DNA from: Bacteroidales bacterium
GTDB lineage: Bacteria; Bacteroidota; Bacteroidia; Bacteroidales; UBA12077
Assembly (NCBI GenBank): GCA_030637515.1
Contig: DAOWGM010000002.1
Location: 1-64,000, forward strand
Length of the DNA stretch: 64,000 nt
Reading direction: 5' to 3'
In this document: positions 1-64,000 of the stretch, one piece after another
Layout of the letters: each line of letters begins with the position of its first letter
Numbering within the stretch: position 1 is the first letter of the stretch
Translations under genes and position numbers: made by a program
Notes under the pieces: model-generated
The model's database searches: none
Told to the model about the DNA's origin: nothing
Seen by the model: only the letters and a program-made list of their open reading frames with translations

Positions 1-1
1 A

Positions 2-907
2 ATGGAGCAAGGACTTAAAGTAGTTGCTATTCGTCATCCAATGCCTTATGGTGATTTAGTAGCTCAAAAAGTTCAGCGTTTTGCTACAGTTGAAGATTTA
101 GCTAAGCACAAATGTACTATTGAAGAAATGGAAGAATACGAACCACATGTAACACGTGGAAACGTAATTTATGCTGGTGTTGATTATGAAGCAATTGTTC
201 GCGCTGCAGAAAATGATCCTGATGGTTGTGATGTTATTCTTTGGGATGGTGGAAATAATGATTTCCCATTTTACAAGCCAGATCTAATGGTTACTGTTGT
301 TGATCCACACAGACCAGGTCATGAGTTAGGATACTATCCAGGTGAAGTTACTTTACGTATGGCTGATTATGTTGTAATTAATAAAATGGATTCTGCTGAT
401 GCTGATGCTATTCAAATAGTTCGCGACAATATTGCTAAGGTTAGTCCAAATGCAGTTGTTGTTGATGGAGCTTCTCCACTTACAATTGACAAACCAGAAT
501 TAGTTAGAGGTAAAAAAGTTCTTGTTGTTGAGGATGGACCAACTTTAACTCACGGTGAAATGAAAATTGGTGCTGGAACTGTTGCTGCAAAAAAATGTGG
601 TGCTGGCGAATTAGTTGATCCAAGAGAATATGCTGTTGGTAAATTAGCAGAAACTTTCAAAATTTATCCTAACATTGGAACATTACTTCCAGCAATGGGA
701 TATGGCGATCAGCAAATTAAAGATTTGGAAGCTACAATTGACAACACTCCTTGTGATGTTGTTGTAATTGCTACCCCAATTGATCTTAAGAGACTCATTA
801 AAATAAATAAACCTTCTGTTAAGGTTGGATACGATTTACAAGAAATCGGTACTCCTGATTTAGCACAAGCTGTTAACGAATTTATTAAAAAGAACAATTT
901 AAAATAA
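2..907 (+). CDS. Cyclic 2,3-diphosphoglycerate synthetase-like GTPase (5' partial)
   Basis: This is the C-terminal two thirds of a protein of the cyclic-2,3-diphosphoglycerate synthetase / COG2403 predicted-GTPase family. Conserved blocks visible are VVAIRHPMPYGDL, EEYEPH, YAGVDYE, DVILWDGGNNDFPF, HELGYYPGE, VVINKMD and VVEDGPTLTHG. From memory the family is about 430-450 residues, with a P-loop in the part that lies upstream of this window. The methionine at base 2 is therefore probably internal and the gene continues off the left edge. In archaeal relatives the enzyme makes cyclic 2,3-diphosphoglycerate. In bacteria the role is not established, so only the family is called. A strong intrinsic terminator follows the stop codon by about 20 bases, so this is the last gene of its transcript. 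Confidence 0.85.
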   Translation: MEQGLKVVAIRHPMPYGDLVAQKVQRFATVEDLAKHKCTIEEMEEYEPHVTRGNVIYAGVDYEAIVRAAENDPDGCDVILWDGGNNDFPFYKPDLMVTVVDPHRPGHELGYYPGEVTLRMADYVVINKMDSADADAIQIVRDNIAKVSPNAVVVDGASPLTIDKPELVRGKKVLVVEDGPTLTHGEMKIGAGTVAAKKCGAGELVDPREYAVGKLAETFKIYPNIGTLLPAMGYGDQQIKDLEATIDNTPCDVVVIATPIDLKRLIKINKPSVKVGYDLQEIGTPDLAQAVNEFIKKNNLK

Positions 908-924
908 AATAAATTTATTTGATC

Positions 925-956
925 AAAAAGCTGCCTTCATTGAGGCAGCTTTTTTT
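925..956 (+). terminator. Intrinsic terminator
   Basis: A perfect 8-bp stem (AGCTGCCT at 929-936 with AGGCAGCT at 943-950) encloses a 6-base loop and is followed by a run of T. It lies just after the stop of the GTPase-like gene. Confidence 0.9.
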
Positions 957-991
957 ATTTTGGCATAATTTTAGAATTAACTTTACCGAAA

Positions 992-1022
992 CTTGAAATT
1001 TTACATTTATCTGGTATTTTTG
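992..1022 (+). promoter_or_regulatory. Candidate Bacteroidota-type promoter
   Basis: The -7 element TATTTTTG (1015-1022) fits TAnnTTTG. A CTTG at 992-995 stands in for the -33 TTTG, with a 19-base spacer. It lies 18 bases before the start of the secreted unknown protein at 1041. Confidence 0.5.
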
Positions 1023-1040
1023 TAAAATAAAATAAAATAA

Positions 1041-1649
1041 ATGACTATGAAGAAGATAACTTTAGTTTTTTTGGTGCTATTCTGTGCAATTAACTATGTT
1101 GATGCTCAGGTAATATATCCTGAAGAAACAGATACTACAACTAACCAAGTAGAAAAGGAAAATAACACTTCCGATAAAGAGGAACAAACTGATATTATTT
1201 ATCAGCACGATGGAACAGAGATGAAGGTAAACGTAAAGAAGATTTATCTGAACGATCTTTATTATTCATTACCAGGTGAGACTAAGGTTAATAAAATGGA
1301 TCAACGACTGGTACATAAAATAAAATATAAAACAGGTAAAATTGAAATATTAAATGAGACAGCCCCTGCAGTAAGAGAAGTTGGAGATTACAGAAAAGTG
1401 AAAGTAACCTATAATGAAGAAGAAGTTGAAGGATTAATTGAAGTTGCAAAATTGGAAGCCAAAGCTGAGGGAAGTGATAGAAGATATTCTACTCCAAAAG
1501 CATTAGAAAGAACAGCTGTTATTGTTCTTAGAAGAAAAGCTGCTTTAGTTAACGGAGAAATTGTTTTAATAACTGGTAAAAAAACAAATGTAGCCTTTGG
1601 TGAAATTCCTTCTGTTACATTATATGGTACTGCTTATTCTTATCGATAA
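1041..1649 (+). CDS. Secreted protein of unknown family, paralogue of the gene at 24525-25088
   Basis: The 202-residue product starts with a signal peptide (MKKITLVFLVLFCA..., cleavage probably after VDA). A low-complexity acidic spacer follows (about residues 28-50), then a compact C-terminal domain. I do not recognise a named family. The domain matches the product at 24525-25088 along its length: KIKYKTGKIEI against KIIFSNGRKEV, DVEGL/EVEGL, then an alpha-helical A-xx-LRRKAA-x-x-x-GEIVLITGKK block and a final GTAYSY/GIAYGF. Two in-frame starts exist (1041 and 1047). The second gives the more usual MKK start. It is transcribed alone between two terminators. A structural role in the periplasm or outer membrane is possible but not shown. 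Confidence 0.75.
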   Translation: MTMKKITLVFLVLFCAINYVDAQVIYPEETDTTTNQVEKENNTSDKEEQTDIIYQHDGTEMKVNVKKIYLNDLYYSLPGETKVNKMDQRLVHKIKYKTGKIEILNETAPAVREVGDYRKVKVTYNEEEVEGLIEVAKLEAKAEGSDRRYSTPKALERTAVIVLRRKAALVNGEIVLITGKKTNVAFGEIPSVTLYGTAYSYR

Positions 1650-1666
1650 ATAAAATAAAGAATATG

Positions 1667-1697
1667 AAAAAGGCGATCAATTTGATCGCCTTTTTTT
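1667..1697. terminator. Bidirectional intrinsic terminator
   Basis: GGCGATC (1672-1678) pairs with GATCGCC (1684-1690), with an A run before and a T run after. It serves both the gene ending at 1649 and the convergent acyltransferase gene, whose stop codon (1696-1698) lies inside the T run. Confidence 0.85.
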
Positions 1698-3045
1698 ATT
1701 TTGTGATTGTATCCATCTTAGTGCAGATATAATTATAATTGTCTTTCAAGTCTTGCAAATCTTTATTTTTAAACCATGTTTTAAAAGTAAACCTCATGCG
1801 AGAACAAAGCTTTTTAACCTCAATATAATAGATAAATGCAAATAGGCCTGCAAATGGCAATAAAGCCAATGCTGATAGTTTTAACCACCATGGTTCAGCT
1901 ATAAATGATCCTGCAATTATTAGAATAATGTAGTACAAAGGGAATAGAATTATTGCAATTACATTTCTTACCGAACTTACAAATTGTGGATCTTTAACGT
2001 TTTTAGTTAACCAAACAGGAATTTTATATGGTAAATAATTTATTATACCTCCAATTAAATATATTGGTAGAAATAATAACGCAAATAAAGTTTTTAATAA
2101 TGTACCAAAAACTGAGAAAGGTGCTTTTTGCATTACCCAGTGTCTGAAATTGAGTTTCTTTAATAATTCAGAATATTTTGATGTTTTATCGGCTAATTCT
2201 TTTGTTTCTTCAGGATTGCTTTCAACAAACTCATTTAAATTCTTAATTATATTTTTTTGAGCATAAAATTGATGAGGTTGCTTATTTTCTACTCCCATTT
2301 TCTCAGTCATTTGAGGAAGAAATAAATACCTGATGGAATCAAACATATCATAATATTCTTCATTCTCAATATGAATCATATATTTTTTAAGCTCAGAGGC
2401 AACACGCTCCCTAAGAAGATTCATTCCTCGAGCAGGATGTTTTTTATACTCTTCATAATATTCCGAAACACTTATTGGTTCACCGAAGTTAATAAAAAGC
2501 CTACTTCTGAAATTCGAATAATGACTCCAATCCAAACCTACAGGAACAATCTTAATATCAAGTTTAAAATCATTTGATTCTTCTGCTTCAAAAACAATTC
2601 GTGAAACACCTTTTTTTAGAGTTCTTAACCTTCTAATTCCGGCGTGATTTCCTTCTGGAAGAATTACTAAACCATTTTTATTTTTAAGTACATCAATAGT
2701 TTTTCGAAAAATTGCCTCGTTATTTCCTAAGCTGTCTTTTCCATCTCGAATACGATAAATTGGTAAAATCCGTAGAAATGTAAGAATTTTTGCAATAGCT
2801 GGTTTTTTAAATATATCAGCACGAGCAAGGAATACAGGTTCAGAATCAACTTTTGTAAGAAGAGCCAAAGCATCCATTAAAGCATTCTGATGATTAGGAG
2901 TATATATTATGATTTCATCTTTTGGAATGTTCTTTTTATTATGAATTTTTGTTCTAAAATATGTTGTTGTTACAAAATCAACATAGGGTTTTAAAAATGA
3001 ATAGAAGAAGGAGGATTTCTCAATGTCTTCTCTGTTTACTGCCAT
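1696..3045 (-). CDS. Membrane lysophospholipid/glycerophosphate acyltransferase (PlsC superfamily)
   Basis: The 449-residue protein has a PlsC-type acyltransferase domain in its first half. The catalytic block is NHQNALMD near residues 51-58, an HX5D spacing like that of the glycerol-3-phosphate acyltransferase subgroup rather than the HX4D of classical PlsC. The ILPEGNHAG block further on corresponds to the FPEG substrate-binding motif. The second half holds a helical region and about four hydrophobic segments (around residues 310-340 and 360-405), which anchor it in the inner membrane. Expected role: acylation of a lysophospholipid or glycerol phosphate during membrane lipid synthesis. The acyl acceptor cannot be told from sequence. 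Only 5 bases separate it from the upstream symporter gene, so the two form an operon. Confidence 0.82.
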   Translation of the reverse strand: MAVNREDIEKSSFFYSFLKPYVDFVTTTYFRTKIHNKKNIPKDEIIIYTPNHQNALMDALALLTKVDSEPVFLARADIFKKPAIAKILTFLRILPIYRIRDGKDSLGNNEAIFRKTIDVLKNKNGLVILPEGNHAGIRRLRTLKKGVSRIVFEAEESNDFKLDIKIVPVGLDWSHYSNFRSRLFINFGEPISVSEYYEEYKKHPARGMNLLRERVASELKKYMIHIENEEYYDMFDSIRYLFLPQMTEKMGVENKQPHQFYAQKNIIKNLNEFVESNPEETKELADKTSKYSELLKKLNFRHWVMQKAPFSVFGTLLKTLFALLFLPIYLIGGIINYLPYKIPVWLTKNVKDPQFVSSVRNVIAIILFPLYYIILIIAGSFIAEPWWLKLSALALLPFAGLFAFIYYIEVKKLCSRMRFTFKTWFKNKDLQDLKDNYNYICTKMDTITK

Positions 3046-3050
3046 AAATA

Positions 3051-3998
3051 TTAATTGTTTTTAGATTCTTTTAAAGGTTTTCTGGACCAAAATGCTGCTA
3101 TTCCTAATCCAGATATTATATGCCATATTCCCCAAAGAGCAGCAATAAAAGCCATTCCTCCGAGTCCGTTAAATAATTTTGGATTAAAAATTAAAACAAG
3201 CGCAAGTCCTGAGTTTTGGATACCAGTTTCAATAGTAATGGTTCGAATGTTGTTTTGACTTAGTTTAAAAATTTTTGCAAATGAAAAGCCTGTTGTTAAT
3301 GCAAGTGCATTATGAATTAGTACGATAAGAAAAATTAGATGGACATATTTTACAAAATGGCCCCAATTCAATGATAGTGCGGCAAGAACATAACTAGCAA
3401 ATATTACTATTGAAGCAATTTTAATTGGCTTAACAATTTTTGATGTAATCTTTGGAAATTTATATGAAAATAACATTCCAAATGTTAAAGGAATCCCAAG
3501 TAATATAATCATTGTTTTAAACATTTCGAAAGGATCTATTTCAATTGGGATTAATAAATCTGAGCCTTTAGAATAAAATGCAGCATATATACTTCCCCAA
3601 AATGCAAAATTTAAAGGTGTCATAATTAATGCTGACAAATCGGCAACTGCAGTTAAGCTTACAGAAAGTTCAGTGTTCCCTTTTGCCAATGATGTCATGA
3701 AATTGGAAATATTTCCACCAGGACAAGCAGCAACTAGAATCATCCCAAATGCAATACTTGGCGAAGGATTGATTACTAAAACTAATATTAAAGTTAGAAG
3801 AGGTAAAAGAATAAATTGTGCTGACACTCCAATAATTGCTGATTTTGGTTCTGCAAATACTCGCTTAAAGCGTTCTTTTTTAAGTTCTAAGGCAACACCA
3901 AACATAACAAATGCTAATGTTAGATTTAAGAGAAGTAAGCTTCCTTCATTAAAGTTTAAACGAATATTATCCAGATGTTCCAATGAATCTGCAAACAT
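3051..3998 (-). CDS. Bile acid:sodium symporter family (BASS) transporter
   Basis: This 315-residue integral membrane protein has about nine hydrophobic segments and the hallmarks of the bile acid/sodium symporter family. These are VAACPGGNISNFMTSLAKGN at about residues 89-108 (first unwound helix crossover, sodium and substrate site) and ETGIQNSGLALVLIFNP at about residues 257-273 (second crossover). It would move an organic anion inward with sodium. The substrate cannot be named: bacterial members carry bile acids, pantoate, pyruvate or other acids. It is the first gene of a two-gene operon with the acyltransferase downstream. The 259-base gap before the next gene (3999-4257) is AT-rich, and I see no RNA or repeat in it. 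Confidence 0.88.
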   Translation of the reverse strand: MFADSLEHLDNIRLNFNEGSLLLLNLTLAFVMFGVALELKKERFKRVFAEPKSAIIGVSAQFILLPLLTLILVLVINPSPSIAFGMILVAACPGGNISNFMTSLAKGNTELSVSLTAVADLSALIMTPLNFAFWGSIYAAFYSKGSDLLIPIEIDPFEMFKTMIILLGIPLTFGMLFSYKFPKITSKIVKPIKIASIVIFASYVLAALSLNWGHFVKYVHLIFLIVLIHNALALTTGFSFAKIFKLSQNNIRTITIETGIQNSGLALVLIFNPKLFNGLGGMAFIAALWGIWHIISGLGIAAFWSRKPLKESKNN

Positions 3999-4257
3999 AG
4001 CTTCATGTATAAATGTGGTTAAAAATAATCAAATGAATTTTAAAAAGAAAATTATCCTTTTGTATGCAAGTATTTTAAACATGAAAATAGCTTTTATCTT
4101 TCAAGAATCTGTATTTATACTTATTTTTTTTTATTTAGTCAAAAACTGAATTATATACTCGATATTCTTATTAAAGATTTATATATTTACTTTAACCTAA
4201 ACAGGCAGATAGCCAACCATCTTACTATTTAATAATATTAAAACGATTCGTTAAATA

Positions 4258-4686
4258 GTGGAAAATAAAGAAATATTAAAAGTAATTGAGGATGTATCAG
4301 AGATTCTTTCAATAATGATTGAATTGAAGAATAGTGGGCGATTTAGAGAAGCACTTGAAAAAATTGATGATACCTTACTTAAGTATTTTGACTGTGAAAA
4401 GGATTTTATATATTCTGTTTCAGAGGATTTTTTAATTAATGCCCTTAAACAGAAGAAAGGTCTCAATTCAGAGCAACTTGCCTCGCTAGCAGAATTGTTA
4501 AGCGAAAAAGGAGATATACTTCTTGAACAAAATAATTTAAAAGATAGCCGAAAAGTTCTGAAAAATACTTTGAAGATTTATTATTTCTTAAATGAAGATC
4601 AAGATTTCTTCTCTTTTAAGAATATGAATAAAATGGTGCTGATAAATGATAAATTATCCGGTATTAATCTTAAAATACAATCCTAA
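4258..4686 (+). CDS. Small helical cytosolic protein, DUF6483-like / TPR-like
   Basis: A 142-residue protein with no signal peptide or membrane segment. It is predicted to be all-helical: an N-terminal hydrophobic helix pair (KVIEDVSEILSIMIEL), a GRFREALEKIDDTLL helix that looks like a TPR repeat, and a second repeat around GDILLEQNNLKDSRKVLKNT. From memory this layout resembles DUF6483, a family best known in Firmicutes. That assignment is tentative. The start codon is GTG, since no earlier in-frame ATG exists and the next methionine is at residue 20. Its stop overlaps the stop of the convergent pgi gene within the four bases CTAA, leaving no room for a terminator between the two transcripts. 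Confidence 0.6.
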   Translation: MENKEILKVIEDVSEILSIMIELKNSGRFREALEKIDDTLLKYFDCEKDFIYSVSEDFLINALKQKKGLNSEQLASLAELLSEKGDILLEQNNLKDSRKVLKNTLKIYYFLNEDQDFFSFKNMNKMVLINDKLSGINLKIQS

Positions 4687-5996
4687 ATATTCTCAAAACC
4701 AGGCTTCTTTAATAAAGCAAACATATTATTTTTATATTTCTCTACACCTGGTTGGTCAAAAGGATTAATTTCAAGTAAGTATCCACTTAAAGCACATGAT
4801 TTTTCAAAAAAGTAGATTAGCTGCCCCAAATAATACTCATTTAATTCTGGAATAGTTATTTTTATATTAGGTACATTACCATCGACATGAGCCGAAATAG
4901 TTCCTAATTCAGCCATTTTATTTACAAAATCAAGATTTTTTTCCGATAAGTAATTCAGATTGTCAAAATTCTCTGTATCTGCTGGGATCTTTAGATTGGA
5001 TTTTGTTTTTTCTACTGAGATTATAGTTTCAAAAATATTCCTTAAACCATCTTGAATATATTGACCCATAGAATGAAGATCTGTACTAAAAATTGCGCTT
5101 GCAGGAAAAATTCCTTTATTTTCCTTTCCTTCGCTTTCTCCAAATAACTGTTTCCACCATTCTGAAAAAGAATAAAGTTGCGGATTGAAACTTGCTAGAA
5201 TTTCTGTTGATTTATTTTTAAGGTACAAAGCATGTCTTATAGATGCATATTGATATATGGGATTCTGATTAAAGTTTTTGTTTTGAGCTTTAACCATCAT
5301 TAATTTTGCACCTGACAATAAATTCTCGATATCAAAACCTGCACAAGCAATAGGCAGTAATCCAACAGGTGATAATACAGAATATCTACCTCCGATATTA
5401 TCATCAATAGTAAATGTTTTGTATCCCTCCTTATTAGCAAGTTCTCTTAAAGCACCTTTAAACTTGTCTGTTATTGCAACGATCCTTTTTTGCGCATCGA
5501 TTTTTCCATATTTATTTTCAAGATCTTTTCGAAGAATTCTGAATGCTATTGCAGGTTCTGTTGTTGTTCCTGATTTGGATATTACAACGATGGAATATTG
5601 TTTGTCTTTTAAAAATTCTAACAATTCTGAATGATAATCTTCTGAAAGATTATGCCCGGCAAAAATAATTTGTGGATTTTTGTTAGTTTGTAAATGATCA
5701 AAGCTTCCTGATAATGCTTGAATAATAGCTTTTGAGCCAATAAAAGAACCTCCTATACCAATAATAACAATAATGTCAGAAATCTTTCTTAAATCATCGG
5801 CTGTTTGATTAATTTCAGAGATTATTTCAGTAGAAATTGTTTCAGGTAAATTTATCCAACCAAGAAATTCAGAACCTTTTCCAGTTTTTGAATTTAGCTT
5901 TTTATCTTGTTCTACAACAAGTTTGCTGTAATTTTTAAATTCTTCCTGATTAATAAATGGAAGGGCATTTTTTAAATCAATCTGAAGATTTTTCAT
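4683..5996 (-). CDS. pgi: Glucose-6-phosphate isomerase
   Basis: The cytosolic glycolytic enzyme interconverts glucose 6-phosphate and fructose 6-phosphate. The 437-residue length fits the shorter bacterial form. Phosphosugar-binding blocks are visible: IVIIGIGGSFIGSKAIIQAL (near residues 78-97), VVISKSGTTTEPAIAF, the family signature GGRYSVLSPVGLLP, the catalytic-loop stretch FGESEGKENKG, and a C-terminal FDQPGVEKYK carrying the conserved lysine of the family. It is the last gene of lysS-gpsA-pgi, 22 bases after gpsA, a gene order I know from other Bacteroidota. The operon ends with a stop codon that overlaps the opposing gene rather than with a visible hairpin. Confidence 0.97.
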   Translation of the reverse strand: MKNLQIDLKNALPFINQEEFKNYSKLVVEQDKKLNSKTGKGSEFLGWINLPETISTEIISEINQTADDLRKISDIIVIIGIGGSFIGSKAIIQALSGSFDHLQTNKNPQIIFAGHNLSEDYHSELLEFLKDKQYSIVVISKSGTTTEPAIAFRILRKDLENKYGKIDAQKRIVAITDKFKGALRELANKEGYKTFTIDDNIGGRYSVLSPVGLLPIACAGFDIENLLSGAKLMMVKAQNKNFNQNPIYQYASIRHALYLKNKSTEILASFNPQLYSFSEWWKQLFGESEGKENKGIFPASAIFSTDLHSMGQYIQDGLRNIFETIISVEKTKSNLKIPADTENFDNLNYLSEKNLDFVNKMAELGTISAHVDGNVPNIKITIPELNEYYLGQLIYFFEKSCALSGYLLEINPFDQPGVEKYKNNMFALLKKPGFENI

Positions 5997-6018
5997 GACA
6001 AACAGGATTAGAGAGGTA

Positions 6019-7014
6019 TTATCTTAAATTTTCGGTTAATAGTTTAATTTCAATAGCCGGTGAAATTTTTTCGTAAAGAATATTGTAAACTGCTTCTGTT
6101 ATTGGCATGTTAACCAAATATTTCTTATTTATTTCAATGATAGATTTAACAGCATAATATCCTTCAGCAATCATATTCATCTCAAGCTGAGCTGATTTAA
6201 CAGAATATCCTTTGCCAATCATATTTCCAAAAGTACGATTCCTGCTAAATTGAGAATATGCAGTAACCATTAAATCACCTAAATATGCAGAGCTTTTAAT
6301 ATCACGTGTAATTGGATGAACTGCATCAACAAATCGTTTTATTTCTTGAATGGCATTTGAAATAAGTACAGCATTAAAGTTATCGCCATAACCTAAACCA
6401 TGACAAATTCCGGCTGCAATTGCAAAAACATTCTTTAGAACAGCGGAATATTCGGTTCCGTAAATATCATCTGAAATACTTGTTTTTACATGCGAAGTAC
6501 TTAATAAATCGGCAACTATTCGTGCATTTTTTAAATCTTGAGATGCAATAGTTAAATAAGATAATCTTTCCAACGCAACTTCTTCGGCATGACATGGTCC
6601 TGAAATAACAGCAAATGAATTGAACGGTACATTGTAAACCTGATTGAAAAATTCTGCAATAATAAGGTTGTCGTCAGGTACAATTCCTTTAATGGCGGAA
6701 ACAATAATTTTATTGCTTATATCTATTTTTGAATCTTGAAGAGCATCTTTTAAAAAGGCAGATGGTATTGCAAATATTATAATATCTGCATTTTCAACTG
6801 TCTGACTGACATCACTATAAAGTTCAATTTTATTAGTGTCCAGCGTTACTGCGCTTAAGTAGAAATTATTATGTTTATGTTCTTTAATAAACTTAATCTT
6901 TTCTTTACTTCTCATGTACCAGTTGATTTCATCAACATTTTCGAGAAGCATTTTTATGATTGCTGTTGCCCAGCTACCACCTCCTAATATTGCAACTTTT
7001 GGTTTCTGACTCAT
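6019..7014 (-). CDS. gpsA: Glycerol-3-phosphate dehydrogenase [NAD(P)+]
   Basis: It reduces dihydroxyacetone phosphate to sn-glycerol 3-phosphate, the backbone for phospholipid synthesis. The 331-residue protein starts with the Rossmann motif VAILGGGSWATAI (residues 8-20). Further family blocks are IIFAIPSAFL, the catalytic-lysine block VSAIKGI, SGPCHAEEV, and LKNVFAIAAGICHGLGYGDN, followed by a helical C-terminal domain containing YLGDLMVTAYSQFSRNR. It sits 5 bases after lysS and 22 bases before pgi in one operon. It is complete and ordinary for the family. Confidence 0.97.
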   Translation of the reverse strand: MSQKPKVAILGGGSWATAIIKMLLENVDEINWYMRSKEKIKFIKEHKHNNFYLSAVTLDTNKIELYSDVSQTVENADIIIFAIPSAFLKDALQDSKIDISNKIIVSAIKGIVPDDNLIIAEFFNQVYNVPFNSFAVISGPCHAEEVALERLSYLTIASQDLKNARIVADLLSTSHVKTSISDDIYGTEYSAVLKNVFAIAAGICHGLGYGDNFNAVLISNAIQEIKRFVDAVHPITRDIKSSAYLGDLMVTAYSQFSRNRTFGNMIGKGYSVKSAQLEMNMIAEGYYAVKSIIEINKKYLVNMPITEAVYNILYEKISPAIEIKLLTENLR

Positions 7015-7019
7015 TCAGA

Positions 7020-8750
7020 TTATTTAATATTTTCAATCCAGGTTTTCACATCATCCTGACTCGGATTTTGCAAACCTAATTTATGCTTTTTATTTGTACC
7101 ACACAATTTTTGATGTAAAGCTCCAGGACTAACTCCTTTCATGCTATCGACTGTTAAGTATCCTGATTTCTGAACTACAGGAACCCATTCTTCAGAAATT
7201 CCAATTTCTGTATAAGCAGAAACATCATCTTTCAGAGTTTTCTTTTCAGGGCGCATTTGCGGGAAAAATAATACATCCTGAATTGATGGAGAATTTGTCA
7301 TGATCATTGCTAAACGATCTATTCCTATTCCCAAACCTGATGTAGGAGGCATACCATACTCAATCGCTCTTAAGAAATCTTCGTCAAGCATCATTGCTTC
7401 TTCGTCGCCACGTTTCCCAAGAACTAATTGTTGCTCGAAACGTTCGCGCTGATCAATAGGATCATTTAACTCAGAATATGCATTACAAATCTCTTTACCA
7501 TTACAAATTGCTTCAAAACGTTCAACTAAACCATCAACACTTCTGTGTTTTTTAGCCAAAGGAGACATTTCAATTGGGTAATCAGTAATAAATGTTGGTT
7601 GAATCAATTTTGATTCACACATTTCACCAAATATTTCATCGATGAGTTTTCCTTTACCCATTGTTTCATCAACTGGAACTTCAAGTTTTTGAGCAGTTTC
7701 AAAAAGCTCTTTTTCGTCCATTTTCGAAATGTCTATTCCGGTAAATTCCTGAATAGCTTCAAACATGGTATATCGTTTCCATGGTCGTTGGAAATTTATT
7801 TTATTTTCACCAACCTGAACTTCAGTTGTGCCATGAATATCCATGGCGATTTTCTCAACCATTTCTTCAACGGTTTCCATCATCCAATTATAATCCTTAT
7901 AAGCAACATAAAGCTCCATTTGTGTAAATTCAGGATTATGAAAACGGCTCATGCCTTCGTTACGGAAGTCTTTTGCAAACTCATAAACACCATCAAAACC
8001 ACCAACGATTAATCTTTTCAAATAAAGTTCATTTGCAATTCTTAAATATAATGTTTGATCCAATGTGTTATGATATGTTTTAAATGGGCGTGCAGCTGCT
8101 CCTCCATATAAAGGTTGTAATACTGGTGTTTCAACTTCAAGATAACCTTTGCCATTTAAATACTCACGCATGGAGTTAGTAAGCTTTGTTCTTTTTATAA
8201 ATGCTTCTTTCACATCTGGATTTACAATTAAATCAAGATGACGTTGACGATAACGTTGATCAGGATCTGAAAAAGCATCATAAGTTTTTCCGTCTTTTTC
8301 CTTTACAATTGGAAGTGGTCTTACCGATTTACTTAAAATGGTATATTCAGTAACATTAACAGATATTTCACCAACCTGAGTTATAAATACATTTCCTTTA
8401 ACTCCAATAATATCGCCAATATCTAAAAGCTTTTTAAATACTGTATTGTATAACGTTTTGTCTTCTCCTTCACAAATATTGTCACGCTTGAAATAAACCT
8501 GAATTTTCCCTTTGTCATCCTGTAACTCAACAAATGAAGCACTTCCCATAATTCTTCTGGTCATAATTCTTCCTGCAATGCACACTTCTTGCAGATTATT
8601 TTTCTCAGCATCGTATTTTGAAAGTATTTCTTGTGATGAAGTATTAACATCATATTTTGCAGCAGGATATGGATTAATACCCAGTTTTCTTAATTCTTCA
8701 AGTGATTGTCGGCGAATAACTTCTTGTTCGCTTAAGTCTAAATTTATCAT
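7020..8750 (-). CDS. lysS: Lysyl-tRNA synthetase, class II, with C-terminal extension
   Basis: It charges tRNA-Lys. The 576-residue protein has an N-terminal OB-fold anticodon-binding domain ([20 protein letters not shown] near residues 60-79). The class II catalytic core follows: motif 2 in [18 protein letters not shown] and motif 3 in [13 protein letters not shown]. The core would end near residue 505. About 70 extra residues follow ([15 protein letters not shown] to the end). I recall such a tail as usual in Bacteroidota lysyl-tRNA synthetases, so it is not an assembly artefact. It is the first gene of lysS-gpsA-pgi and has a good -7 promoter element 38 bases upstream of the start. Confidence 0.97.
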
Positions 8751-8787
8751 ACAAATTCAATATTTAACATATTTCAAAAAAACAGTG

Positions 8788-8795
8788 CAAAGATA
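8788..8795 (-). promoter_or_regulatory. -7 element for the lysS-gpsA-pgi operon
   Basis: Read on the minus strand this is TATCTTTG, followed by C, an exact TAnnTTTG match 38 bases before the lysS start. No clear TTTG is seen at -33. Confidence 0.55.
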
Positions 8796-8914
8796 AAACT
8801 AAATCTTAAAATATATGGATTACTTATATATTTGGTTTGAAATTCATGAAAATTTATATTGATCTAATAATCAAACAAGATGATTGGATTCTAATTTTAT
8901 TATAGATAATCGTA

Positions 8915-8944
8915 ATTGTTTTTATTTAGAATAATTTAATTTTG
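8915..8944 (+). promoter_or_regulatory. Promoter for lipA-lipB
   Basis: The -7 element TAATTTTG (8937-8944) fits TAnnTTTG. ATTG at 8915-8918, 18 bases upstream, is a near match to the -33 element. It lies 33 bases before the lipA start. Confidence 0.6.
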
Positions 8945-8966
8945 CAGATAATCTATTGATTTTATT

Positions 8967-8973
8967 AAGGAGG
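8967..8973 (+). promoter_or_regulatory. Unusually strong Shine-Dalgarno sequence before lipA
   Basis: AAGGAGG lies 4 bases before the ATG at 8978. Most starts in this window have no recognisable ribosome-binding sequence, so this match stands out and fixes the lipA start. Confidence 0.6.
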
Positions 8974-8977
8974 GGAT

Positions 8978-9841
8978 ATGGAATCAGGAAAGAATAATAC
9001 GAAAAGATTACCTCGCTGGATGAAAATGCAGATGCCAAAAGGGGAATCGTATTCCAAAGTAAAAAATACAGTAAAAAAGTATAATTTAAATACAATTTGT
9101 ACAAGTGGTAATTGTCCAAATATTGGTGATTGCTGGAATCGCGGAACAGCAACCTTTATGATTTTAGGCGAAATTTGTACACGTTCATGTAAGTTTTGTG
9201 GAGTAAAAACAGGGAAACCATTGCCTGTAGATTGGGAAGAAACAAATCGAATTGCAGAATCAGTTAAACTAATGAAAGTAAAGCACTGTGTTATTACATC
9301 AGTTGATCGTGATGATTTGGAAGATGGAGGTTCTGCATTTTGGGCAGAAACTATCAAGAAAATAAAAGAAGTAAATCCTGAAACAACTATTGAAACTTTA
9401 ATTCCTGATTTTGATGGAATTGAAGAGAATATTCAAAAGGTAATTGATGCAAAACCAGAGGTTATTTCTCATAATCTGGAAACAGTTGAAAGATTAACTT
9501 CTCAGATAAGAAGCAGAGCAAAATATCAAAGAAGTCTTCAAGTAATAAAACAAATTGCAGATTCCGAATTAGTTGCAAAATCGGGAATTATGCTTGGTCT
9601 TGGTGAAACAGAAGAAGAAATTCTTCAGGTTATGGATGATCTGTTAGCTGTTAGATGTAAAGTTATGACTATTGGTCAGTATCTTGCACCAACACTGGAA
9701 CATATTCCTGTGAAAGAATATATAACTCCTGAAAAGTTTGAAGAGTATCATAAAATCGGTATCGAAAAGGGATTTGACTTTGTTGAAAGCAGTCCTTTGG
9801 TAAGATCATCGTACAGAGCTGAAAATCATGTTTGTTCGTAA
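8978..9841 (+). CDS. lipA: Lipoyl synthase
   Basis: This radical-SAM enzyme inserts two sulfurs into protein-bound octanoyl groups. Both iron-sulfur clusters are readable. C41, C46 and C52 (CTSGNCPNIGDC) bind the auxiliary cluster. C67, C71 and C74 (CTRSCKFC, CX3CX2C) bind the SAM cluster. The C-terminal VRSSYRA block supplies the serine ligand of the auxiliary cluster. The length of 287 residues is normal. A strong Shine-Dalgarno sequence and a promoter precede it. lipB follows after 14 bases, giving a complete de novo lipoylation pair in one operon. recJ comes next in the same direction. Confidence 0.97.
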   Translation: MESGKNNTKRLPRWMKMQMPKGESYSKVKNTVKKYNLNTICTSGNCPNIGDCWNRGTATFMILGEICTRSCKFCGVKTGKPLPVDWEETNRIAESVKLMKVKHCVITSVDRDDLEDGGSAFWAETIKKIKEVNPETTIETLIPDFDGIEENIQKVIDAKPEVISHNLETVERLTSQIRSRAKYQRSLQVIKQIADSELVAKSGIMLGLGETEEEILQVMDDLLAVRCKVMTIGQYLAPTLEHIPVKEYITPEKFEEYHKIGIEKGFDFVESSPLVRSSYRAENHVCS

Positions 9842-9855
9842 TTAGAGGAAAGAAA

Positions 9856-10557
9856 ATGAAGAATGTAAAATTTGAAGATCTTGGTTCTATAGAATATAAA
9901 AATGCGTGGAATTACCAAGAGGAAATCTTTGCTGAATATTTAAAAATAAAAGCAGAAAACAGAGATTTGTATGACGATAAACAAATTGAAATAGAAGGCA
10001 AAGTACTCTTTTGCGAACATCCACATGTTTATACTCTTGGTAAAAGTGGCGAACAAAACAATTTATTAATTAACGATGAGTTTTTAGATAAGATACAAGC
10101 AACATATATTAAAACAAACCGAGGCGGAGATATTACTTATCACGGTCCGGGACAGATTGTTGGATATCCTCTAATTGATCTTGAACGTTTTAATTTGCAG
10201 GTAAAACAATATATTGCTAATTTAGAACAATCAATAATTCTTACTTTAAAAGAGTTTGGAATTGATTCGGAACGATTGCCATTATCAACTGGTGTATGGT
10301 TAGATGTTGGAACAAACAAAGTAAGAAAAATATGTGCAATTGGTGTTAAAGCAAGCAGATTTATTACAATGCATGGATTTGCTTTTAATGTAAACACCAA
10401 TCTCGAATATTTTAATCATATTAACCCTTGTGGATTTGTCGACAAGGGTGTAACATCGATGCAGAAGGAGTTGGGAAAAATGAGGGATATTGAAAAAGTT
10501 AAAGATGTTTTAAAAGAAAAAATGGAAGAAGTATTCGGGATGAATTTAAAAGCGTAA
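9856..10557 (+). CDS. lipB: Octanoyl-[acyl-carrier-protein]:protein N-octanoyltransferase
   Basis: It transfers octanoyl groups from acyl carrier protein to lipoyl domains, providing the substrate for LipA. Family blocks are NRGGDITYHGPGQIVGYPLIDL, KICAIGVKASRFITMHGFAFNV (with the conserved lysine) and the catalytic cysteine in NHINPCGF. I place the start at 9856 (MKNVKFEDL, 233 residues), because AGAGGA lies six bases upstream of it. An in-frame ATG at 9832 would overlap the lipA end and add eight residues that do not look like the family. It is co-transcribed with lipA. Confidence 0.95.
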   Translation: MKNVKFEDLGSIEYKNAWNYQEEIFAEYLKIKAENRDLYDDKQIEIEGKVLFCEHPHVYTLGKSGEQNNLLINDEFLDKIQATYIKTNRGGDITYHGPGQIVGYPLIDLERFNLQVKQYIANLEQSIILTLKEFGIDSERLPLSTGVWLDVGTNKVRKICAIGVKASRFITMHGFAFNVNTNLEYFNHINPCGFVDKGVTSMQKELGKMRDIEKVKDVLKEKMEEVFGMNLKA

Positions 10558-10575
10558 AAAATATGAAAACTATAT

Positions 10576-12309
10576 ATGGAAAAAAGATGGGTGCTAAAGA
10601 AGCAAGGAGAAAAAGAAGTAAATGAAAAACTGGCAAACGAACTAAATATAGACCCTGCACTGGCAAATCTCTTAACACAAAGAGGTGTCAGTACGTTTGA
10701 TCAGGCTAAAGCTTTTTTTCGTCCTGAAATCGATGACTTGCACGATCCTTTCTTAATGAAAGACATGGATTTGGCAATTGAACGCATCGGGAAAGCAATT
10801 CAAAATAACGAGAATATTCTTATTTATGGCGATTATGATGTTGATGGAACAACTTCAGTTGCGTTGGTATATTCCTTTTTAAAAGAGTTTTACCCGAATG
10901 TAGGATTTTATGTTCCCGACAGATACAGTGAGGGTTATGGGATATCTTTACAGGGAGTACAGTTTGCTCAGGATAATGAATTTTCTTTAGTAATTGCTCT
11001 TGATTGTGGTATAAAAGCCAACGAAAAAATAGATTACGCTCGAAGTAATGGTATCGATTTTATTATTTGCGATCACCATTTTCCAGGCGATGAATTACCA
11101 AATGCAGTTGCCGTTTTAGATCCTAAAAGAAATGATTGTACATATCCATTTGAAGATCTTTCGGGCTGTGGAGTTGGGTTTAAGCTAATTCAGGGTTATG
11201 CTCAAGTAAATAACATTCCTTTTGAAAAGATAATGCCATATCTTGATTTGGTCGTTGTAAGTATTGCTTCTGATATTGTTCCGATTATTGATGAAAACAG
11301 AACATTAGCTCATTTTGGTTTAATTCAGTTGAATGCAAATCCTTGCCAAGGATTAAAATCGATTATTATTCTTGCAGGCTTAACAGATAAAAGTATTGCC
11401 ATTGAAGATATTGTTTTTAAAATTGGACCACGTATAAACGCTGCTGGAAGAATGGAATCGGCTGACAAAGCGGTTGAGCTACTTTTATCCGATAATGCCA
11501 GACAAGCCAAGGTTGTTGCTAATAGTGTTAATTATTTTAATGATGCACGAAAAAACATTGATCGTAGCATAACTCAGGATGCGCTGAGTGTGCTTGCAGG
11601 AGATCAGGAATTGAGAGAAAAGAAAGCAACCGTTTTATATAATTCAAATTGGCATAAAGGAGTAGTTGGTATTGTTGCTTCTCGATTAATTGAGACATAT
11701 TATCGTCCAACAATTATATTAACTTCATCAAATGGATTAGCAACAGGATCAGCACGTTCTGTGGTAGGATTTGATATTTATCAAGCTATTGAACATTGCA
11801 GCGATTTGTTAGAAAATTTTGGCGGACATATGTATGCTGCAGGATTAACATTGCAAATCGACAATGTACCTGAGTTTACAAAGCGTTTTGAGAATTATGT
11901 GAGCGAGAATATAAGCGATGAGCTTTTAATTCCACAAGTTGATATTGATGCTGAACTTGAATTGAGTAAAATTGCCCCGAAATTTTACCGTATTCTGAAA
12001 CAATTTCAACCTTTTGGACCAGGAAATATGGCTCCGGTTTTTATTACACAAAATGTTGCCGATAATGGCGAAGGAAGAATTGTTGGTTTAACCAAAGAGC
12101 ACCTTAAATTATCACTTATTCAGGAAGATGATCCGTTTAAAAAATATCCTGCAATAGCATTTCAACAAGCAAATTTGTTTGAATTTATTCAGTCAGGTGA
12201 TTTCTTTGATATATGTTATGCGGTTGATGAAAACTGTTATCGCGGAGTTTCAACACTACAACTAAATATTAAGGACATTAAGGTAAATAGTAAAATAGAA
12301 GTTAATTAA
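10576..12309 (+). CDS. recJ: Single-stranded-DNA-specific exonuclease RecJ
   Basis: This 5'-3' single-strand DNA exonuclease acts in recombination and mismatch repair. The DHH-family motifs are present: LIYGDYDVDGTTS (D86, D88, D90 bind metal), the DHH signature in IICDHHFPGDE, and VVSIASDIVP. The DHHA1 domain follows, with NWHKGVVGIVASRL and the LENFGGHMYAAGL glycine-rich block, and then a C-terminal OB-type domain. The length of 577 residues is full. It starts 18 bases after lipB and ends one base before the stop of the convergent beta-barrel gene, with no terminator hairpin between them. Confidence 0.96.
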   Translation: MEKRWVLKKQGEKEVNEKLANELNIDPALANLLTQRGVSTFDQAKAFFRPEIDDLHDPFLMKDMDLAIERIGKAIQNNENILIYGDYDVDGTTSVALVYSFLKEFYPNVGFYVPDRYSEGYGISLQGVQFAQDNEFSLVIALDCGIKANEKIDYARSNGIDFIICDHHFPGDELPNAVAVLDPKRNDCTYPFEDLSGCGVGFKLIQGYAQVNNIPFEKIMPYLDLVVVSIASDIVPIIDENRTLAHFGLIQLNANPCQGLKSIIILAGLTDKSIAIEDIVFKIGPRINAAGRMESADKAVELLLSDNARQAKVVANSVNYFNDARKNIDRSITQDALSVLAGDQELREKKATVLYNSNWHKGVVGIVASRLIETYYRPTIILTSSNGLATGSARSVVGFDIYQAIEHCSDLLENFGGHMYAAGLTLQIDNVPEFTKRFENYVSENISDELLIPQVDIDAELELSKIAPKFYRILKQFQPFGPGNMAPVFITQNVADNGEGRIVGLTKEHLKLSLIQEDDPFKKYPAIAFQQANLFEFIQSGDFFDICYAVDENCYRGVSTLQLNIKDIKVNSKIEVN

Positions 12310-12310
12310 A

Positions 12311-14389
12311 TTACAACCTTATTCTTAGCTGAACTTTAACTTCTGATTTAGTATTGCCATTAATTTGAGTTAATCCTGAAGAAATTTCATCTGTGTCTGA
12401 AAAGTAGGTTTGAGAATAACGTAACCAGATATCCATATTTTTTCCTACAGAATATTTTAGATTGAAATAAGTTCTGGTTCCTTTTGAATAATATGCCGGA
12501 ATAGAAAATGCATATAAAATATCACTTTCGTAAGCATAAATACGTGCATAGTACGAATCTGTTTCGAAGATAGCAAAGCGCATATTTAATGATAAAGGAA
12601 TCTTTTTAAAATCATAAAAAACATCCTGATAAATCATATAACCATAATCGGTACTTTCTGATTCTTCTTTAAATGCAGCAGTCTCAACTCTATTTTTTAA
12701 TGAAAGTTGATCATTTATTCGATAAGAAATATGATAACGTAATTTGAGAAGATTCTGGTAGCTTAATTCATCAACTCCTGATTCAGTTAATTTATTCCCT
12801 AATTTTTCTTCATTTTTTATTCTTACATACATACTTAAATTTCGGGTAGGAGTATAATCTGTTTGTACAAACCACTCATAACCTGTTGAAGGAGCATCAA
12901 CGCCTGTTTTTATCCAAGGGAACTCATAAGTGTCGAAATATGCTGTTACCATCCAGTGTTTTATCGGATGTAACTCAAGTCCAAAGTAAAGACCAGACTC
13001 ATTGCTGGTTCCTGAAGCTTCGGCAAATCCATTTGCATAGTTTGCCTGATAATTCTTATCATAATGCCTGTGCATTGCAGAGAAAGAAACTTGTGGTGCC
13101 AAATTCACAAGAAAACCATTCAAAAAAGCTTTCCCTCCATTTGCACTTATTGCTTCTTCTCCAAAGAAACTAAAATCACCTAATCCAAATTGATAATCCA
13201 TACCAATATTGGAGTTTTCATTTCCTTGAAATTTAAATTGATTTTCAGGTGTAGTATCTTTTAATAAATCAGTACTGTATTTGTAATTTACACCGGTTAT
13301 TCCAATCTTGAATTTAGAATGGTTAAATGAAATATTTCCTCCTATAATTTGTTCACCAATAGCATCTTTATCGATTATTTCTGAAGGAACAGAATGGTAA
13401 CCCGAATTCTGAAACGAAGATACACTTGCAATTTCGTTATCAATGCTATCTTGAATATTAGCATCAATTTTCTTGTTTGAATAGAAAACTGTAAAATCAA
13501 TATTTTTAACAGAAATGGTTGTTCCTGCACCACGCATAAACACATTTTCGTTAGTTGATGAGTATTTTCTTAATCCTTGTGCTTTTTTCCTAATGTTTAG
13601 AACATAGGGTGTTTTTGAAAAACCCATATCAGACCATAAAACCAAACCTTGCCCGAACTTAGCTTCGAAATCTCCAAGTGTAAGTGTTTTAACAAAACCA
13701 AAATTATTTAACTGTAAATGAGCAGAATAATAATCAAAGCCATTTTTATTATTTCCACTAAAAAACTCTTCCCCAGGATCTTTTTCAGCTGTAATTCCCC
13801 AGTAAATCTTGTTTTTGTAATTGTATTTATATTTGGTGTAAATTTTATAGGAGCTTCCAAGGTATCGTGAGTTTGGACTTTTTAAAAGGTCCGAATCGGA
13901 AATTGAACTGTATCCAACTTGTTCTTCCAACACTTCCTGCCCACGTAAAAATAACTGATGATTGCCATATTTTAGTGCATTTTTCACCTTAAAATGATCA
14001 TCTGCTTTTATTCCAGAAACACTTACAAAAGGTAAAATCTTGTTAACATCGGCAACAGTAAATCCATAAACTAACTGAAGTTCATATATAGATAACATCT
14101 GACCATTTCTTTTAACATAATCGAGCAAGCTTTTTATCTGAAAATCATTTAATATCTGAAGCTTTTCAAAATCTTCCAGTGTAGCTGTATTTATATTAAG
14201 CGGATTATTTAAAAAGTAATTTAAATCTTCGTATAAACTGGTGTAATCTAATTCTGAGTCTGTGCTACCAGCAATTTCTTCAATTAAATCTTCCAGCGAA
14301 GGATCTTTTTGAGCCATAGTATTTAAACTCAAAAAGAGCATAAATAGGATGAGTACACTATTTCTTATGCGGAAGATTCTAAAACCCAT
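12311..14389 (-). CDS. Outer-membrane beta-barrel protein with N-terminal helix-hairpin-helix motifs
   Basis: The 692-residue protein has a signal peptide (cleavage after NTMAQ). An acidic helical stretch follows, then two helix-hairpin-helix (HhH) segments: LNINTATLEDFEKLQILNDF (about residues 58-77) and SIYELQLVYGFTVADVNKIL (about 95-114). The remaining 570 residues are alternating beta strands rich in aromatic residues, ending in a terminal strand VKVQLRIRL, as expected of an outer-membrane barrel. HhH motifs of the ComEA type usually bind DNA. Here they would sit in the periplasm. The function is unknown to me. It overlaps the upstream barrel gene by 11 bases, so the two are co-expressed. 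Confidence 0.75.
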   Translation of the reverse strand: MGFRIFRIRNSVLILFMLFLSLNTMAQKDPSLEDLIEEIAGSTDSELDYTSLYEDLNYFLNNPLNINTATLEDFEKLQILNDFQIKSLLDYVKRNGQMLSIYELQLVYGFTVADVNKILPFVSVSGIKADDHFKVKNALKYGNHQLFLRGQEVLEEQVGYSSISDSDLLKSPNSRYLGSSYKIYTKYKYNYKNKIYWGITAEKDPGEEFFSGNNKNGFDYYSAHLQLNNFGFVKTLTLGDFEAKFGQGLVLWSDMGFSKTPYVLNIRKKAQGLRKYSSTNENVFMRGAGTTISVKNIDFTVFYSNKKIDANIQDSIDNEIASVSSFQNSGYHSVPSEIIDKDAIGEQIIGGNISFNHSKFKIGITGVNYKYSTDLLKDTTPENQFKFQGNENSNIGMDYQFGLGDFSFFGEEAISANGGKAFLNGFLVNLAPQVSFSAMHRHYDKNYQANYANGFAEASGTSNESGLYFGLELHPIKHWMVTAYFDTYEFPWIKTGVDAPSTGYEWFVQTDYTPTRNLSMYVRIKNEEKLGNKLTESGVDELSYQNLLKLRYHISYRINDQLSLKNRVETAAFKEESESTDYGYMIYQDVFYDFKKIPLSLNMRFAIFETDSYYARIYAYESDILYAFSIPAYYSKGTRTYFNLKYSVGKNMDIWLRYSQTYFSDTDEISSGLTQINGNTKSEVKVQLRIRL

Positions 14390-15200
14390 AACTTAAAGTA
14401 AATGATGGCGTAAATCCTAAAGTCTGATGTTTAACAAAACCAACATGCGCATTTATTTTCTGATAATGAAAACCCGCTCCGAATGAATATTTTGCCGGAT
14501 TGGTCGAAATTCCTGCCTGAAGTGAAACATATTCAATTAATTTATAATCGAATCCGGCTTTAAATCTGGCTTCTTGGTTTATATCTTTTTCAGTTCCCAC
14601 AGCAAATAAAACTTTCTCAGAAAATAAATAACTTACTCCAAGATTAAAAATGGTTGGTATTTCTTCTTCGCCCATTTTACTTCGCGACGGATTGTAAACA
14701 TGGGCACCAATAAATAAATTATCAATGGGTTGAGAAAGAATTCCAACTTCAAAATTAACAGCATTAGCCGAACCATAATTACCGGCAATCTGGGTATGTA
14801 AATAATTTAATTGCAAACCGACAGAAAAGTATTTTGAGAAACTTCTTCCGAATGACAGCCCGGCTTGCATTTCATTGTATTGCGAATATCCGTAGTAAGA
14901 ATAAGATGCACCAATAGTTCCTGTTTTTGTTGGTAAAGCAAAAGCCATGCCTTGTAAGTTTTGTTCTTTTATATATCCCGACTGATGAAAAATTCCCACT
15001 GAAATGTTCTCTAAGTAACCCAAGCCAGCCTGATTGTGATATACAGACCAGATATCGGCAAGGGTAACCGAGGTATTAGCCATTGCAGCAGATCTGCCTT
15101 CTTCAATTCCTTGATTCTGAATTGAAAATGCCTGACTGAAACTTAAAAAGCAGATTGAAAATATGAATAATAAGCTTTTATATAAGGATCTAATTCTCAT
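14379..15200 (-). CDS. Outer-membrane beta-barrel protein, PorV/PorQ-like fold
   Basis: About 273 residues with a signal peptide (MRIRSLYKSLLFIFSICFLSFSQAFS). The start of the mature protein, GIEEGRSAAMANTSVTLADIWSVYHNQAGLGYL, resembles the N-terminus of PorV/PorQ/FadL-type barrels, in which a mostly helical segment meets the barrel mouth. The rest is amphipathic strands ending in FTLSYGF. I chose the ATG at 15200, since the upstream in-frame ATG (15227) would put a polar stretch before the signal peptide. It is the first gene of an operon with the HhH-barrel protein, overlapping it by 11 bases. A transport role is possible but the substrate is unknown. Confidence 0.75.
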   Translation of the reverse strand: MRIRSLYKSLLFIFSICFLSFSQAFSIQNQGIEEGRSAAMANTSVTLADIWSVYHNQAGLGYLENISVGIFHQSGYIKEQNLQGMAFALPTKTGTIGASYSYYGYSQYNEMQAGLSFGRSFSKYFSVGLQLNYLHTQIAGNYGSANAVNFEVGILSQPIDNLFIGAHVYNPSRSKMGEEEIPTIFNLGVSYLFSEKVLFAVGTEKDINQEARFKAGFDYKLIEYVSLQAGISTNPAKYSFGAGFHYQKINAHVGFVKHQTLGFTPSFTLSYGF

Positions 15201-15333
15201 GCTAAATCGGTTTAAAAAACAGGTCATGAAGATACAATAAATTCATAAGTATAAAATGAATCTAAAATGAATTAGCAAAATGATCTAATTATATATAGGA
15301 TTTAGAAAAAAAGACTAACCTGAATTTTGGGTA

Positions 15334-15364
15334 TAAAAAAAGGAGAAATAATCTCCCTTTTTTT
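15334..15364. terminator. Terminator of the detached purE end
   Basis: GGAGA (15342-15346) pairs with TCTCC (15352-15356), flanked by A and T runs on both sides. On the minus strand it directly follows the stop codon of the purE remnant at 15363, as a native purE terminator would. The rest of 15201-15558 outside this and the remnant shows no gene. Confidence 0.75.
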
Positions 15365-15412
15365 AATTCACTTTATACTGATATTTAATTTTCGCCAAAT
15401 CTTCGTTTGCTT
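15363..15412 (-). pseudogene. Detached copy of the purE 3' end (last 15 codons and stop)
   Basis: Read on the minus strand, these bases encode ANEDLAKIKYQYKVN and a stop. Intact purE at 18301 ends ANEELAKIKFQYKTN and a stop. Over 50 bases there are 8 mismatches. Four of the seven changed codons are synonymous, and the other three give similar or tolerated residues. The copies therefore diverged as functional coding sequence before one was detached. Similarity stops upstream of the alanine codon, where this copy has an in-frame TAA. Thirteen bases (15400-15412 and 18338-18350) are identical at the inner edge. Both copies have the same orientation and flank a 2.9-kb segment. Confidence 0.8.
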
Positions 15413-15558
15413 ACACTCCTTACATAAATATGTTTTATAACACAGTTTTTACAGGGTCACCTTTTATGTATTTCGGGAATTAATATATGGAGGCATAGTT
15501 CTTTTTGAAATTTTGTTTAAATTTATTTGATAATTATTAAACCTAAAAATTAAAATTT

Positions 15559-16050
15559 ATGAGAAACTTAAGTAAAATTCTATTCCTGTGCGGAATAATT
15601 GTTTTTACGGCTTTTAGCTGTGAAGAAGAAAACAATTCAGATGAGAATATTATTCCATTGAGTGAAGTCACTATTAATGAAAGTTATTTGCAATTATCAC
15701 TGGTGGAAACTAAGTGGAAACTAATAGGTTTTGGAAATTATACTTCTAACACCCTAAAAAAGGCTGAACCCGAAGGAGATAGTTGTTATATTTTACACTT
15801 TCATCTTGACAATAAAATAACGGGTTGGACTTCAACCAATAAAATTGGAGGCTCTTACCAACTGAATATTTCATCTCAAGAACTGATATTTAGCTATTTT
15901 GGGGGTGCTGAAATTAACGAACTTTTTGATGGCAACGATTATGTTGATGCAATACACCAAGTACACTCGTACGAAATTACGAACAAGGGTTTAGCTCTCT
16001 ATTATGACAATCAAACACTTTTTTTACTCTTTAAGCCCTTAGAACAATGA
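15559..16050 (+). CDS. META/HslJ-like lipoprotein
   Basis: The 163-residue product has a lipoprotein signal ending in the lipobox FTAFSC, followed by an acidic stretch (EEENNSDEN) typical of surface-exposed Bacteroidota lipoproteins. The core runs from VETKWKLIGF through the strands CYILHFHLDNKITG and GGSYQLNISSQELIFSY to a C-terminal strand LFLLFKPL. This pattern resembles the META (HslJ/DUF306) domain. The match is by pattern and is moderate. Its stop overlaps the start of the downstream protease gene (ATGA at 16047-16050), so the two are translationally coupled. It is the first gene of the islet bounded by the purE repeat. Confidence 0.65.
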   Translation: MRNLSKILFLCGIIVFTAFSCEEENNSDENIIPLSEVTINESYLQLSLVETKWKLIGFGNYTSNTLKKAEPEGDSCYILHFHLDNKITGWTSTNKIGGSYQLNISSQELIFSYFGGAEINELFDGNDYVDAIHQVHSYEITNKGLALYYDNQTLFLLFKPLEQ

Positions 16051-18249
16051 AAAATATACTTTTTGTTTTAGCGTTGAATCTTATATTTCTTGTAAGCAAT
16101 GCACAAATAAGCACTCATGAGTTACCTGTAAGTTTTAAGTATGATATTGATAAATTGAGCGAAACCTCGGTAAGTTCTAAAAAACTACCTTATTTGGACT
16201 TTCAGAAGTTAGATAAGGAAGATCTACAGGATGAAAAAAATGGAATACCTCCTCGTTTCGGGTATCGGCAAAAGGTAGATTATTCCATTAATAATTCAGG
16301 AACATGGCACACCTTACCCAACGGTGATAAGATTTGGTGTTTAAATATCGCTTGTCCTGGTGCTCTTTCAATAAATTTACTGTATAGTAAATTTTGGTTA
16401 CCCGAAAGGGGAAAGCTTTTTATTTACAGTAATGACAAAAAGCATGCAATAGGAGCTTTTACTTCGATTAATAATAAAGGAAGTAAAGAAAACATACTTG
16501 GATTTGCCACAGGTTTGGTTTATAGTGATAAAATTACAGTAGAATATTATCAACCCAAAAATATTGAAGAGCAAGCTATTATTTCTATTGATTATGTTGT
16601 ACACGGATACAGATATATAAATCTGCCTGAGAATAGAAGTTTGGGCAATTCAGGCGATTGCCAGGTAAATGTAAACTGCCCCGAAGGTAATGGTTGGAAT
16701 AATGAAAAAAAAGCAATAGCACTTATTTTGGTAAATGGTAATAGGTATTGTACAGGTTCGTTGGTAAATACTACAGCCAATGATTTACGTCCATTATTTC
16801 TTACTGCTGATCATTGTTTAGGTGGATGGGGAAATGATTATATCAAGTATGATGCTGTAACGAATCCGAATTTAAATCATTATTCTTTCTATTGGCATTA
16901 CGAACATCATGCTTGTTCAAATAGTAGTACAGAACCTCCAATATACTCAACTGTTGGAGCAACAGTAGTAGCCAATAATTCTACATCGGATTTTGCCTTA
17001 TTAAGATTAACTGAAAATCCTTTGTATAACCCAAATATTACCCCTTACTATCTGGGGTGGGACAGATCTAGTAATTCGGGAACAGGAGGTATAGGTATTC
17101 ATCATCCGGCGGGAGATGTAAAAAAATGCTACTTATACGATTACTCCGGAAACATCTAATTGTTTTTACTCAGGTAATTCCAACTTTTGGAAAGTAAATT
17201 GGATTTCAACATTAAATGGCCATTCTGTAACAGAAGGAGGTTCTTCCGGCTCTCCACTAATTAACAATAATCATAAATTGATTGGACAGCTTTATGGCTC
17301 TGGTCCCTTATGCCTTAACCCTAATTGTTCAAATCCCTCTGAAGATATTGGAAATTACGGAAAATTCAGCAGCTCATGGACAGGTAACGGAGCAAGTGAT
17401 AATCGTCGCCGGTTAGATCATTGGTTAGACCCTGTTGGAACAAATCCTACAACACTTAATGGCAGGAGAATTTCATACATCTCCGGTCCATCCGTCAGCT
17501 GCTTTCCAAATAATACTACATTCACCCTTAATAACCGCCCTTCGGGTACAACTGTAAACTGGACAAAAAGCAGCAATTTGTCTTATGTTAGCGGGCATGG
17601 AACAAATAGTTATGTAGTTGAGGCGCTAAATCCAACTTCTGGCAGTTCTGGTTGGGTAAAAGTAGAAATCTCAGATGCACAAGGAAATTCTATAACTCTT
17701 GAGAAAGATTTATGGGTAGGAGAATTAGGTGAGCTTACTATTATTTCACCAAGTGTTGCATATGGTGAAAGCGATTTTTCTGTCTTTGCAAACCCAGAAT
17801 CTCCATTTATTAATTATAATTGGAGTGTAAGTGGTGCAGATATTGTTTCTGGACAAGGAACTGATGAATTAAGACTAAGTTCAGAATGTGGGAATATGGT
17901 TGTTGTTAGTTGTACTGCTTCAGTTTGTGGTTCTTCTGATAATGCTTTCAAAAAAATACGTATGGAATGTGATAATCCAGCCATTATTCCTGGCCTTCTA
18001 AGTGTTATTCCTAATCCGGCAGATGATTATATTGAAGTGTTTATAGAAAATTTGGCTGAAGAGGAATATTTAAATACGGAAAAGTTACATATAAAACTTA
18101 TAAATAACAGATCAACACCTGTTTATAATGGAACTACTCAACAAAAGAAATTCCAAATAAATACAAGTAATTTTCCAGAAGGTTTATATTATTTAGTTGT
18201 ACAGTATAAAGATCAAAAATATACAAGTACAATATTAATTTCACATTAA
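16047..18249 (+). pseudogene. T9SS-sorted trypsin/lysyl-endopeptidase-like serine protease, split by a frameshift
   Basis: Two reading frames together form one secreted protease of about 730 residues. The first frame (16047-17159) has a signal peptide, a prodomain, and the protease start CPEGNGWNNEKKA, with H256 in LTADHC and D315 in SDFALLRL. It runs out at IHHPAGDVKK. Dropping one base in the A7 run at 17121-17127 restores the second frame: NATYTITPETSN, then the catalytic serine (codon 17245-17247) in GGSSGSPL. PKD/Ig-like strands follow, and a C-terminal T9SS type-A sorting domain (SVIPNPADDYIEV to the end at 18249). As written the gene makes no active enzyme. The cause may be a real mutation, slippage at the A run, or a sequence error. 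ATGA coupling to the lipoprotein suggests joint expression. Confidence 0.85.
17121..17127 (+). other. Frameshift site: run of seven A in the protease gene
   Basis: The aspartate histidine-side half and the serine half of the protease join in frame only if one A is removed here. A ribosomal +1 step or a six-A transcript would have the same effect. Confidence 0.75.
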
Positions 18250-18259
18250 AACCTAAAAA

Positions 18260-18288
18260 AACATCCGAAGAATTTATCTTCGGATGTT
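18260..18288. terminator. Bidirectional intrinsic terminator between protease and purE
   Basis: AACATCCGAAGA (18260-18271) pairs perfectly with TCTTCGGATGTT (18277-18288) around an ATTTA loop, with A and T runs outside. It can end both the protease transcript and the convergent purE transcript. Confidence 0.9.
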
Positions 18289-18300
18289 TTTACTTTTACT

Positions 18301-18807
18301 TTAATTCGTTTTATATTGAAACTTAATTTTTGCTAATTCTTCGTTTGCTTTAACGATTTTAGATTTTAGATTTTCTTTGTAATCAATTAAAACTTGTTTC
18401 AAGGTTTCATCACCTGCAGCCATCATTTGTGTAGCTAAAATTCCTGCATTCTGTGCTCCATTAATTCCAACTGTTGCAACCGGAATTCCAGGAGGCATTT
18501 GAACAATAGCTAATAATGAGTCCATTCCATCTAAACTTGCATTTATGGGTACTCCAATAACAGGCAAGCTTGTCATTGCAGCAATTACTCCGGGTAAATG
18601 TGCTGCCATTCCTGCTCCTGCAATGATAACTTCTATTCCACGATCTTTTGCCGATTTTGCAAATTTCTCAACTTCTTCGGGTGTACGATGAGCCGATAAA
18701 GCATTTATTTCAAAAGGAATTTTAAATTCATCCAGTATTTTTGCTGCTTTTTCCATTACTGGCAGGTCCGATGTGCTGCCCATGATGATACTAACTTTTG
18801 CTTTCAT
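18301..18807 (-). CDS. purE: N5-carboxyaminoimidazole ribonucleotide mutase
   Basis: It catalyses the carboxylation step of purine synthesis, converting N5-CAIR to CAIR. The 168-residue protein carries IIMGSTSDLPVM (residues 8-19), the active-site LSAHRTPEEV, and the GAGMAAHLPGVIAAMT and PVIGVPI blocks, as in class I PurE. The last 15 codons have a diverged second copy at 15363-15412. The present 3' end may therefore have been brought in by whatever introduced the 2.9-kb islet downstream. It is transcribed alone from a well-formed promoter. Confidence 0.96.
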   Translation of the reverse strand: MKAKVSIIMGSTSDLPVMEKAAKILDEFKIPFEINALSAHRTPEEVEKFAKSAKDRGIEVIIAGAGMAAHLPGVIAAMTSLPVIGVPINASLDGMDSLLAIVQMPPGIPVATVGINGAQNAGILATQMMAAGDETLKQVLIDYKENLKSKIVKANEELAKIKFQYKTN

Positions 18808-18906
18808 TTTGTGTGTTAAGTTTTTTAAGTAATAAAATCATATTTAGAGCATTAATTCGTATTTTCGCCAAATATTAAATTTTATTGGTTTAAATAAGAT
18901 TTTGTG

Positions 18907-18939
18907 CAAAGGTAATATTATAATTTCAGATTGCCCAAA
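18907..18939 (-). promoter_or_regulatory. purE promoter
   Basis: On the minus strand there is a TTTG (18936-18939) at -33 and TACCTTTG (18907-18914) at -7, 21 bases apart. The leader to the purE start is about 100 bases. Confidence 0.6.
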
Positions 18940-18981
18940 CCTATAAAATTCAGTTAGTCCGGAAATAATAAAATCAATATA

Positions 18982-19521
18982 ATGAAACAGGTAAAATTAA
19001 AAGACAAGGAATTTGGAGTATCTATACCTTCAGAAAAAATACAAGAAGCTATTACTAAAATGGCTGAGAAAATTAATAAGGATTATGCAGGACATGATGT
19101 TCCCTTATTTATTAGTATTTTAAACGGATCTTTTATGTTTACAGCCGATTTATTTAAACAAATTGATTTTACCTGCGAAGTTACTTTCCTTAAATTAACA
19201 TCTTACAAAGGAACGGCCTCAACGGGAGCAGTACGTCAACTAATAGGAGTAAATGAATCGATTGAAGGTAGAGATGTTATTGTTCTTGAAGATATTGTTG
19301 ACACAGGAATAACGCTTGAGCAAATCTTAGGTCAGTTAAAAAGTTTTGAACCTGCAAGTGTGAAAGTTGCTTCATTATTATTTAAACCGGAGGCTTACCA
19401 AAAAGATCTAAATATAGATTATATCGGAATGGAAATTCCAAATGATTTTATTGTTGGTTATGGCTTGGATTATGATGGTTTAGGTCGAAATTTGGCAGAT
19501 ATTTATACTCTTATAAGTTAG
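18982..19521 (+). CDS. hpt: Hypoxanthine phosphoribosyltransferase
   Basis: This purine-salvage enzyme joins hypoxanthine or guanine to PRPP. The 179-residue protein has FISILNGSFMFTADL near the N-terminus (the flexible-loop and PRPP region) and the PRPP-binding signature VIVLEDIVDTGITLEQ at about residues 95-110. The C-terminal FIVGYGLDYDGLGRNL block is typical of HPRT. It heads the hpt-adk-obg run on the plus strand and lies opposite purE, so salvage and synthesis genes share one 174-base divergent intergenic region. Confidence 0.95.
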   Translation: MKQVKLKDKEFGVSIPSEKIQEAITKMAEKINKDYAGHDVPLFISILNGSFMFTADLFKQIDFTCEVTFLKLTSYKGTASTGAVRQLIGVNESIEGRDVIVLEDIVDTGITLEQILGQLKSFEPASVKVASLLFKPEAYQKDLNIDYIGMEIPNDFIVGYGLDYDGLGRNLADIYTLIS

Positions 19522-19540
19522 CTTTAAAACCTTAGATTTA

Positions 19541-20116
19541 ATGTTGAATATTGTTTTATTCGGACCTCCGGGCGCAGGGAAAGGTACGCAATCGCAAAAA
19601 ATAATTGAAAAATTCAAGCTTGTTCATATTTCCACTGGAGATGTTTTAAGAACAGCAATTCAGAAACAAACACCTTTAGGGATTGAAGCTCAAAAGCTTA
19701 TTGATGATGGTAATTACGTTACCGATGAAATGGCTTTTGAAATTATTAATAGTGAGCTGGAAGTGAATAAAAATTCAGGAGGTTTTATTTTTGATGGATT
19801 TCCACGAACAACTTTACAAGCCGAAAAATTTCCTGAATTTCTATCAGAATACGGCGGAGATGTTAATGTAATGATTTCGCTTGAGGTTGAAGAAAATAAA
19901 TTAATTGATCGACTTATAAAACGTTCAGAACAATCTGGAAGACCAGATGATAGGGAAGAAGAAATTATAAGAAAACGAATTGGTATTTATAATCAGAGAA
20001 CTGCTTGTGTAAAAGATTATTATAAATCTTTGGGAAAATATGAAGCTGTTGATGGAAATGGAGAAATTGATGTTATCTTTGATAAAATTTGTACCATAAT
20101 AGAAAAATACAAATAA
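19541..20116 (+). CDS. adk: Adenylate kinase
   Basis: It equilibrates AMP, ADP and ATP. The P-loop GPPGAGKGTQ is at residues 8-17. AMP-site blocks HISTGDVLR and FDGFPRTTLQAEKF follow, and the LID segment is short, with no zinc cysteines. RPDDREEEIIRKRIGIYNQRT carries the conserved arginines. At 191 residues it is the short-LID form usual in Bacteroidota. Its stop codon touches the obg start (TAA immediately followed by ATG at 20117), a tight operon junction. Confidence 0.97.
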   Translation: MLNIVLFGPPGAGKGTQSQKIIEKFKLVHISTGDVLRTAIQKQTPLGIEAQKLIDDGNYVTDEMAFEIINSELEVNKNSGGFIFDGFPRTTLQAEKFPEFLSEYGGDVNVMISLEVEENKLIDRLIKRSEQSGRPDDREEEIIRKRIGIYNQRTACVKDYYKSLGKYEAVDGNGEIDVIFDKICTIIEKYK

Positions 20117-21103
20117 ATGGCAGGATCAAACTTTGTAGACTATGTAAAAGTATTTTTAAGATCAGGTAAGGGTGGAGCTGGTTCTCCGCATTTACACCGC
20201 GAAAAGTATATTGATAAAGGTGGACCTGATGGAGGAGATGGTGGAAGAGGAGGACATATAATTCTTAAAAGTAATCCTCAATTATGGACATTACTGCATT
20301 TAAAATTCAAAAGACATATTTTTGCCACAAGCGGAATGGCTGGTGGAAAATCTGAACGAACCGGATCCGATGGAAATGATGTTACTGTAGAAGTACCTGT
20401 AGGTACTGTTGTTAGAGATTCGGAAACAAACGAAATTATATTTGAGATTACAGAAGAGAATCAAACCGAAGTTTTATTAAATGGTGGAAGAGGTGGTCTG
20501 GGTAATACTCATTTTAAATCGTCAACAAATCAAACTCCACGATATGCTCAGCCTGGGGAAGAAGGAAAAGAAGGATGGTTTATTCTTGAACTGAAACTTC
20601 TTGCCGATGTTGGTTTAGTTGGGTTTCCAAATGCAGGAAAATCAACACTTTTATCAGTTATTTCGGCAGCAAAACCCAAAATTGCTGATTACGCATTTAC
20701 GACTCTTGTTCCTAACTTAGGAATCGTTCCTTATCGTAATATGCAATCGTTTATTATGGCAGATATTCCGGGAATAATTGAAGGTGCTCACGAGGGCAAA
20801 GGTCTTGGATTGAGATTTTTAAGACATATAGAGAGGAATTCGATATTGTTGTTTATGGTTCCTTGCGATAGCGACGATATACACGCGGAATACAAAACAT
20901 TACTGAACGAACTTGAGAAATATAATCCTGAGTTATTAGATAAAAACAGAATTCTGGCTATTACAAAAACTGATATGCTCGATGAGGAGTTAATAGAGGA
21001 AATTAAGAAAGATTTACCGGATATTCCAAATTTATTTATATCCTCTGTTGCACAAGTTGGTTTGCAGGAACTAAAAGATTTAATCTGGAAACAGTTAAGT
21101 TAA
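20117..21103 (+). CDS. obg: Ribosome-associated GTPase Obg
   Basis: This essential GTPase acts in late 50S assembly and the stress response. The N-terminal glycine-rich Obg fold ([20 protein letters not shown], then [10 protein letters not shown]) covers residues 1-158. The G domain follows, with G1 GFPNAGKST (about residues 166-174), switch region [12 protein letters not shown]3 [17 protein letters not shown]4 ITKTD and G5 SSVAQ. At 328 residues it has no long C-terminal tail. It immediately abuts adk, with the PAP2 gene 10 bases downstream. Confidence 0.97.
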
Positions 21104-21113
21104 AGCTAAAAAG

Positions 21114-21692
21114 ATGCTTGAGTTTTTAAATAATATAGACACAAATATATTTATTTTCCTTAACGGAATAAATTCGCCTTTTTGGGATAAAATCATGTGG
21201 TGGATTTCTGGCTCAAAATCATGGATTCCAATGTATGCAGTTATTGTAGCATATATTGTTTATAAGCAACGATGGAAATCCATTATTTCGCTAATATTTA
21301 TTGCACTTGTTGTAACACTGGCTGATCAAATTTCGGTTCAAGCATTTAAAGAAGTTTTTCAACGATTAAGACCTTGTCATAATCCAGCATTGCAGGATAT
21401 TGTTCATATCGTGAGAAACAAATGTGGAGGACAATATGGATTTGTATCTTCGCATGCTGCAAATACATTTGCCGTTGCATTCTTTTTATCAAAATTTTTT
21501 AAAAACAGACATTTCTCCTGGTTTATTTTTATTTGGGCAACAATAGTTTCATATAGTCGTATTTATCTTGGTGTTCATTACCCTTTCGATGTATTGGGCG
21601 GCGCTGCTTTAGGTGGTGTAATCGGACTTCTAACTTATATTTTATATACTTATACAAGTAAAAAAACTTTGGAGAAATTTGGAGCAAAATAA
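21114..21692 (+). CDS. PAP2-family membrane phosphatase
   Basis: A 192-residue membrane protein with about five hydrophobic segments and the three acid-phosphatase motifs of the PAP2 family: KEVFQRLRP (residues 79-87), SSHAANTF with catalytic H114, and SRIYLGVHYPFDVLGG with R149 and H155. It would hydrolyse a lipid pyrophosphate or phosphate on the periplasmic side. Candidates are undecaprenyl pyrophosphate, phosphatidylglycerol phosphate or lipid A. It lies 10 bases after obg and probably belongs to that operon. The substrate cannot be told from sequence. Confidence 0.88.
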   Translation: MLEFLNNIDTNIFIFLNGINSPFWDKIMWWISGSKSWIPMYAVIVAYIVYKQRWKSIISLIFIALVVTLADQISVQAFKEVFQRLRPCHNPALQDIVHIVRNKCGGQYGFVSSHAANTFAVAFFLSKFFKNRHFSWFIFIWATIVSYSRIYLGVHYPFDVLGGAALGGVIGLLTYILYTYTSKKTLEKFGAK

Positions 21693-21719
21693 TATTTTAG
21701 TTTCCAATGATTTAATGCT

Positions 21720-22691
21720 ATGCTTTGCATCCCTAATCAAAATACAGATCCTTATTTTAATCTTGCTACCGAGGAATATATTTTAAAGAATTTCAAAGAG
21801 AATTGTTTTGTACTTTGGAGAAGTAGACCTTCTATTATAATTGGGAAACATCAAAACGCTTTAGCTGAGATTAATTTGAATTTTGTTCAGGAACAAAATA
21901 TTCCTGTTGTAAGAAGACTTTCCGGTGGAGGAACTGTATTTCATGATTTAGGGAATCTAAATTTCTCGTTTTTTCAGAACGTTGAAGACAACGAAAATCT
22001 TGTTGATTTTAAAAGATATACCAAACCGATATTAGAAGTATTACATGACTTAGGTGTTGATGCTAAATTTGAGGGTAGAAATGACATTATGATCGAAGGT
22101 AAAAAGATCTCGGGAAATGCAGAACATATATTTAAAAAACGTGTTTTACATCATGGTACATTATTGTTCTCATCCGAAATTTCTAATCTTTCACAAGCAT
22201 TAAAAGTAAATCCATTAATATATCAGGATAAAGGAGTAAAATCAGTTCGAAGCCGGGTTACTAATATCATTGATCATCTAAGTGAAAAAATAACTGTTAA
22301 AGATTTTTACAATAAAATCCTGAATCATATTGTTTTAAGCGATAAGGATGCGGTTATATATGAATTTACAAATAACGATATAGAGCATGTTAATCGACTG
22401 GTAAACGAGAAATATAAAACATGGGAATGGAATTTTGGATATTCACCTAAGTACAATTTTGAAAAATCTCAGACAACTTCAGAAGGTACTATAAATGTGC
22501 AGTTATCGGTTGAAAAAGGTTTTATTAAGGATGTGAATTTAGCTTGCAACTTTATTGATGAAAAAATTGTTAAAGAAATTGAACTTAAACTGAAAGATAT
22601 TAGACATGAGCCTGCCGTAGTTAGCAAAGAGTTACAAAATTTTGATTTAAGTCATGATAAAATTGAAGAGATTTCTACTACATTCTTTTAA
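21720..22691 (+). CDS. lplA: Lipoate--protein ligase
   Basis: It activates free lipoate with ATP and attaches it to lipoyl domains, the salvage counterpart of lipA/lipB at 9-10.5 kb. The 323-residue protein has the family motifs VVRRLSGGGTVFHDLGNLNFSF (about residues 61-82) and GRNDIMIEGKKISGNAEH, which holds the conserved catalytic lysine, then HHGTLLF. The C-terminal accessory domain starts near residue 245. It is complete. It follows the PAP2 gene by 27 bases and is probably the last gene of the hpt-to-lplA run. Confidence 0.93.
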   Translation: MLCIPNQNTDPYFNLATEEYILKNFKENCFVLWRSRPSIIIGKHQNALAEINLNFVQEQNIPVVRRLSGGGTVFHDLGNLNFSFFQNVEDNENLVDFKRYTKPILEVLHDLGVDAKFEGRNDIMIEGKKISGNAEHIFKKRVLHHGTLLFSSEISNLSQALKVNPLIYQDKGVKSVRSRVTNIIDHLSEKITVKDFYNKILNHIVLSDKDAVIYEFTNNDIEHVNRLVNEKYKTWEWNFGYSPKYNFEKSQTTSEGTINVQLSVEKGFIKDVNLACNFIDEKIVKEIELKLKDIRHEPAVVSKELQNFDLSHDKIEEISTTFF

Positions 22692-22848
22692 ATCTTAAAA
22701 CATTCATTTGCAGTTACCTCTCTGTAGATTTGCCACTTTAAAGTATGTATTAATTGACATCAGCTGGTTTTTTTCGTAAATTTAATTAATTAACGCTATT
22801 TCTCTTATATACGAACAATATCTATATTTAACCTATAAATTACTGATT

Positions 22849-24498
22849 ATGAAAAAAGTAATAATTATCAGCACCGTTTTATTCTCTTTTTTATTTATTC
22901 AGTGCACAAAAACGAATAAAAAAGACGATTCAAAACCAAAGTCAAAAATGGAGAAGCTGTTGGCTAATTATGCTGATGTAAAACTTGAAGCTAATTTAGC
23001 TGTTTTGAGTGAAAATCAGAAGAAAATGCTCCCTCTTCTTTTTGAAGCTGCTCAATTAATTGATGAGCTTTATTGGGCTCAAACATGCTCAAAAAAAGAT
23101 GAAGTGAGAGAATCCATAAATGATGAAAAAGTATTAAAATATTTTGATATTAATTATGGTCCTTGGGACCGTTTAGGAGGATTGGAGCCATTTGTCGAGG
23201 GAGTAGAAAAACGATATGACGGTGCTAATTTTTATCCTAATGATATGTCTTATCAGGAGTTTAATGAGTTTAGCGATTTAGAGAAGTATAGTTTATATAC
23301 TTTAGTTAGAAGAAATGAGCTCGGAGGTTTAGTTACTGTGCCATATCATGAAGCTTATCATGATATTTTGATAAAAATTGCTGAGTTAATGAATAAAGCT
23401 GCAACTTTTGCAGATGATAAGGATCAAAAGAAATATTTGGAATTGCGGGCAAGTGCTTTACTAACAGACAAATATTATAAAAGTGATATTGCCTGGATGG
23501 AGATGAAAGACAACTTGATTGATTTTATTGTAGGTCCGGTTGAAGACGCTGAAGATCGATTGTATTATACAAAAACATCCTACCAATCCATGGTTTTAAT
23601 AAAAGATAAACAATCGAGCAAAGATCTTGAGAAATATTCATTATTACTTGATTATCTACAAAAAAATCTTCCGGTTGATGAAAAATATAAATCAGAAATG
23701 CCAGGTGAATTGTCTGATATCATGGTATACGATGTAATATATTGTTCGGGATATTGGAATACTGGGGGTAAAAAAATTGCTATTACTTTACCAATTGATG
23801 GGCAAGTGCAGTTAAAGGTTGGAAGCCGAAAGTTGCAGTTTAAGAATGTTCTGGAAGCTAAATTTATTAAGATTTTAAAACCAATTAGCGATTTGTTGAT
23901 CGATGAAGATCAGATAAAACATGTGAAATCAAGAGCATTTTTTGAAAATACAATGTTTTATGAAGTAGGAAGTGCACTTGGTATAAAAAATACAATTAAT
24001 AACAAAGGTTCAGTAAGAGATGCTCTACAGGAACATTACAATGTTATCGAAGAAAGTAAAAATGATATTCTGAGTTTATATTTTGTAACTAAGCTTTACG
24101 AAATGGGAGAAATGAATGGTGATGATTTAATGGATAATTATGTAACCTATATGGCAGATGTTTTTAGATCTGTTCGTTTTGGAATTTCAAACGATCAGGG
24201 TGTTGCAAATATGATAAGATTTTATTATTTCGAAGACGCAGGAGCATTTTCTCGAAACAAGAAAACTGGTAAGTATAAAATTGATTTTGAAAAGATGAAA
24301 GAAGCGATGTTAAATTTATCGAAGGAAATATTGGTAATACAGGGTGACGGGAATTATGAAGCTGCAAAAAAACTCATTAATGAAAAGGGTTTTATCAGAG
24401 ATGAATTATTGGACGATTTATATAAGATACAAAAAGAAAGAATACCTAAAGACGTTGTATTTATTCAAGGATTAGAGAAAATCGGATTAGAGAATTAA
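22849..24498 (+). CDS. M49 (dipeptidyl-peptidase III)-like lipoprotein lacking the zinc histidines
   Basis: The 549-residue product has a lipoprotein signal ending in the lipobox FLFIQC. It aligns by pattern with the Bacteroidota M49-like zinc hydrolases: DRLGGLEPFV, FYPNDMS, the C-terminal DNYVTYMADVFRSVRFG and the closing KDVVFIQGLEKIG. In the family the zinc site reads HExxH-GLG. Here the same place reads Y371-E-V-G-S375-ALG. Both histidines are replaced, although the glutamate (E372), the third-ligand region (E401-E402) and D406 remain. The protein is full length with intact reading frame and flanking terminator, so it is probably a maintained non-zinc pseudoenzyme rather than a decaying gene. 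The family assignment is from memory of conserved blocks. Confidence 0.72.
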   Translation: MKKVIIISTVLFSFLFIQCTKTNKKDDSKPKSKMEKLLANYADVKLEANLAVLSENQKKMLPLLFEAAQLIDELYWAQTCSKKDEVRESINDEKVLKYFDINYGPWDRLGGLEPFVEGVEKRYDGANFYPNDMSYQEFNEFSDLEKYSLYTLVRRNELGGLVTVPYHEAYHDILIKIAELMNKAATFADDKDQKKYLELRASALLTDKYYKSDIAWMEMKDNLIDFIVGPVEDAEDRLYYTKTSYQSMVLIKDKQSSKDLEKYSLLLDYLQKNLPVDEKYKSEMPGELSDIMVYDVIYCSGYWNTGGKKIAITLPIDGQVQLKVGSRKLQFKNVLEAKFIKILKPISDLLIDEDQIKHVKSRAFFENTMFYEVGSALGIKNTINNKGSVRDALQEHYNVIEESKNDILSLYFVTKLYEMGEMNGDDLMDNYVTYMADVFRSVRFGISNDQGVANMIRFYYFEDAGAFSRNKKTGKYKIDFEKMKEAMLNLSKEILVIQGDGNYEAAKKLINEKGFIRDELLDDLYKIQKERIPKDVVFIQGLEKIGLEN

Positions 24499-24526
24499 AA
24501 AAAGGGAGCAAATGCTCCCTTTTTTT
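24497..24526. terminator. Bidirectional intrinsic terminator
   Basis: AGGGAG (24503-24508) pairs with CTCCCT (24515-24520), with A and T runs outside. It is shared by the M49-like gene and the convergent gene at 24525. Confidence 0.85.
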
Positions 24527-25088
24527 AATTCTCTTTTTCTTCTTTCTTTTTAGGTGGCTCGAATCCGTATGCAATTCCCGAAACTTCATAAGTAGGTGGT
24601 TCCCCAAATCCTCCTACAGATTCTTCTTTGGTTATTAAAACAATCATTCCTCCTATATTTGCAGCTTTTTTCTGAAGTCTTATCCTTGCACTTTTCTGTG
24701 CTGATTTTGCACTTCGGCTTCCAGCGGAAGATTTTGCTTCAACTTTACCTAATTCATATAATCCTTCAACGTCATTTTTTCTGTCAGTAACAATTACGGT
24801 TTTCCAGTCTCCCTCTGCAACCATCATCATCACGGGCTTATTAAAAACTTCTTTTCTTCCGTTGCTGAAAATTATTTTTTGTATTTGCTTTCTTCCAACT
24901 GTAATCGTCTCCTCTGATCCGGGCTCTGAATATCTTACTGTTGATGAAGAAATGTTTCTTACCTCAACAATAAGCTTTCTTCTACCTAACATATAAATAG
25001 TATCTAACTTTGTATTCTCTTCTTGCGCAAACAGTGGTAAACTCATAAGTAAAGCAAGACTCCCGATAATTAAACATCTTATTTTCAT
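24525..25088 (-). CDS. Secreted protein of unknown family, paralogue of the gene at 1041-1649
   Basis: The 187-residue product has a signal peptide (cleavage after LPLFAQ). The mature domain starts with LDTIYMLGRRKLIVEVRNIS and continues through IQKIIFSNGRKEVF, DVEGLYELGKVEAKS and a basic serine-rich stretch. A helix RIRLQKKAANIGGMIVLITKEE follows, then EVSGIAYGFEPPKKKEEKEN. The order of blocks and key residues match the product of 1041-1649. The helix ending in GxIVLIT followed by a last strand looks like a small alpha/beta domain of secreted proteins, but I cannot name it. Both copies stand alone, each facing a bidirectional terminator. Confidence 0.75.
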   Translation of the reverse strand: MKIRCLIIGSLALLMSLPLFAQEENTKLDTIYMLGRRKLIVEVRNISSSTVRYSEPGSEETITVGRKQIQKIIFSNGRKEVFNKPVMMMVAEGDWKTVIVTDRKNDVEGLYELGKVEAKSSAGSRSAKSAQKSARIRLQKKAANIGGMIVLITKEESVGGFGEPPTYEVSGIAYGFEPPKKKEEKEN

Positions 25089-25220
25089 AATTCAGTATCT
25101 TAAAGTTAAAACTATAGTTTTAATTTTGCTGTGAAATTAGTAAGTAAAATATTAATATTCAAAAAATATACCAATTTTGAAAATAATTTATAGTGAAAAC
25201 AAATTATTAAATTAAAACAA

Positions 25221-25228
25221 TATTTTTG
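25221..25228 (+). promoter_or_regulatory. -7 promoter element upstream of the broken plsC
   Basis: TATTTTTG fits TAnnTTTG and lies 31 bases before the ATG at 25260. It may also transcribe the MutS-like gene that follows the broken gene. Confidence 0.45.
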
Positions 25229-25259
25229 TAGAACTGATTTTATACAAAATAAGTATCAA

Positions 25260-25567
25260 ATGTTACGAATTCTGTTTTCCGCATATGTCTGGTTGTTAAT
25301 AGTACTTATTACTCTTTTTTATGCACCACTTTTTCTTCTAATATGGTTGTTAACCGTACCTTTTGATAGAAAATTAATTTTGCTACATTATTTTTCAAAT
25401 ATGTGGGGAAGTTCTTTTACTGTCTTAGTTCCAGGATGGAAAGTAGAAATTATAGGAAAAGAAAAATTAAACAGAAAAAAAACTAAAATAGTTGTTGCTA
25501 ATCATCAATCTCAAATATGGTAAGAGAAATGATTGAGATGGAATTGAAAAATCTGAAATCCGCATGA
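25260..25567 (+). pseudogene. 1-acyl-glycerol-3-phosphate acyltransferase (plsC) with internal deletion
   Basis: The first 87 codons encode a normal PlsC N-terminus: two hydrophobic segments, a KVEIIGKEKL strand, and the catalytic histidine block VVANHQSQ. The frame then hits a stop after IW. From 25517, in a different frame, MVREMIEMELKNLKSA and a stop read like the C-terminal helix of the same family. Roughly 150 middle codons, including the aspartate of HX4D and the FPEG motif, are missing. The gene is thus joined head to tail by a deletion and cannot be active. An intact relative of the superfamily is at 1696-3045. The MutS-like gene starts one base after its stop. Confidence 0.75.
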
Positions 25568-25568
25568 C

Positions 25569-27371
25569 ATGAGAATAGCTGATATTGAGAAAATCTATAA
25601 TGAAAGAATTCAAACGTTTACAAATGAAGAGATTAGAATTCGTAAGAGATTAACTATTTTAAGTTTCTTAAGATTCTTTTCATTTGTTTTAGCAATTGCA
25701 TTATTTGTTTTTCTTTTTAAAGAAGTCTCATTATTGAAAATTTCTGGAGGTATTATATCTTTTGCATTATTTATAACATTCGTCATTAATTATTTAAAAC
25801 AAACCGATTTATTAAATCATTATAATAATCTTATTAAAATTAACAGCGAAGAAAAGGAGGTTTTAAAAAATAATTATTCCTTTTTTAACGATGGAGCTGA
25901 GTATACTGATCGTGATCATCCATATTCTTATGACCTTGATATTTTTGGAAAGGGTTCTTTGTTTCAGTATATAAACCGAACTTTCACGCTTGTTGGAAGA
26001 GACTTATTAGCAAATCGTTTGTTAAATTTAGATTTGAGTAAACAAGAAATTGAAAATAGGCATGAGGCCGTAAAAGAAATAACACCTGAAATAGACTGGA
26101 GGCAGAATGTAATGGCTACAGGATATTCAACTCCTATTTCTATTGATGATAATAAGAAGATTCAATACTGGATTGACAAACCAATTTATTTTATTAATAA
26201 GTTGTTTTATAAAGTTTTGCTGATTTTTTTACCAGCTATTACTATTACTTTCTTGTTCTTATTAATATTTGGAATTTCTCATTATTCGTGGTTTGCCCTT
26301 TTTGCATTAACACAATTATTTATAGCAAGTTTTTTAATCAGAAAAACAAATAAAGAACAACGAGTTGTTTCTGAGGGATTACGAACTTTAAAAAACTATT
26401 CCAAGATTCTAAAATTCATTGAAGAAAAAAACTTTGATTCAAAACTTTTAAACAATCTTAAGTCAGAAATTAAAACAGAGAATGAAAGTGCAGGGCATGC
26501 ATTCAAAAAGTTGATAAAAATCATTGATGCTTTTGATACCAGATTAAACATTTTCTTAGGTGTAATTTTGAATGCCACTTTAATGTGGGATTTGTATTCA
26601 ATGATCCGATTAGAGTTGTGGAAAAGAAAATATGGTAGTAATCTAAACAAGTGGATTCGTATTATTGCTGAGTTCGATTTGTTTTGCAGCGTAGCTAACT
26701 TCAAGTATAATAATACCGATTTTATTTATCCTGAAGTATCCGATAAAATAATTTTCAGAAGCTTAGATTTAGGGCATCCGTTAATTCCATATAAAAATAG
26801 AATTAACAATGATTTTAGTTTGAATAAATCCGGAGAAATGGTAATTGTAACAGGAGCAAACATGGCAGGTAAAAGTACTTTTCTTCGTACCATTGGAGTA
26901 AATCTAATTCTTGCAATGAATGGAATGCCAGTTTGTGCTTCCGATTTCAAATTCAGACTTACTGATATATTCTCAGGAATGCGAACAGCCGATTCGTTAA
27001 ATGAAAATGAATCATATTTTTATGCAGAGTTAAAAAGATTAAAACATATAATCGAAAAACTAAAACAAAAAAAACCATCGTTTATTTTATTGGATGAGAT
27101 TCTGAAAGGAACAAACTCAGTTGATAAAGCTAAAGGATCGTGGAAGTTTGTTGAGCATCTAACAGAATTAAAAGCAACTGGCGTTATAGCTACACACGAC
27201 TTAACATTGTGTGATCTTGAAACGAAATATCCAGAAAATATAATTAACAAATGCTTCGAGGTTCAAATTGATAAAAACAAGATAAAATTTGATTATAAAC
27301 TTCATTCTGGAGTAACTCAGAATATGAATGCCTCGTTATTAATGCAACAAATGGGAATTTTTTCTAAATAA
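25569..27371 (+). CDS. Membrane-anchored MutS-like ATPase
   Basis: The 600-residue protein has two hydrophobic segments near residues 33-52 and 60-78, and a further pair around residues 215-258. A MutS core-like helical region and a C-terminal MutS domain V ATPase follow. Visible ATPase motifs are Walker A VTGANMAGKSTFLRT (K435), GMRTADSLNENESYFYAEL, Walker B SFILLDEILKGTNS, and ATHDLTLCDLE. It lacks the mismatch-recognition N-terminal domain of MutS. Bacteroidota carry such MutS-related membrane proteins widely, but I know of no demonstrated function. It starts one base after the broken plsC. Confidence 0.82.
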   Translation: MRIADIEKIYNERIQTFTNEEIRIRKRLTILSFLRFFSFVLAIALFVFLFKEVSLLKISGGIISFALFITFVINYLKQTDLLNHYNNLIKINSEEKEVLKNNYSFFNDGAEYTDRDHPYSYDLDIFGKGSLFQYINRTFTLVGRDLLANRLLNLDLSKQEIENRHEAVKEITPEIDWRQNVMATGYSTPISIDDNKKIQYWIDKPIYFINKLFYKVLLIFLPAITITFLFLLIFGISHYSWFALFALTQLFIASFLIRKTNKEQRVVSEGLRTLKNYSKILKFIEEKNFDSKLLNNLKSEIKTENESAGHAFKKLIKIIDAFDTRLNIFLGVILNATLMWDLYSMIRLELWKRKYGSNLNKWIRIIAEFDLFCSVANFKYNNTDFIYPEVSDKIIFRSLDLGHPLIPYKNRINNDFSLNKSGEMVIVTGANMAGKSTFLRTIGVNLILAMNGMPVCASDFKFRLTDIFSGMRTADSLNENESYFYAELKRLKHIIEKLKQKKPSFILLDEILKGTNSVDKAKGSWKFVEHLTELKATGVIATHDLTLCDLETKYPENIINKCFEVQIDKNKIKFDYKLHSGVTQNMNASLLMQQMGIFSK

Positions 27372-27522
27372 TGTTTTTTCAACAACTGCTTGCATCATAA
27401 TTTGTTGGTTTTTACTTAATTTGCAAGATTAATAAAATTATTAACAGCTATGCTGATGCCTGTTGATAAACAAATTCAGCAGTAATTTTTCTTTTAATTA
27501 TATTTACGAAAAATATAGTGAA

Positions 27523-29352
27523 ATGACGGCAATATATACAGAAGACAGTATACGTACACTGGATTGGAAAGAGCACATAAGGAAGCGTCCAGGAATGTAC
27601 ATCGGGAAATTAGGAGATGGGTCATCACAGGACGATGGTGTTTACGTATTATTAAAAGAAGTAATGGATAATTCCATCGATGAGTTCATGATGGGATTCG
27701 GGAGAACTATAGATATCGAAATGACCGACAATTATGTGAAAGTTCGGGATTTTGGTCGTGGAATACCTTTAGGAAAGCTAATGGATGTGGCTTCTAAAAT
27801 GAATACCGGTGCAAAATATGATTCCAAAGCATTTAAAAAATCAGTTGGTTTAAATGGTGTTGGTATTAAAGCGGTGAACGCATTGTCAATGAGTTTTAAA
27901 ATAGAAGCTTTTCGCGAAGGAGAAAGAAAGTGCATTGATTTTGCTAATGGAGAAGTTACAAATGATGAAGCTATTAATAAAACTTCAGAAAAAAATGGAA
28001 CCTTAACGACTTTTGTTCCTGATAGAGAGATATTTGGTGAGTATCATTATATTGAAGAATACGTTGTAGCCCTAATTAAAAACTATGTATTTTTAAATTC
28101 AGGACTAACAATTAAACTTAATGGTGAAAAATATTCTTCTGATAATGGACTTCGTGATCTTTTAGATCAGAACATGAGCTCTGAAGGATTATATCCGATT
28201 ATTCATATTAAAGGTGAAGATATTGAGGTTGCTATTACACATGGCAGTCAGTATGGTGAAGAGTATTACAGCTTTGTAAACGGTCAGCACACAACACAAG
28301 GTGGATCTCACTTGATAGCATTTCGTGAAGCATATGTAAAAACCATTCGCGAATTTTATAAAAAGGATTTTGAGCCATCCGATATTAGAGCATCTATTGT
28401 TGCGGCGGTAAGTATTAAAGTTGAAGAGCCTGTGTTCGAATCCCAAACGAAAACGAAGCTTGGATCAAAAAATATAGCTCCAAACGGACCGTCAGTAAGG
28501 AATTTTATTGGTGATTTCTTAAAAAACGAACTCGATAATTATTTGCACAGAAACAGTGAAGTTGCAGAAGCTTTACAGAGAAAAATAATTGAGTCGGAAA
28601 AAGAGAGAAAAGCAATTTCAGGAATTAAGAAATTAGCAAAACAAAGAGCTAAAAAAGCAAGTCTTCATAATAAAAAATTACGTGATTGTAGAGTTCATTA
28701 TAATTCGAATGCAGAACGTAAAGAAGAAACAATGATTTTTATTACTGAGGGTGATTCTGCCAGCGGATCAATAACAAAATCACGCGATGTAAATACTCAG
28801 GCTGTTTTTAGTTTAAAAGGAAAACCTTTAAATACCTTCGGATTAACTAAAAAGATAGTTTACGAAAACGAAGAATTTAATTTATTGCAGGCAGCCCTTA
28901 ATATTGAAGAAGGAATAGAAAGCTTGAGATATAACAATGTTATTATTGCAACTGATGCTGATGTAGACGGAATGCACATTCGATTGCTATTAATAACATT
29001 TTTTCTACAATTCTTCCCTGATCTTGTTAAGAACGGACATCTTTATATTTTACAAACTCCTTTATTTAGGGTTCGAAATAAAAAAGAAACCAAATATTGT
29101 TACAGTGATGAAGAAAAGGCAAAAGCAATAAAGAAGCTGAAGAATAATATAGAAATAACAAGATTTAAAGGTCTTGGTGAAATCTCTCCAAATGAATTTA
29201 AACATTTTATTGGTAAAGATATTCGTTTAGATCCCGTTCGTTTACGAAAAGAAGATGCGGTAAAAGATCTATTGGCATTTTATATGGGTAAAAACACACC
29301 GGAAAGACAGGAATTTATTATTGAAAATTTGAAAATTGATGCAGTTGATTAA
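27523..29352 (+). CDS. parE: DNA topoisomerase IV subunit B
   Basis: This is the ATPase subunit of the type IIA topoisomerase that unlinks daughter chromosomes. GHKL motifs are present: [11 protein letters not shown], the [12 protein letters not shown]-lid start, and [13 protein letters not shown]. The transducer QTKTKLGS and the TOPRIM motifs [10 protein letters not shown] and [12 protein letters not shown] follow. I place the start at 27523 ([15 protein letters not shown], 609 residues). An upstream in-frame ATG at 27463 adds 20 residues unlike the family. parC follows after 39 bases, and the pairing with a ParC-type subunit favours topoisomerase IV over gyrase. Confidence 0.93.
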
Positions 29353-29391
29353 ATCCTTTTAATCAACAAAAGGAATAATAAGGAAACGAGG

Positions 29392-32034
29392 ATGAGTACA
29401 GAGAATTTGGATGATTTAGATAATCAAAATAAAGAAGAAATAGAAGAACAAACTGAAATGACTGATAAAGAAAAGCAAAGCGAAGAACTTCATAAAATTG
29501 TACGTTTATCGGGAATGTTCAAGGATTGGTTTCTCGATTATGCATCTTATGTTATTCTTGAAAGAGCTGTCCCACACTTATATGATGGTTTAAAACCAGT
29601 TCAGCGAAGAATTCTTCATGCAATGAAGCGTTTGGATGATGGAAGATATAATAAGGTTGCCAATATTATTGGTTATACAATGCAGTATCATCCTCATGGT
29701 GATGCATCAATTGGAGATGCTCTTGTTCAACTCGGACAGAAAGATCTATTAATTGACTCACAAGGTAACTGGGGAAATGTTTTAACTGGCGATGGTGCTG
29801 CTGCTGCCAGATATATTGAAGCAAGGTTATCAAAATTTGCTTTAGATGTTGTTTTTAATCCTAAAACAACCGAATGGAAAAAGTCATACGACGGACGAAA
29901 TGATGAACCAGTATCTCTACCGGTTAAATTTCCTTTACTATTAGCACAAGGCGTTGAAGGTATTGCTGTTGGTCTTGCATCAAAAATCTTACCTCATAAT
30001 TTTTACGAATTAATTGATGCTGCAATAGCCTATTTAAAAGGCAAAGATTTTGAACTTTATCCTGATTTCCTAACAGGTGGTATTGCCGATTTTAGTAGGT
30101 ATAACGATGGAATTCGTGGAGGATCAATAAAGGTTCGAGCGAAAATTGAAAAAGAAGATAAGAAGACTTTAAAGATAACTGAACTTCCTTTCGGTAAAAC
30201 AACTCAAAGTCTTATCGATTCTATTTTAAAGGCTAATGAAAAAGGGAAAATAAAAATCCGCAAGATTGATGATAATACTGCTGAATTTGTAGAAATATTA
30301 ATCCATCTTCACTCAGGAACATCGCCTGATCAAACAATAGATGCGCTTTATGCTTTTACCGATTGTGAGGTTTCAATATCGCCAAACTCTTGTACAATTG
30401 AAAATTCAAAGCCGGTATTTGTTGGAGTTAAACAAATGCTCAAACACTCAGCAGATAATACTGTTGAGCTGCTAAAGAAAGAATTGCAGATTAAAAAGGC
30501 TGAGTTGCAAGAAGCATGGCATATGTCTTCATTGGAGAAGATATTTATTGAAAACAGAATTTACCATGATATTGAGGAATGCGAAACATGGGAATCTGTA
30601 ATTAAAACTATTGATAAAGGTCTTGAACCTTTTAAAAAGAAGTTGTTACGCGAAGTAACCGAAGAAGATATTGTAAAGCTTACGGAGATAAAAATTAAGC
30701 GTATTACTAAGTTTGATGTTAAAAAGGCAGATGAATATATACGAGGTGTTGAAGAGGGAATAAAAGAAGTTCAAAATCATCTTGATAACATCATTGATTA
30801 TGCCATTAATTATTATAAGCAAATTCGCAAGAAACATGGTGATGGTCGCGATAGAAAAACAGAAATCAGAAATCTTGATTCAATTGCTGCAACGCAAGTT
30901 GTTGTTGCCAACGAAAAACTTTATGTAAATAGGGAAGAAGGATTTATCGGAACTGGTCTTAAAAAAGACGAGTATGTTAGCGAATGTTCTGATATTGATG
31001 AGGTTATTGTGTTTCTGCGAGATGGGAAATATGTAATAACTAAAGCTGATGATAAAGTATTTGTTGGTCCGGATATTATTCATGTAGCAGTTTTTAAAAG
31101 AAATGATAATCGAACTATTTATAATGTAATTTATCGCGATGGATTGAATGGTGCAATTATGATTAAGCGTTGCGCTATAAAAGGAATAACAAGAGATAAA
31201 GACTACTTTATAACAAAAGGAACAAAAGGATCAAAAGTTCTTTATATGACAGCGAATCCGAATGGAGAAGCAGAAATTGTTAAAGTATCTTTACGTCCGC
31301 GTCCACGATTAAAAAAACCTGTCTTTGAATTTGATTTTAGCGAGCTTGCAATTAAAGGTCGTCAGTCAATGGGTAATATTTTAACGAAATATGCTTTACA
31401 TAAAATTGTATTGAAAGATGAAGGTGTTTCTACTCTTGGAGGTCGAAAAATTTGGTTTGAAGAAGAAGTTTTGCGTTTAAATGCCGATGGTAGGGGAAAT
31501 TATTTAGGAGAGTTCCACGGCGATGATAAAATTCTTGTTGTTACAAAATCGGGAAAATACAGATTGTGCTCATTTGATTTAATGAATCATTTCGAAGATG
31601 ACATTATGATAGTTGAGAGATTCAGACCTGAAAAAATATACTCGGCTGTTTATTATGATGCAGATTTGGAATATTATTACCTGAAAAGATTTTCACTTGA
31701 ACCAATTGATAAACTATCAAGCTTTATTGGAGAAAATGAAGAGTCCCGATTAATCCAATTAACTGAGCTTGAATACCCAAGGTTAGAAGTTTCTTTTGGT
31801 GGCCAACACAAAACACGCGATAACGAAATTATCGAAGTTGCAGATTTTATAAGTGTTAAAAGTTATAAAGCAAGAGGTAAACGATTATCAAATTACGAAG
31901 TAAAAGTAGTAAAGGAATTGGAACCTATTATTGTTAACGAGCCGGAAATTGAGAAGCCTGAGCAAGTTGAAGATGTGAAAGATGAAGATATAGATACATC
32001 TCAGATGAGTTTGTTTCAGAATGGTGAAGAATAA
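29392..32034 (+). CDS. parC: DNA topoisomerase IV subunit A
   Basis: This is the DNA breakage-reunion subunit. After a charged 35-residue leader the catalytic domain contains DGLKPVQRRILHAMKRL, MQYHPHGDASIGDALVQLGQ, and the catalytic tyrosine Y141 in AAAARYIEARLSKFA. The C-terminal beta-pinwheel repeats (about residues 500-830) are degenerate, as in ParC rather than GyrA. No perfect GyrA box is present. The tail ends in QMSLFQNGEE, preceded by an acidic stretch. At 880 residues it is the length I expect for Bacteroidota ParC. It is co-transcribed with parE. Confidence 0.93.
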   Translation: MSTENLDDLDNQNKEEIEEQTEMTDKEKQSEELHKIVRLSGMFKDWFLDYASYVILERAVPHLYDGLKPVQRRILHAMKRLDDGRYNKVANIIGYTMQYHPHGDASIGDALVQLGQKDLLIDSQGNWGNVLTGDGAAAARYIEARLSKFALDVVFNPKTTEWKKSYDGRNDEPVSLPVKFPLLLAQGVEGIAVGLASKILPHNFYELIDAAIAYLKGKDFELYPDFLTGGIADFSRYNDGIRGGSIKVRAKIEKEDKKTLKITELPFGKTTQSLIDSILKANEKGKIKIRKIDDNTAEFVEILIHLHSGTSPDQTIDALYAFTDCEVSISPNSCTIENSKPVFVGVKQMLKHSADNTVELLKKELQIKKAELQEAWHMSSLEKIFIENRIYHDIEECETWESVIKTIDKGLEPFKKKLLREVTEEDIVKLTEIKIKRITKFDVKKADEYIRGVEEGIKEVQNHLDNIIDYAINYYKQIRKKHGDGRDRKTEIRNLDSIAATQVVVANEKLYVNREEGFIGTGLKKDEYVSECSDIDEVIVFLRDGKYVITKADDKVFVGPDIIHVAVFKRNDNRTIYNVIYRDGLNGAIMIKRCAIKGITRDKDYFITKGTKGSKVLYMTANPNGEAEIVKVSLRPRPRLKKPVFEFDFSELAIKGRQSMGNILTKYALHKIVLKDEGVSTLGGRKIWFEEEVLRLNADGRGNYLGEFHGDDKILVVTKSGKYRLCSFDLMNHFEDDIMIVERFRPEKIYSAVYYDADLEYYYLKRFSLEPIDKLSSFIGENEESRLIQLTELEYPRLEVSFGGQHKTRDNEIIEVADFISVKSYKARGKRLSNYEVKVVKELEPIIVNEPEIEKPEQVEDVKDEDIDTSQMSLFQNGEE

Positions 32035-32088
32035 TATTTTTTATTCTGACAGTTTTTTTTGTATATTTAGTAATCAAAAATAAGATAT

Positions 32089-32589
32089 ATGAGAGTTTTT
32101 TTAGTTGGATTTATGGCAAGTGGAAAATCCTCGGTAGGGAAGAAGTTAGCTAAAAAGCTGGATTTACCTTTTGTTGATCTGGATAATTATATTGAAAACA
32201 AACACAATTCCACAATTCGATCAATTATTTATAATAAAGGAATGGATAAATTTCGGGAAATCGAAAAGGAATCTCTGGGAAATCTTATTAAAAAGCACGA
32301 AAATGTACTTATTTCTACAGGAGGTGGTACTCCTTGTTTTTTCGATAATATGAAACTTATGAATAGTTCAGGAGATACAATTTACCTTGAAGTAGATCTC
32401 CTAACTCTTGTTGATCGCTTAATGTACGCAAAACAAGACAGACCGCTAATATGGGGGAAGTCAAGAGAAGACTTAACCATTTATGCAGAAGATTTATTGT
32501 CTAAAAGACAAAATGATTACCGAAAAGCCAAACATACTATAAATGGTAAAGATCTTAAAATAGATTCTTTAGCTAGTTTGTTTAAATAA
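32089..32589 (+). CDS. aroK: Shikimate kinase
   Basis: It phosphorylates shikimate in aromatic amino acid synthesis. The 166-residue protein has Walker A GFMASGKSS (residues 7-15), the shikimate-binding FVDLDNYIE and FREIEKESL, the Walker B-like STGGGTPCF, and the adenine-lid RPLIWGKS. It lies 54 bases after parC in the same direction and may share its transcript. It is complete and ordinary. Confidence 0.95.
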   Translation: MRVFLVGFMASGKSSVGKKLAKKLDLPFVDLDNYIENKHNSTIRSIIYNKGMDKFREIEKESLGNLIKKHENVLISTGGGTPCFFDNMKLMNSSGDTIYLEVDLLTLVDRLMYAKQDRPLIWGKSREDLTIYAEDLLSKRQNDYRKAKHTINGKDLKIDSLASLFK

Positions 32590-32604
32590 AGAATTAAAAG
32601 TGAT

Positions 32605-34545
32605 TTAAATTCTTATTCCCATTGATAAAACATCATCAACCTGAGGCTGTTTCCCCTTCCAGTTAATAAATGATTCGTGAAGAATTCTTTTTTGTTCAGG
32701 CATTTCTCTTTCATGAATCTCAAGAAGAAGTTCACGTAAATTACCAATTCTGAATTTCTTTTTATTCGGACCACCAAATTGATCAGCAAAACCGTCAGTG
32801 AACATATAAAAAGTATCACCAGGTTTTATTTCTATAGTATGATTCGTAAAAGGAGCAATTGATTTATCTGAAATACCAACAGGCATTCTGTCTGCTTTTA
32901 TCACCTCAAGCATATGATCTCTAATAAAATATAGATTATTATAAGCACCTGCATATTCAAGAGTCATTTTGTTGTAATCAACAACAATTAATGAAATATC
33001 CATTCCGTCTTTTGATTCATCAATACGGTCTGCATGAACCATGGTTTTTATAATCTTTCTCCTTAATAAAGTCAAAATTTCAGAAGGTTTTAATTCCAGT
33101 TCGTCAAAAATGATTTCATTTAGGAAATTAATTCCAATAATACTCATAAATGCTCCGGGAACTCCATGCCCGGTGCAATCAGCAACTACAATAATTGATT
33201 TCTTGCCAATTTGAGCAACCCAGTAAAAGTCACCGCTAACAATATCTTTTGGTTTAAATAAGCAAAAACCATTTTTTATTACTCTCTGTAAATTTATCTT
33301 GTCAGGGAAAAGAGCAATTTGTATATGTTTGGCGTATTCAATACTATCCGTAATATCTTTATTTTGTTTAAGAATTTTATTGGTTTGCACTTCAGAAAGA
33401 TCAATGCGTCGTCTAATCTCATCGCGTTGCGCTTCAATTTCATCGCGTTGCGCTTCAATTTCTTCTTTGTTTTGCAAAACTTCGGCATTTCGAAGACGCA
33501 GATTCTGATTGTTTTTTCTTCGTAGTTTATTTATTCTAACCAGGAATATTAGAAGTGAAATAAAAATAATAAATCCAGATAATAATATATAATTTATTAC
33601 TCCCCTTTGCTTCTTTTGTTTATTTAACAATTCAATTTCCTGCTGTTTCTTATCCGATTGATATTTTATTTCTAATTCAGAAATTTGTGAATTAGTTTCT
33701 TCATTTATTCTATTATCCCTGTACTCATGAAACTTTTCGAGGTAATACAAAGCATTGGGTTTATCATTTTTTTCTTTATATATTTTAAACAGAATATCGT
33801 AGTTGATCTCTAAAGTATGATTGTATCCGAACGAATCACATATAGCAATACTCTGATTACAAAAATCAATTGCTTTTTTATAATTCCTTAGTTTTAAATT
33901 TATTCCTCCCAGATTAAGGTATGAAGTTGATATTCCTTCATGATCTTTTAAATCAAGTTCGATATCCAATGATTTTTTATATAGTTCGTTGGCTTGTGAA
34001 AACAAATTGAGCTTTTCGTGCAAAACGCCAAGATTATTATAAGTACTACTTAGACCATTTATATTATTAAGTTTTTTATTTATTTCAAGAGCTTTTTCGT
34101 AGCATGCAATTGCTTGAGTATAATTGTCAAGAGCTCTGTACACTATTCCAAGATTATTGTATGCATGACCAATACCTTGTTCATTTTCTTCTTCTACCTG
34201 AAAATTAAGATACTTTATAAAGTATTCAAGAGAATGATCATATTTCTCTTGGAAAAAATAAGCTTCACCTAATATTTGGTAACAGTGCTCAATGATTCCA
34301 GTACTATCATATTTTTCCCCAAGAATAAGAAATTCATTTGCAAGACGAATAGCTTTGTTAGCAGCATTGTAAACATAATAGTCGGTTAGAATATAGTAAC
34401 AATTGATTTTTTTAATACCTTCTGATTTGTCTAACAAAAATTCAATGGAATCAATTTTACTGTTTTGAGAATGCCCGTTGTAATTTCCTATTAAAGTAGA
34501 TAATAGTAAAAGAAATATAAAAAAAGCAGGTAATCGAATTCTCAT
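32605..34545 (-). CDS. TPR-containing membrane SpoIIE/PP2C-type serine phosphatase
   Basis: The 646-residue protein has a signal sequence and a periplasmic array of about six tetratricopeptide repeats (residues 35-290; for example YNNLGIVYRALDNYTQAIACYEKALEI). One transmembrane helix follows (GVINYILLSGFIIFISLLIFLV), then a cytoplasmic coiled coil (340-395) and a C-terminal SpoIIE phosphatase domain. Metal-binding blocks of that domain are SGDFYWVAQ, VADCTGHGVPGAFMSIIG and YMFTDGFADQFGG. It would sense an extracytoplasmic partner through the TPRs and dephosphorylate a cytosolic target, probably an anti-sigma-factor-like switch. No such partner is adjacent. The coiled coil contains an exact tandem repeat (see 33421-33462). 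Confidence 0.88.
   Translation of the reverse strand: MRIRLPAFFIFLLLLSTLIGNYNGHSQNSKIDSIEFLLDKSEGIKKINCYYILTDYYVYNAANKAIRLANEFLILGEKYDSTGIIEHCYQILGEAYFFQEKYDHSLEYFIKYLNFQVEEENEQGIGHAYNNLGIVYRALDNYTQAIACYEKALEINKKLNNINGLSSTYNNLGVLHEKLNLFSQANELYKKSLDIELDLKDHEGISTSYLNLGGINLKLRNYKKAIDFCNQSIAICDSFGYNHTLEINYDILFKIYKEKNDKPNALYYLEKFHEYRDNRINEETNSQISELEIKYQSDKKQQEIELLNKQKKQRGVINYILLSGFIIFISLLIFLVRINKLRRKNNQNLRLRNAEVLQNKEEIEAQRDEIEAQRDEIRRRIDLSEVQTNKILKQNKDITDSIEYAKHIQIALFPDKINLQRVIKNGFCLFKPKDIVSGDFYWVAQIGKKSIIVVADCTGHGVPGAFMSIIGINFLNEIIFDELELKPSEILTLLRRKIIKTMVHADRIDESKDGMDISLIVVDYNKMTLEYAGAYNNLYFIRDHMLEVIKADRMPVGISDKSIAPFTNHTIEIKPGDTFYMFTDGFADQFGGPNKKKFRIGNLRELLLEIHEREMPEQKRILHESFINWKGKQPQVDDVLSMGIRI
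33421..33462 (-). repeat. Exact 21-bp tandem repeat, two copies, in the phosphatase coiled coil
   Basis: Two identical 21-base units (33421-33441 and 33442-33462) encode a seven-residue EIEAQRD heptad twice, inside the linker between membrane helix and phosphatase. Each unit is one coiled-coil heptad, so gain or loss of a copy would keep frame and register. Confidence 0.85.
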
Positions 34546-34632
34546 AACAACAATAAAGAGTTAAAATAATAGCTATAATTTTTAAAGTTACGAAAAAAAT
34601 AAAAAAAGGATTCGTTTATCAGTCTTTTTTAA

Positions 34633-34663
34633 AATAAAAAAGGGGAACAATATTTTGTTCTCC
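34633..34663 (-). terminator. Intrinsic terminator of the ABC exporter gene
   Basis: On the minus strand a 9-bp stem with one wobble (34655-34663 with 34642-34650) closes a TATT-type loop and is followed by a T-rich run. It starts 10 bases after the stop of the gene at 34673. Confidence 0.75.
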
Positions 34664-34672
34664 TTTAATCTC

Positions 34673-36496
34673 TTAAGCAAATATTTGCAGATCGTGCAGT
34701 TTTTTGTAGACTCCTTGTTTTTTTATAAGATCATTATGCTTTCCTCTTTCAACAATTTCGCCTTCGTGCAACACACAAATTTCATTAGCATCACGAACAG
34801 TTGATAAACGGTGTGCAATTACAATTGAAGTCCTGTTTTTCATCAATTTAAATAAAGCATCTTGAACAAGTTTCTCCGATTCAGTATCTAAAGCCGAAGT
34901 TGCTTCATCTAAAATTAATATAGGAGGGTTTTTTAATACAGCCCTTGCAATGCTTATTCTTTGTCTTTGACCTCCAGAAAGTTTACTTCCACGATCACCT
35001 ATATTGGTTTGATAACCATTCTCTGTTTGTAAAATAAATTCATGAGCATTAGCCACCTTTGCTGCTTCTATAATTTGTTCTTCGGTAGCTGATTCCATCC
35101 CAAAAGCGATATTATCATAAATTGTATCGTTAAATAGAATTGATTCCTGACTAACAATTCCCATTAAATTTCTTAGTTCTTTTATTTTTAAATCCTGAAC
35201 ACTATTTCCATCAATGTGGATTTCGCCTTCAATAACATCATAGAAGCGTGGAAGTAAGTCAACTAGTGTAGATTTACCAGAACCAGATTGGCCAACTAAA
35301 GCAACTGTATTTCCTTTTTCTATTTTGAGATTAATGTTTTTTAGAACGTAATCTTCTATATATTTAAAACTTAGATTTTTGTATTCAATACTATTGGTGA
35401 ATTCTGTTATGCTTTTTGCGTTTTGTTTTTCTTTTATTGAAATATCAGCATTAAGAATATGATCAATACGATCCATTGAGGCCATTCCTTTTTGAACATT
35501 ATAATTTACAGTTGATAATTCTTTCGCTGGTGGAATTATTTGTGAAAAAATTACTAGATATAAAATGAAATCAGCAGGATTTAATAAAGATGAATCTCCT
35601 AAAACCATATTACCTCCATACCAAAGAAGAATAACAATTACCGATGTAGATAGAAATTCGCTTAAAGGACCAGCAAGATCCTTTTTTCTCCAGATCCTAT
35701 TCATTAATCGTGTATATGAGTTATTCTCATCCTGAAAACGATTATCTATTTTATCTTCAGAGTTAAAAGCTTTTATAATACGTAATCCAAATAATGATTC
35801 TTCAATGTACGATAAAAGCAAGCCTAATTTTTGTTGACTTTTAGCAGATTTTTTCCGTAAAGATTTACCAATTTTCCCAATAATTAATCCGGTTACAGGT
35901 AGAAGTACAAGTACAATCAATGTTAATTTAAAACTTATAGCGAATAATGATATCAGATAAATAATTATAGTAATTGGAGCTTTTATTGCACCAAAAAGAG
36001 AGCTAACAACTGTAGTTTCAACTTCTTGAACATCGCTGGTCATTCTTGATATTATATCGCCTTTTCTTTCTTCGGTAAAATATGAAATCTGGAGATTAAG
36101 AATTTTTGTATTAAGTGTATTACGAAGATCTTTTACAACTCCTGTCCTGATTGGGATCATTGCAAGCCTGCTAGAATATAAAAAGAAGGTTTTAAATAAC
36201 ACCATAACAACAAGTATAAGACTGACAGCAAGTAAAGCTTGTTTTTCGCCACTTGAAACCATCAGTTGACTTAAGAAATAGTTGAAATTATGTTTTATAG
36301 ATTCAAAATTAGAGACATCAGTAACAACTGCTTCGTTTACAACTGGCTGAATCTTGAAAAGTATTTGCAGGAATGGAGTAATCATTATAAATGATCCCAG
36401 TGAAAATACTGTTCCTAATAAAGCAAAGAAAATGCTTAGTAATACTCTAAGTGAATAAGATTTTACTAATTTAAAAATTCGTGAAATTATTTTCAT
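34673..36496 (-). CDS. MsbA-like ABC exporter (fused permease and ATPase)
   Basis: The 607-residue half-transporter is expected to work as a homodimer. The N-terminal six-helix membrane domain (residues 15-330) contains the coupling stretch ERKGDIISRMTSDVQEVE. The ATPase domain has Walker A VALVGQSGSGKSTLVDLL, the Q-loop MGIVSQESILF, signature LSGGQRQRISIARA, Walker B ILILDEATSALD and the H-loop VIAHRLSTV. Such proteins in Bacteroidota flip lipid A core or other lipids and hydrophobic molecules. The substrate is not determined here. It has its own promoter and terminator. Confidence 0.9.
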   Translation of the reverse strand: MKIISRIFKLVKSYSLRVLLSIFFALLGTVFSLGSFIMITPFLQILFKIQPVVNEAVVTDVSNFESIKHNFNYFLSQLMVSSGEKQALLAVSLILVVMVLFKTFFLYSSRLAMIPIRTGVVKDLRNTLNTKILNLQISYFTEERKGDIISRMTSDVQEVETTVVSSLFGAIKAPITIIIYLISLFAISFKLTLIVLVLLPVTGLIIGKIGKSLRKKSAKSQQKLGLLLSYIEESLFGLRIIKAFNSEDKIDNRFQDENNSYTRLMNRIWRKKDLAGPLSEFLSTSVIVILLWYGGNMVLGDSSLLNPADFILYLVIFSQIIPPAKELSTVNYNVQKGMASMDRIDHILNADISIKEKQNAKSITEFTNSIEYKNLSFKYIEDYVLKNINLKIEKGNTVALVGQSGSGKSTLVDLLPRFYDVIEGEIHIDGNSVQDLKIKELRNLMGIVSQESILFNDTIYDNIAFGMESATEEQIIEAAKVANAHEFILQTENGYQTNIGDRGSKLSGGQRQRISIARAVLKNPPILILDEATSALDTESEKLVQDALFKLMKNRTSIVIAHRLSTVRDANEICVLHEGEIVERGKHNDLIKKQGVYKKLHDLQIFA

Positions 36497-36521
36497 TTGT
36501 AAACTGATTTATTTTAAAATG

Positions 36522-36529
36522 CAAAGGTA
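36522..36529 (-). promoter_or_regulatory. -7 promoter element for the ABC exporter
   Basis: On the minus strand TACCTTTG fits TAnnTTTG, 26 bases before the start of the gene at 34673-36496. Confidence 0.5.
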
Positions 36530-36648
36530 TTTAAAAAATACTATAATCTCGATTATTAAGTCACTCTATGCAATTATATTGTAATAGTTGCTTCTTTTTT
36601 ATACTTTTGATCTGCCTTTGAAATAGTGGTAATTTTATTATTTGCAAA

Positions 36649-37452
36649 ATGAAAAAGAAGATTCTAAAGCGTACTTTTAAAAGAAATACACATAACGCAT
36701 TTTTTAGTGCATTAGCAGGATTTGGCAGATCAATGAACAGATTTTATGAGAACCGAAATCATGATGTTTATAGTAATGGAGAAGCCACCCTAATAAAAAA
36801 AATAAGTAAAATTAATCCTAAAACAATATTTGATGTTGGAGCTAACATTGGAAGTTATAGTTTAATTGCTAATGAACATTTAAAAAATGCTACAATCTAT
36901 TCATTTGAACCTGTGCCAAGTACATTTGAGCTATTAAAGAAAAACACTGAGCATATTTCAGAAAATACTATTATTCCTGTGAATAAGGGGCTTTACAAAG
37001 AAAATAAAAAACAATTTATTAATATTTATCCTGCACATACTCATTCATCTTTATTTGATATTAAGGGAGGGAAACATGCTGTAAAAGAACAGGTTGAAAT
37101 AGAATTGATTTCGGGGAATAGCTTTATACAGGAAAATAATATAGAATATATTGATTTTTTGAAACTGGATGCCGAAGGTGCTGAAATGGATGTTTTACAT
37201 GGTTTCGAGGATGCTTTGAAGAATAAAAAAGTCAGATTAATTCAGTTTGAATATGGCTATATTAACATAACAACTAAAAACTTACTGGTTGATTATCATG
37301 ACTTCTTTGCAAAATATGGTTATGAAGTTGGTAAGATATATCCTAAAAAAGTTGAATTTAAAAAATACAATATATATCAGGAAGATTTTATTGGTCCTAA
37401 TTTTATTGCAATTCATAAATCGGATCATGAATTAAAAGAGTTGTTATCTTAA
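36649..37452 (+). CDS. FkbM-family methyltransferase
   Basis: The 267-residue protein is a class I SAM-dependent methyltransferase of the FkbM type. The SAM site reads IFDVGANIGSYSLIA (about residues 60-74), followed by YSFEPVPSTFELLKKN, and later the family's EYIDFLKLDAEGAEMDVLHGF. The first 50 residues are basic and hydrophobic. FkbM proteins methylate hydroxyls on sugars, polysaccharides or lipids. The neighbouring O-acylation cassette (37.5-41.8 kb) makes a glycan substrate plausible, but this gene is on the opposite strand and that link is inference. Confidence 0.88.
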   Translation: MKKKILKRTFKRNTHNAFFSALAGFGRSMNRFYENRNHDVYSNGEATLIKKISKINPKTIFDVGANIGSYSLIANEHLKNATIYSFEPVPSTFELLKKNTEHISENTIIPVNKGLYKENKKQFINIYPAHTHSSLFDIKGGKHAVKEQVEIELISGNSFIQENNIEYIDFLKLDAEGAEMDVLHGFEDALKNKKVRLIQFEYGYINITTKNLLVDYHDFFAKYGYEVGKIYPKKVEFKKYNIYQEDFIGPNFIAIHKSDHELKELLS

Positions 37453-37475
37453 TAATATTTTTTAGAAGAATCTTA

Positions 37476-39011
37476 TTAAAACTGAAAATAAATAAAAGGT
37501 TGTATCTCAGATGATTTTACCTGATAAAGGATGAAAACGATAAAAACTACAATCAAAATTTTCACAATAATATGTGATTTTATAAACCAACCCCGATAGC
37601 TTTCCTTAAACGAAGATGGTAACCAATGGATTACAAGTCCGGCGGTAATTAATAATAAGATTTTGTAATAAGAAGAAATCATTATTGGAACCAAGGCAGG
37701 TTGAAAATTTAAGAATATTTGTCTGATCATATCGTTTGCTGTTTCCATTGATTCTGCCCTGAAAAATATCCATGCTATGGTTACGAGGTGGAAAGTAGTA
37801 AATACAGAAACAAACCGAAGAAAAATATTCTTATTTGATTGGGAAGTATAATATTTACTTAAGGATAAATTTAATTTTACCCAAAGCTTATGAATAACTA
37901 AACCTAAACCATGTATTCCGCCCCAGATAACAAACTGTATATTTGCTCCATGCCATAACCCTCCGAGCAGCATTGTAATCATTAAATTAATATACATTCG
38001 TGTTTTTCCTTTTTTGTTACCTCCAAGAGGAATGTATAAATAATCTCTTAGCCACGATGAAAGCGAAATGTGCCATCTGTGCCAAAAGTCGGTAATATTA
38101 ATTGCTTTGTAAGGAGAATTAAAATTTATAGGGAGTCTGAAACCAAGTAACAAAGCAACTCCTATTGCAATGTCAGTATATCCTGAGAAATCGCAATAAA
38201 TCTGAATTGAATATCCGTAAACGGCCATTAAGTTTTCAAAGCCTGTAAAGGATGTTGGTGCATCAAAAATACGATCAACAAAATTGATAGAGATATAATC
38301 AGAAATGAACATTTTCTTAACTAATCCATTAAGGATGAGGAATATTGCATGTCCAAATTCTTGTTTTGTTAATTTAAACTTTTGATATAATTGAGGAATA
38401 AACTCTGCTGCACGAACAATCGGTCCTGCTACCAATTGAGGGAAAAATGAAACATAAAATCCAAAGTCGATAATGTTTTTAACAGGTTTAAGTTTTTTAC
38501 GATAAACATCAACCGTATAACTTATAGTTTGAAACGTGTAAAAAGAAATCCCAACAGGTAATATAATTCGTGAAATATTTAACGACGAACCTGTTAAATT
38601 ATTTGTCCAGTTTGCAAGGTGGTTTACTACTGTAAAATTCGTGTTAAGTACTGAATTAAAAATATCTGTAAAAAAGTAGGTGTATTTAAAATAACCCAGT
38701 AAACTAAGGTTTATTATCACACTACATGCTACAAACAACTTTTTTCTTAAATCTGTTTTTGCTGAATAGATTAGTTGACCGAAAGAATAATCAGCTATTG
38801 TTGAAAATATTAATAAAGTAAAAAAATATCCGCCCGATTTGTAATAAAAGAACAAACTCATAAAAAACAACCATGCGTTTCGTACATGGTTCTTTTTATA
38901 TATGATAGAGTAAACGGTTAAAATAAAAGCAAAAAATCCCCAGAAGAAAAGCCCGGTAAAAAGCATTGGTTTTTCTTCAGAATAGATTAATATGTCTTTT
39001 ATAAATTCCAT
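37476..39011 (-). CDS. MBOAT-family O-acyltransferase (AlgI-like)
   Basis: The 511-residue polytopic membrane protein carries the MBOAT/AlgI signature: FWHRWHISLSSWLRDYLYIPLGGNKKG, and the catalytic histidine in GGLWHGANIQFVIWGGIHGLG (near residue 355). These proteins carry acyl groups, usually acetyl, across the inner membrane to extracytoplasmic glycans, working with SGNH-fold periplasmic partners. Two SGNH genes lie directly upstream on the same strand. The start overlaps the end of the second one by 13 bases, so the three form one operon. The glycan that is modified is not identifiable; alginate-like polymers, peptidoglycan or O-antigen are options. Confidence 0.92.
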   Translation of the reverse strand: MEFIKDILIYSEEKPMLFTGLFFWGFFAFILTVYSIIYKKNHVRNAWLFFMSLFFYYKSGGYFFTLLIFSTIADYSFGQLIYSAKTDLRKKLFVACSVIINLSLLGYFKYTYFFTDIFNSVLNTNFTVVNHLANWTNNLTGSSLNISRIILPVGISFYTFQTISYTVDVYRKKLKPVKNIIDFGFYVSFFPQLVAGPIVRAAEFIPQLYQKFKLTKQEFGHAIFLILNGLVKKMFISDYISINFVDRIFDAPTSFTGFENLMAVYGYSIQIYCDFSGYTDIAIGVALLLGFRLPINFNSPYKAINITDFWHRWHISLSSWLRDYLYIPLGGNKKGKTRMYINLMITMLLGGLWHGANIQFVIWGGIHGLGLVIHKLWVKLNLSLSKYYTSQSNKNIFLRFVSVFTTFHLVTIAWIFFRAESMETANDMIRQIFLNFQPALVPIMISSYYKILLLITAGLVIHWLPSSFKESYRGWFIKSHIIVKILIVVFIVFILYQVKSSEIQPFIYFQF

Positions 39012-40273
39012 TTATTTAAGTTAAGGGGTTCATTTTGTGAATCCCCTCTTAAAAGGAGGGGATTGTTTAAAGTACTATTTTCAATCATTTTCATTAAAGC
39101 ATTAAAAAATAGTTCTCCCTGAATTTCATATCCAGCTCTCTTAAAATGAAGTTTATCTTCACCACTTAATCCTTTTTCATACCATTCCAAAATTGATTGT
39201 TCTCCACCCATAATGGTGTAAAAATCCCAGAAATTTAATTTAAACTCTTTGCAAACTTTTAATATGTTAGCATTAACATCTTGAATATTTGGATTTAAAT
39301 ATTTTCTATTTTTAAGATGGTCGTTGGCAGTAACTAAAATAATTGCTGCACTTGGAGAAACATCACGTATCTGATAAATCAGATCTTTCAAAATATATTC
39401 ATGTTCTGTTTTACGAAAATCAGCATCATAAGCTTCATTTGTTCCGAGAGAAATAATTATTAAATCAGGATTAATCATTTTAAGATGTGAAGAAAAGTAA
39501 TCGTATTGTAAGTATGATTGGGCAGTTGCTCCATTAACTCCTATTGTATGATAGTTAATTTGCGATATTGTGTTTTCCAGAAAAATTCCATATAACTCAA
39601 ACTGACTATTTTCTGGTTGATTAATTTCAATAGAAATGGAATCTTCAAGTGTTGGTAGCTCAATTAAAGAGTATCCATCGAAGGTTTCAGCCTTTTTATT
39701 GTTTATTTGAATAATTACTTCTTCGTTTGAATTATGCAGGATTTTTATCTTATTAAAATAATATTTTGCAGGATAATCATACTTAAAATTCCGCATTTTT
39801 ATACTAATTGTAACAGCTGTATCTTTTGTTTGTACAGTTATTCCGGACAATCCCAATTTACAGATCTTTTCTTTGTCGATATTTTTGCACCACTCCCAAT
39901 TGCCCGAATAATTAACTTTAAAAAAGAAAGGATTATTTGTTTCGGCAATAGTGTATGGGAATATAAAGCCAGGAGCAGCAAACGAATCATTTGAAAACTG
40001 CATAAATAATTGTTGCTTTATTTTCTCTGTAAAAAATCCCGCTTGTAAATGTGAATCGCCAATGTGAACTATTTGTAATACTTGTTTTTTATTTGTCTTT
40101 AGATTATTAAATTTTTGAGTAAAATTATTTAAACAGGAATCATTTCCAGGATTGGTTATGAAATTAGCTTCGCATTTAATAAATGGTAAAGAATCACAGA
40201 ATTCCTGACTCTTAACAGATAAATTAAGAACGTTTAACAATATGATAATTATATAGAATCTGATTTGATTCAT
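38999..40273 (-). CDS. Periplasmic SGNH/GDSL hydrolase-like protein
   Basis: The 424-residue protein has a signal peptide (cleavage near SVKSQ). An SGNH core follows, with block I in LQIVHIGDSHLQAGFF (serine near residue 73), an asparagine block IISLGTNEAYD, and the C-terminal D-x-x-H in DKLHFKRAGYEIQG. A jelly-roll-like insert lies between blocks I and III. Such proteins act with MBOAT transporters as O-acetyltransferases or esterases. The last 20-odd residues (NNPLLLRGDSQNEPLNLN) are encoded by a GC-rich palindromic element at 39023-39064 and are unlikely to be original. It is one base from the upstream SGNH gene and overlaps the MBOAT gene. Confidence 0.85.
   Translation of the reverse strand: MNQIRFYIIIILLNVLNLSVKSQEFCDSLPFIKCEANFITNPGNDSCLNNFTQKFNNLKTNKKQVLQIVHIGDSHLQAGFFTEKIKQQLFMQFSNDSFAAPGFIFPYTIAETNNPFFFKVNYSGNWEWCKNIDKEKICKLGLSGITVQTKDTAVTISIKMRNFKYDYPAKYYFNKIKILHNSNEEVIIQINNKKAETFDGYSLIELPTLEDSISIEINQPENSQFELYGIFLENTISQINYHTIGVNGATAQSYLQYDYFSSHLKMINPDLIIISLGTNEAYDADFRKTEHEYILKDLIYQIRDVSPSAAIILVTANDHLKNRKYLNPNIQDVNANILKVCKEFKLNFWDFYTIMGGEQSILEWYEKGLSGEDKLHFKRAGYEIQGELFFNALMKMIENSTLNNPLLLRGDSQNEPLNLNKWNL
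39023..39064. repeat. GC-rich palindromic element inside the end of the SGNH gene
   Basis: AATCCCCTC (39040-39048) pairs perfectly with GAGGGGATT (39056-39064). A second arm GGGGTTCA (39025-39032) can compete by pairing with TGAATCCCC (39038-39046). The block is far more G/C-rich than its surroundings and is translated as PLLLRGD near the protein end. It resembles small intergenic palindromes scattered in Bacteroidota genomes. Confidence 0.65.
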
Positions 40274-40274
40274 A

Positions 40275-41807
40275 TTAAGGTTTCGATTCTTTTATATAAA
40301 AATTATAATCATTCATTAAAGCTTCGTAAAACATTTTTGAAATTACAACAGAACCTTTCCAGGTAAAATGAGTAAAATCTGTTCTTGCAAGAGCAGGATT
40401 TGTATTTACCCAAGCAGGCATAGAGTTTTCACCTCCCATTGCTTCATACATATCCCAAAATGCACAATCGGCTTTAAATGCTGCATTTTTTTGAGCTTCT
40501 CTTATTTTTTTAATATTTGGATATGAAACATACTTGTCATTTTTTTTCTGTGACATATCGGATACACCAATAACAATTATACAAATATCGGGTCTAAGAC
40601 TTTTAAGTGTTTTTAATTGCTTGTAAAATTGCTTTTCGTAATATGAATAATCATCGGTAATATAAGGAACCAGATTAACACCAAATTGAAGAATTATTAA
40701 TTTTGTATTTATTTTCTGATACATTGATCGTAAAAATGCAAGATCTGTTTTTGTAAAGTCAATTCCGCTACTTCCGCGCAAAGGAATGTTGTCAACAGCA
40801 ACTCCTGAATGATCATCCAGTGCAATCCCATAAATATCAGGACTGTCTTCACCCTTAAAACTTACTGTAATTTCATCCAGTGCTCCGTCAATGTCCCATG
40901 AAATTGTGTTTAGTTGTCTTGAAACAGGAATCATCTCTGCGTCCAGAGTTTGATCTTTGTATTTTAATTCTGCAATAAAAGGACCTTCATTAAATCCGTA
41001 AAAAACTCTACATTGTTTAAATTTCCTGGTTCTTTGATAGGTTATGTTAGATTTACGAAGATTTATTTCCCCATAATACATGGTATTGTCAAATGAGGTT
41101 AAAGGAGTAAATCGTCCAAAACTCATTAATGCTCCTAATCTTTTATGAGATATGTTTTCATTTTTTATATTTTGAATAGTATAACGTTCCCAGCTTCCAC
41201 TTAATTTAAGATCCATTGATAAATTGGTTCCTTTAATAATTACAGGAGTAAACATACCAATTCCGGTTCCTCCGAATTTTTTTTGTAACTCATTTCGAAT
41301 ATATGAAGTTATCCGGTCTCCTTCAATCTGAGAATCACCGTAATGCAAAATTCTTATTAATTCATTCGATGTTTTGAGATTCTTAAGATGATTGAAAAAT
41401 GGATATAAAACAGACCTATTGTTTTCTGGATATTCTAAGTGTTGTCGGATTGTCCCTGGCTGCTTTTCAGGAGTGCTTGTTTTTAAAGAATCATTCAATA
41501 TTAAGCTATCAAGTGTTATTTCAGCTTTTAAAGAATCGGGTAAAATATGAATGCTATCATTCAATTCTTTAATTGTATCTTCAATTATATCTTCAATGTT
41601 TTCTGTAATTTCTGTTTGGTGTTGCGCGAGAATTTCAGATATATCAGCGTATTCTGATTCTTCAACGGTAAATAGACTTTGTATATCAGGAAATTTTAAA
41701 ATAAGACTATTCCCGATTTTAATACCTTCTTTAGGAAATACAAAGGAAAATAATGAAAGCATGAGGAAAACAACAATTAAAAAGAGTAGAGTTTTATATG
41801 GTTTCAT
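40275..41807 (-). CDS. Membrane-anchored SGNH/GDSL protein, first gene of the O-acylation cassette
   Basis: The 510-residue protein has an N-terminal signal anchor (TLLFLIVVFLMLSLFSFVF). A low-complexity linker rich in D, S, I and L comes next (residues 45-125; a DSL motif recurs), then an SGNH core with IRILHYGDSQIEGDR (near residues 153-167). The fold continues through LQFGVNLVPY and ends with a DFTHFTWKG block carrying the D-x-x-H pair. It would act in the periplasm beside the MBOAT protein. The first 150 codons and the upstream region are duplicated in broken form at 42628-43081. Confidence 0.85.
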   Translation of the reverse strand: MKPYKTLLFLIVVFLMLSLFSFVFPKEGIKIGNSLILKFPDIQSLFTVEESEYADISEILAQHQTEITENIEDIIEDTIKELNDSIHILPDSLKAEITLDSLILNDSLKTSTPEKQPGTIRQHLEYPENNRSVLYPFFNHLKNLKTSNELIRILHYGDSQIEGDRITSYIRNELQKKFGGTGIGMFTPVIIKGTNLSMDLKLSGSWERYTIQNIKNENISHKRLGALMSFGRFTPLTSFDNTMYYGEINLRKSNITYQRTRKFKQCRVFYGFNEGPFIAELKYKDQTLDAEMIPVSRQLNTISWDIDGALDEITVSFKGEDSPDIYGIALDDHSGVAVDNIPLRGSSGIDFTKTDLAFLRSMYQKINTKLIILQFGVNLVPYITDDYSYYEKQFYKQLKTLKSLRPDICIIVIGVSDMSQKKNDKYVSYPNIKKIREAQKNAAFKADCAFWDMYEAMGGENSMPAWVNTNPALARTDFTHFTWKGSVVISKMFYEALMNDYNFYIKESKP

Positions 41808-41854
41808 TCAATGTGCACTTTCATTTTGATTCCTAAATATATCAATATTTCTTT
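41357..41854. repeat. Direct repeat copy A (5' part of the SGNH gene and its upstream region)
   Basis: These 498 bases match 42628-43081 in the same orientation at roughly 90% by eye. They cover codons 1-150 of the SGNH gene and about 45 bases upstream. Copy B lacks 45 bases found here, between two TTTAAAGAATC direct repeats, and has one extra base. Confidence 0.85.
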
Positions 41855-41898
41855 TAATTGAAAGGATTTGCAATAGAAGAATTCCTAAATCAAAAGAA

Positions 41899-41918
41899 CA
41901 TCTGTTGTAGAACAGATG
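41899..41918. other. Perfect hairpin in the SGNH upstream region
   Basis: CATCTGTT (41899-41906) and AACAGATG (41911-41918) form a perfect 8-bp stem with a GTAG loop. No T run follows, so it is not an obvious terminator. An operator or a remnant end is possible. Confidence 0.4.
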
Positions 41919-42025
41919 GTATCATTGATGAGTTAAGTATATTTGTTGAATTAGAATCTAATGATGAAGTTTTTTGCTAACAAAATATTTTGTTGTGATA
42001 ATATGTAAATAGGAAATAATTCGAA

Positions 42026-42619
42026 ATGATGAGGACACCAACACTTATTTTTGCTTTAATTTTAATAATTGCTTTGTGTAATAAAGTTCAAGCCAGAAAT
42101 GATAGCACAAGTTTATTTACGGGAGGAATGTTGCTTCATTCCGGCTACATTAAAAATAATAATTCATCATATCAGGTTGATGGTTTATGTTTTGGCTTAG
42201 GAGGGAAATTGGCTTTTCATATTGGCAATCATTTAAGGTTGGGATCTGAGGGTTTTTCGTCAAATGTAAATTATCAGAATAACGATGGATATCATAAATT
42301 GGGTTATGGAGGATTACTAATTGAATATCAATTTCTACCAAAGAAAATTACGCCGGTTTTTGGGTTTGCTGTTGGTGCCGGAACTATAAAAGATTTATAT
42401 GTTCTTCAGGGCAATATAGATGATAATAAATCTGATGAAGTTATATACAAAGTGTATGCAGTATTACTGGCAACACCTTCAATAAGTTTAGAATATGCTT
42501 TGAGTGAAAAAATTAAGATTGCTTTAAGGTTGGATTACATGATTAACTTAAACAATGAATATCAAAATGATTTTGCTTCCGGTCCCAGAATTCATTTAGG
42601 AGTTTTGTTTGGTAAATAA
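42026..42619 (+). CDS. Small secreted beta-barrel-like protein of unknown function
   Basis: The 197-residue product has a signal peptide (cleavage after KVQA). Alternating strands typical of a small outer-membrane barrel follow: GGMLLHSGYIK, GLCFGLGGKLAFHIG, RLGSEGFSSNVNY, LLIEYQFLPKKITPVFGFAVGAG, PSISLEYAL, KIALRLDYMI and a final strand IHLGVLFGK. I cannot name the family. It points the other way from the flanking copies of the SGNH 5' region and ends 8 bases before copy B begins. It sits wholly between the two direct repeats. Confidence 0.6.
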   Translation: MMRTPTLIFALILIIALCNKVQARNDSTSLFTGGMLLHSGYIKNNNSSYQVDGLCFGLGGKLAFHIGNHLRLGSEGFSSNVNYQNNDGYHKLGYGGLLIEYQFLPKKITPVFGFAVGAGTIKDLYVLQGNIDDNKSDEVIYKVYAVLLATPSISLEYALSEKIKIALRLDYMINLNNEYQNDFASGPRIHLGVLFGK

Positions 42620-42627
42620 AGGATATT

Positions 42628-43034
42628 TTAATTCATTCGATGTTTTTAAATTTTTAAGATGATTGAAAAATGGATATAAAACAGACTTATTGTTTTCTGG
42701 ATATTCTAAGTGTTGTCTTATTGTACCAGGTTGCTTTTCAGGAGTACTTGTTTTTAAAGAATCCGGTAAAAATCTGGATGCTGTCATTTAACTCATTTAT
42801 TGTATCCTCAATTATATCTTCAATATTTTTTGTTATTTCTGTTTGGTGTTGAGCGAGAATTTCAGATATATCAGCGTATTTTGATTCTTCAGGTGTAATA
42901 ATACTTTTTATATCAGGAAATTTTAAAACAAGACTTGGAGTAATTTGAATACCTTCTTTCGGGAAAACAAAGGAAAGCAAAGAAAGTACAGTAAAAACAA
43001 TAATTAAAAAGAGGAGCGTTTTATAAGGTTTCAT
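42628..43034 (-). pseudogene. Truncated, frameshifted duplicate of the SGNH gene 5' end
   Basis: From the ATG at 43034 the frame encodes the same anchor and linker as the gene at 40275-41807 (MKPYKTLLFLI, then ADISEILAQHQTEI). An extra T near 42775 then shifts it into a stop (IFTGFFKNKYS). The other frame carries on with DSLKTSTPEKQPGTIRQHLEYPENN until the match ends at NEL, just before the SGNH core. Fifteen codons between two DSLK repeats are missing. It lacks every catalytic residue and cannot be functional. Confidence 0.88.
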
Positions 43035-43081
43035 TCAATTTGTACTTTCTGTTTGATTCCTAAATATATCAATATTTCTTT
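42628..43081. repeat. Direct repeat copy B (decayed)
   Basis: This is the counterpart of 41357-41854. The left edge TTAATTCATTCGATG (42628-42642) equals 41357-41371. The right edge (GATTCCTAAATATATC and onward) equals the sequence upstream of the intact gene. The unit was therefore copied together with its promoter region. Confidence 0.85.
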
Positions 43082-43214
43082 GAAATAATAGTGATTTTAA
43101 ATGTTAAACTACAATGATCAAAATTTACAGTGTCAATTCTATTTTTTTTAGAAAACAATTTCATATTTTCGCCAGATAATTTTTACAAGTTAATTGATCA
43201 ATATTAAAAGCATC

Positions 43215-43760
43215 ATGAACAATCATAGAGAATTCAGACAAACTTATTTAGGAGCAGCTCCTCATTCATTAGTTGTTGGAACCCTTTGGGTTATAAGTGG
43301 AATAGTTTCAAATTATACATCTACAATGTTTACTATTTTGTTTTTCTTTTTTGCAACTGCAATAAATTTTCCAATCGGAGAGTTGGTGAGAAAGTTAATG
43401 AAAGTTCCTGGTAAAATGAGTAAGGATAATAACTTAGCTAAATTATTTCCTTTATTAAGCCTTACAATTCCTTTAAGTATACCAATGGTTTTTATGGCTT
43501 GTCAATATAATATAAATTGGTTTTTTCCGGCATTTGCTATTTTGGTTGGAGCACACTATCTGCCTTTTGTTTGGGCATACCAAATGCCAACATTTGCAAT
43601 ATTAGGAGTGTTAATCGTTGTGTCCGGCAGTTTTATCGGGTATTATTATCAACAATCGTTTGATCTTGCAGCTTATACAACAGGTAGTTTAATTATATTG
43701 TTTGGAATTATTCATTTCATAATAGTTAAACGTGAAATCAGACTTTCACAGGTAGTTTAA
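43215..43760 (+). CDS. Small polytopic membrane protein (DUF7010-like, tentative)
   Basis: A protein of about 181 residues, with five or six hydrophobic segments separated by short loops, such as SLVVGTLWVISGIVSNY, MFTILFFFFATAINF, and the final SLIILFGIIHFIIV. No catalytic motif is visible. From memory the pattern resembles DUF7010, but this is not secure. I prefer the ATG at 43215 (MNNHREFRQTYLG). An upstream in-frame ATG at 43194 adds seven residues. A TATTTTCG element about 50 bases upstream could be its -7 box. It does not appear to share a transcript with its neighbours. Confidence 0.55.
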   Translation: MNNHREFRQTYLGAAPHSLVVGTLWVISGIVSNYTSTMFTILFFFFATAINFPIGELVRKLMKVPGKMSKDNNLAKLFPLLSLTIPLSIPMVFMACQYNINWFFPAFAILVGAHYLPFVWAYQMPTFAILGVLIVVSGSFIGYYYQQSFDLAAYTTGSLIILFGIIHFIIVKREIRLSQVV

Positions 43761-43896
43761 AATTAAAGCTTATAAAAGGAAAACCAGAGAAGCGATAAAA
43801 CAGAAATAATTCTAAAATTAATTATTGAATTAAACTTTATATTTTAGTATTGTCTAATTATAACGGATCTTATATAATTATTTCAATATTATTATC

Positions 43897-46197
43897 ATGA
43901 AGAAATTAATCGTCTTATTATTTATTGCTATTTGTTTCAATCTTACAGCACAGGAAAGCAATTCAGATACTTTCATAAAGTATGTAAATCCATTTGTCGG
44001 CACAAAGAACATGGGGCATACATATCCCGGTGCTACTGTTCCATTTGGAATGGTTCAGCTAAGTCCTGAAACTGATACAGTACAGTTTGAGCATAATGGT
44101 AAATATAATCCTGATGTATATAAATATTGCTCAGGATATCAGTATGAAGACAAAACAATTGTAGGTTTTAGTCACACACATTTTAGTGGAACAGGACATT
44201 CTGATTTAGGAGATTTTTTAGTGATGCCAACTACAGGGCAATTAAAACTTAATCCAGGAACTTCAGATAAACCTGAGAGTGGATATCGTTCGCGTTTTTC
44301 GCACGACAATGAATTAGCTGAACCAGCATATTATAAAGTGTTTTTAGATGATTATAATATTCAGGCAGAACATACTGCAACAAACAGAGTTGGCTTTCAT
44401 CAGTACACATTCCCTGAATCAGATGATTCGCATATTATTTTAGATTTAATTTCAGGAATATATAATTACGAAGAAAAAAATGTATGGACATTTGTAAGAG
44501 TTGAGAATGATACTTTGGTAACCGGATTTCGTCAGACAAATGGTTGGGCAAGAACTAAAACAGTTTATTTTGCCATGACATTTTCTAAACCTTTTTATCA
44601 ATATGGTCATAAAAAGTATGATGAAAATATTTATAAAGGATTTTGGAGAAAATTTGATGAAACAAAGAATTTTCCTGAAATGGCAGGGAAGAAGATTCGT
44701 GCATATTTTGATTTTAAAACAGTGAAAGGTGAAAAAGTCAAGATTAAATTTGCATTATCCTCGGTTAGTACCGATGGAGCTTTGAAAAATCTGAAAGCAG
44801 AGATTCCGCATTGGGATTTTGAAAAAGTAAAAGCTGAAAGTCAGGATTTTTGGAATAAAGAACTAAGCAAGATAGAAGTTGAAACATTAACTCAAAATGA
44901 TAAAGAAACTTTTTATACCGCACTTTATCATACTTTTCTTGGCCCGATTACATATATGGATATAGATGGTGCTTATAAAGGATTAGATCAAAATATACAT
45001 TACGCAAAAGACTTTACAAATTACACAATATTTTCACTTTGGGATACTTATCGCGCACTTCATCCTTTGTTTAATATTATACAACCAAAACGAAATGCAG
45101 ATATGGTAAAATCTATGTTGGCACATTATAATCAGAGTGTACATAAAATGTTACCTGTTTGGTCACATTATGCCAACGAAAATTGGTGTATGATTGGCTA
45201 CCATAGTGTTCCGGTAATAGCTGATGCTTTAGTAAAAGGAAATTTAAGTGATGATTTTGATTATAATGTTTTATTGGAAGCTTGTGTTAATACAGCAACT
45301 TATGAACCTTACGATGGTTTAGATTATTATATGCAATTGGGATATGTGCCGGAGGATAAAAATTCGTCATCGGTTTCAAAAACTCTGGAATATGCTTATG
45401 ATGACTGGTGTATAGCGCAAATAGCAAAAGTAAGTAAAAATCAAAATGTATACGATGAGTATATAAAACGTTCGCAGTCATTTATAAATGTATACCATGA
45501 GAAAACCGGATTTATGCAACCCAAAATGTCTGATGGCACATGGAAACAGGATTTTAATACTTTAAGTACACATGGACAAGGATTTATTGAAGGAAATGCA
45601 TGGAACTATAGTTTGTATGTCCCTCATCAACCTGAACAAATGATAGAATTGATGGGAGGAAAGGAGCGCTTTGTACAACATCTTGATTCTTTATTTACCA
45701 TGTATATTGATGATGAACATTTCGCCGGAACAGAAGATATTACCCGCGATGGAATAATTGGAAACTATGTTCATGGGAATGAGCCTGGTCACCATATACC
45801 ATATTTATATAATTGGACAAATCAACCATGGAAAACACAAGAGCGTATACGTATGATAATGGAAACAATGTACTCAAACACAGTTGATGGACTTTGTGGG
45901 AATGATGATGCAGGACAAATGTCGGCATGGTATGTGTTTAGCGCATTGGGCTTTTATCCTGTTTGCCCCGGAAGCGATCAGTATTCAATTGGCAGTCCAT
46001 TGGTAAAATCTGCAAAGATTAATCTTGATAATGGGAAACAACTTATTATTGAAGTTGAAAATCAAAATGCAGATAATGTTTATGTAGAAAAAGTAATTAT
46101 TAATGGCAGAGAAATAAAGGCGAATCATATTTTGCATAGCGATATTGTAAACGGAGGCAGGATAATTTTTCATATGACATCAATCCCAACGAAATAA
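43897..46197 (+). CDS. GH92 family exo-alpha-mannosidase
   Basis: The 766-residue secreted glycosidase has a signal peptide (MKKLIVLLFIAICFNLTAQ). The GH92 hallmark start is YVNPFVGTKNMGHTYPGATVPFGMVQLSP. Active-site blocks are present: GFSHTHFSGTGHSDLGD, the general acid region GFIEGNAWNYSLYVPHQ, and the base region CGNDDAGQMSAWYVFSALGFYP. GH92 enzymes are calcium-dependent inverting enzymes that remove mannose from N-glycans, fungal mannans or mannose phosphates. The next gene is a secreted phosphoesterase in the same direction, 62 bases away. That neighbour might process phosphorylated glycans, but no SusC/SusD pair or regulator is here, so this is not a full polysaccharide utilisation locus. 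Confidence 0.95.
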   Translation: MKKLIVLLFIAICFNLTAQESNSDTFIKYVNPFVGTKNMGHTYPGATVPFGMVQLSPETDTVQFEHNGKYNPDVYKYCSGYQYEDKTIVGFSHTHFSGTGHSDLGDFLVMPTTGQLKLNPGTSDKPESGYRSRFSHDNELAEPAYYKVFLDDYNIQAEHTATNRVGFHQYTFPESDDSHIILDLISGIYNYEEKNVWTFVRVENDTLVTGFRQTNGWARTKTVYFAMTFSKPFYQYGHKKYDENIYKGFWRKFDETKNFPEMAGKKIRAYFDFKTVKGEKVKIKFALSSVSTDGALKNLKAEIPHWDFEKVKAESQDFWNKELSKIEVETLTQNDKETFYTALYHTFLGPITYMDIDGAYKGLDQNIHYAKDFTNYTIFSLWDTYRALHPLFNIIQPKRNADMVKSMLAHYNQSVHKMLPVWSHYANENWCMIGYHSVPVIADALVKGNLSDDFDYNVLLEACVNTATYEPYDGLDYYMQLGYVPEDKNSSSVSKTLEYAYDDWCIAQIAKVSKNQNVYDEYIKRSQSFINVYHEKTGFMQPKMSDGTWKQDFNTLSTHGQGFIEGNAWNYSLYVPHQPEQMIELMGGKERFVQHLDSLFTMYIDDEHFAGTEDITRDGIIGNYVHGNEPGHHIPYLYNWTNQPWKTQERIRMIMETMYSNTVDGLCGNDDAGQMSAWYVFSALGFYPVCPGSDQYSIGSPLVKSAKINLDNGKQLIIEVENQNADNVYVEKVIINGREIKANHILHSDIVNGGRIIFHMTSIPTK

Positions 46198-46259
46198 TTG
46201 AGTTTATTTGTACCTCTATAGTTCTTTTCTATAGCTATTAACGCCTTAAATATAAAAAG

Positions 46260-48962
46260 ATGAAAAATTCTATAGCAGTTATTTTTAGCTTTTTACCATT
46301 TTTATTATTTGCCCAAACCAGCATTTACGACATTCAATATACCACAGTTGCAGGTGATGGAACATATCCTTCATTGCATGTTGGTGAAACGGTAACTACC
46401 GGTGGAATTGTTACTGCTACGGATTTTATGGGAGGAAGATATTTTATTTCATCATCTGAAGGAGGTGCATGGAATGGTGTTTTTGTTTACGACAATAATT
46501 ATTCTCCTGAAATTGGTGATAGTATTTTAATTGTAGGTTATATAGATGAATATAAAGGATTTACTGAACTAAAGGATTTAAGTTCTTTTGAGGTAAAAAG
46601 CACTTCAAATCCTTTGCCTGTAACTACTAAAATATCAACAGCTCAAATTACAGATGAGGCATACGAAGGAGTTTTTGTTGAAATGAATGATTGTTCTGTA
46701 AGTCTGGGGTTTGATAGTTATGGAAATTGGAAAGTTAATGATGGTAGTGGTGACGGAGATGTTCGTCCTGGAATTTATGATTTGCAGGATGAAGGATTTT
46801 CTTTGGTTGTTGACTATCCTTTTTTAGGAATAATTGGTGTTATAGGATATAACTATGGACATTCAATTCACCCACGATCTAAAGAGGATATTCAATCTGA
46901 TCCAGATGCATTTGTGTTAACTTCGGAAGATAAATATGTTGTTGGAGCATTTAGTTTTGAATTACAAATAAATGTAGCCCTTTTAAATCAGTCCGAAAAT
47001 ATTACTAGTTATGAATTGAATATGACGTATGATGCATCCATATTTACATATAACGGATATGAGAAAACAGGAACCTTGTCTGAATCCGGAACTGTAACTG
47101 ATAACTCAACAGAAGGTAATATAAGTTTGAGTTTTAGCGGAAGCATAACTTGCGATGATATTTTAACACTTGTAAAATTACAGTTTACACCGATTACCGA
47201 TGGTGATGGTAATTTACAGTTTTCATCACCTACAATTAATAGTAGTGAAATAACATACTTGTCTACCGGATTTTTGATATCATCAGGATTAATAGAATGT
47301 GAAATATCAAAAGCCGATACGGTAACAGTTGTTCAAAGACCTTTGTTAAATATTCCTTCAATAGTTGTACCAGGTGAAATTCTTTTTATTGAATGTTTTG
47401 CATCAGATGTAACAACAGATTGGGATGCAGAGTTGTTTTTAGATGATATTACAATAGAACTTAGTATTTCACAATCTGATTACGATTCTGATTTAGAAAA
47501 GTGGACCTTACAAGCAGTAATTCCAACAGTCGATTATTATGAATTATATGATCTAAGAGTAACAGCCTCAGGAGGTATTTCAGATGATGTTACGAATTCA
47601 GTTAAAATAATTGATCATTATAAAGATGATTATTATTTTATACAAATTACTGATACTCATCTTCCAGGGCACTTATTTTATGGAGATGAGGGATATGAAA
47701 CAGATGATTCGGAGATAGATGATTTAAATGAGGTAATTAAAGATATAAATTTGCTTAACCCTGAATTTGTGCTATTAACAGGAGACTTGATTAATGAAGG
47801 AGAGTTGGAAGATTTCGAATGTTTAAGACATCATACTAAAACAGTTGAATTGTTAGAGAAATTTGAAGTTCCGGTTTATATTGTTCCTGGCAATCATGAT
47901 TTAGGAGGCTGGGATGATACGCCACCACCACAAGGAACTGCAAGGCAAGAATGGTGGCGATTTTTTGGATGGAGGCAAAGAGTAATTCCTCCGGTAAAAG
48001 AAGAGTTTTATGTTCACGATTATAGCTTTGATTACGGAGACGTTCATTATGTTGGGATGGAGTCTTCTGTTAATTACGATAGTTATATGTATGACGTTTA
48101 TGGTGATAAAGGTTTTATTCCATCGCAATTAACATGGTTGGAAAGTGATCTTACAAGCGCAGGATCAAAAACAAAAGTTCTTTTTTATCATTTTGATTTT
48201 AATGGTGACTTAGACCTTACAACTTTAGGTGCTGATATGGCATTATGGGGGCATACACATTATAATACGGATGATTTTGTTCACCCTTTTAATATTGGAA
48301 CAGATAATGTTTGTGATGGAGTTGGTGCATACCGTGTAATAAGGGTTAGTAATGGAGATTTAAGTCCTGATAGCACAATATATACAAATTCAACAGGTCA
48401 GAATCTTGACATATCTTATAGTTCCGCAAACGATGGGACTAATGATAGTATAGCTGCAACAATTACAAATTACCATAATCAGCCTTTTAGTAATACACTT
48501 GTTAAATTTATTATGCCTGAAAGTGATTATGAATATTCGATTACAAACGGAACACTTGAGCAAATTATTAACTCAGATGGGAATAATATTTGTTACGTAA
48601 AGGTTGATTTGGCTGCAAATAATGGAATTATTGTTAGCATAAAAAAGAATTATTTTCCTGCATCAGTTCGTTCTATTGAAACAGAAGAAAGCCTGAAACA
48701 AAACTTCCCAAATCCATTTCAGATAGATACTCAAATTGATTTCGAATTGGGAAAAAGAGCAGATGTTAAATTATATGTCTATAATTCAGCAGGCCAACAA
48801 ATTAAAGTGCTTGTCGATGAAATTAAAGACGAAGGGATGTATTCTGTAAAATGGAATGGTACAAATGATGCAGGTGTTAAAGTGGAAGATGGCGTTTATT
48901 TTTACAAATATGTTGTTAATGGCAAGCAAATAGCTACTAAACAAATGATTTTTATAAAATAA
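46260..48962 (+). CDS. Secreted multidomain calcineurin-like phosphoesterase with T9SS sorting domain
   Basis: The 900-residue protein has a signal peptide (cleavage after LLFAQ). An OB-fold-like region follows (residues 20-215: GGIVTATDFMGGRYFISS and YEGVFVEMNDCSVSLG, as in secreted nucleases). A cohesin-like beta domain comes next (about 222-350), then a spacer and a metallophosphatase domain with ITDTHLPGH, LLTGDLINEGE, IVPGNHDLGGW and LWGHTHYN. The last 85 residues (NFPNPFQIDTQIDF to the end) are a FlgD-like T9SS C-terminal sorting domain, so it is exported to the surface. The substrate is unknown. The mix of OB fold and phosphoesterase suggests nucleic acid or a phosphodiester glycan. 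Confidence 0.85.
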   Translation: MKNSIAVIFSFLPFLLFAQTSIYDIQYTTVAGDGTYPSLHVGETVTTGGIVTATDFMGGRYFISSSEGGAWNGVFVYDNNYSPEIGDSILIVGYIDEYKGFTELKDLSSFEVKSTSNPLPVTTKISTAQITDEAYEGVFVEMNDCSVSLGFDSYGNWKVNDGSGDGDVRPGIYDLQDEGFSLVVDYPFLGIIGVIGYNYGHSIHPRSKEDIQSDPDAFVLTSEDKYVVGAFSFELQINVALLNQSENITSYELNMTYDASIFTYNGYEKTGTLSESGTVTDNSTEGNISLSFSGSITCDDILTLVKLQFTPITDGDGNLQFSSPTINSSEITYLSTGFLISSGLIECEISKADTVTVVQRPLLNIPSIVVPGEILFIECFASDVTTDWDAELFLDDITIELSISQSDYDSDLEKWTLQAVIPTVDYYELYDLRVTASGGISDDVTNSVKIIDHYKDDYYFIQITDTHLPGHLFYGDEGYETDDSEIDDLNEVIKDINLLNPEFVLLTGDLINEGELEDFECLRHHTKTVELLEKFEVPVYIVPGNHDLGGWDDTPPPQGTARQEWWRFFGWRQRVIPPVKEEFYVHDYSFDYGDVHYVGMESSVNYDSYMYDVYGDKGFIPSQLTWLESDLTSAGSKTKVLFYHFDFNGDLDLTTLGADMALWGHTHYNTDDFVHPFNIGTDNVCDGVGAYRVIRVSNGDLSPDSTIYTNSTGQNLDISYSSANDGTNDSIAATITNYHNQPFSNTLVKFIMPESDYEYSITNGTLEQIINSDGNNICYVKVDLAANNGIIVSIKKNYFPASVRSIETEESLKQNFPNPFQIDTQIDFELGKRADVKLYVYNSAGQQIKVLVDEIKDEGMYSVKWNGTNDAGVKVEDGVYFYKYVVNGKQIATKQMIFIK

Positions 48963-48974
48963 TCTGGATTTAAA

Positions 48975-50522
48975 TTAACTTTTTGGCTTAATTTTTATCA
49001 TCTGACCAGCTTTAAGAGATCTTCCGCTTGTCATATTATTCAATTTCATAATGTCATCTTCAGTAACTCCTGAATACTTTTTGGCAATATCCCAAAATGT
49101 ATCTCCATAACGAACTTTATAATAAACATAACTATTGTCTATAGGTTCTGTTTTAACTTCTTCTGTACGTGTTGTTGTTTTACCTATTCTTCGTTGTTTT
49201 TCTTCAAAAGATAGAGAATTTATTTTAGCATATTTTGATGATGATCCTTTGGGAACATAAATATTTAATTTCTGACCAACACGAATCATATTACCACGTA
49301 TATTGTTCCAGTATCTGATATCCGAAGCTTTTACATTGTACCAACTTGAAATAAAGCCTAAATTATCTCCCGATTTTACTGTATATATATGTTTATCTCT
49401 GTTTGTTGGCTTTTGTGGTACATAATATGATTTTTGAGGATTTTTAATAGTGTTATCTACATTGAAATAAACGGAATCTTTATAGTTAAGTATTGAATCC
49501 TGTAAATCTATAAAAGCACCAATGTATTCTAATGGAATTGTTATAGGGAAACTGGTTCCTTTTGCAGGAATAATATTCTCTTTGTATTGAGGGTTTAAAT
49601 CTCTTAATGCTTTTAAAGGTATATTAAGAACTTCTGAAACCTGTTTTAAATGAAGATTCTCTGAAATCAAAATAGTATCTGTAGCAATTGGTATTTCAGG
49701 ATAAATAGGTGATACATTATGTTCTTTATAATAATTGAATGTATATGTAGCTGCTATGTATGCAGGAACATAGCCTCGGGTTTCTCTTGGCAAATGATAA
49801 TATATTTGCCAAAAATCTCTTTTTCCTCCGGTTCTTCTAATAGCTTTATTTACATTTCCAGGCCCACAATTATATGCAGCAATAACTAAGGTCCAGTCGT
49901 TAAACATGGCATATAAATCTTTCATGAAAAGAGCCGCAGCATGTGCTGATTTTATCGGATCGCGTCGTTCATCAACATATGAATTTACAGTTAAATCGTA
50001 CATTCTGGCAGTTCCATACATGAATTGCCACATTCCAGTTGCTCCAACACGAGAAACGGCTCTTGGATTTAAAGCCGATTCAATTACAGCCATATATTTT
50101 AATTCTGTTGGAATACCATAACTTTCAAAAATCTCTTCAATTTTTGGAAAATAATAATCTGATAATCCAACCATTCTTCCTACACCCTCTCTTCGTTTTT
50201 TTGTATAAACATGAATATAATTGCGAACAATTTTATTATATGATAATTCAACTACTGAAGGTATCCTTTGTAGTCTTTCAATGTATACGGAATCAGAAAA
50301 TTCAGGTATAAGCTGAACAGAATCCTGATTGTTTAAAGAATAGTCTGTTTTAATAGCGTTCTTCACATACCATTGATTTATCAGACTGTCGAGATTTGTA
50401 CTAAAATCTGCCGAAAAGTTTTTTATATATAAAAGACTGTCTTTGCCAGGATTTTTACAAAAGCTTTGAAGAACTGATAATTGGGAGATTATTATAAATG
50501 AGATAAATATTTTTCGGAACAT
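48975..50522 (-). CDS. MltD-like membrane-bound lytic transglycosylase with two LysM domains
   Basis: It cleaves peptidoglycan glycan strands. The 515-residue protein has a signal peptide, and a serine-anchored SLT domain with the catalytic glutamate E148 in YMAVIESALNPRAVSRVGATGMWQFM and the substrate block AAYNCGPGNVNKAIRRTGG. Two C-terminal LysM domains (YTVKSGDNLGFISSWYNV at about residue 388, and YKVRYGDTFWDIAKKY at about residue 466) bind the wall. It lies downstream of DUF5683-parB-parA on the same strand, an arrangement I know from other Bacteroidota. That grouping places chromosome segregation next to wall remodelling. Confidence 0.9.
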   Translation of the reverse strand: MFRKIFISFIIISQLSVLQSFCKNPGKDSLLYIKNFSADFSTNLDSLINQWYVKNAIKTDYSLNNQDSVQLIPEFSDSVYIERLQRIPSVVELSYNKIVRNYIHVYTKKRREGVGRMVGLSDYYFPKIEEIFESYGIPTELKYMAVIESALNPRAVSRVGATGMWQFMYGTARMYDLTVNSYVDERRDPIKSAHAAALFMKDLYAMFNDWTLVIAAYNCGPGNVNKAIRRTGGKRDFWQIYYHLPRETRGYVPAYIAATYTFNYYKEHNVSPIYPEIPIATDTILISENLHLKQVSEVLNIPLKALRDLNPQYKENIIPAKGTSFPITIPLEYIGAFIDLQDSILNYKDSVYFNVDNTIKNPQKSYYVPQKPTNRDKHIYTVKSGDNLGFISSWYNVKASDIRYWNNIRGNMIRVGQKLNIYVPKGSSSKYAKINSLSFEEKQRRIGKTTTRTEEVKTEPIDNSYVYYKVRYGDTFWDIAKKYSGVTEDDIMKLNNMTSGRSLKAGQMIKIKPKS

Positions 50523-50613
50523 ATTTTTATTTTATTATTTCTATTTAGATAAAAGCTTTAAATAAGCACAATTCAAACAAGTATTAAAACATATAAAGTT
50601 ATAAAATGTTAAA

Positions 50614-51192
50614 TCAAAAGGAAAATTGTAATGCAAAACCATAAGTGCTTTGATAGTCGATCGTTTTTATTATTGAAGGTTGAACATTCATAGAAACATC
50701 TTTGGTTATTTTATAATCGTATAAGTGTGCATCAACTGTGGCATCAACAACCTGCAATAAATAAACTCCAGCAAGCACTATAACATTTAAATCGCGATTT
50801 CGCTGATAACTATCCTTTAACCTAAGAAGTATTTCTTTATCTGTATATCCTTCAAAATCGATTATATTTCCGGCATCCATTTCAGCATATGCATTTTTAT
50901 ATTTGTTATAACGGTCGTTATTAAAATCGAAAGCATAAATAAACGCACCTGTTAATCCATAAATAACAGGAAGTTTCCAGTATTTCTTATTGTATACTTG
51001 TCCAAGACCAGGAATCAGAGCAGAGTATATTGTTGCTTTATGTGGAGAATGGATTTTTACATAACTATCACTAACAGCTGAAGTATCATTCACGGTTCTT
51101 AGGTTTTGTGCATTCATAATTTTGAATGAGCAAACCAATATTATGATAATTATATACCTTGAGATAATTGTAAACTTCCAGTTTCCCGGCAT
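50614..51192 (-). CDS. DUF5683 domain membrane protein
   Basis: The 192-residue protein has an N-terminal signal or anchor (YIIIIILVCSFKIMNAQ), then the DUF5683 block HSPHKATIYSALIPGLGQVYNKKYWKLP followed by a hydrophobic helix YGLTGAFIYAFDF. A second hydrophobic segment is VIVLAGVYLLQVVDATVDAHLYDY. The final strands read NVQPSIIKTIDYQSTYGFALQFSF. The family is common in Bacteroidota, usually next to parB, and has no known biochemical function to my knowledge. It starts 30 bases after parB. Confidence 0.85.
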   Translation of the reverse strand: MPGNWKFTIISRYIIIIILVCSFKIMNAQNLRTVNDTSAVSDSYVKIHSPHKATIYSALIPGLGQVYNKKYWKLPVIYGLTGAFIYAFDFNNDRYNKYKNAYAEMDAGNIIDFEGYTDKEILLRLKDSYQRNRDLNVIVLAGVYLLQVVDATVDAHLYDYKITKDVSMNVQPSIIKTIDYQSTYGFALQFSF

Positions 51193-51222
51193 GTTGAATT
51201 TTATTTGTTACCGGGTGTAAAA

Positions 51223-52089
51223 TTATTTCATTTTGTCAATAATTCCCATTATTCTCTCTAAATCTTCATCAGATTTAAACGGAATAACGATTTTTCCGCT
51301 TCCTTTATTGTTACGTTTAAAGTCTATATTAGATTTAAAGTGGTCGCTTAAGTGTTTTTGAAGCTGATCATATTCTTCAGGTAGTCTGACTTTTTCTTTT
51401 GAATTATTCAACTTAGGAGTATTTATATCACGAATAATATCTTCTGTTTTTCGAACAGATAATTCTTCATCAATAATCTTATAGTAAAACTTAAGCTGTG
51501 TTTTCTCATTATCAATATTTACAAGAGCGCGTGCATGCCCCATTGTAATTTGTTTGTCGCGTATACCAAGTTGTATTTCAGCAGGAAGTTTTAATAAACG
51601 TAAATAGTTGGAAACTGTTGATCTTTTCTTTCCAACTCTTTCGCTCATGCTTTCCTGAGTTAGCTTACACTCTTCAATTAAGCGCTGATAACTTATTGCG
51701 ATCTCAATGGCATCAAGATCTTCACGTTGAATGTTTTCAACAAGAGCCATTTCAAGCATTCCTTGATCATCGGCAAAGCGAACAAATGCGGGTATTTTAT
51801 TCAGGCCTGCAATCTGTGCTGCTCTTAATCTTCTTTCACCCGAAATAAGTTGAAATTTTCTATCATCAATTTTTCTTACCGTAATTGGCTGAATAATTCC
51901 CAGTTCTTTTATTGATTTTGCTAATTCTTCCAGTGCTTCTTCCTTGAAAATTGAACGGGGCTGAAAAGGATTTGCTTCAATTTTATTAATATCAATTTCG
52001 TTAACGGCATCAGCGGTTACAATATGTTCTTGTCCTGCATCATCTATTAATGCTCCTAATCCTCTGCCTAATGCGTTTCGTTTTGCCAT
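51223..52089 (-). CDS. parB: Chromosome-partitioning protein ParB
   Basis: This is a CTP-dependent parS-binding clamp. The 288-residue protein starts with ALGRGLGALI. The N-terminal domain contains NPFQPR, the CTP-binding LISGERRLRAAQIAG, and ALVENIQREDLDAIE. The central helix-turn-helix (TQESMSERVGKKRSTVSNYLRLLKLP) recognises parS, and MGHARALVNI follows. The C-terminal dimerisation domain runs to the end. It overlaps nothing and follows parA by 24 bases. I could not find a parS-like palindrome in the window, which is not unusual because parS sites cluster near the origin. Confidence 0.96.
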   Translation of the reverse strand: MAKRNALGRGLGALIDDAGQEHIVTADAVNEIDINKIEANPFQPRSIFKEEALEELAKSIKELGIIQPITVRKIDDRKFQLISGERRLRAAQIAGLNKIPAFVRFADDQGMLEMALVENIQREDLDAIEIAISYQRLIEECKLTQESMSERVGKKRSTVSNYLRLLKLPAEIQLGIRDKQITMGHARALVNIDNEKTQLKFYYKIIDEELSVRKTEDIIRDINTPKLNNSKEKVRLPEEYDQLQKHLSDHFKSNIDFKRNNKGSGKIVIPFKSDEDLERIMGIIDKMK

Positions 52090-52113
52090 TTTTATTTATC
52101 TTGTTACAATGTT

Positions 52114-52914
52114 TTATTTTACTACTTTTTCTGAATTTGCAATTTTGGTTTGGTCGTTTCTTTGTAAAACCTCACGTGCCAGATTTAGATAATTAACAGA
52201 TCCTTTAGATGCTGCATCATATAAAACAACTGGTTTTCCGTAACTTGGAGATTCACTTAATTTAATATTTCTCTGAATAATAGTTTCGAAAACCATATCT
52301 TGGAAATGCTTCTTAACTTCATCTACAACCTGATTTGATAATCTTAATCTTGGGTCGTACATGGTTAAAAGAAATCCTTCAATTTCAAGTTCTTTATTTA
52401 ATCTTGTCTGAATAATTTTGACGGTATTTAATAACTTACCTAAACCCTCAAGAGCAAAATATTCGCATTGAACAGGAATCAGAACTGAATCTGCAGCTGT
52501 AAGTGCATTAACCGTAATTAATCCAAGTGAAGGCGAACAGTCAATTAAAATATAATCGTAATCGTCCTTAATCTTTTCTATTACGTTTTTAAGTACAAAT
52601 TCTCTGTTTTGCTTGTTTAGCATTTCAATTTCAGCACCAACTAAGTCAATATGAGAAGGAATTAAATCCCGCACTTCCATATCGCTCTTAAGGATAATGT
52701 GTGTAGGAGCCAGATCATCAACCAAACATTCGTATATACTTGTTTTTACTGCTCTTATGTCAAAGCCGGTTCCGGAAGTAGCATTTGCTTGCGGATCAGC
52801 ATCAACGATTAAAACTTTCTTTTCAAGTACAGCTAAACTTGCTGCTAAATTAATTGCTGTTGTGGTTTTACCTACTCCACCTTTTTGATTTGCTAGTGCA
52901 ATTATTTTTGCCAT
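52114..52914 (-). CDS. parA: Chromosome-partitioning ATPase ParA (Soj)
   Basis: The 266-residue Walker-type ATPase binds nucleoid DNA and moves ParB-parS complexes. Motifs are the deviant Walker A IALANQKGGVGKTTTAINLA (residues 4-23) and ADPQANATSG (about 41-50), then DYILIDCSPSLGLITVNAL and VQCEYFALEGLGKL. The short N-terminus with no helix-turn-helix marks the chromosomal Soj type rather than plasmid ParA. It is the first gene of parA-parB-DUF5683-transglycosylase. Confidence 0.96.
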   Translation of the reverse strand: MAKIIALANQKGGVGKTTTAINLAASLAVLEKKVLIVDADPQANATSGTGFDIRAVKTSIYECLVDDLAPTHIILKSDMEVRDLIPSHIDLVGAEIEMLNKQNREFVLKNVIEKIKDDYDYILIDCSPSLGLITVNALTAADSVLIPVQCEYFALEGLGKLLNTVKIIQTRLNKELEIEGFLLTMYDPRLRLSNQVVDEVKKHFQDMVFETIIQRNIKLSESPSYGKPVVLYDAASKGSVNYLNLAREVLQRNDQTKIANSEKVVK

Positions 52915-52969
52915 AGAGATAATTTTTAGAAATTAACCAGTTTAAGATAATGTACCTAAAACAAGAATT

Positions 52970-52977
52970 CAAAAATA
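52970..52977 (-). promoter_or_regulatory. -7 promoter element for the parA operon
   Basis: On the minus strand TATTTTTG fits TAnnTTTG, 56 bases before the parA start. There is no clear -33 element. Confidence 0.4.
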
Positions 52978-53128
52978 CAATTTTATCGCGTTTTTCTATT
53001 TCACTAAGATAAGAATTGTAAACAAATTTTTTAGAGTTATGAACAAATTATTAACAACCGCAACTGTGAAATGAGTCAATTATTTGAAACAGAATATAAA
53101 ATTAAAAGTAGAAAAGTATTGTTTTAAA

Positions 53129-54124
53129 TTACAGATATTTCTCAATCGTTTCCTGCAACAGTTGCTCTTTATCTATTGGCACAACACCCACTTTTTCACA
53201 AACAAGTCCTCCTGCCAAATTAGAAATGCCTGCTATTAAATCAGGTTCCATTCCGGCAGCAAGACATAAGCTTGCGGTTCCGATTAATGTGTCACCTGCT
53301 CCTGAAACATCAGCAATGTCCCGTATTTCGGCAGGAATTGTTTTGTAAGAACCATTGTAACTAATAAAAACACCTAATTCTGAAAGTGTTATAAGAAAAT
53401 ATTTTGCTGATAATTCAGAACGTAATTTTTGTGATGCTGAGAAAATGCCATTAAAATCACCTTCCTTAATTTCCAATTTTGATCCTTCGATAAGTTCCTT
53501 AAAATTGGGCTTAAAAAGAGTAACGTTTTTGTACTCCATGAAATTACGTTTCTTAGGATCCACAAGAGTTGGAATGTCATTTTTGTTTGCAAATTCAACA
53601 ATACTTTTTATTACTTCAGGTGTTATGCATCCTTTATCGTAATCTTCAAAAATAATAGCATCAATTTTTTTATCGGCGAGAATAGTAAGGATTTTATTTA
53701 TAAAAACTTTTTCGGTTTCAGACGAAAGTTCAGTATCAATCTCTTCATCAACTCTTAATAAATGCTGATTATCCGAAATAATTCTTGTTTTAACGGTAGT
53801 TACCCGGCTTTCATCTTCTAAAATCCCTTCGCTTGTTAACTTTCTCTTTTTTAATAAGCTATGAAAAACTTTCGACTTAGAATCGTTCCCAATTACTGAG
53901 CAAAGTATTGGATTTGCTCCAAGAGCTTGTACGTTAAGCGCTACATTTGCTGCTCCACCCATACGGCTTTCTTGTTTTGTACTCATAATAATTGGAACAG
54001 GAGCTTCGGGCGAAATTCGGTTTACTTTTCCCCACATATAAGTATCGACCATTACATCGCCAATAATCATTATATTAAAGTGGTTGAAAGAATCGAATAT
54101 AGATTTGAAATCAGAATTTTTCAC
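53129..54124 (-). CDS. D-glycero-beta-D-manno-heptose-7-phosphate kinase (RfaE1-like, kinase domain only)
   Basis: The 331-residue PfkB/ribokinase-family sugar kinase resembles the N-terminal half of HldE. Diagnostic blocks are IMIIGDVMVDTYMWGKVNRISPEAPVPI, SRMGGAANVALNVQALGA, VDPKKRNF, and the catalytic-base motif ADVSGAGDTLIGTASL. It lacks the nucleotidyltransferase domain of bifunctional HldE, so the second step towards ADP-heptose would be done by a separate protein. It is probably needed for lipopolysaccharide core heptose. It stands alone with its own -7 element. Confidence 0.88.
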   Translation of the reverse strand: MKNSDFKSIFDSFNHFNIMIIGDVMVDTYMWGKVNRISPEAPVPIIMSTKQESRMGGAANVALNVQALGANPILCSVIGNDSKSKVFHSLLKKRKLTSEGILEDESRVTTVKTRIISDNQHLLRVDEEIDTELSSETEKVFINKILTILADKKIDAIIFEDYDKGCITPEVIKSIVEFANKNDIPTLVDPKKRNFMEYKNVTLFKPNFKELIEGSKLEIKEGDFNGIFSASQKLRSELSAKYFLITLSELGVFISYNGSYKTIPAEIRDIADVSGAGDTLIGTASLCLAAGMEPDLIAGISNLAGGLVCEKVGVVPIDKEQLLQETIEKYL

Positions 54125-54148
54125 AATAGCTTTTTTAAAATATTAATG

Positions 54149-54156
54149 CAAAGATA
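54149..54156 (-). promoter_or_regulatory. -7 promoter element for the heptose-phosphate kinase gene
   Basis: On the minus strand TATCTTTG fits TAnnTTTG, 25 bases before the start of the gene at 53129-54124. Confidence 0.5.
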
Positions 54157-54171
54157 ACTTTTTCAGTTTTA

Positions 54172-54249
54172 CAATTGCCAATTATCAATAATCAGTATTC
54201 ATTCTCTAATATAATCCAACAAGTTATTTTAATTGATAATTGATAATTG
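54172..54249. repeat. Small inverted-repeat element between kinase and DUF4440 genes
   Basis: The ends CAATTGCCAATTATCAATA (54172-54190) and AATTGATAATTGATAATTG (54231-54249) are reverse complements at 16 of 19 positions and enclose about 40 AT-rich bases. The ATTGATAATTG unit is iterated in the right arm. It resembles the short (A)ATTGATAATTG repeat elements found between genes in many Bacteroidota. Confidence 0.55.
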
Positions 54250-54250
54250 T

Positions 54251-54721
54251 TTATTGATCATTGGAGACTGGTTCTAATCCAGAATTTCCTGTATCCAGAA
54301 CAAAACGCCATTCTCCTTTTGCATTCTTTTCCCATATAGAGCAATAGGTTCCTTGAATTACTCGTCCTTTTTGCTCTCCTTCAGTTATTTCTAATAAGAA
54401 TATTCCAAAAGTATAACCTAAGTCAGCAGAGTTTGCAACTTTGCCATAATTTGGCTTCCATGTTAAACGATAACCAGAATCAGATAGCTGATCATAGAGC
54501 TCTTTCATCGCAGGCTTACCAATTATAGGATATGAGTCTGGTTTTAGCAGAACAACATTGGGTGAGGCATATTCCAAAAATGCCTTATGATTCCCAACTT
54601 CATAAGATCGGTTCGAAAAATCAATGTCTGTCTGCAGTAGTTCTTCTTTTTCTTGTTCTAAATTAATTTGAGTATTACAGCTTAAAACAAGAATTAATAA
54701 TAAAGGGATTAGTTTTTTCAT
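54251..54721 (-). CDS. DUF4440 / SnoaL-like lipoprotein
   Basis: The 156-residue product has a lipoprotein signal (LLLILVLSC). A single NTF2-like cone domain follows: EELLQTDIDFSNRSYEVGNHKAFLEYASPNVVLL, IIGKPAMKELYDQL, then strands through LGYTFGIFLLEI and a final WRFVLDTGNSGLEP. This is the DUF4440/ketosteroid-isomerase-like layout. Enzymatic or ligand-binding roles vary widely in the fold and none can be assigned here. It is a single-gene unit on the minus strand. Confidence 0.75.
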   Translation of the reverse strand: MKKLIPLLLILVLSCNTQINLEQEKEELLQTDIDFSNRSYEVGNHKAFLEYASPNVVLLKPDSYPIIGKPAMKELYDQLSDSGYRLTWKPNYGKVANSADLGYTFGIFLLEITEGEQKGRVIQGTYCSIWEKNAKGEWRFVLDTGNSGLEPVSNDQ

Positions 54722-54819
54722 TTCTTATGGATTTTTGTATAAAAATAACTCTTCGAATGATCAAATTCACAAACCAATATATTTTCATAGCTTAGCTTTT
54801 AACTTATAACAAATTAATC

Positions 54820-54827
54820 TATTTTTG
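54820..54827 (+). promoter_or_regulatory. -7 promoter element for the histidine kinase gene
   Basis: TATTTTTG fits TAnnTTTG and lies 48 bases before the GTG start at 54876. Confidence 0.45.
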
Positions 54828-54875
54828 AATAAGCTGATTACATGTGAAGTCCTTGTAAATGATCTAAGAACGTAA

Positions 54876-56654
54876 GTGAGTATAAAAAAAGAAAATACAA
54901 ATCAAATAACAGCAATTGTCGTTACTATTGTTACAGCACTTGTATTCTCTTTTCTTTTTTTATTTTTAGGAATAAATCATCGAAGAGATGTTTATAACGA
55001 TTCTAAAAAATTAGCAATTGAAATCTCACGAAAAGCAGCCTTTGAAGTTCAGGTTTATTTATCATCAGCAAGATTTGAGGCAAAATCGATTGAGGAAAAG
55101 GTTCTATTACTTCGAAAGCATAAAACTTCAAGAAAAGAAGTTTGCAAGATTCTTAAATCAACATTAATTGAACATCCAAATTATTTAGGAATATGGTCTT
55201 TGTGGGAGCCTGATGCATTTGATAGTAAAGATTGTTTATATAAAGAAGATTCTCATTTTAATGTAGATGGAACCTTAGGTGTAGGATATTTTCGTTACAA
55301 TGATACAATTTATTATGAAATAATGACATCTGCAGATTACATAGGACCTCATTATGTGCCTGCTAAAGAATCTATGAAGGAAGTGTTGGTCGAACCATTT
55401 AAGTTTGTTTACACTGGTTATAAACAGGTTTTTTTCGGAACAGCAGTTAGTGTGCCTATTATTGATGATAACAGATTTCTTGGAGCAATTGGAATTGATA
55501 TTGACCTTGAAAACGTACAAAAAGAGTTAAATAGAATCCGTCCTTACGAAACGGGTTATCTTTCATTAATATCAAATAACGGTACAATAATAACTCATAT
55601 TGATTCATCGCTAATTCATCAAAATATTTTCGAATTACTAAACACTGATGATACATTAAGCTATAATTCAATTGTAAATGGTAAGGAACTTACTTTTGAG
55701 ACTATATCGGAATTTACCCACGAAAAAGTTTTAAGGATATTTTATCCAATTCATATTGGTGAAGATAATAAACCCTGGAGTATGATGATCGAGATTCCTT
55801 TGAAAAAAGCTACTGCCCGATCAAGAGAATTGTTGATTGTAGCACTCATTATCCTTGTTGTAGGTTTATCTTTGTTAGTATACTTAATAATAAATATAGT
55901 TGAAAGAAAAAGATATGAGAAAGATCTTTTAGCTGCTAAAATTAAAGCCGAAGAAAGTGATCGCTTAAAAACAGCTTTTCTAAATAACATTTCGCATGAA
56001 GTAAGAACTCCTTTAAACGGTATTCTTGGATTTGCAGAGCTACTTACTGATGAGGATACTGATGAGCGACAAGCAGAAACGTATAAGGAAATAATCCAGT
56101 CTTCAAGTAACCGCTTACTGTCTACAATCTCGGATGTAATAGAATTATCGAAGATACAAGCCCGCCAGAAAGAAGTAAAAGTACATGAATTTGAAGTTGA
56201 AAAAGCAATACAGAAAGTGGCTAAATCTTTTGAAAATGAAATAGAAAAGAAGAATTTGAAGCTTATTATTAAATATCCGGATACTGAGAACAAATATTTA
56301 ATTTCGACTGACGAAAATAAATTTGAACAGATACTTTCTTATCTATTAGACAATGCTTTAAAATTCACAATTAAAGGTGAAATTGAAACTGGATACCGAA
56401 AAGAGAAGGATGCTTATATTTTTTATGTTAAGGATACAGGAATAGGTATTAATCCTGAAAGTGCAAAAAATATTTTCAAGTTTTTTAATCAGGAAGAAAC
56501 TACTTCAACAAGAAAGTATGAAGGTTTAGGAATTGGTTTGTCAATTTCAAAATCACTAATTGATATGTTAGGAGGATCTATTCGCCTTGAATCAGAAGTG
56601 GGAAAGGGGACTACTTTTTATTTTAGCTTGCCAAAACAGCATACTGTAAAATGA
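54876..56654 (+). CDS. Membrane sensor histidine kinase with extracytoplasmic Cache domain
   Basis: The 592-residue protein has a first transmembrane helix at residues 12-32. A periplasmic Cache-type sensor follows (about 35-310; the PAKESMKEVLVEPFKF and FLGAIGIDIDLENVQKEL stretches are typical), then a second helix (VALIILVVGLSLLVYLIIN). Next are a HisKA domain with the phosphorylated H374 in FLNNISHEVRTPLNGILGF, and a HATPase domain with LSYLLDNALKF, DTGIGI and GLGIGLSISKSLI. No receiver domain is fused and no response regulator is adjacent, so it is an orphan kinase. The start is GTG. Small molecules bound by Cache domains are the likely signal. Confidence 0.9.
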   Translation: MSIKKENTNQITAIVVTIVTALVFSFLFLFLGINHRRDVYNDSKKLAIEISRKAAFEVQVYLSSARFEAKSIEEKVLLLRKHKTSRKEVCKILKSTLIEHPNYLGIWSLWEPDAFDSKDCLYKEDSHFNVDGTLGVGYFRYNDTIYYEIMTSADYIGPHYVPAKESMKEVLVEPFKFVYTGYKQVFFGTAVSVPIIDDNRFLGAIGIDIDLENVQKELNRIRPYETGYLSLISNNGTIITHIDSSLIHQNIFELLNTDDTLSYNSIVNGKELTFETISEFTHEKVLRIFYPIHIGEDNKPWSMMIEIPLKKATARSRELLIVALIILVVGLSLLVYLIINIVERKRYEKDLLAAKIKAEESDRLKTAFLNNISHEVRTPLNGILGFAELLTDEDTDERQAETYKEIIQSSSNRLLSTISDVIELSKIQARQKEVKVHEFEVEKAIQKVAKSFENEIEKKNLKLIIKYPDTENKYLISTDENKFEQILSYLLDNALKFTIKGEIETGYRKEKDAYIFYVKDTGIGINPESAKNIFKFFNQEETTSTRKYEGLGIGLSISKSLIDMLGGSIRLESEVGKGTTFYFSLPKQHTVK

Positions 56655-56759
56655 TATCAGTCAGAATTATAATGCTTCTTTTTTATTTCAATATTTCTTA
56701 CTCAATTTAAAAGGCAATCTGAAGGTCTCATATCTATTGTCACAATTCTCATTACTTTT

Positions 56760-59237
56760 TTACACCGGATCTACATCAGTTGAAATGTGAATGGATTTAA
56801 AACTATCTTGAGTTATCAAGTTTATGATTTGCTCATCGAGTAATTGTTTAGCTTTTTGATATGATCGTTCGCGTTCAATTTTTAGAATAACATTTTGAAT
56901 AAAGTTATTTTGAACTCTTGAAATCACTGGCGGCTCTGGACCTAAAATTCTTTTCCCGAATATCTTTCTTAAATTAACTGCTAATCTGTGTGAGGCTTTA
57001 TCAGCAACATCCTGTTTTTTATGCCTCACGCTAATTTTAATTAGTTTGTAAAATGGTGGATATTTGAAGTTCTTTCGTTCAAATAATTGTGCTTTGTACA
57101 TTTCTTCAAACTTATTATCCAATACAAATTGTAAAATTGGGTGTTCCGGATTACTTGTCTGAATAATAACTTTCCCTTGTTTATTTTTACGTCCTGCACG
57201 ACCACTAACCTGAGCCATTAACTGGTAACTACGTTCAAAAGCTCTAAAATCAGGATAGTTTAGCATGTTGTCGGCGTTTAGTATTCCAACTAAACTTACA
57301 TTATCGAAATCAAGACCTTTCGAAACCATCTGAGTGCCGATTAGAATATCGATGTTGCCATCTTCAAATTCACCAATTATATTTTGATATGCATTTTTCT
57401 TTCTGGTAGAATCTAAATCCATGCGGGCTACTTTAACATCAGGAAAAAAGATTTTTATTTCATCCTCGATTTTCTGAGTTCCAAAACCGCGAGTCTGTAC
57501 TGCTGCATTTCCACAAGCCTTGCATGTTTTTGGTGAACGAATTGTATAACCACAATAATGGCAAACCAATTCGTTTTTATGTCGATGATAAGTAAGACTT
57601 ACATCACAATTTGTGCAATAAGGAATCCATCCGCACATATCGCATTCGAGATAAGGAGCAAAGCCTCGTCGATTCTGAAATAAAATAACCTGCTCATTTA
57701 TAGTAAGCGAATCTTTTATGCTGTCTAAAAGAGCTGGACTAAAAAGAGATTTCATTTCTTTCTTTTTCCTTGCTCTCAAAATATCGACAAGATGAATTTC
57801 CGGTAGCCGAATGTTTTGATAACGGCTTGTTAGTTGAACCAAACCGTATTTTCCTGTTTCAGCATTAAAATAACTTTCAACCGATGGTGTTGCTGTGCCT
57901 AATAAAACTTTTGCACTATGCATTTGTGCTAAAACAACAGAACAGTCTCGGGCATTATATCTTGGTGCCGGATCGTATTGCTTATACGTATTTTCATGTT
58001 CTTCATCAACAATGATTAATCCCAAATTGGAAAAGGGTAAAAATAGAGAAGATCGAACTCCCAGAATTATATCATATTTTAAATTGTCGTTAGGTTCAAT
58101 AATATTTTTATAAACCTCGACTCTTTCCGAATCGCTGAATTTTGAATGATAAATACCTACACGATTTCCAAAAACAGATATCAAACGGTTTATGATTTGT
58201 GTAGTTAATGCAATTTCGGGTAAAAGATATAAAACCTGTTTGCCTTTATCAATTTGTTCTTTTATTAAGTGAATATAGATTTCGGTTTTTCCGCTCGAAG
58301 TAACTCCATGCAATAAGACCACATCCTTTTCAACAAACTGTTCCTGAATAGTATCATGAGCTTTTTGTTGTGCCTCTGAAAGTTTTTTTATTTCAGTTTG
58401 TTCTGTTTCGGTATCATTTAATCGGCTAACAGTTTTGTTATATTCTGATAGTATATTTTTATCAATTAATGATTTTACTATAGCTGAGTTTGCTTTAGAT
58501 TCTTCGATTAGCTGTTGCTTTTTTACCTCAACAGTTTTTTTGTTCATAAGATCTCCAGAGAGTTTTATATAGCTCATTAGAACATGAACTTGTTTTGGCG
58601 CTCGTTTTAAGTTTTCAAATGCATTATTTAGTTGCTCTTCTGTTTTAATCGAATCGTTAAGTTTAATGTATGTTTCTGTTTTGGGTTTGTAATTTTCCCG
58701 AAGCTTTTCTTCAAGTATAACAGCTTTTTTATCTAAGAGAGATTTTATAACAGGTAAAGCATCTTTGCGATTTAAAGCACCGGAAATTTCATTAATGCTT
58801 GCAATATTTTTGCTTGCTAAATAATCAAGAATAAGTGTTTCAGTCGAGTTAAATCTTTTTTCATCGATCGATTCAGGATTGTAAATTACTTTGGTCTCAC
58901 TTTCAAGTTTTAACCCTGATGGTAAGGCTGCTTTAAACACTTCACCAATAGAACACATGTAATAATCTGCAATCCATTGCCAAAGTTTTAGTTGTTTTGC
59001 GTTTACAATCGGAGAGCCATCTAAAATGGAAACAATATCCTTTGTCTTATATTCTTTGGGAGCGTTTTTATGAACAGAATGAACAATTGCGGTATATATT
59101 TTTCTTGACCCAAACTGAACAATAACTCTTTTACCAACTTCAATCTCTTTGTATAATGTATCAGGAATGCTATAAGTAAATAATTGCTTAAGCGGTAAGG
59201 GAAGAATTACATCTGCAAAGTATTGTTGATTGCTCAT
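56760..59237 (-). CDS. priA: Primosomal replication-restart helicase PriA
   Basis: The 825-residue superfamily 2 helicase reloads the replisome at collapsed forks. The N-terminal 3'-DNA-binding domain contains VQFGSRKIYTAIV. The helicase has Walker A GVTSSGKTEIYIH, the DEEH box IIVDEEHENTYKQ, and SGRAGRKNKQGKVIIQT motif VI. Eight zinc-binding cysteines are readable in CDMCGWIPYCTNC, CHYCGY and CKACG. The protein is complete. A TAGATTTG box sits just before it, within the short gap after the ispH-to-porQ group. Confidence 0.96.
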   Translation of the reverse strand: MSNQQYFADVILPLPLKQLFTYSIPDTLYKEIEVGKRVIVQFGSRKIYTAIVHSVHKNAPKEYKTKDIVSILDGSPIVNAKQLKLWQWIADYYMCSIGEVFKAALPSGLKLESETKVIYNPESIDEKRFNSTETLILDYLASKNIASINEISGALNRKDALPVIKSLLDKKAVILEEKLRENYKPKTETYIKLNDSIKTEEQLNNAFENLKRAPKQVHVLMSYIKLSGDLMNKKTVEVKKQQLIEESKANSAIVKSLIDKNILSEYNKTVSRLNDTETEQTEIKKLSEAQQKAHDTIQEQFVEKDVVLLHGVTSSGKTEIYIHLIKEQIDKGKQVLYLLPEIALTTQIINRLISVFGNRVGIYHSKFSDSERVEVYKNIIEPNDNLKYDIILGVRSSLFLPFSNLGLIIVDEEHENTYKQYDPAPRYNARDCSVVLAQMHSAKVLLGTATPSVESYFNAETGKYGLVQLTSRYQNIRLPEIHLVDILRARKKKEMKSLFSPALLDSIKDSLTINEQVILFQNRRGFAPYLECDMCGWIPYCTNCDVSLTYHRHKNELVCHYCGYTIRSPKTCKACGNAAVQTRGFGTQKIEDEIKIFFPDVKVARMDLDSTRKKNAYQNIIGEFEDGNIDILIGTQMVSKGLDFDNVSLVGILNADNMLNYPDFRAFERSYQLMAQVSGRAGRKNKQGKVIIQTSNPEHPILQFVLDNKFEEMYKAQLFERKNFKYPPFYKLIKISVRHKKQDVADKASHRLAVNLRKIFGKRILGPEPPVISRVQNNFIQNVILKIERERSYQKAKQLLDEQIINLITQDSFKSIHISTDVDPV

Positions 59238-59261
59238 TCAGTTTTAGAATTTACTAAAAAA

Positions 59262-59269
59262 CAAATCTA
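59262..59269 (-). promoter_or_regulatory. -7 promoter element for priA
   Basis: On the minus strand TAGATTTG fits TAnnTTTG, 25 bases before the priA start. No convincing -33 element is visible. Confidence 0.4.
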
Positions 59270-59271
59270 CT

Positions 59272-60150
59272 TTAATTTGAAAGCAATTCAATGTTTTCGG
59301 CAATTTTTTCCATTAACCAGCGAGGTGTGGAAGTAGCTCCACAAACACCCACAGATTTAGCTTTTTTAAACCATTCAGATTTAAGCTCATTGTCGTCTGA
59401 AACAAAGTAAGTATTTGGATTTTCTTCTTTGCATACCTGAAATAGCATTTTACCATTAGAGCTTTTTTGCCCGCTTACAAATACAACAACATTGTGTTTT
59501 TTAACAAATTCGCGCAGTTGAGGCTGTCGGTGAGATACTTGTCTGCAAATAGTGTCATTAGCAATGAATTCGATATTTTCAGTATCTTGAGCTTCAACCA
59601 TCCGGTTTTTAATCTCTTTTTGGATTTCGTAAAATCCGTCAATGTTTTTTGTAGTCTGAGAGAAGAGATTTACCGGTTTTGAAAAATTGATCTTGTTTAA
59701 ATCTTCAAGTCCACTAATAACAATCGCTTTACCATTTGTTTGCCCAACCAAACCGTTTACTTCGGCATGACCTTCTTTACCAAATATTACAACTTGTCCA
59801 CCTTTTTTTAATATAGCATCAAATCCAAGTTTTATATTGTTTTGAAGTTTTAGAACTACAGGACAAGAAGCATCAATTAATTGAATATTATTTTTAATGG
59901 CTGTTTCATAAGTTTCTGGTGGTTCGCCATGAGCTCTCAATAAAACTTTACAGTTTTTAAGTGTTTTAAGCTGTTCATGATCTATTGAAACCAAGCCCCT
60001 TTTTTCTAATCTTTTTACTTCGGCACTATTATGAACAATATCACCAAGACAATAAAGCGTATCATTTCTCTCCAGCTCCATTTCTGCAAGCTGAATGGCA
60101 TTTACTACACCAAAACAAAAACCTGAATTATAATCAATCTCAATTTTCAT
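59272..60150 (-). CDS. ispH: 4-hydroxy-3-methylbut-2-enyl diphosphate reductase
   Basis: This iron-sulfur enzyme makes IPP and DMAPP in the last step of the MEP isoprenoid pathway. Cluster cysteines are C12 (SGFCFGVVNAI), C96 (DASCPVV) and the one in the NDTICRQVSHRQ region. H40 and H74 are the substrate histidines. The C-terminal block SVGVCGATSTPRWLM is in place. The length of 292 residues is normal. It follows cmk by 17 bases in a cmk-ispH unit downstream of porQ. Confidence 0.96.
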   Translation of the reverse strand: MKIEIDYNSGFCFGVVNAIQLAEMELERNDTLYCLGDIVHNSAEVKRLEKRGLVSIDHEQLKTLKNCKVLLRAHGEPPETYETAIKNNIQLIDASCPVVLKLQNNIKLGFDAILKKGGQVVIFGKEGHAEVNGLVGQTNGKAIVISGLEDLNKINFSKPVNLFSQTTKNIDGFYEIQKEIKNRMVEAQDTENIEFIANDTICRQVSHRQPQLREFVKKHNVVVFVSGQKSSNGKMLFQVCKEENPNTYFVSDDNELKSEWFKKAKSVGVCGATSTPRWLMEKIAENIELLSN

Positions 60151-60167
60151 AATTCAATTAAAACAAC

Positions 60168-60872
60168 TTAATTAATTCGTTCCTTTACTAAACCAATAAT
60201 CCAGTCTAATTGTTCTTGCCTATTCATATTACTGTTATCCAATTCAACAGAATCATGTGCCTTTTTTAAAGGACTTTCATCACGAGTTTCATCAATATGA
60301 TCCCGTTTTTTAACGTTTTGCAATATTTCATCGTAACTTACATCAACGTTATTTCCTTTTAATTCCTGATATCTTCTTTCTGCTCTTACTTCAGCTTTGG
60401 CATTCATAAACACTTTTAATTCTGCATTAGGAAAAACAACAGTTCCAATGTCTCGACCATCCATAACAATTCCTTTTTCATTTCCCATTTCTTGCTGAAA
60501 TGAAACCATTTTTTTGCGAACAAATCCTATTTTGCTTATAAAGCTCACATTATCAGAAACTTTCATGTTGCGAATTTCACTTTCAACGTTTTCGTTGTTT
60601 AAATAAGTTTCCTGATTTTTCTTTTCAGGATTGTATTTGAAGTTAATATGAATCTGGTCAATTAAGTTTTGTAGTTTTTTTTCATCAACCTCATGGTTTT
60701 TTTGATTGATGATAGTATTTTTTAATGCGAATAAAGTAACAGCACGATACATTGCACCACTATCTATATATTTATAATCTAATAACTTTGCAATTTCTTT
60801 TGCAAGAGTGCTCTTCCCTGAAGAGGAATAACCATCAATGGCAATAATAATTTTATTATCTGATTTAATCAT
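60168..60872 (-). CDS. cmk: Cytidylate kinase
   Basis: It phosphorylates CMP and dCMP. The 234-residue protein has Walker A AIDGYSSSGKSTLAKEIA (residues 11-28), the CMP-binding YIDSGAMYRAVTL, MDGRDIGTVVFP, and the lid region RAERRYQELKG with KKRDHIDETRDESPLKKA. It has its own well-formed promoter inside the gap after porQ and runs into ispH. Confidence 0.96.
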   Translation of the reverse strand: MIKSDNKIIIAIDGYSSSGKSTLAKEIAKLLDYKYIDSGAMYRAVTLFALKNTIINQKNHEVDEKKLQNLIDQIHINFKYNPEKKNQETYLNNENVESEIRNMKVSDNVSFISKIGFVRKKMVSFQQEMGNEKGIVMDGRDIGTVVFPNAELKVFMNAKAEVRAERRYQELKGNNVDVSYDEILQNVKKRDHIDETRDESPLKKAHDSVELDNSNMNRQEQLDWIIGLVKERIN

Positions 60873-60892
60873 TCTGAATTTTATTTAAGCAT

Positions 60893-60924
60893 CAAAGGTA
60901 AATCCAAAAATGACATTAGGCAAA
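60893..60924 (-). promoter_or_regulatory. cmk-ispH promoter
   Basis: On the minus strand TTTG (60921-60924) and TACCTTTG (60893-60900) are 20 bases apart, the textbook Bacteroidota spacing. The leader to the cmk start is about 20 bases. Confidence 0.65.
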
Positions 60925-60951
60925 TTCTTTTATTAACCGAAGGAATTAATT

Positions 60952-61992
60952 TTAAAGATTTTTTCTGAAACTATCCAGATTTGTACTAATCGAAAAATGA
61001 TCTGAAGCACCAGCTAAATGATAAGTTGCACGTCCGTAACTTAAATAGAACTTTGATATTTTTACACCAAAGCCAAAGGAAAAACCTATTGTTGAAGTTT
61101 TTGATTCTATAAGCATTTCTTGTCTGCGACGGTAATTGTATCCAGCTCTAATGTACAGGTTGTTTATGGGCATAAATTCTACACCTATAATCACGTGTCG
61201 CATAAACTCATCAGCAATTTTGTCTATCTTCGATTGTGATTCTTCAGTAGTGGCCAATCCATCTAATGTAGATTCTTCTTCTGGTTTATCGTAAGCCAGG
61301 CTCCAGTTGTCAAGATGATCTAATGTTACTGAAAATAGCAAAGGAGCATGTTTAAGCTTTTGTGAAATACCCAGTTGAATATTAAATGGAAGCGATTCTC
61401 TTTCGCTCGTATATCCTTTAAGTTGTGCTCCTATATTTTTTATAACCAGAGCAGAAGTAAATAAACTTCCGGGCTTATTGTAAATAACTCCAAGATCCGC
61501 AGCAATCCCCAACGAAGTATATTTCTCAAGAGTTGAAATAATGGGTTTTACATTTACTCCAACTCGAAAACTGCTATCAATAGCTCTGGAGTAAATCAGG
61601 TTTATGGCATATTCAGCAGCTTTAAATTCACCGGTTACAATTCCTGTTTCGTCGGCAGCAATAAATTTTCCATAATTGATGTATTCAATTCCGCCAGAAA
61701 AAATTCCATAATCTTTTATATTTGTTGCATATGCTGCATAACCGTAATTAATGTCAGTAAAATAGTTTACATAATTCAGAACTAAATCGTGGTTCATTTT
61801 AGGATTTAGTAATGCCGGATTATGATAAGTGAGATTAAAATCATTATCGTTAATTGCAATCACATCACCTCCCAAAGAAGCTACTCTTGCTGAATTAATT
61901 AAATTCAGGAAATCGTAAGTATGAGTACCTCCGATTTGAGCACTTAACTGAAAAGAAAAGGTAATGAAAAAGACAAACAATAATTTCTTCAT
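60952..61992 (-). CDS. porQ: Type IX secretion system protein PorQ
   Basis: This outer-membrane beta-barrel is part of the attachment complex that places T9SS cargo on the surface. The 346-residue protein has a signal peptide (MKKLLFVFFITFSFQLSAQ). The PorQ-typical start of the mature protein is GGTHTYDFLNLINSARVASLGGDV, followed by NLTYHNPALL. Barrel strands run through to IGFSFGFGVKISKFYLSYGRATYHLAGASDHFSIS. I start at 61992 (MKKLLF); an ATG five codons upstream would put MYFYA before the signal. In Porphyromonas porQ also lies beside cmk, as I recall. Two T9SS-sorted cargo genes are in this window. Confidence 0.9.
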   Translation of the reverse strand: MKKLLFVFFITFSFQLSAQIGGTHTYDFLNLINSARVASLGGDVIAINDNDFNLTYHNPALLNPKMNHDLVLNYVNYFTDINYGYAAYATNIKDYGIFSGGIEYINYGKFIAADETGIVTGEFKAAEYAINLIYSRAIDSSFRVGVNVKPIISTLEKYTSLGIAADLGVIYNKPGSLFTSALVIKNIGAQLKGYTSERESLPFNIQLGISQKLKHAPLLFSVTLDHLDNWSLAYDKPEEESTLDGLATTEESQSKIDKIADEFMRHVIIGVEFMPINNLYIRAGYNYRRRQEMLIESKTSTIGFSFGFGVKISKFYLSYGRATYHLAGASDHFSISTNLDSFRKNL

Positions 61993-62157
61993 CGCGTAAA
62001 AATACAAATATTGAGATAACGAAACATAAGATAAATAAACTTTGAGCTTATTTAGTTCTAAACGTCCCGAAATTTATCTTATTATCCGAAATAAAAGGAT
62101 TTATGTAAAATGATTAATAAAACATCGTATATATTTTTAAAAATTCATGTTTCACCT

Positions 62158-62165
62158 TAACTTTG
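62158..62165 (+). promoter_or_regulatory. -7 promoter element for the lipid kinase gene
   Basis: TAACTTTG fits TAnnTTTG and lies 38 bases before the ATG at 62204. Confidence 0.5.
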
Positions 62166-62203
62166 TCAGGTTTAATAGAATGTTTTGAGTAGAATTTGTG
62201 GAG

Positions 62204-63079
62204 ATGAAAGAAAAAATCTTATTTGTTATAAATCCGGTATCCGGTAATAAATCTAAGGATTATATTCCAAACTTGATCAAACAAATGTTTGATGAGAATG
62301 AATATGAGGTTAAAATTATTATAACTCAATTTGCTGGAGAAGCTACTCAAATAGTTAAAAAGTATATCAATAAGGGATTTAATAAAATTGTTGCAGCTGG
62401 AGGAGATGGGACTGTAAACGAAGTTGCATCGGGCGTTGTTGAAACTGATGCTGTGCTTGGAATAATACCATTGGGCTCAGGAAATGGATTAGCACGACAT
62501 TTAAATATTCCGATGAAAGCCAAAAAAGCATTAAATCTTATTAAAGAAGGAAAACAAACAAAAATTGATTACGGAAAAATAAATGAGCGTAAGTTTTTCT
62601 GTACTACAGGTGTTGGATTTGATGCTCATATTGGTCATGTATTTTCAAAACTTGATGGTCGGGGATTTTCCAATTATGTTAAAGTAACAGTTTCAGAATT
62701 TAGAAGATACCAGCCCAAACGATACGAAATAACAATGAACGGAACTACAATAATGCGTGATGCGTTTTTAATAACCTTCGCCAATGCTTCACAATATGGT
62801 AATAATGCTCACATTGCTCCAAAAGCTGACATTAAGGATGGAAAACTGGAAGTGGTAATAATGCGTTCTTTCCCTTTAATTACCGCTCCGGGAATTGGTG
62901 CTCGTCTTTTTATGAAAAATATTCATAAAAGTGTATATCTTGAGACTTATCAGTGTAAAAGTATTATTGTTAAAATGAAATCACCTGATGTAATACATTT
63001 CGATGGAGAACCAGATGAAATGAGCGAAATTTTAAATATAAAAGTAATACAAGAAGGTTTAAACGTTTTTGTAAATTAA
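62204..63079 (+). CDS. Diacylglycerol-kinase-family lipid kinase
   Basis: The 291-residue protein of the DgkB/YegS family phosphorylates diacylglycerol or a related lipid. Family blocks are VINPVSGNKSKDY, the ATP-binding VAAGGDGTVNEVASGVV, GIIPLGSGNGLARHLNIP, and the C-terminal IHFDGEPDEMSE. I choose the ATG at 62204; a GTG two codons upstream is equally in frame. Its stop overlaps the stop of the convergent cysteine-cluster gene by four bases, with no terminator. Given lysophospholipid acyltransferases elsewhere in the window, a role in lipid turnover is natural. Confidence 0.9.
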   Translation: MKEKILFVINPVSGNKSKDYIPNLIKQMFDENEYEVKIIITQFAGEATQIVKKYINKGFNKIVAAGGDGTVNEVASGVVETDAVLGIIPLGSGNGLARHLNIPMKAKKALNLIKEGKQTKIDYGKINERKFFCTTGVGFDAHIGHVFSKLDGRGFSNYVKVTVSEFRRYQPKRYEITMNGTTIMRDAFLITFANASQYGNNAHIAPKADIKDGKLEVVIMRSFPLITAPGIGARLFMKNIHKSVYLETYQCKSIIVKMKSPDVIHFDGEPDEMSEILNIKVIQEGLNVFVN

Positions 63080-63585
63080 AGTTCGTCTTTCTTATTCTTT
63101 AACTTTTCAACCACTTCAAATACTGCAGGACAAATTTCAGTGTTTTTTATTGTAAGATTTAATATCTGATAAAATCTTTTTCTGTCGGTGTGAGGATATT
63201 CCCTACAAGCTTTTGGTCTGCTTTCATAAGCCATACAGTAGTTATCGGGTAATAAAAACGGACAAGGTGTTTGTTTAAATACATAATCGCTTTCGTCATC
63301 AATAAATAAATATTCTTTTACAAATTGCGAAGGTTTCATTTTGAAATGCTTTGCCAAACGCACAACATCTTTATCGTATAAAGTAGGACTGATTGATTTA
63401 CAGCAATTAGCACAGTTTAGACAATCAATTTCCTGAAAAACCTCATTATGTAATTCGTGAACAATTTTATCAAGATTCTTTGGTTTTTTCTTTCGAAGTT
63501 TTGCAAAAAAAGATTTTGTTTCAGGTTCTAAATCAAGAGCCCTGTTACGAAGTTCCGATAATGATATTTGATCTAAAAAACTCAT
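63076..63585 (-). CDS. YkgJ-family cysteine cluster protein
   Basis: The 169-residue protein belongs to the YkgJ/UPF0153 family, with cysteines arranged for a zinc or iron-sulfur site: CLNCANCCKS, then TPCPFLL, YCMAYESRPKACREYPH and a last EICPAVF. The N-terminal 45 residues are helical and basic. The family is widespread and its function is unknown. It overlaps the EamA transporter gene by one base and so is translated with it. Confidence 0.87.
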   Translation of the reverse strand: MSFLDQISLSELRNRALDLEPETKSFFAKLRKKKPKNLDKIVHELHNEVFQEIDCLNCANCCKSISPTLYDKDVVRLAKHFKMKPSQFVKEYLFIDDESDYVFKQTPCPFLLPDNYCMAYESRPKACREYPHTDRKRFYQILNLTIKNTEICPAVFEVVEKLKNKKDEL

Positions 63586-64000
63586 TATTCACTTGGTCTG
63601 ATATACGAACGAATCTTATTCTTTAAACCGGAAGCTTTAATCTGTGAAAGGAATAAACCGCCAATTACTAATAAAATACCGGTAATTTTATTCATGTTTA
63701 ATATTTCGTCCAATACAAAATATGCAATAACTGCAGTTATTACAGGAATCAAATTGGTAAAAGCATTGGCTTTTCCTATTCCTATTTTTTGAATAGCAAA
63801 GGTAAAGAAAATGAATGCAAATGAAGATCCGAAAATAGCTAATTCAAGCAATGGAACCCATGCCTCAGGAGAAAATCCTGTTGTTTTGAATTCTGGAAAA
63901 TCAAGAATAAAGAATAAAGGAGCAAAAAGAAATATTCCTATAAAATTATGATATGTTACTATGCTAATAGAATTGTATTTCACAGAAAGATTCTTTAAAA
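63585..64000 (-). CDS. EamA-family (DMT) transporter, 5' partial
   Basis: This is the C-terminal half of a drug/metabolite transporter with the EamA repeat. Five hydrophobic segments are visible, including VPLLELAIFGSSFAFIFFTFAIQKIG followed by KANAFTNLIPVITAVIAYFVLDE, the classic second-repeat stretch. The basic tail KNKIRSYIRPSE ends the protein. The frame remains open to the right edge with no start, so about half of the protein is missing. The substrate is unknown. It shares a one-base junction with the YkgJ-family gene. Confidence 0.85.
   Translation of the reverse strand, partial: LKNLSVKYNSISIVTYHNFIGIFLFAPLFFILDFPEFKTTGFSPEAWVPLLELAIFGSSFAFIFFTFAIQKIGIGKANAFTNLIPVITAVIAYFVLDEILNMNKITGILLVIGGLFLSQIKASGLKNKIRSYIRPSE

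What the first reader, a model, noticed from the sequence alone, without database searches (positions are those of the whole stretch)
15363..18350. A 2.9-kb islet inserted at the 3' end of purE, bounded by a detached purE end
Bases 15363-15412 are a second, same-strand copy of the last 15 purE codons and stop, followed by its own terminator. It differs from the live copy at 8 of 50 positions, largely synonymous, so the two came from different purE lineages rather than from recent local duplication. The inner edge has 13 identical bases. This is the layout left by elements that integrate into the end of a gene, rebuild it and push the old end to the far side. The cargo is a lipoprotein and a T9SS protease. 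No integrase is present, so either it was lost or the segment came by homologous recombination.
Basis: partly seen in the sequence, partly recalled or inferred. Interest (0 to 1): 0.7.

Follow-up and report, generated by a model that had tools for sequence, protein, structure and literature searches.

The report
Swappable protease cassette beside purE
In an uncultured Bacteroidales bacterium, a small insert next to the purine gene purE left a scrap of an older purE end behind, and its cargo belongs to a small family of gene pairs in which a lipoprotein and a secreted protease differ from copy to copy while their outer ends stay alike.

Summary
The detached purE end is real: window 15363-15412 matches the live end at 42 of 50 bases, and a second copy appeared in 1 of 101 loci surveyed. 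Its outer flank is the one still joined to purE in empty-site relatives, so it is the old end. The purE-omp gap exceeds 1 kb in 4 of 14 measurable genomes; eight neighbouring gaps do so in 0 of 101. The sister genome carries other cargo. But no integrase is seen, displaced ends do not recur, the 13-base match is in 4 of 17 live tails, and the tail is too short to show a foreign lineage. I favour homologous recombination at purE with an illegitimate far join.
The cargo is the stronger result. Six loci in the genus share a C-terminal PKD_6/T9SS part. Five have upstream a lipoprotein gene with conserved leader and signal peptide (in one a 50-aa stub), and proteases of trypsin-like, papain or subtilisin type. 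This resembles Tannerella KLIKK protease-potempin pairs. Inhibition is inferred. The window's protease gene is frameshifted.

The parts
14379..15227 (-). PorV/PorQ-family outer-membrane protein gene (omp), the conserved gene on the far side of the insertion site
   Evidence: NCBIfam PorV_fam E 8.7e-16, 58 bits, below that model's cut-off of 90; next to purE in relatives
15320..15362 (.). ancestral flank and terminator-like hairpin that in empty-site relatives lies directly beside purE
   Evidence: same kind of flank in G016, G012; sister G008 82.5% over 160 nt, window 15228-15377
15363..15412 (-). detached old purE 3' end: 15 codons plus stop and two further bases
   Evidence: 42 of 50 identical to live end; 1 of 101 loci
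15413..15427 (.). junction between old purE end and cargo; homology to another cargo module (G014 C96) starts at about 15428
   Evidence: blastn 75.9% over 58 nt, window 15428-15485
15454..15485 (+). GGGTCACC leader motif, 5' edge of the cargo operon
   Evidence: 27 sites in 14 of the 20 genomes of the genus with at most 2 mismatches, 0 reversed controls
15559..16050 (+). lipoprotein with the conserved leader and signal peptide and its own body (weak META match)
   Evidence: signal peptide pattern at 7 sites in 4 of 20 genomes; META E 3.4e-4, 21 bits, cut-off 24
16047..17159 (+). protease, N-terminal frame: signal peptide and trypsin-like region with His and Asp motifs by eye
   Evidence: 36.8% over 361 aa to the Trypsin_2 protease of G014; own Trypsin_2 match weak, E 0.06
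17120..17126 (+). run of seven A where the protease frame breaks
   Evidence: two open frames, the second open for 375 codons
17278..18249 (+). protease, C-terminal frame from its first listed start; the GGSSGSPL serine motif lies just upstream in this frame (17236-17259), then PKD_6 and T9SS sorting domain
   Evidence: PKD_6 E 4.4e-10, Por_Secre_tail E 3.8e-8; shared chassis
18261..18292 (.). terminator-like hairpin between protease and live purE
   Evidence: sequence; similar hairpin in G014 and G009
18301..18807 (-). live purE

Best explanation
The islet is accessory DNA in a hot spot that lacks a visible mobile element, between purE and a PorV-like gene. Probably in an ancestor shared with its sister genome G008, incoming DNA that already carried a purE end joined to cargo (as in G014 today) recombined homologously on the purE side and joined illegitimately inside the resident purE end on the other side. 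The resident's last 15 codons, terminator and flank were left behind as 15363-15412. The cargo is a modular operon: a leader with a genus-wide motif, a lipoprotein and a protease secreted by the type IX system. By analogy with Tannerella potempins the lipoprotein probably restrains its own protease in the cell envelope, and in the genus lipoprotein bodies and catalytic domains have been exchanged between a conserved leader and a conserved PKD_6/T9SS end. Shown: old end, empty sites, hot spot, differing cargo, modular architecture. Inferred: the recombination route, its direction, exchange as a unit, and the inhibitory role.
For: Old flank and empty sites. Midpoint-rooted tree ((W,G008),G014) with the empty G016 and G012 as next group. 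G008 keeps the flank up to 15377, about five codons into the old end, then has other cargo, a 772-aa MG2-domain protein. Genomes with such cargo directly at the live purE end: G014, whole gap seen, and G009, contig ends inside the protease. Hot-spot control 4 of 14 against 0 of 101. Weak sign of mosaicism inside purE (W-G008 third positions, scan p 0.015, weighted 0.021). Cargo: leader DNA 75-94% and C-terminal DNA up to 86% alike with unrelated catalytic families; lipoprotein bodies clearly related only for the two G014 pairs, whose proteases are also related (28.7% and 47.7%). C-terminal DNA G009-G012 86% against 76.5% for core genes, leader W-G012 91% against 78%.
Against: No donor with closely matching cargo found: the nearest relative of the C-terminal piece is 37% identical, in 393 genomes of the order of which the listed rows hold 5 of the genus, with at most 5 candidates scored per genome; the N-terminal piece reaches 36-41% in the genus. 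The tail cannot tell donor from recipient. The G008 remnant rests on one local alignment; a MAFFT alignment of the same stretch pairs it differently. G014 has no old end, so it was lost there or the events are separate. The mosaic signal is weak, its window length was chosen after seeing the data, and shared-site counts favour the species tree. The likeness of cargo ends is not always above core: leader W-G014 84% against 81%, and the window's own last 144 bases match other copies poorly. No test of inhibition; AlphaFold models of two lipoproteins were useless (mean pLDDT 44 and 38) and no potempin was found by sequence. Selection alone could keep leaders and C-termini alike.
Confidence: 0.5

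Rival explanations
1. A site-specific element integrated at the purE end using the shared 13 bases, brought its own replacement purE end and later lost its integrase, or was moved by one acting in trans.
For: Two purE ends in the same orientation bound the cargo closely, and the restored gene end is intact.
Against: No integrase seen in the inserts examined; 1 of 101 loci has a displaced end; the 13-mer is present in 4 of 17 live tails anyway; G014 and G013 carry inserts without a recognisable displaced end.
Confidence: 0.18
2. The insertion itself duplicated about 50 bases of the resident purE end (long target duplication or repair synthesis), and the outer copy has drifted since, with no foreign purE involved.
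For: Placement of the detached tail beside the window's own purE is not rejected (AU p 0.158), and 5 of the 6 best placements are in or at the base of the W, G008, G014 group; the event predates the W-G008 split if the G008 remnant is real.
Against: Half of the differences are synonymous and two of three residue changes (D, Y) are alleles seen in living purE genes, which suits a copy that diverged under selection; best placement is on the G014 branch.
Confidence: 0.27
3. The cargo is an ordinary secreted protease next to an unrelated lipoprotein; the shared leader is only a common promoter and the shared C-terminus only a common T9SS domain.
For: The GGGTCACC motif also precedes many unrelated genes; PKD_6 and T9SS sorting domains are widespread; one locus (G014 C12) has two such lipoproteins and no protease; in G014 C96 the conserved-signal frame is only a 50-aa stub.
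Against: The DNA likeness covers the lipoprotein signal peptide too (7 sites, 4 of 20 genomes), and 5 of the 6 loci with the C-terminal chassis have such a lipoprotein frame upstream; the sixth, G009, is cut by the contig end.
Confidence: 0.3

Closest known systems
Tannerella forsythia KLIKK proteases with potempin lipoproteins (PMC4404884, passages and section 15 read; PMC7296668, passages read)
   Same: T9SS proteases of several catalytic classes on a partly conserved C-terminal extension, each preceded by a small lipoprotein gene; lipoprotein bodies differ in sequence
   Different: No KLIKK ending (ends in ISH, LIEH or LIEK); a PKD_6-like region in the extension; trypsin-like, papain and subtilisin types here; lipoproteins here share leader and signal peptide DNA, whereas the 2015 paper found no significant similarity among its six; inhibition untested; loci dispersed rather than in two clusters
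Hot spots lacking mobile elements that turn over by recombination at flanking core genes (Oliveira et al. 2017, PMC5635113, abstract and passages read)
   Same: Differing cargo between the same conserved neighbours and no integrase or transposase seen
   Different: Here seen between species of one genus, with a leftover gene end marking a junction; raised recombination in the flanking gene only weakly indicated
Islands and prophages that integrate into the 3' end of a gene and restore it (recalled)
   Same: Old gene end displaced to the far side, new end restores the gene
   Different: No integrase, no recurrence of displaced ends at purE, no diagnostic core

Membership tests
KLIKK protease-potempin pairs | secreted protease with T9SS C-terminal domain | tested here: met
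   Por_Secre_tail in the window and in the G014 (two), G012 and G002 proteases
KLIKK protease-potempin pairs | small lipoprotein gene directly upstream | tested here: met
   window and 4 other loci; 5 of 6 loci with the chassis, the sixth cut by a contig end; in G014 C96 the directly preceding lipoprotein has another signal peptide
KLIKK protease-potempin pairs | different catalytic classes on a shared C-terminal extension | tested here: met
   Trypsin_2, Peptidase_C1, Peptidase_S8 on one chassis
KLIKK protease-potempin pairs | C-terminal KLIKK motif | tested here: not met
   ends ISH, LIEH, LIEK
KLIKK protease-potempin pairs | lipoprotein related to a potempin of known structure | tested here: not met
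   window lipoprotein: no match better than E 0.54 among PDB sequences and none named potempin; sequence only, and whether potempins are in that library was not checked
KLIKK protease-potempin pairs | lipoprotein inhibits its neighbouring protease | not testable with these tools
   needs biochemistry
3'-end integrating genomic island | integrase or recombinase gene | tested here: not met
   main ORFs of the window, G008, G014 and G013 inserts show none; HMM scans of all of these but the G013 gene
3'-end integrating genomic island | displaced old gene end on the far side | tested here: met
3'-end integrating genomic island | recurrent displaced ends at the same site in relatives | tested here: not met
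   1 of 101 loci; possible remnant in G008 only
Hot spot without mobile elements | differing cargo between the same conserved neighbours | tested here: met
Hot spot without mobile elements | raised homologous recombination in the flanking core gene | tested here: inconclusive
   W-G008 scan p 0.015, weighted 0.021; site patterns 41, 22, 16 favour the species tree

The most novel reading that the evidence does not exclude
These Bacteroidales carry an exchangeable protease arsenal: conserved DNA at both ends (leader plus lipoprotein signal peptide, and PKD_6/T9SS end) lets homologous recombination swap the middle as one unit, so that a new catalytic domain arrives with its matching envelope inhibitor, with the purE end as a favoured docking place (3 of 6 chassis loci, of which the window and G014 may be one inherited insertion). 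It would be a KLIKK-potempin-like system outside Tannerella with a built-in exchange design.
Probability: 0.35. Interest if true: 0.7.

Novelty: new variant of a known kind. Interest (0 to 1): 0.5.

Why it matters
Protease-inhibitor pairs on the T9SS are known to me (recalled) mainly from an oral pathogen. Finding the same gene logic in an uncultured genus, with catalytic classes changed on a constant chassis and with the partner lipoprotein changing too, suggests a way to find candidate inhibitors of secreted proteases by sequence alone. The purE site shows that a hot spot within a genus can exist without a visible integrase and can carry a gene-end scar that helps to order events.

Tried and rejected
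Attachment-site reading of the GGGTCACC edge: rejected, because the motif precedes many unrelated genes across the genus and looks like a regulatory leader. Rfam over 14000-20000: 0 matches at gathering thresholds. Structure of the window and G014 lipoproteins by single-sequence AlphaFold: mean pLDDT 44 and 38, not used for any fold search. Sequence search of the PDB with the window lipoprotein: nothing credible. BsuPI-type inhibitor domain in the G014 lipoprotein, which I suspected by eye: no Pfam match at E up to 1, scanned without its first residue. Tail phylogeny: underpowered, 45 bases, 20 of 31 placements not rejected. Search for a cargo donor in 393 genomes of the order, at most 5 candidates scored per genome: nothing closer than G014. 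The chassis profile in 395 genomes of the class, at most 6 candidates scored per genome, gave 12 at E up to 1e-12, all but the window at 3.8e-22 or weaker; of the 12 loci looked at, one (L254) has a lipoprotein-like gene before an M10 protease with PKD_6 and T9SS domain. Paper searches for potempin, KLIKK, purE islands, T9SS inhibitor pairs and hot spots: the purE search was uninformative because the word pure matches; I make no claim that this is absent from print.
Full report
Observation. The window carries purE at 18301-18807 on the minus strand and, 2.9 kb downstream, a second copy of its last 15 codons and stop at 15363-15412. The two agree at 42 of 50 bases. The best other match to the live 46-base tail in the whole window is 29 of 46 against 38 of 46 here. 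Of the eight differences four are synonymous and four change three residues, so largely synonymous is not right.

Which copy is old. In relatives G016 and G012 the PorV-like gene and purE are 146 and 148 bp apart, and purE is followed directly by a terminator and a GAATTTTGGGTATAAAAA flank. In the window that flank and a terminator sit beside 15363-15412, not beside live purE. G011, G013 and G017 keep a small reading frame there whose end (EFWV or EFWA) is that same flank. So the far copy is the ancestral purE end.

Hot spot. Across the window and 16 same-genus genomes I measured nine gaps between neighbouring conserved genes. Only the omp-purE gap exceeds 1 kb: 4 of the 14 genomes in which it can be measured, against 0 of 101 measurements for the other eight gaps. 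Contents differ: lipoprotein and trypsin-like protease (window, G014), a 772-aa MG2-domain protein on the other strand (G008), and a 357-aa gene that looks like an aminopeptidase by eye (G013). The three genomes not measurable: in G007 the two genes lie about 35 kb apart in opposite orientation, in G015 no omp was found, and in G009 the contig ends within a protease end beside purE. No integrase appeared among the main ORFs of the inserts.

Age and route. A midpoint-rooted tree of five neighbouring genes (G008 with 864 of about 3,170 sites) gives ((window, G008), G014), with G016 and G012 as the next group at support 87. G008 aligns to the window flank at 82.5% over 160 nt ending at 15377, about five codons into the old end, and shares CACTTTATA where none of the 17 live tails has CAC; a MAFFT alignment of the same stretch pairs the bases differently, so this remnant is probable, not certain. 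If real, the event is older than the window-G008 split. The detached tail fits best on the G014 branch, but 20 of 31 placements are not rejected by the AU test, among them beside the window's own purE (0.158), G011 (0.315), G012 (0.122) and several deep branches; 11 are rejected. Third-position differences between the window and G008 cluster in the middle of purE (scan p 0.015; 0.021 when weighted by site variability; window length chosen after seeing the data), a weak sign of recombination; counts of shared sites favour the species tree, 41 against 22 and 16. The 13 identical bases at the inner edge also occur in 4 of 17 live tails and need no attachment core. I therefore favour homologous recombination on the purE side plus an illegitimate join in the resident end, with duplication on insertion as the main rival.

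Cargo. The window's left cargo edge is a motif, GGGTCACC...GGAATTAATA, found at 27 sites in 14 of the 20 genomes of the genus with no reversed control hit, ahead of small peptide genes, a LytTR-like regulator and lipoproteins (by eye). DNA of window 15440-15640, including the lipoprotein signal peptide, recurs at eight strong places (E 1.4e-18 or better): window, G014 (four), G012 (two), G002 (one). A signal-peptide pattern gave 7 sites in 4 of 20 genomes, 0 controls. These form six loci. In five a secreted protease follows; in G014 C12 two lipoproteins stand without one. In G014 C96 the conserved-signal frame is only 50 aa and a second lipoprotein with another signal lies between it and the protease. 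Catalytic domains are Trypsin_2 (G014 twice; the window's own match is weak, E 0.06, but it is 36.8% identical to the G014 purE-side enzyme), Peptidase_C1 (G012) and Peptidase_S8 (G002). All have a T9SS sorting domain; PKD_6 passes Pfam's cut-off in the window, G012 and G002, is below it in G014 at purE and is not reported in G014 C96. Their C-terminal parts align along their length, 32-42% identical to the window's, and share DNA, for example G012 with G002 at 85.7% over 293 nt while their catalytic halves show no relation. A profile of this chassis finds six loci in 5 of 20 genomes, three of them beside purE (window, G014, G009). The signal peptides of the eight conserved lipoproteins agree at 12-23 of 24 residues. 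Bodies show no clear relation except G014 purE with the second lipoprotein of G014 C96 (28.7%, E 1.8e-12; the next best pair is at E 0.002, in pairwise blastp without composition correction); those two proteases are also related (47.7%). Likeness at the ends sometimes exceeds that of core genes: leader window-G012 91% over 91 nt against 78%, C-terminus G009-G012 86% over 140 nt against 76.5%; but leader window-G014 is 84% against 81%, and the window's last 144 bases match other copies poorly.

Comparison. KLIKK proteases of Tannerella forsythia are T9SS enzymes of several classes, with a partly conserved C-terminal extension, each preceded by a small lipoprotein gene (PMC4404884, passages and section 15). 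The lipoproteins, potempins, are described as inhibitors of their own protease, on data then unpublished, whose coverage correlates with that of the protease across genomes (PMC7296668, passages). The present loci follow the same plan but lack the KLIKK ending, and the lipoproteins share a leader and signal peptide. I file them as similar, not as members. For the locus itself, Oliveira et al. (PMC5635113, abstract and passages) describe hot spots that lack mobile elements and recombine at flanking core genes.

Identity of the organism.

State of the window copy. The protease frame breaks at seven A (17120-17126); the serine motif lies after the break. It may be a pseudogene, a slippery run, or an assembly error; nothing here decides it.

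Verdict. Observation sound; integrase reading not supported; hot spot supported; recombination favoured but not proven; the cargo family is the more interesting result.

Noticed in passing
window 15454-15485; L154-L180: A leader motif GGGTCACCTTTT...GGAATTAATA occurs at 27 sites in 14 of the 20 genomes of the genus, ahead of small GG-type peptide genes that look like grasp-with-spasm precursors (recalled), a LytTR-like regulator (L163) and lipoproteins: a possible genus-wide regulon.
   Followed up: partly
window 17120-17126: Protease reading frame broken at a run of seven A; the serine motif is after the break.
   Followed up: partly
L033 and L041, gap between omp and purE: Gaps of 541 and 503 bp with inverted repeats (GGTGTCCAA...TTGGACACC; GGTTGTCCAA...TTGGACAACC), possibly small non-coding repeats (by eye).
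   Followed up: no
L032, L199 (G007): purE and the PorV-like gene lie about 35 kb apart in opposite orientation, so an inversion-like break falls at the purE end.
   Followed up: partly
L235 (G002 C284) 850-2120: Frames that look like an IS3-type transposase pair beside the subtilisin-type module (by eye).
   Followed up: no
L254 (G669) 404-2292; L249 (G619) 1498-3056: In another family of the class a small lipoprotein-like gene precedes an M10 protease with PKD_6 and T9SS domain (L254); L249 has a lipoprotein-like gene before a T9SS protein in which Pfam recognised no catalytic domain.
   Followed up: partly
L236 (G014 C12) 2901-3877: Two tandem lipoproteins with the conserved signal peptide and different bodies, without a protease.
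   Followed up: no
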